34,247 nucleotides of DNA from a virus. This document shows positions 1 through 34,247 of this stretch, one piece after another (position 1 is the stretch's first letter; each line of letters begins with the position of its first letter). The notes below the pieces were generated by a model, which worked only from the letters and a program-made list of their open reading frames with translations, ran no database searches and was not told where the DNA came from. Both the position numbers and the translations under genes were made by a program. The stretch covers positions 1 through 34,247 of IMG/VR virus record IMGVR_UViG_3300032313_000396; one strand, 5' to 3'.

Positions 1-123
1 ATTTGGATAAAAGAAAATCTCTCCTTCTTTAAAAGGAGCTGAATGGTACTTAGCCATATATTTTGTTTAGGTTGGTATTACGCTAATAACAGGAGCGCCA
101 GCAAAATCGAAAGTTCCTGAGAA
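1..123. repeat. Terminal direct repeat, left copy (circle closure)
   Basis: These 123 bases are identical to 34125-34247. The repeat cuts through the start of the tail chaperone gene (its ATG is at 57, minus strand) and the end of the tail tube gene, so no gene boundary is respected. An assembler k-mer overlap on a circular or permuted genome is the simplest reading. A true short terminal repeat is less likely because such repeats do not usually interrupt a late gene pair. Bases 1-57 on the minus strand are the first codons of the chaperone annotated at 33855-34181. Confidence 0.95.
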
Positions 124-483
124 TGAAATTTGAGAGTTTCTTTCAGCAGTAATCTCAATTGAGTTTAATTGAGCGTCAACTGTAATAATTTTGTCACCAG
201 AGTCAGTACCTCCAAAAACCAATTCAAACACTTTACCGATGTCTTCCATCAAGTCAAAAGCTGAAAGGTTAGATACTCCAGTAGATGCAAAATCTAGGTC
301 TCCTGAGAAAGAGAAAGAACCTGACTTGTCTCCGCCTTCAAGTCTAACTCCATAGTCTCCGGTGCAATCGTTTCTAACGGTTACAGATTCGTTGGAGATA
401 GAAACTGAAGCTGATGTTTTACAAACGACTGGAAGATTGTTCCACTCAAATGTAAAGAAATTGCCTAATTGATATGTTGCCAT
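67..483 (-). CDS. Major tail tube protein
   Basis: This 138-residue protein is predicted to polymerise into the tail tube around the tape measure. The sequence is beta-rich with many Ser/Thr/Gly and short alternating strands (for example SGSFSFSGDLDF and QISFSGTFDFAG), as expected of TP901-1/lambda-V-type tube subunits, and the length is in the usual range. It sits between the tail completion gene and the tail chaperones, its canonical place. It has its own promoter with the conserved 16-nt leader (box at 500-507), which fits a protein needed in many copies. The chaperone ATG follows after 9 bases across the circle junction. The family is assigned from composition and synteny, not from a signature motif. 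Confidence 0.85.
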   Translation of the reverse strand: MATYQLGNFFTFEWNNLPVVCKTSASVSISNESVTVRNDCTGDYGVRLEGGDKSGSFSFSGDLDFASTGVSNLSAFDLMEDIGKVFELVFGGTDSGDKIITVDAQLNSIEITAERNSQISFSGTFDFAGAPVISVIPT

Positions 484-499
484 TGCTTATTCGTTTTAA

Positions 500-527
500 C
501 AAATATACATAAAATTTTAATTATCAA
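500..527 (-). promoter_or_regulatory. Late promoter of the tail tube gene
   Basis: Read on the minus strand there is TTG (525-527), a 17-base spacer and TATATTTG (500-507), a match to the Bacteroidota consensus TTG-N17..23-TAnnTTTG. The leader TTAAAACGAATAAGCA (16 nt) then leads directly to the ATG at 483. The -33 box lies inside the end of the upstream gene. The same box and leader recur before the protease (7489) and portal (9697) genes. Confidence 0.8.
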
Positions 528-973
528 GACACGAAGAAAATATCCAATGTATAAGATAATATTTTTTGGTAAGCGATTTGGCTACTTCCTTGCTCAATTT
601 GTGTTCTGCTAAAGTTCTTTATAATGTTTATTGCTTGCAAATCGCCTGGTAATGTCAAATAATCTAAAGTCATTTTTTGCTGAATAGCATTAGAAATATT
701 TTCAGAAACTTTCCTACCTCCGTTACCTTGTGGAAACTTGGTAACGATATTAATCTGAAACGTTGCGTTTTGTCTAATCGAGCAATCGTTGTTTGTTGTT
801 TCTGCCTCGTTTTGGTCTGTAATAAGGACGTAAGCTTGTGAGCCTAAATAAATGGCTGGAGCAATACTTACAGGCAATTCGGTATCGTGTACTGGAATAA
901 TTGTACCGCTAAGCGTTAAAGGTGAGATTGCGTTAATTATCGCAACCCGTATGTCGGTAGATATTTCTCTCAT
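524..973 (-). CDS. Tail completion/terminator-like protein (DUF3168-like)
   Basis: This 149-residue protein lies between the HK97 gp10-like gene and the tail tube gene, where tail terminator or completion proteins of siphoviruses are found. These proteins cap the tail tube and join it to the head. Its start overlaps the stop of the upstream gene (ATGA, 970-973), showing translational coupling. The sequence alternates strands and helices and ends with a hydrophobic strand, YTLDIFFVS, resembling the last strand of this fold. There is no diagnostic motif; the call rests on size, fold impression and position. Confidence 0.65.
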   Translation of the reverse strand: MREISTDIRVAIINAISPLTLSGTIIPVHDTELPVSIAPAIYLGSQAYVLITDQNEAETTNNDCSIRQNATFQINIVTKFPQGNGGRKVSENISNAIQQKMTLDYLTLPGDLQAINIIKNFSRTQIEQGSSQIAYQKILSYTLDIFFVS

Positions 974-1449
974 TTTAAAGCCTTATTTATTTCGGTTACC
1001 ATATCATTTACTAAATTAGCCGTATTTCTATAAAATGCCGGCATAAGGTAAGGCTGTCCAATAATACGTCCTTTACCATTTCTGTAATATCTCCTTGCAA
1101 TTTCTCTTACCTCTGCTGAATATTGAGGATTTGATAAAATATCACGTGCACTTAAACCTGTTCCAAATTCCATCCATGCCTCCCATTGTTCACCACTACT
1201 TGGAACATCCAAACCAACTTGCCAAAATAATCCAGACTCCAAAACTTTTTTACCAATTTTTTGCCTAATAAAACTTAAATTAATTCTTGCGTCTCCAATT
1301 TGATAAGATGTTGGTGCATTTCTAGTAGCTTCTATTTCAATATTAGTTGCTGTGCTTGCCAAAGAATATTTAACCGCTTTAACAATTCCATCTCTTTTTT
1401 TATTCAAATCAGATAGGGCCTGATCCAATCCTTTAACCTTTACGCTCAT
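970..1449 (-). CDS. HK97 gp10-like head-tail joining protein
   Basis: This 159-residue protein resembles the HK97 gp10 family of head-tail connector proteins. The N-terminal part (1-60) has the amphipathic helix and the IEIEATRNAPTSYQIGDARI segment, where family members place A(R)xxAPvdTGxLR-like sequence. Residues near 90-95 (MEFGTGLSA) match the family's typical VEFGT motif, and the C-terminal GQPYLMPAFYRN matches the usual PfLrPA motif. It is coupled to both neighbours by ATGA overlaps (1446-1449 and 970-973). Confidence 0.85.
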   Translation of the reverse strand: MSVKVKGLDQALSDLNKKRDGIVKAVKYSLASTATNIEIEATRNAPTSYQIGDARINLSFIRQKIGKKVLESGLFWQVGLDVPSSGEQWEAWMEFGTGLSARDILSNPQYSAEVREIARRYYRNGKGRIIGQPYLMPAFYRNTANLVNDMVTEINKALK

Positions 1450-1772
1450 ATTCCAATCATGTTAATAACATATTCTTTATGCTGACGTTCTGACTCAAGG
1501 CTAATCGATGTAATCTTATAGTATTTTGAACGATAAACTATTTGATAAGTCTCGTCAGGCTCAAAAAAACTCCTATATTGAATTCTTACATTGTAAGTAT
1601 TTGGCATAACCATTTGACCAGATTCTAACCCATTATTACCTCTAGTTTGTTTTACAGATGCAAATGTAACTATAGAGGTCAAAGGAGTTAAAACAGTTCC
1701 TCCAGCTGCATCGCTTACAGCTTGAAATGTTATAAAAGTTACCTTTTGATCGTAATTTCCAAAGTTTATCAT
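1446..1772 (-). CDS. Phage head-tail adaptor / stopper
   Basis: This 108-residue protein is of the head-tail joining (SPP1 gp16 / HK97 gp7-like, Phage_H_T_join) type, which seals the connector after packaging. The opening residues DQKVTFITFQAVSDAAGGTV match the family's usual start (ItfqrpvtstdglGg). The later NVRIQYRSFFEPDETYQIVYRSKYYKITSIS segment matches the typical ir(y)r.di...rI.y.gk.y.I..i pattern. It is coupled by short overlaps to the gp6-like connector upstream and the gp10-like gene downstream. Confidence 0.87.
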   Translation of the reverse strand: MINFGNYDQKVTFITFQAVSDAAGGTVLTPLTSIVTFASVKQTRGNNGLESGQMVMPNTYNVRIQYRSFFEPDETYQIVYRSKYYKITSISLESERQHKEYVINMIGI

Positions 1773-2236
1773 ACAAACAAGTCAGCTCTATATCTTAACT
1801 CCGTTGAAATGCTAGCCTTTTGAGCGTATTGCTCTTGTACTGTAATAAAATTCTGACGATATGCAAAATCAGTTGCAATCCTTTTTAACATTGCAATTCT
1901 TAGGTCTTGAGGCAAAGGATTTGTATTATTAAAACCAGCATAATAAACATAGTTTCGAATTTCGGTTTCGTCTGTTGTAACATCTGAAATCCAAGGCCCA
2001 ATTGGATAAATCCTTTCGCTGCGCTTGTTGTTTGAAATAGTTACATTTCTAGGAACATAAAGCATACCGCTAACCTTTTCCGATTCCATCCTAGCTCCTG
2101 GAATTAGTTCGTTACTAATTAAAGAATCCCAATCTGCGAAATCTATTTGCATCCAAGCCTTAGCCTCTGCCAAGGTAATTGGTTCAGGTGATACGAAACT
2201 AGTATATCTAATGTCGAGTGGTCTAATTACGCTCAT
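1769..2236 (-). CDS. Head-tail connector, gp6-like
   Basis: This 155-residue protein resembles the HK97 gp6 / phage_gp6 connector that docks under the portal. PEPITLAEAKAWMQID near residues 17-32 is the characteristic start of the family (pvtLeeaKahLrid), followed by DWDSLISNELIPGARMESEK, the conserved long helix. The ATG at 2236 is preferred over an in-frame ATG 36 bases upstream because it overlaps the stop of the preceding small gene (ATGA at 2233-2236) and begins the conserved region. A helical C-terminus with RIATDFAYRQN is also typical. Confidence 0.87.
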   Translation of the reverse strand: MSVIRPLDIRYTSFVSPEPITLAEAKAWMQIDFADWDSLISNELIPGARMESEKVSGMLYVPRNVTISNNKRSERIYPIGPWISDVTTDETEIRNYVYYAGFNNTNPLPQDLRIAMLKRIATDFAYRQNFITVQEQYAQKASISTELRYRADLFV

Positions 2237-2373
2237 TTCGTTTTTATTTCTTGTTTGTCCATTTTGACCCAAATTGCTAATCCTTTGTCTACTAGGTAAG
2301 TGTCGTAAGTCTTTCCTACCGTTAGTACTTCGCCTTTCTGAAATGGTGCTAGGTCAACTAATAATTTTATCAT
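2233..2373 (-). CDS. Small head-module protein, 46 residues
   Basis: This 46-codon gene starts at the ATG at 2373 and ends with a TGA at 2233-2235 that overlaps the start of the gp6-like connector. The product begins MIKLLVDLAPFQKGEVLTVG and continues with a D-K-G-L-A-I-W-V segment. This is the KGEV..V....A..LV.KGVA pattern of small SH3-like proteins often encoded beside head-tail connectors in siphoviruses. Function is unknown; a minor head or connector role is inferred only from position. It follows the third glycosyltransferase by 11 bases. Confidence 0.75.
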   Translation of the reverse strand: MIKLLVDLAPFQKGEVLTVGKTYDTYLVDKGLAIWVKMDKQEIKTK

Positions 2374-2384
2374 AAAGATACTAT

Positions 2385-2927
2385 TTATTTCATTAAATGT
2401 TTTTTCTCATTCCAAGGCTCGAAATCAGTCCAAGGTCTATAAGAATGAAAAACATAAAGTGAACGTATTAAACCAATCTTTAAGCCAAGCTCTTTAACTC
2501 GCATTGAAAACAGAGAATCAAAAGCTAAACTATTTTCTGTAAACTTAATTTTCTTCCAAGTCTTGTACTGAAATGCCATAAAGAAACCGGCAATATATTC
2601 CTTAATTTCTTCTACCCCACCCCCCTCGTATGACATGGCGATATTGTAATGGTTTCTAATGTTTAAATCGTTACTAAAGGCTTTTTCATGCAGTTGGTGC
2701 TTTGATCTTAGCCGATTGGTATAGCATCCAACCAAACCAAACTTGTCTCCATCTAAAGACAAAGCATCATGTATTCTCTTTCCCCAATCTGGAGTCAGAT
2801 ACAGAATGTCTCCGTCTTGCATCACTATCCAATCGTCATCATTTGCATTTATGCTGGCCAAGTATTCGTTGTAAGCTTTGCCAATGTCTTTATCTAAGCT
2901 AAATGGGTTTGAATAAAATATTTTCAT
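2385..2927 (-). CDS. Glycosyltransferase-like protein (GT-A fold)
   Basis: This 180-residue protein looks like a GT-A glycosyltransferase. Residues 30-48 (DDDWIVMQDGDILYLTPDW) contain a DGD metal-binding-type motif followed by the usual aromatic/Pro segment. A region near 112 (EYIAGFFMAFQYKTWKKI) resembles the acceptor-side loop of GT2-like enzymes that copy or modify surface sugars. It lacks the usual N-terminal nucleotide-binding half seen in full GT2 domains, so it may be compact or may act with its neighbour. ATGA overlap (2924-2927) couples it to the preceding glycosyltransferase. The gene contains one of the strand-biased C-tracts (2620-2625), read as Gly-Gly-Gly. Substrate unknown. Confidence 0.75.
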   Translation of the reverse strand: MKIFYSNPFSLDKDIGKAYNEYLASINANDDDWIVMQDGDILYLTPDWGKRIHDALSLDGDKFGLVGCYTNRLRSKHQLHEKAFSNDLNIRNHYNIAMSYEGGGVEEIKEYIAGFFMAFQYKTWKKIKFTENSLAFDSLFSMRVKELGLKIGLIRSLYVFHSYRPWTDFEPWNEKKHLMK

Positions 2928-3619
2928 TTGTAAGAAACAAATTCTGGTTTACCTCCAAGCTCCTCCCATACTTTTAAATTATGTTTGCCACTTTCTCTTT
3001 TTACATCTATTGGAATTGAACTTTTAAACTCATTGTAATAATCGCAAACGTGAAATAAATCTAGGCTATTTGGCAAATCAATATAAGGATACGGAGTTAA
3101 TCCTAGTAGGTTAATCCTCTGACTATATTCAACGTGTTCAAATCCCCAAATGCTAAATTCTGGCCTCATACCTCCAGCCGTTTTGATTGTCTTTTGTGTT
3201 AAAAAAAGCAAACATCCATTTGGAGCTTTATAAGTTGTAAATCCGTTCCATTCTCCTTCTTTTCTTACTGATGGACTATAAAATTGATTTCTGTGATTTT
3301 TTTCAAATGTCAAAGCCAAATGATTCAGATTGGATTTAATATAAGGTTTTTCCCATCCTTTAATCTTTGGGTAAATGTCATCGTCTGCTAAAAAAACAAA
3401 ATCAAAATCCTCAGCTAATTCCAAGCATTTATTTTTTGCTTTTGCTATTCCTTGCTGCTTATCAAACCTAAAATTTGCATTCTTTACTGGTATAGTTGAT
3501 GCATCATCAACAATAAATATTTTAGCATTTTTAGGTTTATATTTTTTCCATTCTGCTAAAGAAAAATCCAAAACAGAATGCCTATTCCTAGTAGTTATAC
3601 AGATTGCGATTTTTTCCAT
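2924..3619 (-). CDS. Glycosyltransferase family 2-like protein
   Basis: This 231-residue protein is a GT-A/GT2-type sugar transferase. The start IAICITTRNRHSVLDFSLAEW is the typical strand-helix opening. IFIVDDAST (near 34-42) is the first acidic motif, GIAKAKNKCLELA the following helix, and FVFLADDDIYP (near 74-84) the DxD-type metal/nucleotide-sugar site. GGMRPEFSIWGFEHVEYSQRI (near 149-169) matches the ED-like catalytic segment of the family. It overlaps the end of the large glycosyltransferase by 25 bases and the next gene by 4 bases, so the three form a translational unit. The acceptor is unknown: virion protein, teichoic/LPS-like surface sugar or DNA base are all possible. Confidence 0.88.
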   Translation of the reverse strand: MEKIAICITTRNRHSVLDFSLAEWKKYKPKNAKIFIVDDASTIPVKNANFRFDKQQGIAKAKNKCLELAEDFDFVFLADDDIYPKIKGWEKPYIKSNLNHLALTFEKNHRNQFYSPSVRKEGEWNGFTTYKAPNGCLLFLTQKTIKTAGGMRPEFSIWGFEHVEYSQRINLLGLTPYPYIDLPNSLDLFHVCDYYNEFKSSIPIDVKRESGKHNLKVWEELGGKPEFVSYK

Positions 3620-4914
3620 TGGATAAAGCTTGGATGATCTGAAAATAAAGTTTGATTATATTTTTTATTGAATAATTCTAGCTTAGACCACATTAAATCA
3701 TTTCTATCACTAATGCTTCTTTCTTTTAATGTTTGGCTACCCAAATGATTTACTCTAGCAGAAGGCACTAACATTGGAGGCATATCAATTTTCTTTAATT
3801 GCTCAACTAAAGAATTGTCAGCAAACCAAAAATCAAAATCCTCATCAAGTCCACCAATTTCTTTATATAATGACCTTTTCATCATAAATGCCCAACCAGA
3901 TAAGTTTCTGCCACACTGCCACCCTATTTCATTTTCTGTAATATCCTTTTGTCTAAAATCAGCCATTGCAATAGGACTCACAATAGGATAATCAGCAGCT
4001 AACAAACCATGCAGCCAACCATTTTTAAATATTAAATCATTATTACAGAACATGATCCAAGGAGCATTACCACGAACTGCTCCAAAATTTAAAAATTTGT
4101 TATAATTAAACTGTGAATGAGGATTGTATGTGGCTGCATTTTTATAGAATAAATTAGTCTTTTCTTCTATTACAATACAATTAACCTCCAAGCCATTTGC
4201 AGATTGGATACAAGTATCAATTGCATTTTGAGTCATTTGTGACCCTAATTTTGAAGCGTTTGAAATAAAAACTACATCTACTATTGGATTCATATTACTT
4301 TTTCTTTTATTTCTTATATTAGGTATATACTCTTGAGCAACGGTTGTTAAATCACTGTAATCGTAATGATAAAGAACTTTATTAATTTTAAATTCACTTT
4401 TTAGATGTGGTTTTAGAATCTTAGCATAAGCAGCATCCTCAGCTCTAGGTAAACTTGGAAATGAAACCTTTGTAGAAATTTCCTTTTTTATTACTGGAAT
4501 ATGATTTGGCAATCTAAAATATGCATCCTCAGTATTGTAGTCGTTAGGAAAATCTTTAGAATAGTAACAGATTTTAGGATTGTTTCCATTTAGGGAAACA
4601 GAAACCTCAAATACAATTGAATCTGCATTAGAATCAATTGCCTCTAAAATAGTTGAAATGTAATCTGGCTCAATACGATCATCACAATCAACAAATGAAA
4701 TGTATTTACCTCTAGCCATGCTAATCATAAGATTTCTCTTATCTCCTAGCATAATGGTTTTGTTATCAATTAAATAAATAATCTCAACCTGCTTTTGTTT
4801 ATCAGCATCCAAACCTTCTAATTGACCATACAGCATTTCTAAGGATTTAGGCAAAAAAGTGTTTCTCCTTTCAGATACTGAAGGAATCAAAATTGATAAT
4901 TTAATATCGCTCAT
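3595..4914 (-). CDS. Two-domain glycosyltransferase (tandem GT2-like)
   Basis: This 439-residue protein appears to hold two GT-A domains. Domain 1 (about 1-205) opens LSILIPSVSERRNTFLPKS and has the RGKYISFVDCDDRIEPDYI segment with a DCDD metal-type motif near 76-79. Domain 2 (about 210-439) opens VDVVFISNAS, has APWIMFCNNDLIFKNGW as its nucleotide-sugar site near 285-301, and GGLDEDFDFWFADNSLVEQL near 353-372 as an ED-type catalytic region. Bifunctional enzymes of this type add two different sugars in sequence. The gene sits between the Cys-rich mini-protein and two more transferases, inside the head module. The cassette is AT-rich and interrupts the usual capsid-to-connector gene order, which suggests an inserted block. 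Confidence 0.85.
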   Translation of the reverse strand: MSDIKLSILIPSVSERRNTFLPKSLEMLYGQLEGLDADKQKQVEIIYLIDNKTIMLGDKRNLMISMARGKYISFVDCDDRIEPDYISTILEAIDSNADSIVFEVSVSLNGNNPKICYYSKDFPNDYNTEDAYFRLPNHIPVIKKEISTKVSFPSLPRAEDAAYAKILKPHLKSEFKINKVLYHYDYSDLTTVAQEYIPNIRNKRKSNMNPIVDVVFISNASKLGSQMTQNAIDTCIQSANGLEVNCIVIEEKTNLFYKNAATYNPHSQFNYNKFLNFGAVRGNAPWIMFCNNDLIFKNGWLHGLLAADYPIVSPIAMADFRQKDITENEIGWQCGRNLSGWAFMMKRSLYKEIGGLDEDFDFWFADNSLVEQLKKIDMPPMLVPSARVNHLGSQTLKERSISDRNDLMWSKLELFNKKYNQTLFSDHPSFIQWKKSQSV

Positions 4915-4926
4915 AAATTGTCCTAA

Positions 4927-5103
4927 TTATATTTCGCCACAAGGCTTACAATTCTTTTTGAAATATACTTTGCAATCAGTCCCTTCATGATTGCATGGTT
5001 CTTCATCAAAGTAAACCTGACTTACACTAGCCTTAGAAGTAAACCTAAGACAAGTGTTTTTCAACTTGCATCTCTGAGGCTTACACATCGTAAATGTTGC
5101 CAT
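4927..5103 (-). CDS. Cys-rich mini-protein, 58 residues
   Basis: This ORF runs from the ATG at 5103 to the TAA at 4927-4929 and has seven cysteines (residues 7, 12, 18, 37, 44, 52, 55). The opening TMCKPQRCKLKNTCLRFTSK shares its spacing C7-x4-C12-x5-C18 and the following RFTxK with the early-arm protein at 21780-21977. The two are paralogues. Metal binding, probably zinc, is inferred from the cysteine pattern. It lies just after the terminator that follows the major capsid gene and 12 bases before the first glycosyltransferase, so it may belong to the same transcript as that cassette. Function unknown. Confidence 0.8.
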   Translation of the reverse strand: MATFTMCKPQRCKLKNTCLRFTSKASVSQVYFDEEPCNHEGTDCKVYFKKNCKPCGEI

Positions 5104-5150
5104 ATTTTATAATTTATTTCCTAAAGAAACTAATTTTCAATAAGTTAAAC

Positions 5151-5176
5151 AAAAAAAGGCGAGAAAATTTCTCGCC
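5151..5176 (-). terminator. Intrinsic terminator after the major capsid gene
   Basis: The stem-loop GGCGAGAAAATTTCTCGCC (5158-5176) has an 8-bp stem. On the minus strand it is followed directly by seven T (5151-5157 are A on the plus strand). It lies about 30 bases after the stop codon of the major capsid gene, so it separates the head operon from the Cys-rich/glycosyltransferase genes or gives partial termination. On the plus strand the T-run is poor, so it works leftward. Confidence 0.9.
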
Positions 5177-5207
5177 CTTTTATACTAAACACAAACACAA
5201 AACACTA

Positions 5208-6479
5208 TTAAGTAGTTTCAAGGATAGCCTTTGCAGCTGCAAAAGTTCCTTTAACCAATACTGGAGTATCGTTAGCAGAGATAAACTGCACCAAACGCTG
5301 CTCAATTCTTACAGTCTTCAAGTTGTCGATGAAGTCATCACCAGAGTCTCCAATAGCAACCTGCAAACCGCTTCTCAAACGTACGTTGATAACTGAAAGG
5401 TCACCACCTACGAAGTTAGCAGCAGTTCCAGTCAAAGCGTTAGTTGGGATGATGTTTACTCCCCAAGCAGTTACACCACCTTGAGCATTGAAAGTAACGC
5501 CAGCAGGCAAGATGTAATTCTTGTCATTATCTTTCTCAGAAAGCATCAAGTGATACTGACCAGTCTCAACAAATACACCATTTACAGAACCGTTTGCCGC
5601 TCTAACTTGAGCGATAATTCCGTGAATAACATCCCAGTTAGTAGCAGATTCAACGCCACCAGCCATAGAACCACCAGTAAAGGTAGTAGACTTAGACAGC
5701 AAACCAGCAAGCTGAGGAGATGTTCCGTTACCAGTAAACAACTGGTTTTCGATTACAGTCTCAACACGCTTTACTCCATTGGATTGGATGTAAGAAGCTA
5801 AGTAAGCCGCATCTTCCAACATTTCCATGGAAACCTTCATGTGTACACCGATTTTCTCAACCTTAGCTCTCTGTTCTTTGTATTGAACATCAAGTTGGGT
5901 TTTCTCAACACCTTCGCCAATCATTACTGGAGTTCCCTCCTGATCGTATTCTTCAACCCATACTGCATACTGAGTTCCTATTGCTCCAACGCTTGCGTTA
6001 GCAAGGTAAGTCAACAAACGCTGACGGATAGGAGAAACAACGCCAGTAAACTCAGAAATAGTTACCTGAGAAGAAGAGTTAGCGTTATCGATTGTAGAAG
6101 CTAGAGTAATAGTTCCAACTGCCTTCTCGTTGATTTCGAATACCAAAGGAGCCTTAAGACGAGCGTTAGGCTCAGACTTCAATCTTTCGATTTCTGCTCT
6201 TACTGGCTCGTAAGCCTTCATGAAAGCGGTTTTAAAATCTTCAGCGTTTACTTGTTTGTCTACTGCATTCTTCTGCATTGCAATGTCAAGCTTGTCAAGT
6301 TGCTTTTGCATCTCAGCAGCTTCTTCCTTAGTTACTACACCGCTAAGAGACTTAAGTAAGCTCTCAGCCTTTTCGAAAGCTTCGTTAGCTTTCACTTCTG
6401 CATTACTAGCCTTAGCTTTAAGAGCCTCGCCAGCCTCTGCAATTACTGCCTTTACGGCATCAATTGTTAGATTTTCCAT
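5208..6479 (-). CDS. Major capsid protein, HK97 fold
   Basis: This 423-residue protein is the main shell subunit. Residues 1-105 are Ala/Glu/Lys-rich predicted coiled coil (AVIAEAGEALKAKASNAEVK and on), the delta/scaffold domain normally removed by the protease. The remainder has HK97-family landmarks: ASTIDNANSSSQVTISEFTG near the N-arm, YAVWVEEYDQEGTPVMIGEG before the long helix, VEKIGVHMKVSMEMLEDAAYLASYI (spine helix) and ENQLFTGNGTSPQLAGLL. The start overlaps the end of the protease gene by 13 bases. Codon use is visibly more GC-rich than in the downstream glycosyltransferases, as expected of a highly expressed gene, and a strong terminator follows. Confidence 0.95.
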   Translation of the reverse strand: MENLTIDAVKAVIAEAGEALKAKASNAEVKANEAFEKAESLLKSLSGVVTKEEAAEMQKQLDKLDIAMQKNAVDKQVNAEDFKTAFMKAYEPVRAEIERLKSEPNARLKAPLVFEINEKAVGTITLASTIDNANSSSQVTISEFTGVVSPIRQRLLTYLANASVGAIGTQYAVWVEEYDQEGTPVMIGEGVEKTQLDVQYKEQRAKVEKIGVHMKVSMEMLEDAAYLASYIQSNGVKRVETVIENQLFTGNGTSPQLAGLLSKSTTFTGGSMAGGVESATNWDVIHGIIAQVRAANGSVNGVFVETGQYHLMLSEKDNDKNYILPAGVTFNAQGGVTAWGVNIIPTNALTGTAANFVGGDLSVINVRLRSGLQVAIGDSGDDFIDNLKTVRIEQRLVQFISANDTPVLVKGTFAAAKAILETT

Positions 6480-7489
6480 GATTCAAATTGTTTTTTAAGT
6501 TCGTTAATTGTTATTATTTCCACCGCTTCGGCTTCTTTAATTTCCAAAGTAGGCGAGGCTGGCTTTAGAAACTCCAAAAGTGATTTAAGTTGATTTTCTA
6601 GTTTTTCAAGTGTTTCATCGGTTGCATCTGATGTCTTTACAAACTTCTCAAGTCTGTCAAGATATTCGAATGCGTCTGCTTCGCTTTTAAGGTCGATAAA
6701 TGTAGTTTCAGGATTGGCACCCAAGAATTGTACTGCTGAGCCTTCATACATCATTACTTCCTTAATTAGGTTCGCTTTAGCTTGCTGGTCGAACTGTTCT
6801 TTAATAGTTCTAAAGCCAAACGAATGCTGGTTGATTAGTTCGCTCTCAATCATCTTCTGAAAGTCAGCTCCAGCGGCATGGCTACCAATTTTAGCCTCGT
6901 ATCGCAAGCCTTTATTGTCTTCGTAAAGATTGTTGATTTTTGCGACAACTTTGTTTTTATCGTGATCTAGCAAATACTTGATTAACTGCTTTCCTTGAGG
7001 GCCACGCTCCATTACTGTCTTGGTAAATGCTCCTGCCTCAATAATATCGCCATCGAGGTCTTTGTTACCAAAAACAGCAAAGTAACCTGAAACAATACCC
7101 TGTTTCATGTCGCTATCTGTAAAGCCTTGGTTTAATCCTTTTTTTACAAAACCCATATTGCTAGTTTTTTCTAATTCCTTTAATTTATTCCTACTCCAAG
7201 TTAAAGCAGCCCTACCCCCCCATGCATCGTACATCAATAGACCACAACCATCAGAATAAGATGATGAAGATTCTAAATCAACTTCATGTCTGCTAAGATA
7301 GCTAAACATTCTTTTAATCGTATCAACTGAAATAGCCTCACCGTTTGCAAGCTGATTTGCCCTCTGCTTTCCGACCGGAGTACCACATGGCCCCCATCCG
7401 TTCTCATCAACGTATTTCAAAACTCTTTTGGCATTATTTCTAACCGCCTCGGGATAATCGGAATACGTTTGCTCGGCTTTCTCTAGCAT
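6467..7489 (-). CDS. Prohead protease with an extra N-terminal domain
   Basis: This 340-residue protein processes the prohead scaffold and capsid. Residues about 130-230 are an HK97-type (S78) protease: GYFAVFGNKDLDGDIIEAGAF opening, catalytic His in YLLDHD (H176) and Ser in INQHSFGFR (S223). Residues 240-340 are acidic coiled coil, scaffold-like. The first 110 residues form a separate domain (YPEAVRNNAKRVLKYVDENG, a GTPVGKQRANQLANGE segment and YDAWGGRAALTWSRNK) that most S78 proteases lack. Similar segments occur fused to head proteins in other phages; the role is unknown, and scaffold or portal contact is a guess. The gene has its own promoter (7506-7533). Confidence 0.92.
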   Translation of the reverse strand: MLEKAEQTYSDYPEAVRNNAKRVLKYVDENGWGPCGTPVGKQRANQLANGEAISVDTIKRMFSYLSRHEVDLESSSSYSDGCGLLMYDAWGGRAALTWSRNKLKELEKTSNMGFVKKGLNQGFTDSDMKQGIVSGYFAVFGNKDLDGDIIEAGAFTKTVMERGPQGKQLIKYLLDHDKNKVVAKINNLYEDNKGLRYEAKIGSHAAGADFQKMIESELINQHSFGFRTIKEQFDQQAKANLIKEVMMYEGSAVQFLGANPETTFIDLKSEADAFEYLDRLEKFVKTSDATDETLEKLENQLKSLLEFLKPASPTLEIKEAEAVEIITINELKKQFESWKI

Positions 7490-7505
7490 TGCTTATTCGT
7501 TTAGA

Positions 7506-7533
7506 CAAATATACAAATAAATAAAATTAACAA
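7506..7533 (-). promoter_or_regulatory. Late promoter of the protease-capsid genes
   Basis: On the minus strand TTG (7531-7533), a 17-base spacer and TATATTTG (7506-7513) match the Bacteroidota promoter consensus. The 16-nt leader TCTAAACGAATAAGCA leads to the ATG at 7489. Spacing, box and leader agree with the promoters before the tail tube and portal genes. Confidence 0.82.
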
Positions 7534-7543
7534 ACAAAACTGC

Positions 7544-8311
7544 TTATAGAACAAATGTATCCTTAAAATACCTTCTAGCATAGGATTCTGAAACGTAAAC
7601 CACTACACATGAGCAGTTTATAGTCTGAGCAGCTCCTCCGTTTAAATCTCCAGGCTTGTCCATCAAGACTTGAACCCCATTGGTAAAAAACACAAACGGC
7701 TGATCAAATCGTATCGGTTTATTCTGTGCTTGTATATGCTGAATTCTAGGCTCCTTTGCTCCTCCATGAATCCATATCTTCCATAGCTGAGTTCCTGTCT
7801 GATTGGCCCAATCTTGAGCAGAACGCTTCTTTCCCTCATTGTAAGCTCTTGTAGCTTCAGTCCTAGCAATTGCCCTAGCTCTTTTTATATCGGGAATCTG
7901 CCCAACCAACAACTCTTCAATCTGTCTAGGAGTTAATCCATCCTCAATACCTTTAGCAACTATCTCGTTAACTTTTTTTTGACTAGTATCCGTTACATCA
8001 AATATTAGCTGACCTAAATTAACAATTACCCAATTTTTTATAAACTCAAGCCAAGTGCTAAGAAAAAAATTATCTGGCAGAAACTTCTTCTCTCTATTGT
8101 CCTGACGAATCCGATTAAACTCTTTAGTTGCAGAATCAACAAATACAGCCTGATAGAACTTTACATAAGCATCCTGCATCGGCAACAAAGGCACAACTGG
8201 CTTTGCTTGCTCTTTTAATGCCTCTGTAAATATTTTTACTCCAAGGCGCTCGTATTTCTTCAAATCAGCTTGAGCAGACCTTCTAACCTTAGAGTAATTT
8301 ATTTTATTCAT
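7544..8311 (-). CDS. Phage head morphogenesis protein (SPP1 gp7 / Mu gpF family)
   Basis: This 255-residue protein is a minor head protein usually bound to the portal and needed for proper head assembly or DNA release. The C-terminal half carries the family signature: IPDIKRARAIARTEATRAYN (RAxxIArTE.....N), then KIWIHGGAKEPRIQHIQAQN in the place of the usual W....d.rvR..H....G, and a C-terminal TINCSCVVVY matching the usual iNCRC motif. The arginine of that last motif is replaced by Ser. It follows the portal gene with a 3-base gap, the standard order. Confidence 0.9.
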   Translation of the reverse strand: MNKINYSKVRRSAQADLKKYERLGVKIFTEALKEQAKPVVPLLPMQDAYVKFYQAVFVDSATKEFNRIRQDNREKKFLPDNFFLSTWLEFIKNWVIVNLGQLIFDVTDTSQKKVNEIVAKGIEDGLTPRQIEELLVGQIPDIKRARAIARTEATRAYNEGKKRSAQDWANQTGTQLWKIWIHGGAKEPRIQHIQAQNKPIRFDQPFVFFTNGVQVLMDKPGDLNGGAAQTINCSCVVVYVSESYARRYFKDTFVL

Positions 8312-8314
8312 TTC

Positions 8315-9697
8315 TTATGCTTGGAAGTCTACAAAGTCCGTTGCAGCGTTTCCTAGTGCCTCATCGCTTGGAATCACGTTGCTAGGTATCCAATGTACGT
8401 CCATCGCTGGGTCTTCGCTAGCGTGCCAGTTCAATAGGCTTCTAACCTCATTACCAGTAAAGTATGGAGACTTTCCATAAGTGTCCAAAATTACTTGCAC
8501 ATCTGGTTGTAACTCTGAGAACGATGAAATATCGAAATCAATCACATAATCCATGCCGTAAGACATCCCAAGCCATTGCGTAAACTTCTCCTCAATCATC
8601 TGAAGCTGTGGCATAATCACATCTGTAACCAAAGCCTTCTGTGCGCCCTCTAAATTGGCATATGTAGCGTTCGAAGTAAACAAAACAGGGTTAACTCCCC
8701 AAAGACCGCAAAGAGTTTGCAAATCCATGTTTTGAGAGTTGATAATGTCCATAGCAACTGGACTCAATCCGATTGCATCGTAACGCAAAGGAATCGAGGA
8801 GGCAACGATTTTATTAATGTTTTTATTGCCGTTTATCCTCTCGTCTATACGCTCGTCCATTTTGGCTCTTTGGTCAGGGGACGGCCAAAACTCAGGATTT
8901 GTAATGTTTGGCGAAATAATGCCTTTGGCTCCTCCGTTTTGGAAAGTCTTTTGCTTGGCATAGGTCGCTTCGTTATTTGCCTGTAGAGTTGTTAAGCCAG
9001 CCAAGAGTGGAGGCATTCCACGAAGTTGGGCGCCATTCAAATCCCAAGTTAAATTTGTGGTTTTAATATGTAAAACCTCATTTGCTGGAATCTCAATGTT
9101 CTGGTCGCCAATTATCAACTTGTAACCTCTCACAGGCTCAAAAAGACTGCCAGCCACAATCTCCACATAGTTAGACGGCAAAACGTACATCTCTTTTATT
9201 TTGCCCTTATTAAGGCCTTCAGATGGAGCAAATCCGTAAACAAATATCTCGCCGCTAGTATTGTACCACGTTAGCATCGAATCAAGAAACTCGCTCCAAG
9301 TTTGCATTGAATTAGGATTCTTAATCAACTGGCTTACTGGATCGGTATAACTTACATCTTCAAGCTCCTTTTTACGAAATGCTATGCTCTGCAATCTGTT
9401 AAGTTCTTTTGAGTTATATTTTCCGCCTCTGTATTTTTTGCTTCCTTCGCTCTCTTTGTAAACGTATGTCGGGCACTGCTTGCCTTTCTCGGCTATCTTT
9501 CGAATAATTGAGTAAACAAGTGCATTACCTTTGTAACCTTTGTCGATAAATGTTTGTTGATTTGAGTCATACCAAACAACCATTGTTGAGGCCGTAAATT
9601 GGCCATAAAGTATTTGATTGAGAAGGTTTACATCGGGTTTTTGTGGTGTCGAAATAACCGTAGGAGTAATGTATGACCTTAGAGCCTTTAATAGCAT
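8315..9697 (-). CDS. Portal protein, HK97 family
   Basis: This 460-residue protein forms the dodecameric DNA-entry ring. The sequence has family landmarks: AFRKKELEDVSYTDPVSQLI before the wing, SMQTWSEFLDSMLTWYNTSGEIFVYG (SxxxfwexlvtsLLlhGnayv type) near 130-155, ANEVLHIKTTNLTWDLN (eevlHikg) near 208-224, and GMPPLLAGLTTLQ near 228-240. Residues 330-345 hold the LCGLWGVNPVLF segment of the stem/crown. It follows the small membrane gene and has its own conserved late promoter. Confidence 0.95.
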   Translation of the reverse strand: MLLKALRSYITPTVISTPQKPDVNLLNQILYGQFTASTMVVWYDSNQQTFIDKGYKGNALVYSIIRKIAEKGKQCPTYVYKESEGSKKYRGGKYNSKELNRLQSIAFRKKELEDVSYTDPVSQLIKNPNSMQTWSEFLDSMLTWYNTSGEIFVYGFAPSEGLNKGKIKEMYVLPSNYVEIVAGSLFEPVRGYKLIIGDQNIEIPANEVLHIKTTNLTWDLNGAQLRGMPPLLAGLTTLQANNEATYAKQKTFQNGGAKGIISPNITNPEFWPSPDQRAKMDERIDERINGNKNINKIVASSIPLRYDAIGLSPVAMDIINSQNMDLQTLCGLWGVNPVLFTSNATYANLEGAQKALVTDVIMPQLQMIEEKFTQWLGMSYGMDYVIDFDISSFSELQPDVQVILDTYGKSPYFTGNEVRSLLNWHASEDPAMDVHWIPSNVIPSDEALGNAATDFVDFQA

Positions 9698-9713
9698 AGC
9701 ATATTCGTTTTAG

Positions 9714-9721
9714 CAAATATA
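9714..9721 (-). promoter_or_regulatory. Late promoter -7 box and leader of the portal gene
   Basis: TATATTTG on the minus strand is followed by the 16-nt leader CTAAAACGAATATGCT and the portal ATG at 9697, the same arrangement as at 500-507 and 7506-7513. The -33 position (about 9739-9741) reads TTT, not TTG, so this copy may be weaker or depend on another factor. The upstream part lies inside the small membrane-protein gene. Confidence 0.68.
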
Positions 9722-9722
9722 C

Positions 9723-9887
9723 TTATTTATTCTTTTCTAAAAATGTAACTCCATAAAACCAAGTTACTACCATAACAGCGCGAGCGCTCCAATGCCAATT
9801 AAATACGTTAAAATCCAATGTCACGAAAACTATAAATAAATAAGTGATTAACATTAATATAAGCGCGGCAATTGTTTCTTTTTTCAT
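9723..9887 (-). CDS. Small two-TM membrane protein between terminase and portal
   Basis: This 54-residue product starts at an ATG overlapping the TGA of the terminase gene (ATGA at 9884-9887) and ends with a TAA at 9723-9725, 25 bases before the portal ATG. Residues 6-24 (IAALILMLITYLFIVFVTL) and about 37-50 form two hydrophobic stretches joined by a Trp/Asn-rich loop and ending EKNK. A membrane protein at this place is unusual for siphoviruses. A role in superinfection exclusion or host takeover is conceivable, but the sequence does not show it. Confidence 0.75.
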   Translation of the reverse strand: MKKETIAALILMLITYLFIVFVTLDFNVFNWHWSARAVMVVTWFYGVTFLEKNK

Positions 9888-11095
9888 ATTGAGAATTCAA
9901 AGTTGTTTTTTACCATTAATTCAGTTAAACCCCAAACAAGCGCGTCAACTCGATCGGGTGATTTTCCCTTGTCGGGGTTAAAGGTTACCATTTGTGATTC
10001 TAAGATAGGGAAACTACCAACGTGATAAATTTGCCCTTGTTCGTATAATGAATATACGGGCTCGGCTCTCACATATTTTCCCTTAGTTGCTGTTACTAGC
10101 TTTATTCTAAAATTAGTTCCTTGGGACTTTAATACAGCTTCGACCATGTCACCACCTTGGTTCTTTTCAGCTACTATGCAGTCGGCGTTCCATCTTAGCG
10201 CTGCATCATTTGCGACCTTTGCCCAATGATTCGGACTATACTTTCCGCTAAGGTCTTCGAGCACATATCCAAATCCTTCACTATCTTTTCCAACGACAAT
10301 TAAGCCGGTTTCGTCGCTTTGCATATTTGCAGTTACGGCGGGATCGATTGCAACAATTATCCTTGTTAGGTTTGGCGCTTCATCTATTCTAGCCTTTCCA
10401 ATTATTGCGCGATTCCACAACATTCCGTCGGCGTCGTCCAACCAAGTGCCCAAAAATAGATGCTCGTAACGCGCTCTATTCTCTCGCTTGGTTTTTTCCG
10501 CGGCTTGTATGAATGAATCACTTAAATTCTCTTTATTGTCTAGGTATGTCGTATGTATGTAGGTCGTATCTTCTCTTTTCTTTTTTACAAAGTCGTTATA
10601 TATCCAATGCGATTTATACGACGGATTCATTACTAGAATCACGCGGTTTGCGTTATCCTTTGCGCGTATCGATAAGTCTACTTTGTCGAATACGTCGGAG
10701 TCTGTTAATTCTTCCGCTTCATCAATTACCCAAGTTGACAAACCAGCGATCGATTTAAGATTTGCAGTGTTAACGCCGGAACTCGTTTTGATGCCGCGAA
10801 ATAGTATTTTTGATCCTGTCAACTTATTAATGATTTCGGATTGTGTAATCTCAAAGTCGTTGACTTTTCCCATGATTTCTATCTTATCTAGAAACTCGGG
10901 AATAATCGATATAAACGCCGAAACCAAAGTATAACGCGTAAACAAAATTACGTGTCCTTTTTGATAAGTTAGATTAAGTAGAAACAGCGCCAAAGTCCAA
11001 GATTTGCCCGATCCACGTCCGCCGGTGATAAGATAATACCTTGTATCGGGATATTCATAAAATAACGGCTTGTAATCCTCTAATAAATTGATCAT
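9884..11095 (-). CDS. terL: Terminase large subunit
   Basis: This 403-residue ATPase-nuclease packages DNA through the portal. Walker A GGRGSGKS is at 25-32 and Walker B WVIDEAEEL around 122-130. The RNase H-like nuclease has IIVAIDPAV (D251), CIVAEKNQGG (E310) and SPDRVDALVWGL (D384). The ATG at 11095 is chosen over a TTG six bases upstream because it overlaps the stop of the small subunit (ATGA at 11092-11095). The length is slightly short for the family but both domains are complete. I cannot tell cos from pac packaging from the sequence alone. Confidence 0.96.
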   Translation of the reverse strand: MINLLEDYKPLFYEYPDTRYYLITGGRGSGKSWTLALFLLNLTYQKGHVILFTRYTLVSAFISIIPEFLDKIEIMGKVNDFEITQSEIINKLTGSKILFRGIKTSSGVNTANLKSIAGLSTWVIDEAEELTDSDVFDKVDLSIRAKDNANRVILVMNPSYKSHWIYNDFVKKKREDTTYIHTTYLDNKENLSDSFIQAAEKTKRENRARYEHLFLGTWLDDADGMLWNRAIIGKARIDEAPNLTRIIVAIDPAVTANMQSDETGLIVVGKDSEGFGYVLEDLSGKYSPNHWAKVANDAALRWNADCIVAEKNQGGDMVEAVLKSQGTNFRIKLVTATKGKYVRAEPVYSLYEQGQIYHVGSFPILESQMVTFNPDKGKSPDRVDALVWGLTELMVKNNFEFSI

Positions 11096-11493
11096 AGCCA
11101 AATGTCAAATTGTTTGTTCTCTTTATCTTGGTCTACCAAGTTTTGGTAATCGCTTCTTACTTGCTTTTGCAGTTCGTCCAATTGCTGGTTTGTTTCTTCT
11201 TCTTCTTCGCTTACTAACTTTGCGGATTCTATAGCAACTCTTTTGCCTATCCACTGAATAGGAGGCGCGATTTTCTCACCGTTGCTGGTTACGTCGATTT
11301 GCTGTTTAGGTAATCCAAAGCGATAAGATAGCCAAAGTTTTAGCGCGTTCGTGTCACCTTGTTGACATTTGTACAAAAGCGCTTCCCAAATTTTATTGGG
11401 TACGCAAATGGCGTCCATTTGTTCAATTATCTTTATTTCTTCAATTTTTGGCTTTCTACCAGCGCCTAACCTTGCGCCTCCATTTTTCCCCAT
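11092..11493 (-). CDS. terS: Terminase small subunit
   Basis: This 133-residue DNA-recognition subunit precedes the large subunit and is coupled to it by ATGA. The start GKNGGARLGAGRKPK is the Gly/Arg/Lys-rich opening common to small subunits and other phage DNA-binding proteins. Helical segments at 45-60 (ALLYKCQQGDTNALKLWLSY) and an acidic, Gln-rich C-terminal coiled coil (EEEEETNQQLDELQKQVRSD) for oligomerisation or TerL contact follow. It is the first gene of the late arm, 7 bases downstream of the operator-like sequence at 11500-11511. Confidence 0.88.
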   Translation of the reverse strand: MGKNGGARLGAGRKPKIEEIKIIEQMDAICVPNKIWEALLYKCQQGDTNALKLWLSYRFGLPKQQIDVTSNGEKIAPPIQWIGKRVAIESAKLVSEEEEETNQQLDELQKQVRSDYQNLVDQDKENKQFDIWL

Positions 11494-11499
11494 GTTAAT

Positions 11500-11511
11500 A
11501 CAAAGTATTGT
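11500..11511 (-). promoter_or_regulatory. ACAA-N4-TTGT operator-like site before terS
   Basis: ACAAAGTATTGT lies 7 bases upstream of the terS ATG. It matches the palindromic sites at 11604-11615 and 11724-11735 in the early promoters of the same divergent region. A shared regulator acting on both arms is inferred. No convincing TAnnTTTG box accompanies it, so the terS promoter itself is uncertain. Confidence 0.5.
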
Positions 11512-11591
11512 AAAACTGAAATAAAGTGATTATTCACTTCAAAGGTAATTGAAAATAAATAAAAAAAAATAAAAAATATATTTACAAACAC

Positions 11592-11622
11592 TTGCACAAT
11601 CTTACAAAGCTTTGTATATTTG
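11592..11622 (+). promoter_or_regulatory. Early promoter P1 with perfect palindromic operator
   Basis: TTG (11592-11594), a 20-base spacer and TATATTTG (11615-11622) match the Bacteroidota consensus. Between the boxes lies the perfect 12-bp palindrome ACAAAGCTTTGT (11604-11615), which touches the -7 box and would block polymerase if occupied. The first recognised rightward gene lies 160 bases downstream; the A-rich leader holds no clear gene. Confidence 0.75.
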
Positions 11623-11711
11623 GTAAGTGATAAGGCACAAAAAAATCGCAAAAGGCGGTTTAAAAAGTAAAAAAAAAGATTAAAAAAAGTAAAAAATATT
11701 TACCTAATTAC

Positions 11712-11742
11712 TTGCAATTACTTACAAACCTTTGTACATTTA
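11712..11742 (+). promoter_or_regulatory. Early promoter P2 with operator
   Basis: TTG (11712-11714), a 20-base spacer and TACATTTA (11735-11742) give the same layout as P1. The operator is ACAAACCTTTGT (11724-11735), one mismatch from palindromy. P1 and P2 share most bases between the boxes (CTTGCA..., TTACAAA, CTTTGTA), so they look duplicated. The first early ATG is at 11785. Confidence 0.65.
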
Positions 11743-11784
11743 CTTAAGAATTAGAAACAACAACAACACTAAACACACAAACAA

Positions 11785-11922
11785 ATGAACACTTCAAACA
11801 ACACAACCGCAAACAAGATCAACGAAAACACAAAAGCTAATATTATCGCTTTCGGCATCATGGCTGTAGTGATAATAATCGGAATTATTTACGGAATGCA
11901 ATTGGACGCAATCGGATATTAA
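11785..11922 (+). CDS. Early membrane mini-protein, 45 residues
   Basis: A polar, Asn/Thr-rich N-terminus (MNTSNNTTANKINENTKAN) precedes one hydrophobic segment, about 20-37 (IIAFGIMAVVIIIGIIYG). It is the first gene after early promoter P2, with an A-rich leader (acacacaaacaa) before the ATG, the usual form here. Being first in the early arm suggests early expression and a possible host-membrane role, but no family is recognised. The next mini-gene begins two bases after the stop. Confidence 0.65.
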   Translation: MNTSNNTTANKINENTKANIIAFGIMAVVIIIGIIYGMQLDAIGY

Positions 11923-11924
11923 TC

Positions 11925-12017
11925 ATGAAAACTTTACTACAAATCATTTATACTATAATCGCATTTAGTCCAATTTTATTTTTGGGTTATTTGCTAGGAT
12001 TAACACTACTTAAATAA
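11925..12017 (+). CDS. Hydrophobic mini-protein, 30 residues
   Basis: The 30-residue product is almost wholly one membrane helix (MKTLLQIIYTIIAFSPILFL and a Leu-rich end). It begins two bases after the preceding stop and is followed by a 28-base A-rich leader to the GP88 gene. Very small, so a chance ORF cannot be excluded. The tight packing and clean membrane profile favour a real peptide. Confidence 0.45.
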   Translation: MKTLLQIIYTIIAFSPILFLGYLLGLTLLK

Positions 12018-12045
12018 ACACAAACAATACTAAACACGACACAAA

Positions 12046-12675
12046 ATGAAAGCTCAAAACTTATTAGGAACGGGAAACAGCAAGCTAGTAAAAACCGCCA
12101 AAGAATTCGGCGTACGGATATTTAATTTTTCAATACCAGCGGGCAACGACAAAAAGAGCGGGAAAATTACGTGTCCTTTTGCTGGAAGCTGTTTAAAGCT
12201 TTGCTATGCAAAAAGGGGAATGTATCGTTTTGGCAATGTGGAACGCGCGCTTACAAAAAGATACGAAGCAAGCAAGGAAGAAAATTTTGTTCAAACAATT
12301 ACGGACGAACTCGCAAAGGTTAAAAAAGACAAACAAACCTATGTACGAATTCATGATTCAGGGGATTTTTACTCGCCTGCATACTTCGCAAAGTGGTTAG
12401 AAATAGCTAGATTAAATCCAACGGTTAGATTTTACGCTTACACAAAATCGCATTCGTTTATCCGTGGTATACAATTGCCGGAAAACATGGATTTAATTTA
12501 CTCGCTTGGATCAACTAAGGACGAACTAATTAACCAGGATACAGAGCGCCATTCAAAGATATTTTATTCAGCTGAAGAAATGCAAGCGCAAGGCTACACG
12601 GATTCGAGCTATTTAGATTTAGTTGCTACAAAGTGGATCACAGAGAATCACAAAATAGGGTTAATCATTCACTAA
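12046..12675 (+). CDS. GP88-family phage protein
   Basis: This 209-residue protein resembles the Gene product 88 family first named from mycobacteriophage L5. Its signature is the N-terminal NLLGTGNSKLVKTAKEFGVR, a Cys cluster in TCPFAGSCLKLCYAKRGMY (three Cys at about 44, 49, 53) and HDSGDFYSPAYFAKWLEIAR around 103-122, followed by FYAYTKSHSF. The Cys cluster suggests a metal or Fe-S site and the F-Y-A-Y-T-K-S segment is typical of the family. Biochemical function is not established. It is the first large early gene, in a place often used for host-takeover functions. Confidence 0.82.
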   Translation: MKAQNLLGTGNSKLVKTAKEFGVRIFNFSIPAGNDKKSGKITCPFAGSCLKLCYAKRGMYRFGNVERALTKRYEASKEENFVQTITDELAKVKKDKQTYVRIHDSGDFYSPAYFAKWLEIARLNPTVRFYAYTKSHSFIRGIQLPENMDLIYSLGSTKDELINQDTERHSKIFYSAEEMQAQGYTDSSYLDLVATKWITENHKIGLIIH

Positions 12676-12692
12676 TAAAAAACACTAATAAA

Positions 12693-12881
12693 ATGCAAGA
12701 TTTATTCGAACACCCCGAAACATGGCCCGCTAATTTGCGGGCTATTTTAGCGCGTTACATGGCAAAGGAACAAACGTACACGAACTTGATACGACTTGAA
12801 AACGAGCTATTTAAAATAGGCTATTCGATTGAGTACGGTTTAGATTGTATGGCCTACAACTTAAACAAAATAAACAAATGA
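12693..12881 (+). CDS. Hypothetical early protein, 62 residues
   Basis: The product begins MQDLFEHPETWPANLRAILA and is mostly helical, with Tyr-rich ends and LIRLENELFKIGYSIEYGLD in the middle. The ATG at 12693 is chosen because it follows an A-rich leader (cactaataaa) and starts the acidic, well-folded part; an in-frame ATG 60 bases earlier would overlap the GP88 gene. Its TGA overlaps the next start (12878-12881). No family recognised with a known role. Confidence 0.7.
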   Translation: MQDLFEHPETWPANLRAILARYMAKEQTYTNLIRLENELFKIGYSIEYGLDCMAYNLNKINK

Positions 12882-13066
12882 GAAAGCCCTATTTTACTAT
12901 TCATTCAGTTAAAGCGCTCGAAAGCCGGGCGTTTTCTGTATTTCGTGCAAATATTGAGAACACGCCGGATAAATTAGAATTAGCTAGAAAGCTTTACCCA
13001 ATTGAATTTTGGTATATAGAATTCCACGACGTAAAAATTAGCGTTCTTCCTGTTTATGGCGCGTAA
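12878..13066 (+). CDS. Hypothetical early protein, 62 residues
   Basis: The ATG overlaps the stop of the previous gene (ATGA), fixing the start. The product, MRKPYFTIHSVKALESRAFS then a helical ELARKLYPIEFWYIEFHDVKISVLPVYGA end, is basic at the start and aromatic at the end. No known domain is recognised. It is the last gene before the repeat region. Confidence 0.7.
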   Translation: MRKPYFTIHSVKALESRAFSVFRANIENTPDKLELARKLYPIEFWYIEFHDVKISVLPVYGA

Positions 13067-13186
13067 TTTTCGGGCTTATTTTAGCGCGTTTAACGCGTTT
13101 AAATTTTAGCGTATAGATTACCACTAGTAAAAAAAGATAGCTTTACCACTGGCCTAAAAATAGCCTGATAAACCAAGCGCGAAACC

Positions 13187-13601
13187 GTAGTATAAAACAA
13201 AAGCAGTGGACGAAACCCAAAGCAGTGGACGAAACCCAAAGCAGTAGTATAAAACAAAATAAGTAGTGGAAACACGCCGGAAAATTTAGAGCGCTGATCC
13301 GTAGAGTAAAACAAAATAAGTAGAGTAAAACAAAATAAGTAGAGTAAAACAAAAAGTAATGTCTACAAAATGTCTAAAATTTTGCGGCCGCAAATTGCGA
13401 CCTGAAAAAATAAGTAGTGGAAAACAAAACAAGTAGTGGAAAACAGAACCAGCGCCGCAATCTAGTGGAAAACAAAATCCATAGTGGAAAACAAAATCCA
13501 TAGTGGAAAACAAAAATTGCAGCTCGCTAGTGGAAATTAAAACCGCTAGTGGAAATTAAAACCACTCACACAAAAAACTTACCGCTAGTGGAAAACAGAA
13601 A
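13187..13601 (+). repeat. Array of about 16 TAGTGGAAAACAAAA-type repeats
   Basis: All copies face the same way. Variants are: gtagtataaaacaaaa (13187, 13244), gcagtggacgaaaccca (13203, 13222), gtagagtaaaacaaaataa (13301, 13320, 13339), gtagtggaaaacaaaac and its CAGAACC variant (13414, 13433), tagtggaaaacaaaatcca (13463, 13482, 13501), tagtggaaattaaaacc (13528, 13547), tagtggaaaacagaaa (13586), and a degenerate copy at 13263. Neighbouring copies are usually exactly 19 bases apart. Sub-families sit next to their own kind, as expected from local duplication. TAGTGGAAAA also occurs inside the next genes at 13774 and 14718. Confidence 0.9.
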
Positions 13602-13620
13602 AATAAATTTTACAATTCGT

Positions 13621-13650
13621 TTGCAACTAATACAATCTTTTGTACTTTTA
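13621..13650 (+). promoter_or_regulatory. Early promoter P3 with operator-like site
   Basis: TTG (13621-13623), a 19-base spacer and TACTTTTA (13643-13650) resemble P1/P2. ACAATCTTTTGT (13632-13643) occupies the same place as the palindromic operators there. The ATG of the next gene is at 13676, after an A/C-rich leader (aaaacacaaaaacaaa). Confidence 0.55.
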
Positions 13651-13675
13651 CATCATACTAAAACACAAAAACAAA

Positions 13676-13915
13676 ATGCTAAAAGATCACCAATTTATTT
13701 ATGAGAAATCTGGTTTCACTTTGGAACTGGAATCTTTCGAGAACGAAGGAATTGTTCTTGACATTTATTTCGGTAGTGGAAAATCTCTCACGCTAGAACT
13801 TTACGACGAATTAAACGAACGATTTACAGAACATTACAAAATAGTTTGCCAAATTTTAGATCCATTTATTATTGAACAATTAGAAAACGAAATCAAAAAA
13901 TGCTTTACGAAATGA
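13676..13915 (+). CDS. Hypothetical early protein, 79 residues
   Basis: The product starts MLKDHQFIYEKSGFTLELES and is acidic, with a beta-rich N-terminal half (SGFTLELESFENEGIVLDIYF) and a helical C-terminal half (PFIIEQLENEIKKCFTK). The ATG at 13676 follows the A/C-rich leader typical of this genome. An in-frame ATG 36 bases upstream would lie in the promoter. Its stop overlaps the start of the small DNA-binding gene (ATGA). The sequence contains one copy of TAGTGGAAAA in frame as Ser-Gly-Lys. No family recognised. Confidence 0.7.
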   Translation: MLKDHQFIYEKSGFTLELESFENEGIVLDIYFGSGKSLTLELYDELNERFTEHYKIVCQILDPFIIEQLENEIKKCFTK

Positions 13916-14094
13916 TGACAGCCACAGAATACGGAGTATTGCGTGGCTTTAGCGAAAAATCAACAAGAGTTCACCAGATTATTCGATCTGGAGTTAATCC
14001 ACCAGAGTGGGTGCATCCGCCTAGAAAGCTAGGAAATCAATGGGTAGTTTTTGTTTCAACTGAATGGATAGAAAATGGTAGAGGAAATAGTTGA
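13912..14094 (+). CDS. Small DNA-binding protein (winged-HTH/excisionase-like)
   Basis: The 60-residue product, MMTATEYGVLRGFSEKSTRV then HQIIRSGVNPPEWVHPPRKL and GNQWVVFVSTEW, has the layout of AlpA/excisionase-like winged-helix proteins: a T-A-x-E-Y start, a helix-turn-helix with a recognition helix around STRVHQIIRSG, and a beta-wing ending in W-V-V-F-V-S. It could regulate the early arm or assist recombination. The start is placed at the ATGA overlap (13912). A start 12 bases upstream is possible. Confidence 0.65.
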   Translation: MMTATEYGVLRGFSEKSTRVHQIIRSGVNPPEWVHPPRKLGNQWVVFVSTEWIENGRGNS

Positions 14095-14245
14095 CCAATG
14101 GATTCTCGAGAACTACGGAAAACTAGCCGATAGTGAAAAATTCGAGATAATGAAAACATTCGAATTGTATTGGGATCAATTTAACTTCCCGTACGCTGAA
14201 ATTAAAACGCTAAAACAATACCCTCCCCCCCCCTTTTTTTCCTAG
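14075..14245 (+). CDS. Small acidic protein ending in the C9T7 tract
   Basis: The 56-residue product begins MVEEIVDQWILENYGKLADS and continues with EKFEIMKTFELYWDQFNFPY, a clearly protein-like acidic helix. It overlaps the preceding gene by 20 bases. Its last codons read through nine C and seven T (14225-14240) as Pro-Pro-Pro-Phe-Phe-Ser before TAG at 14243-14245. One base more in the tract, or a -1 ribosomal slip, would remove this stop and run on without another stop into the ERF gene in frame. The end of the protein is therefore likely unstable. Confidence 0.6.
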   Translation: MVEEIVDQWILENYGKLADSEKFEIMKTFELYWDQFNFPYAEIKTLKQYPPPPFFS

Positions 14246-14274
14246 TAAAAAACAATAAAAAAAACACGAAACAC

Positions 14275-14796
14275 ATGAAAGAACTAATTGCAATTCAATC
14301 GGAGCTAAAAGCTCCAAAGAACCAGTTTAACGCGTTCGGCAAGTACAAATATCGTTCTGTAGAGGATATTCTCGAAGCCGTTAAACCTTTGCTTCTAAAA
14401 TATGAATGCACCTTGATTATCGAGGACGAAGTAAAAGAGGTAGGCGGAATTGTCTTCATTGAGGCAACCGCATCGATTCAAAAAGACATGGAAGGCCGAG
14501 CGGTAACGGCGCAAGCCGGCATAGACATTAACCGCAAAGGAATGGATGTGGCGCAAAGTTTCGGAAGCTCATCAAGTTACGCTCGAAAGTACGCGCTCAA
14601 CGGTCTTTTCCTTATCGATGATACAAAAGACCCAGATTCCACGAATGACCATGGTGGTAAAAAAGAGGAGTTAAATCCTTCGCACGTAAAGTGGAACGGA
14701 GCAAAAGATTCTCTAGCTAGTGGAAAAGTAACGCTAGACCAAATTAAGTCGGTTTATATTTTAACATCACAAAACGAAAAACTATTGTTATCATGA
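14275..14796 (+). CDS. erf: ERF-family single-strand annealing protein
   Basis: This 173-residue recombinase anneals complementary single strands, working with an exonuclease in phage recombination and end processing. The family signature is clear: YKYRSVEDILEAVKPLLLKY (25-44), then a beta-rich FIEATASIQ segment and FGSSSSYARKYALNGLFLIDD (about 96-116), followed by TKDPDST. The C-terminal tail is shorter than in P22 Erf. It overlaps the nuclease gene by ATGA (14793-14796), so the two are made together. It lies after the C9T7 tract and a CTAGTAAAAAA site. Confidence 0.93.
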   Translation: MKELIAIQSELKAPKNQFNAFGKYKYRSVEDILEAVKPLLLKYECTLIIEDEVKEVGGIVFIEATASIQKDMEGRAVTAQAGIDINRKGMDVAQSFGSSSSYARKYALNGLFLIDDTKDPDSTNDHGGKKEELNPSHVKWNGAKDSLASGKVTLDQIKSVYILTSQNEKLLLS

Positions 14797-15392
14797 ATTT
14801 TAAATGTAGAGCAAGCGCACTTGGTCATTTGATGACTAACGCTAGAAGTAAAAATGAAACTTTGTCTCAAACGACAAAAAGTTATCTACACGATTGGTAC
14901 AAAGAGCAGATTTACGGCGTAAAAAAGCAAATCAAATCCAAGTACATCGAAAAAGGATTGGCTTTGGAAGATCAGGCTATCGAGTTTTACTCGGTAGCTA
15001 TGGAAAAGGACTTTATGATTAAAAATCTGGATAAATTCGAAGATGATTTCTTCACAGGAACTCCAGATTGTTTCCACGACGGAATAGTCTACGACTTTAA
15101 AACCTCGTGGGACTGCTTTACTTTCCCTCTGTTCGACGATCAGCCTGATAATGGGTACTTCTATCAACTGCAAGTTTATATGCATCTTACGGGCTTAAAA
15201 AAGGCCAAATTAGTTTACACGCTTCAGGACACTCCAGAATTCTTGACTTACGAGGATCCGGTAAGCTACTCGCACGTGGAAAACAAATACAGAATTAAGG
15301 AATTTGACATCTATTACGATTCAGAAGTGATTGAAACAGCGAAAGCAAAAGTTTTGGAATGTAGAGAATATTTAAACGGAATCTTGGTATAG
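14793..15392 (+). CDS. YqaJ-like PD-(D/E)XK exonuclease
   Basis: This 199-residue nuclease is the likely 5'-3' exonuclease partner of the ERF protein, as lambda Exo is for Beta. The active site is visible: E59 in EKGLALEDQAIEF, D92 in FTGTPDCFHDG, D101 and K103 in YDFKTSWD, and the Q-x-x-x-Y motif in YFYQLQVYMHLTG (125-129). Length is typical for YqaJ/RecB-like phage nucleases. A C-tract (15407-15414) separates it from the triple-HTH gene. Confidence 0.92.
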   Translation: MNFKCRASALGHLMTNARSKNETLSQTTKSYLHDWYKEQIYGVKKQIKSKYIEKGLALEDQAIEFYSVAMEKDFMIKNLDKFEDDFFTGTPDCFHDGIVYDFKTSWDCFTFPLFDDQPDNGYFYQLQVYMHLTGLKKAKLVYTLQDTPEFLTYEDPVSYSHVENKYRIKEFDIYYDSEVIETAKAKVLECREYLNGILV

Positions 15393-15423
15393 AAAATCTT
15401 ACCCCACCCCCCCCTATTAAATC

Positions 15424-15870
15424 ATGACATCCCTAAATCAGGAACAAAAAGACGAGATAGTCAGGCTATATAAACTTAAAGTAATGAATAAAAATATAGC
15501 AACTATTTTAAATATTAGTAGGCACGTAGTAAACAATTACATCTACAAAGACTACTTGCTTACCAATGAGAGAGCCAAGAACACGTGCGCTTACATGAAG
15601 GATGCAGATCAAGTAATTGAATTATATATTAAAGGTCTTCCATATAAACAAATTATGTCTATGACTGGTGTAAAATACCATCATTTGTGTGAGTTGATAA
15701 AACTTACACCAAAAAGAAGAATTGATCCTTTATCTATAAAATTAGTTATGCAAATAGAAAGAATGGTAATGGAAAATTGGAGAACTTGCGACATAGCAAA
15801 AGAGCTAGATTTAGAGTACAATCGAGTCTCACATTGGGTTAGAAAAGCAAGAAAGGAGGGTGTACACTAG
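15424..15870 (+). CDS. Triple helix-turn-helix DNA-binding protein
   Basis: This 148-residue protein consists of three HTH units and little else. Unit 1, about 5-42, carries NKNIATILNISRHVVNNYIY. Unit 2, about 62-92, carries YKQIMSMTGVKYHHLCELIK. Unit 3, about 105-143, carries TCDIAKELDLEYNRVSHWVR. Each has the helix-turn-recognition-helix layout of homeodomain-like (Sigma-70 r4/resolvase-like) units. The last codons of its gene are themselves the first 8-bp site (GTGTACAC, 15860-15867) of the repeat cluster that follows, and the prim-pol gene lies beyond. It is the best candidate to bind those sites, as initiator or autoregulator. This is inference from layout. Confidence 0.85.
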   Translation: MTSLNQEQKDEIVRLYKLKVMNKNIATILNISRHVVNNYIYKDYLLTNERAKNTCAYMKDADQVIELYIKGLPYKQIMSMTGVKYHHLCELIKLTPKRRIDPLSIKLVMQIERMVMENWRTCDIAKELDLEYNRVSHWVRKARKEGVH

Positions 15871-15900
15871 TTTACACTAAGTGTACACCTAAGTGTAAAC
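15860..15900 (+). repeat. Repeat cluster A: four GTGTAMAC sites (left arm)
   Basis: Sites are GTGTACAC 15860-15867, GTTTACAC 15870-15877 (reverse orientation), GTGTACAC 15881-15888 and GTGTAAAC 15893-15900. Start-to-start distances are 10, 11 and 12 bases, about one helical turn, so all would face the same side of the helix. The 41-bp arm is nearly the reverse complement of cluster B. GTGAACAC at 15935-15942 may be a degenerate outlier. Confidence 0.92.
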
Positions 15901-16198
15901 CAAAATCGGCCTCAATTGGCTCCAATCGCAATAAGTGAACACTTTGAACACTTTTTGACAAAAATAAAAAAAAATAAATTTTCACCTAGTAAAAAAAAAT
16001 ACATTATAAAAAAAAGTGTAAACCTGTAAACCTAGGGCAAAAAACGGCCTAAAATCCCGCTAATTTAAGCGTATTCGCACTTTAGGGGGGTTTACACTAG
16101 GTGTAAACTAAGTGTAAACTTGTGTACACTTTTTTGCCAAAAACAGCTAAAATTTACCCTACCCCCCCTCTTTTTTCAAACCTTTGTAAAACACAAAA
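15871..16198. other. Origin-like intergenic region between HTH and prim-pol genes
   Basis: No gene is seen in these 328 bases. The order is: cluster A; a mixed stretch with two degenerate sites; a very A-rich stretch (about 15960-16015) including a CTAGTAAAAAA site (15986 on); an isolated GTGTAAAC (16016-16023) with CTGTAAAC next to it; a moderately GC-rich stretch; six G (16085-16090); cluster B; seven C (16162-16168); and an operator-like TCAAACCTTTGT (16176-16187) just before the prim-pol ATG. Iteron clusters flanking an A/T-rich segment beside the replication gene are the usual signs of a replication origin. Confidence 0.6.
16090..16129 (-). repeat. Repeat cluster B: four GTGTAMAC sites (right arm, inverted)
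   Basis: Sites are GTTTACAC 16090-16097, GTGTAAAC 16101-16108, GTGTAAAC 16112-16119 and GTGTACAC 16122-16129, at distances 11, 11 and 10. Reverse-complemented, this 40-bp arm equals cluster A with three substitutions and one missing base. The arms are 189 bases apart, so the whole forms a large inverted repeat. Confidence 0.92.
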
Positions 16199-18406
16199 AT
16201 GAACGTAACACTAGGAAGAGCAATTAACTTACTAAACTCAGGGTTCAGCGTAATGCCCATATCGGAGGGTAAAAAACCTCTGATTTTATGGAAGGAGTAC
16301 CAGACAAAAAAGATAGAAAAGTCAGAATTAGAGAAGCTCGAATACAAGACCAAAGGATACGGTATTATAACTGGTTTTTACGATGTTGAATGTATAGATG
16401 TAGACTTAAAGGTATTTCCAACTATCCAAGACGGAAAGAAGTTCTGGAATGACTTTATTTCTTTTATATCAGATTATATTGATGACTTTAATAGAAAGTT
16501 TGTAATATATAAGACTATAAATTCTGGATACCATATTATTTATCGATGTTCGAAGGTAGATGGAAACAGAAAGCTTGCAACACTCAAGGGACATTCTCAA
16601 GCCTTAATAGAAACTAGGGGAACTGGTGGATACATTTATATCTACGACAATCAAGTATCTGATTTGTCTTATGAGCAAGTGCAAGAGATAACAGAAGAAG
16701 AAAGAGAGATTCTGTTTGGATTATGCCGGTACTTCCATTACGATGAAGCCAAGGAGGAAACTAAGATTGAGATCACAGAATATAGCGGACTTACTCCTTG
16801 GCAGGATTACAATCAGAGAAACAAGGTGCTAGATTTAATTGCAAATGAGTTTACCGCAGTTAAGCACCTCACGGATCGAATAGTGATAAGAAAAACTAAT
16901 TCTAAGGATGCCTTGCATGGATTTATATATAAGGATAGCGGATTGTGTTATCTCTTTACTACGGCCACGATTTACCCTCACGAGACACCTTTAACTCCGT
17001 TTAGTATCTACGCTTACAAATACTTCAATGGAGACTTCTCAATGGCTGCAAAAGAGCTGTACAAAGAAGGCTATGGAGAACGAAAGATTCGCAAGGTAGA
17101 AATTGAAAAGATTGATATTCCTCAGGAGGATTTAATATTTCCGATTGATGTGTTCCCAGAATCATTGCAGAGTTATATTCTTTTAAATCAGAAAACACTT
17201 AATCATTCTATTGACTACATGGGTAGTTCCTTACTTTGGCTTTTGTCTTTGTGCATTGGTAACGCTTGCAAGGTAGAAGTAAAAACGGGCTGGAGGGAAT
17301 CTTGCAACATTTGGATTGGATTGATAGGCAAGGCTGGACTAGGAAAAACACCTAGTATAAATGCCATTATCTTCCCTATTGCTAAGAAAAATAGCTTTGA
17401 GATTAAGCACTACCAGAATGAGTACAAAAAGTACAAGGAATTCGAGCGATTGACTGCAAAGGAAAAAAAGGATGTAGAGGAAATTAAGGAGCCTGTAAGA
17501 AAGCAACTAATTGTAAATGACATCACCGTAGAAGCTTTGGCGGATTTGCACGAGGAAAATCAAGTAGGAATTGCCGTATTTAAGGATGAATTGAACGGGT
17601 GGATCAAGGACATGAATAAGTATAAGCCTGGCTCTGATCTAGAGTTTTGGCTCTCATGTTGGTCTAACCAAGCAGCAATTCTAACTAGAAAGTCTACAAA
17701 AAGTAGCTTTGTTGCGAGTCCATTGATTCCAGTACTAGGTGGTATACAACCTGGAATATTTTCTCAAATTTCCACAATGGAAAACAAAGACAATGGATTC
17801 CTAGACCGATTGCTAGTAAGTTATCCGGACAAAGAAATTGAACACTACAACAAGAACTCTATTGATCAAGAAATATTGGATTGGTATGAGGCTTACATTA
17901 GTCAGTTCTATAACCTAGTGAGAAACCAAGTTTTGCAGTACAATAAATTTGGTGAGATCGAGAGTAGAATCATTCGATTTGATAGCAAAGCAGATATTGA
18001 GTGGGAGCGTATCTTTAACAATATCACAGATTTGCAGAACTCTGATGACATCTCGGAATATGTGAAATCCATGTTGAGTAAGCAGAAGGCTTATGTGCCT
18101 AGATTTGCTCTGTTGATTAATACGCTTTGGTCATTCGAGACCGGAAAGGATTTTGACTTTGTTACTAAGGAATCTTTACTGAAGGCAGAAAAGTTGAGTA
18201 ACTACTTTATTGCTATGTCAAAGAAAATTAAGATTAGCAGTCTTGAATCCAATGAAATTAGTGAAATAATCAGGTCGATGAAAAATGAGTCCATAGAAAA
18301 GAAAATAGAGATGATTAATAAGACCATTCCAGATTTTAACCGCTCTGAGTTAGCAGAGTTGCTAAATGTAAGTAGAACAACGATTTATAAACACCTAAAA
18401 AAATGA
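16199..18406 (+). CDS. Primase-polymerase/DUF3987 helicase-like replication protein
   Basis: This 735-residue protein is the main replication enzyme. Residues 1-170 are a bifunctional prim-pol (AEP) domain: GYGIITGFYDVECIDVDLK with D67 and D69 as metal ligands, NSGYHIIYRC with H112, and ALIETRGTGGYIYIY for nucleotide contact. Residues about 310-690 are a DUF3987-type P-loop ATPase: Walker A GKAGLGKTPS (377-386), acidic AVFKDELNGW (459-468), then SSFVASPLIPVLGGIQPG and NGFLDRLLVSYPD. The C-terminus ends in an HTH (NRSELAELLNVSRTTIYKHL). The enzyme probably primes, and may unwind or extend, DNA at the adjacent repeat region. ATGA overlap joins it to the next gene. No separate DNA polymerase gene is seen, so host polymerase may do bulk synthesis. 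Confidence 0.92.
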   Translation: MNVTLGRAINLLNSGFSVMPISEGKKPLILWKEYQTKKIEKSELEKLEYKTKGYGIITGFYDVECIDVDLKVFPTIQDGKKFWNDFISFISDYIDDFNRKFVIYKTINSGYHIIYRCSKVDGNRKLATLKGHSQALIETRGTGGYIYIYDNQVSDLSYEQVQEITEEEREILFGLCRYFHYDEAKEETKIEITEYSGLTPWQDYNQRNKVLDLIANEFTAVKHLTDRIVIRKTNSKDALHGFIYKDSGLCYLFTTATIYPHETPLTPFSIYAYKYFNGDFSMAAKELYKEGYGERKIRKVEIEKIDIPQEDLIFPIDVFPESLQSYILLNQKTLNHSIDYMGSSLLWLLSLCIGNACKVEVKTGWRESCNIWIGLIGKAGLGKTPSINAIIFPIAKKNSFEIKHYQNEYKKYKEFERLTAKEKKDVEEIKEPVRKQLIVNDITVEALADLHEENQVGIAVFKDELNGWIKDMNKYKPGSDLEFWLSCWSNQAAILTRKSTKSSFVASPLIPVLGGIQPGIFSQISTMENKDNGFLDRLLVSYPDKEIEHYNKNSIDQEILDWYEAYISQFYNLVRNQVLQYNKFGEIESRIIRFDSKADIEWERIFNNITDLQNSDDISEYVKSMLSKQKAYVPRFALLINTLWSFETGKDFDFVTKESLLKAEKLSNYFIAMSKKIKISSLESNEISEIIRSMKNESIEKKIEMINKTIPDFNRSELAELLNVSRTTIYKHLKK

Positions 18407-18624
18407 TTGAAGCACTAGACGAATTATCGGAAATCCCATTTGATGTATTTTGGGATAAGTTTAATGAAGCAAGACCTGGGGATTATGATAAGACCTACAC
18501 CCAAGGGATTTGGCTAAAGATGAGAGAAGCAAATAGAGTTCTTGCATTTGGTTACCTATGTAGGTTTGGTACGGATTATAAGTCACCAATAAAACATTTA
18601 GAGGTTTTTGATTTACCATTCTAA
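18403..18624 (+). CDS. Small replication-linked protein with SSB-like C-terminal tail
   Basis: The 73-residue product is coupled to the prim-pol gene by ATGA. It begins MIEALDELSEIPFDVFWDKF, has a helical QGIWLKMREANRVLAFGYLC middle and ends HLEVFDLPF. The last residues (D-L-P-F) look like the acidic-hydrophobic tip of bacterial single-strand binding proteins, through which host proteins such as RecO, RecQ and PriA are recruited; Bacteroidota SSBs commonly end in D-D-L-P-F. There is no OB fold in so small a protein, so it may be a decoy or adaptor. A C-tract (18628-18636) follows the stop. Confidence 0.7.
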   Translation: MIEALDELSEIPFDVFWDKFNEARPGDYDKTYTQGIWLKMREANRVLAFGYLCRFGTDYKSPIKHLEVFDLPF

Positions 18625-18665
18625 ATACCCCCCCCCTCTTTTATTGTAATTAAAATAAAAAAATA

Positions 18666-19529
18666 ATGGAATTTGATCTATTTGGAAATGAAATAATACG
18701 AGATGAGTTATTAAGAGATAAATTCATTGAGCCACCATTTAGTGTTTTGGACACAAAAAGCGGAAATTGGCAAAAAAGAAAAAAGCTTTGGGTTAGTAAA
18801 GGTATTAAAAGTGAAGTTGGCCGAGATAATAAACAAGTAAATTCAATAAGGATGGAAACAAATGGGGAGGATATTACAAAAAATCCTTACCAATCAATAT
18901 TTGATCCAGCTTTATGCGAGGTTTTATATCATTGGTTTTGTGAGGATGGAGGTAAAATTTTAGACCCATTTGCTGGCGGTTCTGTTCGTGGTATTGTTGC
19001 AAATTATTTGGGTTATAAATATACCGGTATCGATATTAGGGAAGAGCAAGTGCAAAGCAATAGAGAACAAGCATTAAATATTTTACCAATTAATAACCAG
19101 CCACAATGGTACGTTGGAGATAGCAACGAAATATTAGACTCAAATTGGAATTATAAATTTGATTTTGTTTTTAGTTGCCCTCCTTATGCAGATTTAGAGG
19201 TTTATAGCGATTTACAAGGAGACATAAGCAATAAACCCTATGATGAGTTTTTAAGATTATACGAAAGTATAATTAAAAAAAGTTGCAACCTTTTAAAAAG
19301 TGGCGGATATGCTTGTTTTGTTGTCGGTGAGGTAAGGGATAAAAAAGGCAATTATATTGGTTTTGTTCCGGATACAATAAAAGCTTTTCAAAATTGCGGA
19401 ATGAAATTTTACAATGAAGCTATTTTATTAAATGCAATTGCCAGCGCAAGTATGAGGGCTGCTGGAAATATGAAAACTCAAAAATTAGTTAAGATTCATC
19501 AAAATGTTTTGGTATTTAGAAAACCCTAA
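18666..19529 (+). CDS. DNA methyltransferase (N6-A/N4-C type)
   Basis: This 287-residue enzyme methylates an amino group on DNA. Motif I is DPFAGGSVRG (about 100-109, SAM binding), followed by GYKYTGIDI, and motif IV is SCPPYADL (170-177, catalytic). The motif order I then IV with no large insert leaves no obvious target-recognition domain. The 95-residue N-terminal part (FIEPPFSVLDTKSGNWQKRK and KSEVGR) is typical of a phage methyltransferase group without a partner endonuclease. Such enzymes may protect phage DNA from host restriction. It starts 30 bases after a C-tract and is preceded by an A-rich leader. Confidence 0.9.
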   Translation: MEFDLFGNEIIRDELLRDKFIEPPFSVLDTKSGNWQKRKKLWVSKGIKSEVGRDNKQVNSIRMETNGEDITKNPYQSIFDPALCEVLYHWFCEDGGKILDPFAGGSVRGIVANYLGYKYTGIDIREEQVQSNREQALNILPINNQPQWYVGDSNEILDSNWNYKFDFVFSCPPYADLEVYSDLQGDISNKPYDEFLRLYESIIKKSCNLLKSGGYACFVVGEVRDKKGNYIGFVPDTIKAFQNCGMKFYNEAILLNAIASASMRAAGNMKTQKLVKIHQNVLVFRKP

Positions 19530-19534
19530 TTATA

Positions 19535-20017
19535 ATGAAACCACTTGACATTCTTAAACAACTCAAGCAAGAATCGATGCTAGAATCCTATCCTAATGTG
19601 CCAAAGTATGCTATTTCAGCACCAAAGTACGAGGATAAGACGGCCAATGGACTAACAAAATGCATCAAGGAATTTCTTGAGCTTAGCGGATATCAAGCTG
19701 AGCGAATTAACACAATGGGTAGGCCAATAGACAACCGAAAGCAAGTAACCGATGTAATAGGCCGAACCAAGACCATAGGTTCTATGACATGGGGTAAGTC
19801 AACGGCAACCAAAGGATCAGCGGATATATCAGCTACAATCCTTGGTATGTCGGTAAAGATAGAAGTAAAGATAGGCGCAGATAGGCAGTCAGAACACCAG
19901 AAAATCTACCAAGAAGCTATTGAAAAGTCTGGAGGTCAGTACTGGATAGTCAAAAACTTTGATGACTTCTATAAAAAATATGAAAATTTTCTTTTATCCA
20001 ATAAATCAATAAGTTAA
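19535..20017 (+). CDS. PD-(D/E)XK nuclease, VRR-NUC-like
   Basis: This 160-residue protein shows a nuclease core: G95-S-A-D97-I, then KIEVKIGADRQSEHQ with E110, K112 and Q122, matching the G-x-x-D...E-x-K...Q pattern of VRR-NUC/Holliday junction resolvase-like nucleases. The N-terminal helices (NGLTKCIKEFLELSGYQAER) are those that precede the core in this family. It lies between the methyltransferase and the SSB-tail protein. A junction- or flap-cutting role in recombination is inferred. The start follows the methyltransferase stop by five bases. Confidence 0.82.
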   Translation: MKPLDILKQLKQESMLESYPNVPKYAISAPKYEDKTANGLTKCIKEFLELSGYQAERINTMGRPIDNRKQVTDVIGRTKTIGSMTWGKSTATKGSADISATILGMSVKIEVKIGADRQSEHQKIYQEAIEKSGGQYWIVKNFDDFYKKYENFLLSNKSIS

Positions 20018-20049
20018 TATTACAAGACAAAACAAAAACAAACAAAACA

Positions 20050-20364
20050 ATGGCAAATTTATCAGAAATCTTCCTAAAGCAGGAAACACTAGAAACCCTA
20101 CTTACCACCGTTAAGGCAAAGGGTTTAAAAGGAGTCTCTCTAACCATCTCAATGAACGATGAGGCGAACGATTACGGTCAGAATGTGCAATCCTATGTCT
20201 CACAGACAAAAGAGGACAGAGAGGCTAAAAAGCCCAAATTCTGGACTGGTTCAGGCAAAGTATTTTGGTCTGATGGAAAACCGGCAATGGTAGTAGAAAA
20301 AAAGCAAGCGCATCAATCTAAAGCTCAATATGCCGAGAAAGAAAGCAACGACCTCCCATTCTAA
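20050..20364 (+). CDS. Putative single-strand DNA-binding protein with SSB-like tail
   Basis: The 104-residue protein begins MANLSEIFLKQETLETLLTT, has a beta-rich middle (KGVSLTISMNDEANDYGQNV, YVSQTKEDREAKKPKFWTGS, GKVFW) and ends in a disordered tail, KAQYAEKESNDLPF. The tail tip N-D-L-P-F resembles bacterial SSB tips. The beta-rich body, polar tail and position in the replication block suggest a phage single-strand binding protein without the canonical OB signature. It has a long A/C-rich leader (aacaaaaacaaacaaaac), typical of well-translated genes here. It overlaps the next gene by 35 bases. Confidence 0.65.
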   Translation: MANLSEIFLKQETLETLLTTVKAKGLKGVSLTISMNDEANDYGQNVQSYVSQTKEDREAKKPKFWTGSGKVFWSDGKPAMVVEKKQAHQSKAQYAEKESNDLPF

Positions 20365-20590
20365 GTTTATCCTTAAGCGTAGGTTTATTAACAACTTTAA
20401 TGAATATACAGATTGGCAAGATATCGGATATGGAGAGTTTCTCTCCATTGAAGATGTCCAAGAAAAAATCAAGTTGATGATTCAGAACTATAAGAATAAG
20501 CACATGGAGGTACACTTTGAAATGAATGGCAAATTGCTAGATTTTAATGGGAATGAAATATCACATCCAATTAAATTTATTCCAAAATGA
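20330..20590 (+). CDS. Hypothetical protein, 86 residues
   Basis: The product has a basic start (MPRKKATTSHSKFILKRRF) and then a mixed segment with helix SIEDVQEKIKLMIQNYKNK and strands EVHFEMNGKLLDFNGNE. The first 12 codons overlap the end of the SSB-tail gene in another frame, encoding its D-L-P-F tip and the basic start here at once. The stop overlaps the next start (20587-20590). No known family recognised. Confidence 0.7.
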   Translation: MPRKKATTSHSKFILKRRFINNFNEYTDWQDIGYGEFLSIEDVQEKIKLMIQNYKNKHMEVHFEMNGKLLDFNGNEISHPIKFIPK

Positions 20591-20754
20591 AAAAGCGTCT
20601 TTTGCAGTTACTTAAATTTATAAATACAGCTTTAGGTTTTATGACCTGCCTATATTTAATAAGTAAGTCTCTAGGGATGTTTGCATTGGTACTTGCTATT
20701 TTCGTCACTTACTTAAACATAAAAATTGATGAAATACTCAACGGAACAAATTAA
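20587..20754 (+). CDS. Small membrane protein, 55 residues
   Basis: The ATG overlaps the stop of the preceding gene (ATGA). The product has a basic N-terminus (MKKRLLQLLK) and two hydrophobic stretches, about 11-25 (FINTALGFMTCLYLI) and 30-46 (GMFALVLAIFVTYLNIK), ending EILNGTN. It overlaps the next gene by 26 bases. A second, early-arm membrane protein; function unknown. Confidence 0.65.
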   Translation: MKKRLLQLLKFINTALGFMTCLYLISKSLGMFALVLAIFVTYLNIKIDEILNGTN

Positions 20755-20959
20755 AAGAGCAGTTAGATCATGCGTATGTTGCCAAAATAATGGCTTAAAA
20801 GTAGTTATTGACATGGAAGACCATCCAGAAGCTGGAGAGATATTATTCAATCACTTTATTGGAGAAGTTGAACCTAGATTTATAGAACTGCTAGAAAATC
20901 CTAGATATGTTATTAAGCTACAACTTATTACTAGACACTTACAACACAATTACAAATGA
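20729..20959 (+). CDS. Hypothetical protein, 76 residues
   Basis: The product starts MKYSTEQIKRAVRSCVCCQN and continues with GLKVVIDMEDHPEAGEIL and a helical C-terminus (YVIKLQLITRHLQHNYK). A C-V-C-C cluster at residues 16-19 could bind metal. The ATG at 20729 is used; the codon before it is TTG, so an earlier start is possible. Stop overlaps the next gene (20956-20959). No family recognised. Confidence 0.7.
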   Translation: MKYSTEQIKRAVRSCVCCQNNGLKVVIDMEDHPEAGEILFNHFIGEVEPRFIELLENPRYVIKLQLITRHLQHNYK

Positions 20960-21147
20960 TAAAATATAAATACGAAGAATTAGACTTTCATGTCGATTCA
21001 GAATCAGGAAACTTGGTTATCGACTACGGAGAAAATGTAGTTGAAATAGAAAATCATTTTGCATTAGAGCTTGTTGAAATATTGAGACAGAAACTTTATT
21101 TGCATAGAGAACAAAAAGAAAGTGTAATCAAACGATTCTTTAAATAA
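20956..21147 (+). CDS. Hypothetical protein, 63 residues
   Basis: The product begins MIKYKYEELDFHVDSESGNL and ends in a helical HFALELVEILRQKLYLHREQ plus a basic tail. The start overlaps the previous stop by ATGA and its stop shares a base with the next start (TAATG at 21147). Acidic strands then an amphipathic helix; no family recognised. Confidence 0.72.
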   Translation: MIKYKYEELDFHVDSESGNLVIDYGENVVEIENHFALELVEILRQKLYLHREQKESVIKRFFK

Positions 21148-21440
21148 TGGAAGAAGCTCAAGTACTCAATCCCTTTGGATACCTATCTGCTACTAAGGTA
21201 CTCGATGAAAACCGAAAAACAAGTGAGTGGTGGATAGAATACATTTCTATCAATCAAGTAGTAGCTGAAAACGAATTCTATGTTCTTTTTTCAGATGGGT
21301 TACTGATTAAAAAAGGAAGGTCTAAATTTAGGACTAGCCAATATTTAAAATCAGAGAAGTTTAAATCATTTAAGGAATTCTATAATAAAGAATCTTTAGA
21401 AGATGATTGGGTTATGGTTGTTGGAAACTTAAATATATGA
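21147..21440 (+). CDS. Hypothetical protein, 97 residues
   Basis: The product opens MEEAQVLNPFGYLSATKVLD and contains WWIEYISINQVVAENEFYVL, then a Lys/Phe/Ser-rich segment. The start shares a base with the preceding stop and its stop overlaps the Nmad1-like start (21437-21440), fixing both ends. No family recognised; a mixed alpha/beta protein. Confidence 0.7.
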   Translation: MEEAQVLNPFGYLSATKVLDENRKTSEWWIEYISINQVVAENEFYVLFSDGLLIKKGRSKFRTSQYLKSEKFKSFKEFYNKESLEDDWVMVVGNLNI

Positions 21441-21703
21441 TACCACCATTTGCAATACAAGTAGAAGAAGTCTTAGATCAGATTCATAAAATGCTTATCC
21501 ACAAGAATCGTAAGTATGGAAACTCTGCTTTAGAGCCTCTAGGAGTGTTTAGTCAGTTGTCCGCAAAACAAGGACTACTGATTCGCATTGATGATAAGCT
21601 AAAGCGAATTAAAAACGGAAGCTTAGAGAAAGATGATGAGGACTTAGTAAATGACTTAATTGGTTACCTTGTCCTGCTTAAGATCAGCGATAATGTAAAG
21701 TAG
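21437..21703 (+). CDS. Nucleotide modification-associated (Nmad1/DUF1599-like) protein
   Basis: This 88-residue all-helical protein has the pattern IHKMLIHKNRKYGNSALEPL, a conserved Lys-x-x-x-Tyr-Gly-Asn-Ser and then IRIDDKLKRIKNG and DEDLVNDLIGYLVLL. It matches the MazG/dUTPase-like family called Nucleotide modification associated domain 1, which may act on nucleotide pools or on modified bases. The ATG at 21437 is fixed by the ATGA overlap. A longer reading from 21407 would run 34 bases into the preceding gene. Confidence 0.8.
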   Translation: MIPPFAIQVEEVLDQIHKMLIHKNRKYGNSALEPLGVFSQLSAKQGLLIRIDDKLKRIKNGSLEKDDEDLVNDLIGYLVLLKISDNVK

Positions 21704-21779
21704 AGTTTACAAAATGCACAATAAATGTGTAATATATTGTACATTATTAAAGTTTTTACCACTTAATGAATGGAAAATC

Positions 21780-21977
21780 ATGCCTGATATCACAATGTGC
21801 CTAGGGACAAAATGTCCCTACAAAGAAAGTTGTTACCGCTTTACTGCTAAGCCAAGCGAGTATATGCAATCCTATTTTATAAATCCTCCTATTAAGGACG
21901 GTAAATGTGATATGTATTGGGGAGATTTAAGCGAAGCCATTTGGGGTCAGCTTCATGACATTATAAAATCTAAATAA
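21780..21977 (+). CDS. Cys-rich mini-protein, 65 residues
   Basis: The product starts MPDITMCLGTKCPYKESCYR and has Cys 7, 12, 18 and 43, then a Trp/Tyr-rich end with WGDLSEAIWGQLHDIIKSK. Cys spacing and the following FTAK match the late-arm protein at 4927-5103. The ATG at 21780 is preferred because it begins the conserved part after a good A-rich leader (gaatggaaaatc). An in-frame ATG at 21714 would add 22 residues. It closes the early arm before the convergent region. Zinc binding inferred; role unknown. Confidence 0.78.
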   Translation: MPDITMCLGTKCPYKESCYRFTAKPSEYMQSYFINPPIKDGKCDMYWGDLSEAIWGQLHDIIKSK

Positions 21978-22120
21978 GGTCAAGTGTTGACAAAATGGAG
22001 ACAGTTGGTTACTAATATTGTCGATTTTTGGGACGAATTTATGTAAAAAGGTAACAAGCAATTCTAATAATTTCCGAATTACCACTTATAAGTTTACAGA
22101 ATAGAGATTTTTATTAACCT

Positions 22121-22669
22121 TTAGAATAACTTTTTAGATACACCTAATGTGTGAATTTTTGTCACGGGTTGGTAGCTGTATTCAAACAGATATTTGTTAT
22201 CCAAGTACGAAACTTTTGCCAAAGGATCAAGAAGTGAATTCACCCCTGCACCTAGGTAGATCCCCTTAGCTTTCTGCACTATTGTTTTGGTTTCTGTGTT
22301 GGTGATCGTGTTGGTCACCACAGGAATCTTGAAATCATTCGTAGCAGTCATTTTAAGGACTTCTCCAAGGACTTCTCCGCTAACATGGGTACTTCCATAC
22401 TCAAAAGGAAAGGATGCGTTAAACTGGCTAATTTTTGGCTTAAAATCGATTAGGATTGTATCCCTTAAAACTTGCGTTTTTATCTTTGTTTTAGGTGCGT
22501 AAACCGTGTCCTTAACTTCGACAATCAAAGTGTCCGTTTTTGTCACGGTTTCAAATTTGTATACGATTTCGGTTTCAGGTCTTGGAAAAATCACAAAAGC
22601 CAACAATAACCCGATTAAAAATGCAATTGTCGCAATTCTTATGCGCTCATCGTCTAGTAACTTTCTCAT
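22121..22669 (-). CDS. Membrane-anchored protein with periplasmic domain (spanin candidate)
   Basis: The 182-residue product has a basic start (MRKLLDDERIRI), one membrane helix about 13-29 (ATIAFLIGLLLAFVIFP) and a long exported part rich in Thr, Val and Lys, with NTITNTETKTIVQKAKG then beta-like repeats to the C-terminus (HTLGVSKKLF). The ATG at 22669 overlaps the preceding small gene's TGA, so a longer reading beginning at 22756 is unlikely. It is the last gene of the late arm, downstream of the lysis genes, where an inner-membrane spanin or Rz-like protein could be. The beta-rich end does not match a classic coiled-coil Rz, so this remains a suggestion. Confidence 0.6.
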   Translation of the reverse strand: MRKLLDDERIRIATIAFLIGLLLAFVIFPRPETEIVYKFETVTKTDTLIVEVKDTVYAPKTKIKTQVLRDTILIDFKPKISQFNASFPFEYGSTHVSGEVLGEVLKMTATNDFKIPVVTNTITNTETKTIVQKAKGIYLGAGVNSLLDPLAKVSYLDNKYLFEYSYQPVTKIHTLGVSKKLF

Positions 22670-22809
22670 TTTTTGCCTCTGAATTGAACGTAACAAATAA
22701 TTAAACGTTGGTCGATGCGTGGAAATTCCTTTTCCATAACTGGGTCGGCTACACATCTAGCAACAAAATCGCTTTGACTTTCGGCTTGTTTTGGCTTTGG
22801 TAATGGCAT
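22666..22809 (-). CDS. Small phage protein, 47 residues (MPLPKPK type)
   Basis: The ATG shares a base with the stop of the upstream gene (TAATG, 22807-22811) and the TGA overlaps the next start (ATGA, 22666-22669). The product begins MPLPKPKQAESQSDFVARCV and ends with Asp-Gln-Arg, Cys-Tyr and a basic tip. The motif PxPKxxEsxxdFvsRCmxDpvMkxEFPxxdQRxxvCy is a recurrent phage mini-protein, often found near head or lysis genes; its function is not established. Confidence 0.85.
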   Translation of the reverse strand: MPLPKPKQAESQSDFVARCVADPVMEKEFPRIDQRLIICYVQFRGKK

Positions 22810-23030
22810 TATTGTTCAATAAATAAATTGTCTTGTTCCAATATTTTTCTCAGTTCCTCTCGACACCATTTATAAGCCTGGTAAGTATCGTCGGATAATT
22901 CCTTGTACTTCATTTCAGACCTTAGCAACTGGTCAAAATCCCAAATGGCACTCTTATAATTATGGCCATTTATTGCGGATTGGAAATCGTCGTTTTCCTC
23001 GGGTAAATAATATTCTAAAATCGCCTTCAT
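22809..23030 (-). CDS. Hypothetical late protein, 73 residues
   Basis: The product begins MKAILEYYLPEENDDFQSAI, then contains NYKSAIWDFDQLLRSEMKYK and an acidic helix ending LEQDNLFIEQ. The pattern LPE-xx-Ef....A..g..y..aI.efd..LR...K is typical of a small helical phage protein group often next to the phosphoesterase. It is coupled to both neighbours by ATGA (23027-23030) and TAATG overlaps. Function unknown. Confidence 0.78.
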   Translation of the reverse strand: MKAILEYYLPEENDDFQSAINGHNYKSAIWDFDQLLRSEMKYKELSDDTYQAYKWCREELRKILEQDNLFIEQ

Positions 23031-23749
23031 AAATCCATCATTACGTTAAAGGGTAATCGTCCATAATCTAAAGTTACACCAACGCCAATCGCTGGCTTTT
23101 TACCAGCCTTTGCGTAGGCCATAGCGTAACTGTCTTTATCAATTCCGCAACCTACTTGCTTGCCAAATATCTTAAAGTTTTTCCCAATTACGAAATTGGT
23201 GTAAGCTTCAGTATGTCGGTGACCTTGTACGGTACTAATTAAATCGGCCTTTGCTCTTGCAATTGCGCCTCCACCTTCGCCGTGGACATACAAAACATCG
23301 TTTAAAACGTGTTCCTCTGTAAAATCCCAGCCTGGAGTCTCTAATACTTCTTTATAGCTTTTAATCCACTTTTTAGAAATACCAGCGGTAAAAGCTTTTC
23401 TCATTACTAATCGGTCGTGATTTCCAATTATTACAACCGCCTCGGGGAAAGCATCTCTCCATTTTTGTATTCTTTCAATTGCAATGTTTAACTCGTCGAC
23501 GGCGCTTAATCCGTCGGGGTCTGTTTCATGGTAACTAGCGTAGTGATTGTCGATTACATCGCCCAATAAAATTATCTTTTCACATTTGTATCGATTCTTT
23601 TGCTCAATACAAAACGGCAAATAATCATCCAGGCAAAATGGCTCGTGCAAGTCCCCAATTTCTAATACCCCACCCCCCCTCTTTGAATTTCTAATACCTC
23701 GAATAATTTCCCACTCTTCGCGGTTTAATCTTGGTCTGAATTCTTCCAT
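23027..23749 (-). CDS. Calcineurin-like metallophosphoesterase
   Basis: This 240-residue enzyme has all metal-binding motifs of the family: IGDLHEP (D33, H35), LLGDVIDNH (D64, D67), IIGNHD (N110, H111), YVHGEGG (H156) and QGHRHT (H177, H179). Substrate is unknown: nucleotide, phosphoprotein or nucleic acid ends are possible. Its ATG shares a base with the stop of the endolysin gene (23749). The gene contains a C-tract (23673-23679) that on the coding strand reads KRGGGV, close to the N-terminus, making it a place for frameshift mutation. Confidence 0.93.
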   Translation of the reverse strand: MEEFRPRLNREEWEIIRGIRNSKRGGGVLEIGDLHEPFCLDDYLPFCIEQKNRYKCEKIILLGDVIDNHYASYHETDPDGLSAVDELNIAIERIQKWRDAFPEAVVIIGNHDRLVMRKAFTAGISKKWIKSYKEVLETPGWDFTEEHVLNDVLYVHGEGGGAIARAKADLISTVQGHRHTEAYTNFVIGKNFKIFGKQVGCGIDKDSYAMAYAKAGKKPAIGVGVTLDYGRLPFNVMMDL

Positions 23750-24210
23750 TATATTGGAATATAAGTTGTTTTGCCTCCAGACCGAACGGCCTTTAGCTTT
23801 TGCTTTCTGTTTCCGCTTTTAACATAGCTAACGTGTACCCAGTCAGGATTAAAATCTGTTCCAAACTCCCATATTAGCTGGTCAAAATCTAACTTGTTTT
23901 TAATGTAATCAAAAACCATTCTATTAGTAACCTCGCCGTTGCTTCCATCCATGTCAATGTCAATTGCTTGCCCTTTGCAATGCTGGGAGCTTGCGCTTCC
24001 TTTTATAAAATCATTTAAAGCCTTGGAACGGTAACCGCTAGAAATAAAAATTGGCGTTTTAAAATGCTCCCTTATTGGCTCAAAAACTTTGTCCGCTAGT
24101 AACTTGAAATTTTCCAAATGCTCGGCCGTTGGCGTATTGTCAATGCCATGACGCTTGGCCGTGTCGCTCCTGGTAATTTCTGCTAAATTAAGATTCGGAC
24201 TTATTTTCAT
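23749..24210 (-). CDS. Endolysin, M15-type peptidase
   Basis: This 153-residue zinc peptidase probably cuts peptidoglycan stem peptides. The M15A signature is complete: ISSGYRSKALNDFIKGSASS, SQHCKGQAIDID with H77 and D84, and DWVHVSY with H126. No signal peptide is seen, consistent with export through a holin. The gene overlaps the holin candidate by 23 bases, forming a lysis unit. Confidence 0.93.
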   Translation of the reverse strand: MKISPNLNLAEITRSDTAKRHGIDNTPTAEHLENFKLLADKVFEPIREHFKTPIFISSGYRSKALNDFIKGSASSQHCKGQAIDIDMDGSNGEVTNRMVFDYIKNKLDFDQLIWEFGTDFNPDWVHVSYVKSGNRKQKLKAVRSGGKTTYIPI

Positions 24211-24421
24211 TTTTATCTGTTTTTTTAAATATTTTTTCGGCTGCGGTTATACCTAAAGCGGCCGCACTTAATGCAGCCACGGAATAAACTAAAGCGTCAT
24301 TTGGATTAAAATAAAGAGTCCAACATAAAGCAATCGCAGTAAGGACACCAACAAGCCTTTTGCTGGATGCTTGCCCATGCTCGGAAAGGAAACCTTTTGC
24401 CCATGTAAAAAACTTATTCAT
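24188..24421 (-). CDS. Holin candidate
   Basis: This 77-residue protein has a short N-terminal polar part (MNKFFTWAKGFLSEHGQASS), two hydrophobic stretches, about 23-37 (LVGVLTAIALCWTLY) and 43-60 (ALVYSVAALSAAALGITA), and a charged C-terminal tail ending DKNENKSES. This layout and size match small class II holins or pinholins, and the gene overlaps the endolysin. Membrane-pore function is inferred from topology and position. The ATG is fixed by the ATGA overlap at 24418-24421. Confidence 0.8.
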   Translation of the reverse strand: MNKFFTWAKGFLSEHGQASSKRLVGVLTAIALCWTLYFNPNDALVYSVAALSAAALGITAAEKIFKKTDKNENKSES

Positions 24422-24546
24422 CGTCCCTGGCCTCTGTATTTTTTTGGTTTGTTTAATGCTTTGGAATAGGATTTTTTAGCTTTGCCATTTCGCCTGGTCC
24501 CAAAGGTCACCTTTATTGAACTTGTCGCCGCTTTAACCTTTGCCAT
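24418..24546 (-). CDS. Small basic protein, 42 residues
   Basis: The product begins MAKVKAATSSIKVTFGTRRN and ends with Lys-rich stretches and KKYRGQGR. It starts within the last codons of the membrane protein upstream and its TGA overlaps the holin ATG. Similar small basic proteins ending in KYRGQGR are common in Bacteroidota phages. Nucleic-acid contact is plausible from the charge but not shown. Confidence 0.78.
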   Translation of the reverse strand: MAKVKAATSSIKVTFGTRRNGKAKKSYSKALNKPKKYRGQGR

Positions 24547-24727
24547 TATTTTTTAGCTTCTTGATTTCGTTTCTTATTTTGTAAACCAAATAAACAATCG
24601 ATAAAATAGAAATTATCGAAGTAAAAACGACGTTTACCATTTGTAGACCAGCCATTGCCGTGACATTTGCAAAGATTGCTAGGAAAGTAGACGGTACTCC
24701 TAACTCATCGCTTTTCAATAAATTCAT
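24533..24727 (-). CDS. Small membrane protein of the lysis block
   Basis: The 64-residue product begins MNLLKSDELGVPSTFLAIFA and contains a strongly hydrophobic helix about 29-49 (VNVVFTSIISILSIVYLVYK) and a basic C-terminus (IRNEIKKLKNNGKG). With two possible membrane segments and a basic tail it could be a holin or antiholin partner. The ATG at 24727 is preferred because it follows the promoter box by 21 bases; an earlier ATG at 24751 would lie inside that box. Confidence 0.7.
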   Translation of the reverse strand: MNLLKSDELGVPSTFLAIFANVTAMAGLQMVNVVFTSIISILSIVYLVYKIRNEIKKLKNNGKG

Positions 24728-24748
24728 TTTTAATCCCTTTTCGTTTAT

Positions 24749-24756
24749 CAAAAATA
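24749..24756 (-). promoter_or_regulatory. Late promoter -7 box of the lysis block
   Basis: TATTTTTG on the minus strand matches TAnnTTTG. It is followed by ATAAACGAAAAGGG..., whose TAAACGAA core matches the leader before portal, protease and tail tube. It lies just after the terminator at 24775-24797, so it restarts transcription for the lysis genes. No good TTG at -33 is seen. Confidence 0.6.
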
Positions 24757-24774
24757 AGGCATTTTAAAGCAAAT

Positions 24775-24797
24775 AAAAAAGGGCTAAAATTTAGCCC
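24775..24797 (-). terminator. Intrinsic terminator after the tail-fibre operon
   Basis: GGGCTAAAATTTAGCCC (24781-24797) forms a 7-8 bp stem. On the minus strand it is followed by six T (24775-24780 are A on the plus strand). It lies 11 bases after the stop codon at 24809, ending the tail transcript before the lysis block. Confidence 0.88.
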
Positions 24798-24808
24798 TTG
24801 TATTACCC

Positions 24809-25096
24809 TTACTTTTCCTTTAAAGCCTCGTAAAGCGGCCCTAAAACAAGCACAGTAAAGCCTTTGGCCTTAACCTTTTCCTTTACTAAATCAGCGTCCG
24901 ATTTGCTTAGTTCAATGTCGCCCTCGGAATAGTAAATTTTTTTGGCCAGCTCGTAAAGTCTTATCGGGTCGTCCTTTTCCTCGGCTGAAAATAAAGCGTT
25001 TCCAACCATCTTAGAAAGAAACATAAACTCGCCGTTTTCGTTCGTGATTTTGTTGCCCTCAATGTCTTGCAAGGCGATTGCTAGGTTGACAATCAT
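24809..25096 (-). CDS. Hypothetical protein after the tail fibre, 95 residues
   Basis: The product starts MIVNLAIALQDIEGNKITNE, with a beta-strand opening, a helical middle (PIRLYELAKKIYYSEGDIEL) and a C-terminal helix ending GPLYEALKEK. It is the last gene before the terminator at 24775-24797. No family with a known role is recognised; a tail accessory role is inferred from position only. Confidence 0.72.
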   Translation of the reverse strand: MIVNLAIALQDIEGNKITNENGEFMFLSKMVGNALFSAEEKDDPIRLYELAKKIYYSEGDIELSKSDADLVKEKVKAKGFTVLVLGPLYEALKEK

Positions 25097-25100
25097 AAAT

Positions 25101-25382
25101 TTAAATTAGGGTTAGGTTTAATTTTTCGGCAATATAAGCATACGCTTGCTCGTTTGAATTATCCCAAGCAATATAATCCTCGCCGCTCATTGTTAAATTT
25201 CCCTCGGCAACGACTTGGCCCAATACCAAAGGCATTGCCTCTGTTCCGTCTCCGCTAGTATTTAGCGAATAGTAGAAAGAGCAAGACGTTGCAAGGTTGT
25301 CGTTAATAATGTAGGCGTTTAGCAAATTAGCCTCTAATTGCTCGCCATTTTTCCACGCTTGTACTGGTTCAATTGATTTCAT
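25101..25382 (-). CDS. Hypothetical protein downstream of tail fibre, 93 residues
   Basis: The product begins MKSIEPVQAWKNGEQLEANL and has a beta-rich Ser/Gly middle (ATSCSFYYSLNTSGDGTEAM, VVAEGNLTMSGEDYIAWD) and a helical end (EQAYAYIAEKLNLTLI). It could be a small tail-fibre-associated or chaperone protein. It is AT-rich and preceded by a T-rich run. No family recognised. Confidence 0.7.
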   Translation of the reverse strand: MKSIEPVQAWKNGEQLEANLLNAYIINDNLATSCSFYYSLNTSGDGTEAMPLVLGQVVAEGNLTMSGEDYIAWDNSNEQAYAYIAEKLNLTLI

Positions 25383-25404
25383 TTTTTTATTTTTTTTTTT
25401 TAGT

Positions 25405-28400
25405 TTATACTTCTACTGCTCCAATATAATATTCGACTCCGCCAACTTTTACACGCAACCTTCTATTTGGTGTTATTGATGCAATACTAGCGGCACCAAA
25501 ACGCCAATTAATTCCAGACCTAGATTCGTTTTCTGGGCTTAATGTCATAAGTTCATTGGTAAAAGTTGTGCCAGCAACGCGTAATTTATCGCCTGTGTCT
25601 GTTTGCGTTCCAATTAAAACATTTAAATTATTCACAGTCATAACGTGATTATTTGCAACGTAAAACACGTGTTTTCCTGAAGTACTACCACTAGAATGAT
25701 ATTGCAAATCAAATGCTGGGCCTGAAGTAAAACCTTGAATTGTTGAACCACTATTAAATAAATATATTTTTAAAGATGCATCTGTATATCCAGTAGAATA
25801 ATCATTATTAAAACGGATGTTTTTTGGTGTTGCGGTTGAATTTTGACCGCTTGAACTACCTCCATTTAAACTAATATCACCCCCTGAGGTTAATGTCATT
25901 TTTATTGCATTATTAGTTCCTAATTCTAAAGAAGTAGAGCCTAAACCAGTAGTAATAAAACTTGAGTAAGCCGTTGAACCTGTTAAATAACTTCCAGCAC
26001 TATTATTTATTCCAATAATTAATTGAGCGCCAGTATTAGCTAAACTCATTGTTTGATAACCAGTCGTAGCTGCTGAGCTAGAAAAAATAGCAGCATTATT
26101 TCCCATTGAAGAAATAAATGAACCAGCAGCCGTCACGCTACTTGAAAAGGTAGCTGCGCCTGTGTTTGTAATTGTAAATCTTTCAGTTAATCCAACCGCA
26201 CTTGTTGCAGTATAAATCCTAAATGTATCGGCGTAAATCCTTAAATTTTCAGGTCCTCCACTATCCGCTTGGGCAGATAATGTAATATTAGTATCGTATC
26301 TTATTGCTAAATTTCTATCAGTACTAACTTTAAACCGCCCATTTCCGTTAACGTCTAGCTTAAAGCCAGTGTCTGAGGCTGGAGTTGGGCCTATGTTTAC
26401 ATTTCCTGTTGAGTTCCAAATACGCATTCTTTCTGTGTCACTTGTATTAAATGCCAATGGTGCGTAAACCCCAGTAGAATTATAAGTTGAATTGATAACT
26501 GCTAATGACCCCGTATGTCCAATGCCAATAAATGAATCGTTTGATGAAGCATAGCTATTTATTCCTTCAAATAAATTTGCCGAGGTTTGTTTAACAACTA
26601 ATTTTCCATTTCCACTACTTCCATTGATAAATACATTTGTCCCATTATCAAAAATTAAGCTATTTCCAATCGTTGTTGACCCTGTAAACTTTGGCAAATA
26701 GTTAGTTGTCCCTGTTCCAGTGACTGGGTTAGTTAAAGTGTTTTGTTTGCCGTTAAAGGTTGTCCAATCTGTGCTAGACAAAGCACCATTTGCTGAACCG
26801 CTTGCAAGTCCAAGGGATAAAGCTTGACCGCTTAAAGACAATCCGTTTGCAGTTCCAATGGTTACGTTTCCAGTATTTGTACCGCTTAGATTGGTTGCAC
26901 TAATATTTCCACTAATAGTTAATGAAACATTAAATTGAGCCGCTGATTCTGTAATAAATAATTTTTCATTATATCCTGAAACATATTGACCAGTTCCAAA
27001 ATCTCCAGCCCAAGAACCAACAGACCATCTACCTAAACCTCCTCCAGTTCTTGGGAAATAATTAGATAGTTCAAATGCTCCGCCAGACATATCTGTGCCA
27101 AAACCCATAAAAGCGTTTGCGTCAGCTGCCAAGTCATAAATTTGCAATCTTGGTGCGCCAAATAATGCGCCTTTAATTTGTATTCCGTAAGTATTTTTAG
27201 CGGTTTTTGTGGCCGTCAATCCGCCATTAAATTCTGAAAATGTAGAGGTTGTTGCACCTCTTCCAGTAACAGACGCCAAGGTATCTGTCTCGGCAGTTAA
27301 ATATCCAGCACCGTTGGCTATTTGATTGTTATTTGTCGGGATTGTTATAACTCCAGTACTGCTATTATAGGCGCCACTACCAGCAACAAAAGACAAAGCC
27401 GCCCTACTTCTAGCGTCTGTATAATACAAATTACCACTTTCAGGAACTGCCGCCGTGTTAAGAGTTTGAAATGTTTTGTCGCCTCGAAAGTATTGAGCCG
27501 TCGTACCAGCCGTTATGGCGTTTTCTTTATTGTTAAATGTAGTCCAATCCGCCGAGCTTAAAGCGCCTCGATTTGTCGCGCTTGCGGTCGGTAAATTAAA
27601 GGTATGGGTATCGGTCGCGCTAGAAATTGCAAAGTCCGTTCCGCTAGTTCCAACCGCAAAGAATTGCACTTGGTTTGTCAATCCGTTTAATGCAGTCAAA
27701 CCAGTTGTAAACGTGGTAATAACTTGACATAAATGGTTGTCCTCTGTATGCAGCGTAATTGTGCGCCCTGCCGTGTTAACGTAATACCTTAACGCTAGCC
27801 TATCTGTTAAAGCTAGGACTGTTTCGGGAACTGCTAAGGTTGAGAAATAAGGGTTTAGGTTAGTTCCAAACGCAATCAATTCAGGAGCCGAGCTGCTTGT
27901 AGCAAGTAAAGTAAAGGTTGTGCCATCGTACTTGTAAAGCTCGACATAAAAGGATGGTGAACCTCCACTTGAAGATGCCGAGAAATACGTTTCAAAGTTC
28001 CAATTACCTCCAGGAATAAGTAGTTTATTCGGGTCTAAAGCGTCCGTAATAAACGAAGCAATGTATCCGTCAGCATTAATGCTTATGTCCGTTCCAGCGC
28101 CAAAAACTGGCGTTCTATTCAACTCTTTATAAGCAACTCCGCCTATTGTTCCTTGCGAAACCGAACCATTCAAATAGTAGCTAACAGATGAGCCTCCGCC
28201 AGTAGTTGCTGGAAAGTCAGCCAAAGAGCCATCGCCTCGAATGTATTGCCCAACAGTACCAGCGCCACCTAAAACTTGGCTTTCTGTAATTGACAAACCA
28301 GTTGAGGCCGTGGCAATTGTTACTGGTAAATGGTTTTGACCGCTTCCACTTGGGTCGACTGGATTTTGTCCCTCGGAAACAACAAAGCCTGGAGAGGCTG

Positions 28401-28458
28401 GGGTTGAGCCAGCTCTAACAACTTGCGCTCTGAATTTGCTAATACTTACGTCTTCCAT
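25405..28458 (-). CDS. Tail fibre / receptor-binding protein
   Basis: This 1017-residue protein probably contacts the host. It is Ser/Thr/Asn/Gly-rich and repetitive. Two copies of a GALSSxDWTTFNxKxN motif (near residues 290-310 and 555-575) and related GQYIRGDGSLADFP / AQYFRGDKTFQTL motifs are typical of Bacteroidota phage fibres. Between and after them run short beta-helix-like repeats (TGNVTIGTANGLSLSGQALS, RFTITNTGAATFSSSVTAAG, TDTGDKLRVAGTTFTNEL). It starts on the base after the stop of the tail-tip gene and ends in VKVGGVEYYIGAVEV. No intramolecular chaperone was recognised. Confidence 0.85.
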   Translation of the reverse strand: MEDVSISKFRAQVVRAGSTPASPGFVVSEGQNPVDPSGSGQNHLPVTIATASTGLSITESQVLGGAGTVGQYIRGDGSLADFPATTGGGSSVSYYLNGSVSQGTIGGVAYKELNRTPVFGAGTDISINADGYIASFITDALDPNKLLIPGGNWNFETYFSASSSGGSPSFYVELYKYDGTTFTLLATSSSAPELIAFGTNLNPYFSTLAVPETVLALTDRLALRYYVNTAGRTITLHTEDNHLCQVITTFTTGLTALNGLTNQVQFFAVGTSGTDFAISSATDTHTFNLPTASATNRGALSSADWTTFNNKENAITAGTTAQYFRGDKTFQTLNTAAVPESGNLYYTDARSRAALSFVAGSGAYNSSTGVITIPTNNNQIANGAGYLTAETDTLASVTGRGATTSTFSEFNGGLTATKTAKNTYGIQIKGALFGAPRLQIYDLAADANAFMGFGTDMSGGAFELSNYFPRTGGGLGRWSVGSWAGDFGTGQYVSGYNEKLFITESAAQFNVSLTISGNISATNLSGTNTGNVTIGTANGLSLSGQALSLGLASGSANGALSSTDWTTFNGKQNTLTNPVTGTGTTNYLPKFTGSTTIGNSLIFDNGTNVFINGSSGNGKLVVKQTSANLFEGINSYASSNDSFIGIGHTGSLAVINSTYNSTGVYAPLAFNTSDTERMRIWNSTGNVNIGPTPASDTGFKLDVNGNGRFKVSTDRNLAIRYDTNITLSAQADSGGPENLRIYADTFRIYTATSAVGLTERFTITNTGAATFSSSVTAAGSFISSMGNNAAIFSSSAATTGYQTMSLANTGAQLIIGINNSAGSYLTGSTAYSSFITTGLGSTSLELGTNNAIKMTLTSGGDISLNGGSSSGQNSTATPKNIRFNNDYSTGYTDASLKIYLFNSGSTIQGFTSGPAFDLQYHSSGSTSGKHVFYVANNHVMTVNNLNVLIGTQTDTGDKLRVAGTTFTNELMTLSPENESRSGINWRFGAASIASITPNRRLRVKVGGVEYYIGAVEV

Positions 28459-31400
28459 TTATGTCGTTGGTTCTATTCCTAAATCGTAAAGCTCAATTCT
28501 CGCCGTTCCTTTTCTGCAATCTAACTCGTAACTCATTAGCGCCCAATATCGTCCGTTAAACAAGAAACTCCTAAAAGGGTCTATTGGTCTTCGTTCAATC
28601 GTTGCTAAAACTCTGTAATTCGTTCGGCCTTTCAAGTTAGCTAATTCTTGCACGATTATATCTAACAAAGGTAACTCTTCAACTCCATCTCTAGTCCAAT
28701 CCGTAGAAACTGCATTGTCAAAATCTAGCAATCTAATTGCCGAAACTGAGTTGCTAGTAATTGCGTCTCCAATGTATGTATTGTAATCGGGATGCACGTT
28801 TGCATAAGGTGAGCCTGTAACCGCTTTAACTCCTAACTTAGACAAAGATAAACCATCTGTTTTCTCAATCTTTAAAGAGAGATTTTCATACCTTACAACG
28901 TATCTGTTAGGAGTTGCTCCGTTACAAATTAATTGATGCAATCGAATCTCAACCTCGCCGTCAACTGGGACTAAAACATTGTTTATCGCAATACTATTCC
29001 AAACAGAACCAGCCGTAACCGCGAACTCCATGACAGTACTTGTGCCAGTCCAAGCAAAGGTTGTTGCTCCAGTTCTTGACAAGTATTGGTTGCCAATTTT
29101 AATCATCAATCCAACTGCATGAGCGCCAGGAGTCACCGCGTAACTCGTACTTACTCTTTCAACCATGTATTGAAAGGTCAAAGAAATAGTGTTAGCCGTC
29201 TCTTCAGCAATTGTAATGGCTCCTCCAGTTGTGTTCGTACTTGCTGAAATCCAAGACAAGTTAGGGTCAGCAATTCCAGCGGTTGTGGTTGTAGTCCATA
29301 TTTGCACATACTCACCCCCCCCTGAAACGTATTGCACTAAGGCCGTACTTCCACTTGGAACGCTTGACGGCTGGTTAGTTGGGATTGCTTTGTGATAATC
29401 CCAAAGCTTTAATTGGTAAATGCCGTTATAAGTTGAGCCGACACCGTTTAAATTCCACTCCTCAATCGCAAACTTAGCGTCAAATATTCCGCCTTGGCTA
29501 TTTACATCTAATACTCCAAGATTTAAATAAGAGTTAAACTCTGTAAATACACGTCTAGCAGTTTCTTCGGGAGAGTTAATATCCGCGTTTAGGTCGTCTC
29601 CATTAACAATTGTACTTGTTGCCGTTAAACTTAGGTCGGGCAGAAATTCGTACATCTTGTAAGATAATTTGCCTAACTCGGTCAATCTTACAACGTAAAA
29701 TTGATTTTTCCACAAAAATACGCGGCAAAGAAAAGGATTAACCATTCTTTCGATTGTGTCTTTTAGGTAAAGTTGCTCGTTTTCAATCCTTACGCCGTTG
29801 CTGAATTTCGCGTCTAGTCCATCGGTAAAGATTGCATTTTGTGGCACGTTAAATTGACGGAAAACGCTTTCGTCATAATCCATTCTAGCCTCGTGTACTT
29901 CGCAACCAATAAAGACAGGTCTTTGATCTACAAAAGATTGGTTTAAAGCGCCAACAACTCCAGACAAAGCCTGTGTTCTAGGGTCAGGCCAAGAGGTAAA
30001 ATTTGAGCGTATAGAATCAAATCCTTTCAATCCATCAACCGCAGTAAAAGAGAAAAGCTTTGGCCCACTCTTATAAGGCGAAGTAATAAAGTCTGGCGCA
30101 ATGTATCCGCTAAAAAAAGATTGCACTCCTTCAAACAAAAGATAATTAATTTTACTTGTACCACTAGTTGCACCAATTACAAATGTATTATTTCCAAAGG
30201 CAATGCTTTCAAAAGTTGCATTAGAAGCCGCTGGTATTGCAGTCCAATTTATTGCGTTTGTAGAGTATGCTATTCGATTAGTTCCACTACTTCTAGTTGC
30301 AACAAAATATCCGTTTCCATAAGCTATTGACTCTGGAGAAAATGGTATTGAATTACTTATCCAAGTTAATCCATCTACTGAATATCTTGAGCCAGTAGTG
30401 AATTTACCATCTGCAAAAAAAATTGTCGTAGAGTTAAAAACTGTTGCTTGCTCATCCCAATTTAAACCGTCATAAGAAGTAAAAGTTGTCCCTCCTGAAG
30501 ATGAGCTACAAACCGCAACCCAAATTCCATTACCATAAGCAACACCGCTAAATGATGGATTTATACTTGTTGTTCTTGATGTCCAAGTAATTCCATTTGG
30601 AGAGGTCATTATTCTATTAGTTCCAGTACTAGCAACAGCAACATATAAACCATTTCCATGTGAAATTCCTTCGAAATACATTACCTCACTTGGAGTTCTA
30701 CTAGTCCAAGTTACACCGTCTGGAGAGGTATGAATAAAAGATGTTGGAACTCCTGAAGCAATTGCAAAACCAACAGCTACAAATTTACCATTTCCATAAG
30801 TGACGTGTTCAGAACCTAAATAACCGCCACTTGTCCAAGTAATTCCATCCGAAGAATATTGCACATTTGCAAAAACACCAACAAAAAACCCATTTCCATA
30901 GGCCATGCCTCTAAAGCCTCCAGTTGGAGAAGCGGCTTGCCAATCTGTAATATCGTTGTTTGCGCTAACTTGATTTAAAGCAACTCTCCAAGTACGATTG
31001 CCACCAACTAGAAACTCGTTAAAATCTCCAGTCTCGCCTGCGATTGTAAAGTCAACCGAAGAGCCAATTATTGTCTCTAATGGGTCATTTCCTGTATTAC
31101 CCCAATTGTAGGTAATATCGTTAATAAGCAAAGGAGTTACCGCTCCTGAATAGCCAGTTCTGAAAATTTGCAAGTTCCAAGCATTACCTCCATAGTTGGT
31201 AGCATACCCCCCCTGATATTTTAGACCGTAGTCATTTACAGGAGCGTTTTGGCCTGTTAAAACAACGTATGCTTTAACATCCTCACTAGGCATGGTGTAA
31301 CTAAAAGACAAGCTAGAAGACAAGAAAGTATTGCTTGGAGAGCTATACCACATTGCTGTATGGTAACCCGACTCGGGCGCAACTGCAATTGTAAGCGTGG

Positions 31401-31497
31401 CTCCTTCGGTGTAGAATTCCAAAGGAGCAACGCCGTTAACCGTAATCGTGCCAAGACCTTCTCGAACTGCAAGTAGTAATCTATAATCGTTAGCCAT
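28459..31497 (-). CDS. Tail-tip / baseplate protein with inserted propeller-like repeats
   Basis: This 1012-residue protein follows the tape measure and probably forms the tail tip. Residues 1-82 are a bacterial-surface-type repeat domain (VREGLGTITVNGVAPLEFYT...GYHTAMWYSS). Residues about 186-453 hold seven repeats of the form aYGNG-F-V-A-V...S-DG-x-T-W-T-S, likely seven blades of a beta-propeller. Residues 454-1012 are a tail-associated segment with FSFTAVDGLKGFDSIRSNF, VNPFLCRVFLWKNQFYVVRL and ELANLKGRTNYRVLATIERR, as in tail-tip proteins of Bacteroidota siphoviruses. The ATG at 31497 shares a base with the tape-measure stop. Receptor binding by the propeller is inferred. Confidence 0.85.
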   Translation of the reverse strand: MANDYRLLLAVREGLGTITVNGVAPLEFYTEGATLTIAVAPESGYHTAMWYSSPSNTFLSSSLSFSYTMPSEDVKAYVVLTGQNAPVNDYGLKYQGGYATNYGGNAWNLQIFRTGYSGAVTPLLINDITYNWGNTGNDPLETIIGSSVDFTIAGETGDFNEFLVGGNRTWRVALNQVSANNDITDWQAASPTGGFRGMAYGNGFFVGVFANVQYSSDGITWTSGGYLGSEHVTYGNGKFVAVGFAIASGVPTSFIHTSPDGVTWTSRTPSEVMYFEGISHGNGLYVAVASTGTNRIMTSPNGITWTSRTTSINPSFSGVAYGNGIWVAVCSSSSGGTTFTSYDGLNWDEQATVFNSTTIFFADGKFTTGSRYSVDGLTWISNSIPFSPESIAYGNGYFVATRSSGTNRIAYSTNAINWTAIPAASNATFESIAFGNNTFVIGATSGTSKINYLLFEGVQSFFSGYIAPDFITSPYKSGPKLFSFTAVDGLKGFDSIRSNFTSWPDPRTQALSGVVGALNQSFVDQRPVFIGCEVHEARMDYDESVFRQFNVPQNAIFTDGLDAKFSNGVRIENEQLYLKDTIERMVNPFLCRVFLWKNQFYVVRLTELGKLSYKMYEFLPDLSLTATSTIVNGDDLNADINSPEETARRVFTEFNSYLNLGVLDVNSQGGIFDAKFAIEEWNLNGVGSTYNGIYQLKLWDYHKAIPTNQPSSVPSGSTALVQYVSGGGEYVQIWTTTTTAGIADPNLSWISASTNTTGGAITIAEETANTISLTFQYMVERVSTSYAVTPGAHAVGLMIKIGNQYLSRTGATTFAWTGTSTVMEFAVTAGSVWNSIAINNVLVPVDGEVEIRLHQLICNGATPNRYVVRYENLSLKIEKTDGLSLSKLGVKAVTGSPYANVHPDYNTYIGDAITSNSVSAIRLLDFDNAVSTDWTRDGVEELPLLDIIVQELANLKGRTNYRVLATIERRPIDPFRSFLFNGRYWALMSYELDCRKGTARIELYDLGIEPTT
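30139..30942 (-). repeat. Coding region of seven propeller-like repeats
   Basis: Within the tail-tip gene, residues about 186-453 repeat a 32-42-residue unit: f.gi.aYGNG.fVaV......i..S.DG.tWTs. The repeats begin near residues 186, 225, 269, 310, 351, 382 and 422. The fifth is shortened and the last lacks the Trp. On the DNA, the segment looks more AT-rich than its flanks, and its units differ enough in sequence to have diverged rather than being recent copies. Confidence 0.85.
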
Positions 31498-33521
31498 TAG
31501 CCTTTATTTATCTTATTGTTTGCTTGTCCTAAAACATAAACCAAATCTTGTCCTCTTACAACAAATTCTCCACTTACGTCTCTATTTTGCTCAAACATAC
31601 CTCCTTGTCCACCTCCTGTAAAAGTTGTACCGGTTTGAGATGATCCACCTCCTCCGCCTCCGCCACCACCACCACCTCCGCCGCCTTTTAATCCAGAAAA
31701 GGCAGACGCTACTAAACCAACCGCGGTTGCAATAAAGGCTGGCAAAGTAAATACGGCAGCTGGCCCTGTAAATAATGAAGATTGAGTAGCTCCAGCAATT
31801 GCATTTGCTTTTGATACTGCAAAAGCTCCAACAATTATTTTGGAAACAAATTGAGTAAATTGGCCAAGAAAATTACCTAATTGTGGATTTTTAAAGGCTT
31901 TACCAATGACAGAGCCTAATCCTTGAAAAGCAAAAGATAAATCATCCAATTTTACTTTTAATCCGTCTGGAATATTAGTTAAATTGTTTAACTCGTCTTG
32001 CAATAATTTAATTTCTGAGCTATATTTTTGAACACTGGCTGGGTCTGAGGTAACCTCTCTTAATTTATTAAGAGCAGCAATCCTTTCTTCTAATGTTTGT
32101 ACTAAACCTTTACCAGTTTTACCTTCATCTTCTAAACCTTCAGTAGTTACTTTTATCTTTACTTCTTTATTTTCTAAAGTTTTAATGCTTTCTCCAAACT
32201 CTAAAGCTTTTATTGATGATTGAGTTATTTCTTTATTTGCATCAAATGAAGCTTTTTGAAATTGGTAAATCGAAAATGTGTATTGATCCCATGCATTATC
32301 TCCAGTTAACGCTGGCAGAACAGGCTCTTTAACTCTAGTTAAAACATTTATAATTTGCTTTTCGTATTGGCCAGCGCTAATTGTTAATTTATCTTGTAAT
32401 TCTCTAGCAGTATCTTGTTGTAAATTGTAATCATCCCAAGCAGTACTATATGCATCAAGAGCTTTTTTATCTTCTTTTTTTGCATCAGTATTAGCTTTTG
32501 TAAAAATTGCTCCATTTTTTAATTCTGTATTAATTAATCCATCTAATTCAAGATTTGATTGTTTTATCTTATTAGATTCACCTATCCCTTTTATTTGCTG
32601 TTGTATTAAATCATTTAATTCTGATTGAATTTTAGAAACTGTTAAATCACTTGCAGCTAATTGTCCAGAAACTTTTGCAGCTGATTCAGTACTTACTCGC
32701 TTTGCATTTTCTAATTCAATCCTTTTATTTAAAATTTTATTTGCAGTTTCATTTTGCTCTTTTTCAAGCGTTCTTAAATCTGTGCTATTTTTAGTAATTT
32801 CATCTGAAAACGCCTTAGCTTTTGCATTAGAAATTATTTGCTTTGTTAAAATGTCATAAGAATCACCAACTTGACCAGTTAAAATTTGTTCTTTAGTCAA
32901 ATTCCCTAAATATTCAGGATATTGTTTTTGTAATTCATCAACAGCTGCAAGTCTGTTTTTATCTGAAACATTTAAATTTTGAGCTTGTGCCGTTAAAGCC
33001 CTAAATTTTTGTAATTCTCCTTCGCTATTTTGAATACCCTTTAAAGTTGCTCTATCTACAGAACCTAAAGTTTCCTCATACTCTTTTAATCTGTCTGTTA
33101 AAGATTTAGCTGCCTTCTCTGAATTAAAAAATCCCTTTTGCTGAAGAATAGTAAATGCAGTAGTTAAAGCTGATACACCTAAAATTAAAAGATTTCCAGA
33201 ACTAAAAATTGCACCAAATGCTAATTTTACTTTTGAACTTAGAGAATCTCCAGCGTTACCCAGACTTGAAAATGATTGGGCCAATTGTTGAATATTATTA
33301 CCAACACCAATAATACCAAAAGGAGCATCTTGAATTACTCTTGCAAAATCAATACCTACACCATTATATCTACTAGTAGCTTTTGTTAGACTTTCTACTT
33401 TTGGAGCCGTTGCTTGAGCAGCATTACCTAATTTTTGGAGTTGTGTTGTAGCTGCATTAACTCCGCTTGCTACTCCAGCTACGTTTGCAACAACATCAAC
33501 TTCTATTCTTGGATTTGACAT
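31497..33521 (-). CDS. Tape measure protein
   Basis: This 674-residue protein sets tail length. It has the pattern of Bacteroidota tape measures: an Ala/Val/Thr-rich N-terminus with VANVAGVASGVNAATTQLQK, a conserved-looking FARVIQDAPFGIIGVGNNIQ near residues 59-78, a hydrophobic stretch GNLLILGVSALTTAFTIL (about 109-126), then long Lys/Glu/Gln-rich coiled coil to about 520. The C-terminal part has FLGQFTQFVSKIIVGAFAVS and a run of 14 glycines near residue 613. It overlaps the second chaperone by 26 bases. Confidence 0.9.
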   Translation of the reverse strand: MSNPRIEVDVVANVAGVASGVNAATTQLQKLGNAAQATAPKVESLTKATSRYNGVGIDFARVIQDAPFGIIGVGNNIQQLAQSFSSLGNAGDSLSSKVKLAFGAIFSSGNLLILGVSALTTAFTILQQKGFFNSEKAAKSLTDRLKEYEETLGSVDRATLKGIQNSEGELQKFRALTAQAQNLNVSDKNRLAAVDELQKQYPEYLGNLTKEQILTGQVGDSYDILTKQIISNAKAKAFSDEITKNSTDLRTLEKEQNETANKILNKRIELENAKRVSTESAAKVSGQLAASDLTVSKIQSELNDLIQQQIKGIGESNKIKQSNLELDGLINTELKNGAIFTKANTDAKKEDKKALDAYSTAWDDYNLQQDTARELQDKLTISAGQYEKQIINVLTRVKEPVLPALTGDNAWDQYTFSIYQFQKASFDANKEITQSSIKALEFGESIKTLENKEVKIKVTTEGLEDEGKTGKGLVQTLEERIAALNKLREVTSDPASVQKYSSEIKLLQDELNNLTNIPDGLKVKLDDLSFAFQGLGSVIGKAFKNPQLGNFLGQFTQFVSKIIVGAFAVSKANAIAGATQSSLFTGPAAVFTLPAFIATAVGLVASAFSGLKGGGGGGGGGGGGGGSSQTGTTFTGGGQGGMFEQNRDVSGEFVVRGQDLVYVLGQANNKINKG

Positions 33522-33813
33522 TTCTTTCTAGTTTACTTGCAATTTCTAACAATTTCTTTGCTTTAGCAAAGTCTTGAGGTGTTGACTCTAAATGCTTGCC
33601 TAAATTATCCCATGGCAAAGGCCAAATTTTGTAAGCACTTATATTAGAGCCTTTTTTTACATGAGGTTGCAATCCTATTAATGTCTGAGTTCTAATTGCC
33701 TCAATCATTTCTTTTTGATCAATCTCATGGCCTTTTATTAATGCCTTTAACTCTTTAAGACTTAATGAAAAAAGCTGCTCATAGGGCAACTTAGTACGTC
33801 CCACGAGCAGCAT
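33496..33813 (-). CDS. Tail assembly chaperone, distal (GT-type) part
   Basis: The 105-residue reading shown is counted from an in-frame ATG, but the frame is open upstream to the A9 tract. The product has LPYEQLFSLSLKELKALIKG at the start, KIWPLPWDNLGKHLESTPQD in the middle and a basic end. It is probably made mostly as a -1 frameshift extension of the upstream chaperone, as in lambda G/GT. The bridging residues after the slip would be NISDDGSEEYSARENL before the ATG at 33813. Confidence 0.8.
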   Translation of the reverse strand: MLLVGRTKLPYEQLFSLSLKELKALIKGHEIDQKEMIEAIRTQTLIGLQPHVKKGSNISAYKIWPLPWDNLGKHLESTPQDFAKAKKLLEIASKLERNVKSKNRS

Positions 33814-33854
33814 TAAATTTTCGCGAGCTGAATACTCCTCGCTTCCATCGTCAC

Positions 33855-34181
33855 TTATGTTTTTTTTTCTTGGCTTTCACCAAGACCTAACTCCAAAAGT
33901 AAGTCGGCCAAAACATCGTTAAATAATTTCATTACTTCTTTACCGTCAATCCAAATCTTTAATTCTTCCAATCCTATTGGATTTGTTGACTTACGCAAGC
34001 AAGCCACTTTGTGGCATTCATGTAGTAAAGAGTAAATATAATCTAGTTTTGGTATTGCGTTTCCACTAAAAGCCGCTGCAATTCCTAATCCTGTAAAATC
34101 CTCAAAGTTCGCCAAAGCGCCCAAATTTGGATAAAAGAAAATCTCTCCTTCTTTAAAAGGAGCTGAATGGTACTTAGCCAT
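33855..34181 (-). CDS. Tail assembly chaperone, proximal (G-type) part
   Basis: This 108-residue helical protein lies between the tail tube and the tape measure and is the usual G-type chaperone that coats the tape measure during tail assembly. It opens MAKYHSAPFKEGEIFFYPNL and ends acidic, LLLELGLGESQEKKT. Its last codons are in a run of nine A, where -1 slipping would fuse it to the next gene. The start is also present at window bases 1-57 because of the terminal repeat. Confidence 0.88.
   Translation of the reverse strand: MAKYHSAPFKEGEIFFYPNLGALANFEDFTGLGIAAAFSGNAIPKLDYIYSLLHECHKVACLRKSTNPIGLEELKIWIDGKEVMKLFNDVLADLLLELGLGESQEKKT
33860..33868 (-). promoter_or_regulatory. Programmed -1 frameshift site (A9) in the tail chaperones
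   Basis: On the minus strand the sequence is GAAAAAAAAACATAAGTGA. The zero frame ends with ACA TAA, while a -1 slip on the A-run continues AAC ATA AGT GAC into the second chaperone frame with no stop. The frame difference between the two genes is exactly -1, as in lambda G/GT. Confidence 0.85.
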
Positions 34182-34247
34182 ATATTTTGTTTAGGTTGGT
34201 ATTACGCTAATAACAGGAGCGCCAGCAAAATCGAAAGTTCCTGAGAA
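34125..34247. repeat. Terminal direct repeat, right copy (circle closure)
   Basis: These bases are identical to 1-123. Joining at either copy gives intact chaperone and tail tube genes and continuous late gene order, confirming that the window is one circular or permuted genome of about 34,124 bp. Confidence 0.95.

Follow-up and report, generated by a model that had tools for sequence, protein, structure and literature searches.

An uncultivated phage, represented in IMG/VR by the record IMGVR_UViG_3300032313_000396, carries an array of 16 elements of 15 bp with the consensus TAGTGGAAAACAAAA (13188..13600, + strand), all in a single orientation and placed in front of the promoter of its recombination genes. 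The window analysed is the whole record, 34,247 bases. We give it somewhat better than an even chance that the array is an operator on which a small winged-HTH protein of the kind encoded by g2, the second gene behind the promoter, would assemble as a cooperative filament and so regulate the recombination and replication genes.

The genes from about 0.1 to 11.5 kb, capsid and terminase genes among them, are read leftward and the early genes from 12 kb rightward. Of the larger early genes, the first codes for a Gene product 88 family protein (PF17338, 12046-12675). The gene row upstream of the array ends at 13066, and in the 0.6 kb between this point and the start of g1 at 13676 no plausible gene was found; the part up to the array (13066..13187, no strand assigned) is a conserved non-coding block which holds a terminator-like hairpin at 13083-13099. 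Behind the promoter the + strand carries g1 (79 aa, 13676..13915) as the first gene, followed by g2 (64 aa, 13900..14094), g3 (56 aa, 14075..14245), the gene of an ERF single-strand annealing protein (PF04404, 14275..14796), an exonuclease gene (PHROG 5715, 14793..15392) and a gene for a 148-aa protein with three trihelical HTH domains (15424..15870). No known family was matched by g1 or g3. The g2 protein, a predicted winged-HTH of BldC/Xis type, is the candidate binder of the array and the 148-aa protein is the rival candidate.

The sequence-only reading had placed about 16 oriented elements at 13187-13601, and they are present. Regular elements found with a PWM start at 13188, 13207, 13226, 13245, 13302, 13321, 13340, 13415, 13434, 13463, 13482, 13501, 13528, 13547 and 13586, and a degenerate 16th copy lies at 13264; all 16 (15 regular and one degenerate) are on the + strand. 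When up to one mismatch is allowed, TAGTGGAAAA matches the window 18 times where 4.9 matches would be expected, and none of 100 shuffles comes to 18; the exact word occurs eight times forward and never in reverse, and a control with the reversed pattern gave no match in the window. The elements belong to the sub-types TAGTATAAAAC, TGGACGAAACC, TAGAGTAAAAC, TAGTGGAAAAC and TAGTGGAAATT, and the early impression that each sits beside its own kind was borne out by TRF blocks and by tokenised arrays. Such an arrangement fits local duplication together with homogenisation. The period of 19 bp that had been proposed is the commonest spacing, not the sole one: 27, 29, 39 and 57 bp also recur.

Copies outside the array fared less well. 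In-frame copies had been reported in two following genes, and in the window they do exist, in the ERF gene at 14718 and in g1 at 13774, but relatives with other residues there lack them. The ERF copy depends on the protein sequence ASGKV and is absent from most relatives, which have ANGKV or another sequence, and the g1 copy is absent in relatives with N instead of S at that place. We have rejected these copies as functional sites, the codons accounting for them. The CTAGTAAAAAA sites that had been pointed out in early non-coding gaps are not clearly above chance (seven at up to one mismatch against 3.2 expected, a number that 8 of 100 shuffles attain), and they were not kept at the same places in the relatives inspected.

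Scans of a viral collection gave 92 distinct ERF-containing neighbourhoods, all from uncultivated phages. In the 88 regions before a g1 homologue a position-specific matrix found 749 forward elements and 2 reverse ones. A comparison among related phages had been suggested from the start, and it turned up 68 distinct arrays of constant orientation, mostly with 5-22 elements, which shows that the array is no product of assembly and is shared beyond this contig. One large group of relatives uses elements of the type TAGTGTAAAAC and others use TAGTGGAAAAT or TAGTGGAAAAA. Across the relatives the array turns over in both copy number and sub-type, and a comparison of the window with L009, a relative with an identical ERF protein, shows a similar order of spacings with the element types switched en bloc. 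The array and g2 occur together in 232 of the 232 loci which have g2 and at least 600 bp upstream of it, a count which includes overlapping copies of the same contigs and comes from one phage group; the eight array loci without g2 are contig ends. Neither array nor g2 was found in 80 more distant ERF loci or in a Riemerella phage with an ERF gene. Beyond distant matches to ERF, terminase and primase, the phage collection had no sequenced isolate relatives, and no g2 was found in host genomes or prophages. One record, IMGVR_UViG_3300020043_006644 (L110/L139), contains the array with its genes twice over, once in each orientation, which looks like an inverted duplication made in assembly.

Neighbouring elements in the relatives are separated by distances which cluster at 17/19, 27-29, 37-39, 47-49 and 55-58 bp. 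The spacings are thus quantised, at about 19, 28, 38 and 57 bp, though the spacer sequences are unrelated: spacers of 14 nt come in more than 60 distinct sequences and those of 12 nt in about 40, and the spacers at spacing 29 include such different sequences as CCAGGTTGACCCCC, CGGAAAAATAGGGT, TTTCTCTGGGGTGT and CCAGCGCCGCGATC. Before a lattice was fitted, similar spacers were removed by greedy clustering, and so were gaps hiding a degenerate element. With zero phase the optimum is 9.45 bp (bootstrap 9.3-9.6), and for 52 non-redundant spacings none of 5000 randomised sets reached it; for the strictest 13 spacings 35-39 of 5000 null sets did (<1%). A regression on spacing class gave a slope of 9.59 and an intercept of -0.23, the class assignment presupposing a period near 9.6, and the peak of a free-phase periodogram is broader, 9.5-10.0 bp. 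One clade (L074, L085) also uses the off-lattice spacings 31 and 33 bp. Since spacers of the same length are unrelated in sequence and still fall on the lattice, the constraint is geometric. Plain helical phasing at a turn of 10.5 bp was rejected, being contradicted by the pitch: the lattice score is -0.26 at 10.5 bp and 0.535 at the optimum. A better fit than sites on one face of B-DNA is a run of adjoining units along the duplex, each of about 9.5 bp and two to an element, and the pitch would suit small winged-HTH proteins which coat direct repeats head-to-tail, as BldC, Apl and lambda Xis do.

These observations bear on the proposals that the array is a packaging signal, a Chi-like entry point for recombination or a decoy RNA or DNA, all of which were raised in the sequence-only reading and which we now hold to be very improbable. 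The array does precede the ERF and exonuclease genes, and the RNA of the window array folds slightly better than shuffled sequences (z -2.5). Chi-like use would need scattered sites; the motif forms one cluster per genome with few or no copies elsewhere, which speaks against it, as does the lack of the array in the 80 distant ERF phages. The terminase genes lie elsewhere (9884-11493) with the array 1.7 kb outside them, and no coupling to packaging was found. As to a decoy RNA, relatives disagree in how well their arrays fold (z from +0.95 to -6.5), the array had no Rfam match, and a spacing pattern of protein on duplex DNA is unexpected for RNA.

The array ends shortly before a promoter. The promoter-proximal element TAGTGGAAAACAGAA (13586..13600, + strand), preceded by a conserved 39-bp gap, starts 35 bp before the -33 box TTGCA; in most relatives this distance is 33 bp. 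An alignment of relatives shows that the promoter itself, TTGCA (-33) and TACTTTTAC (-7) at 13621..13651 on the + strand, is conserved. It is of the Bacteroidetes type, and array and promoter together are laid out as in a Bacteroidetes promoter which has a regulatory region in front of it. All relatives have the same order: a last element, a conserved stretch ending in TTGCA, a box like TACATTTAC or TACCTTAGC and then the start of g1. In 54 of 72 distinct sequences the last element lies 33 bp from TTGCA and in 64 of the 72 it lies at 32-35 bp; one clade has 26-27 bp. Inside the promoter there is an imperfect palindrome, TACAATCTTTTGTA, at 13631-13644. Near-palindromes of the form TACAAANNTTTGTA occur in early promoter regions at 11499-11512, 11603-11616, 11723-11736, 13631-13644 and 16175-16188; two are perfect, their total count is not above chance, and their placement is suggestive.

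As its elements are A-rich and keep a nearly constant distance to the promoter behind them, the array could also be an extended UP-like enhancer of A-rich tracts, bound by RNA polymerase or by a host protein. We find this improbable. The array stretches more than 400 bp upstream, and the known reach of the polymerase alpha subunit falls far short of this; moreover, the core TAG..AAA is a specific word, more than a merely A-rich one, and the pitch is not 10.5 bp.

If a phage protein coats the array, g2 would most likely be that protein. Its AlphaFold2 model (pLDDT 88.6) has helices at 8-14, 23-30 and 54-61 and a two-stranded wing, that is, a predicted stand-alone winged-HTH fold within 60-80 aa. 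In a second structural comparison BldC-DNA, TraN and lambda Xis-DNA were the top neighbours with low Z values of 4.4-4.6; the Foldseek E-values were not significant, and no Pfam or NCBIfam profile, those of HTH_17, MerR and excisionases included, matched even at E 10. For this reason a likeness of fold is claimed here and not membership of the BldC family. As g1, g3 and the triple-HTH gene accompany the array just as g2 does, co-occurrence does not single out g2, and the assignment rests on fold and pitch. In a multiple regression the array type tracks g2 best, with linkage as a confounding factor. A covariation between residues of g2 and the G/T at position 6 of the element was considered and rejected: g1 and g3 track it equally and it fails in L117, L055 and L077. 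A role in excision is unlikely because a search for tyrosine integrases (PF00589) found none in the window and none in nine relatives (27-37 kb), the control being positive in 14 of 14.

The alternative that the binder is the 148-aa triple-HTH protein, as a monomer on each asymmetric element of 15-19 bp with the array serving as a regulatory or replication platform, seems unlikely to us, if worth keeping in mind. Its structure model has three trihelical HTHs, and there are weak profile and fold matches to Cbp1, a CRISPR-repeat binder, and to the bipartite Tc3 transposase domain, both of which read long asymmetric sites; its gene is found together with the array, and one site further downstream (AAGTGTAAACCAAAA, 15891) matches the array element at 11 bits. 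That site belongs to region B, which adjoins the protein's own gene and would be a simpler target. Monomers sitting on one face would moreover give a period of 10.5 bp, where the lattice score is negative. Nor is the type of the triple-HTH protein supported as the determinant of array type: window-type arrays accompany HTH proteins which are only about 52% identical (L124, L027), and triple-HTH distance adds nothing in the regression on array type. The gene diverges faster than the adjacent primase gene, and two C-terminal types (148 and 151 aa) are found in relatives.

Region B (15860..16199, no strand assigned), in front of the primase-helicase gene, has an AT-rich core surrounded by GTGTAAAC / GTGTACAC sites of either orientation, which follow one another both directly and inverted at distances of 10-12 bp. 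It is far better conserved than the array, and its GTGTAAAC sites are kept in relatives with quite different arrays. A feature separate from the array, region B is probably the origin of replication. Distant ERF phages, too, have repeat arrays downstream of their ERF gene, with palindromic units of 12-19 bp (e.g., GATACACTAAGTGTAACAT), at L337:3952-4073, L338:3527-3649, L284:5132-5236 and L286:3258-3379; these resemble region B and may be origins.

Plasmid and lambda iterons are direct repeats near replication genes. The array could be an origin with iterons bound by an initiator, the promoter lying nearby by coincidence or for transcriptional activation. Iterons had been among the roles first suggested, and as to form this was right: the direct repeats are oriented, 15-19 bp long, of regular pitch and beside the replication and recombination row. 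As to function we think it quite unlikely. The array is tied to a promoter and a winged-HTH module and changes copy number and sub-type between relatives, and region B, with the primase-helicase gene immediately behind it, makes a better candidate for the origin. Among the proteins scanned there was no initiator gene of Rep or O type.

For the filament operator that we favour the following mechanism can be proposed. A small protein would assemble cooperatively and head-to-tail on the double-stranded array DNA, each protomer of the filament taking up about 9.5 bp. An element of 15 bp would anchor roughly two protomers, and extra protomers would fill the sequence-free spacers, which is why only the length of a spacer would matter. 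Anchors with a sequence and spacers with only a length are what cooperative head-to-tail binding of the BldC, Xis or Apl kind would yield. The filament would end a nearly constant distance short of the -33 box and would in this way set the output of the promoter of the row g1-g2-g3-ERF-exonuclease-HTH. With g2, encoded second in this same row, as the binder the circuit would be autoregulatory, and we lean towards autorepression rather than activation as the net effect. A more far-reaching variant, in which a BldC/Xis-like mini-protein without an integrase forms a phage-specific long filament over up to about 0.7 kb which is more than a promoter switch, e.g., a platform coupling recombination, replication start and gene timing, we consider possible but unlikely.

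Natural arrays which hold their pitch while the spacer sequences drift offer a rare chance to deduce the geometry of a filament with nothing but sequence. Should g2 be the binder, excisionase-like proteins would act purely as gene regulators in these phages, the arrays would be the longest direct-repeat operators for that fold known to us, and there would be many natural variants for testing how filament length tunes a promoter.

Among known systems the iteron origins of plasmids and phages are like the array in that repeats of about 19 bp stand in tandem, all pointing one way, close to replication genes; the array differs in its near-fixed distance to a promoter, in the rapid turnover of sub-types and in having a separate conserved origin-like region. 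Phage 186 Apl binds cooperatively to direct repeats, extends from them onto non-specific DNA and acts as a repressor of early promoters (PMC7498355). Apl, P2 Cox and lambda Xis, recombination directionality factors which also serve as regulators, resemble the system proposed here in being small winged-HTH proteins with cooperative head-to-tail binding of direct repeats, spreading and control of phage promoters (PMC7498355). Apl-type repeats are 10-11 bp apart, slightly wider than the array pitch of 9.5 bp, and the array is far longer than the Apl, Cox and Xis sites and stands in phages where, in this window and nine relatives, no tyrosine integrase was found. A further likeness is to Streptomyces BldC at the whiI and smeA-ssfA promoters, like g2 a single-domain winged-HTH protein, of about 65-68 aa (PMC5859096, PMC11963761). 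BldC lines up head-to-tail on direct repeats, the number of which varies (PMC5859096), and its repeats in whiI are of 9 bp (PMC11963761), so that BldC sites and the array have in common direct repeats in one orientation, a variable number of them, about 9 bp per protomer and a location in promoter regions. The two well-studied BldC sites have 2 and 4 repeats, whereas the phage arrays have 5-22 anchor elements over up to about 0.75 kb and, unlike the BldC sites, lie in a phage and have sequence-free spacers held to a lattice.
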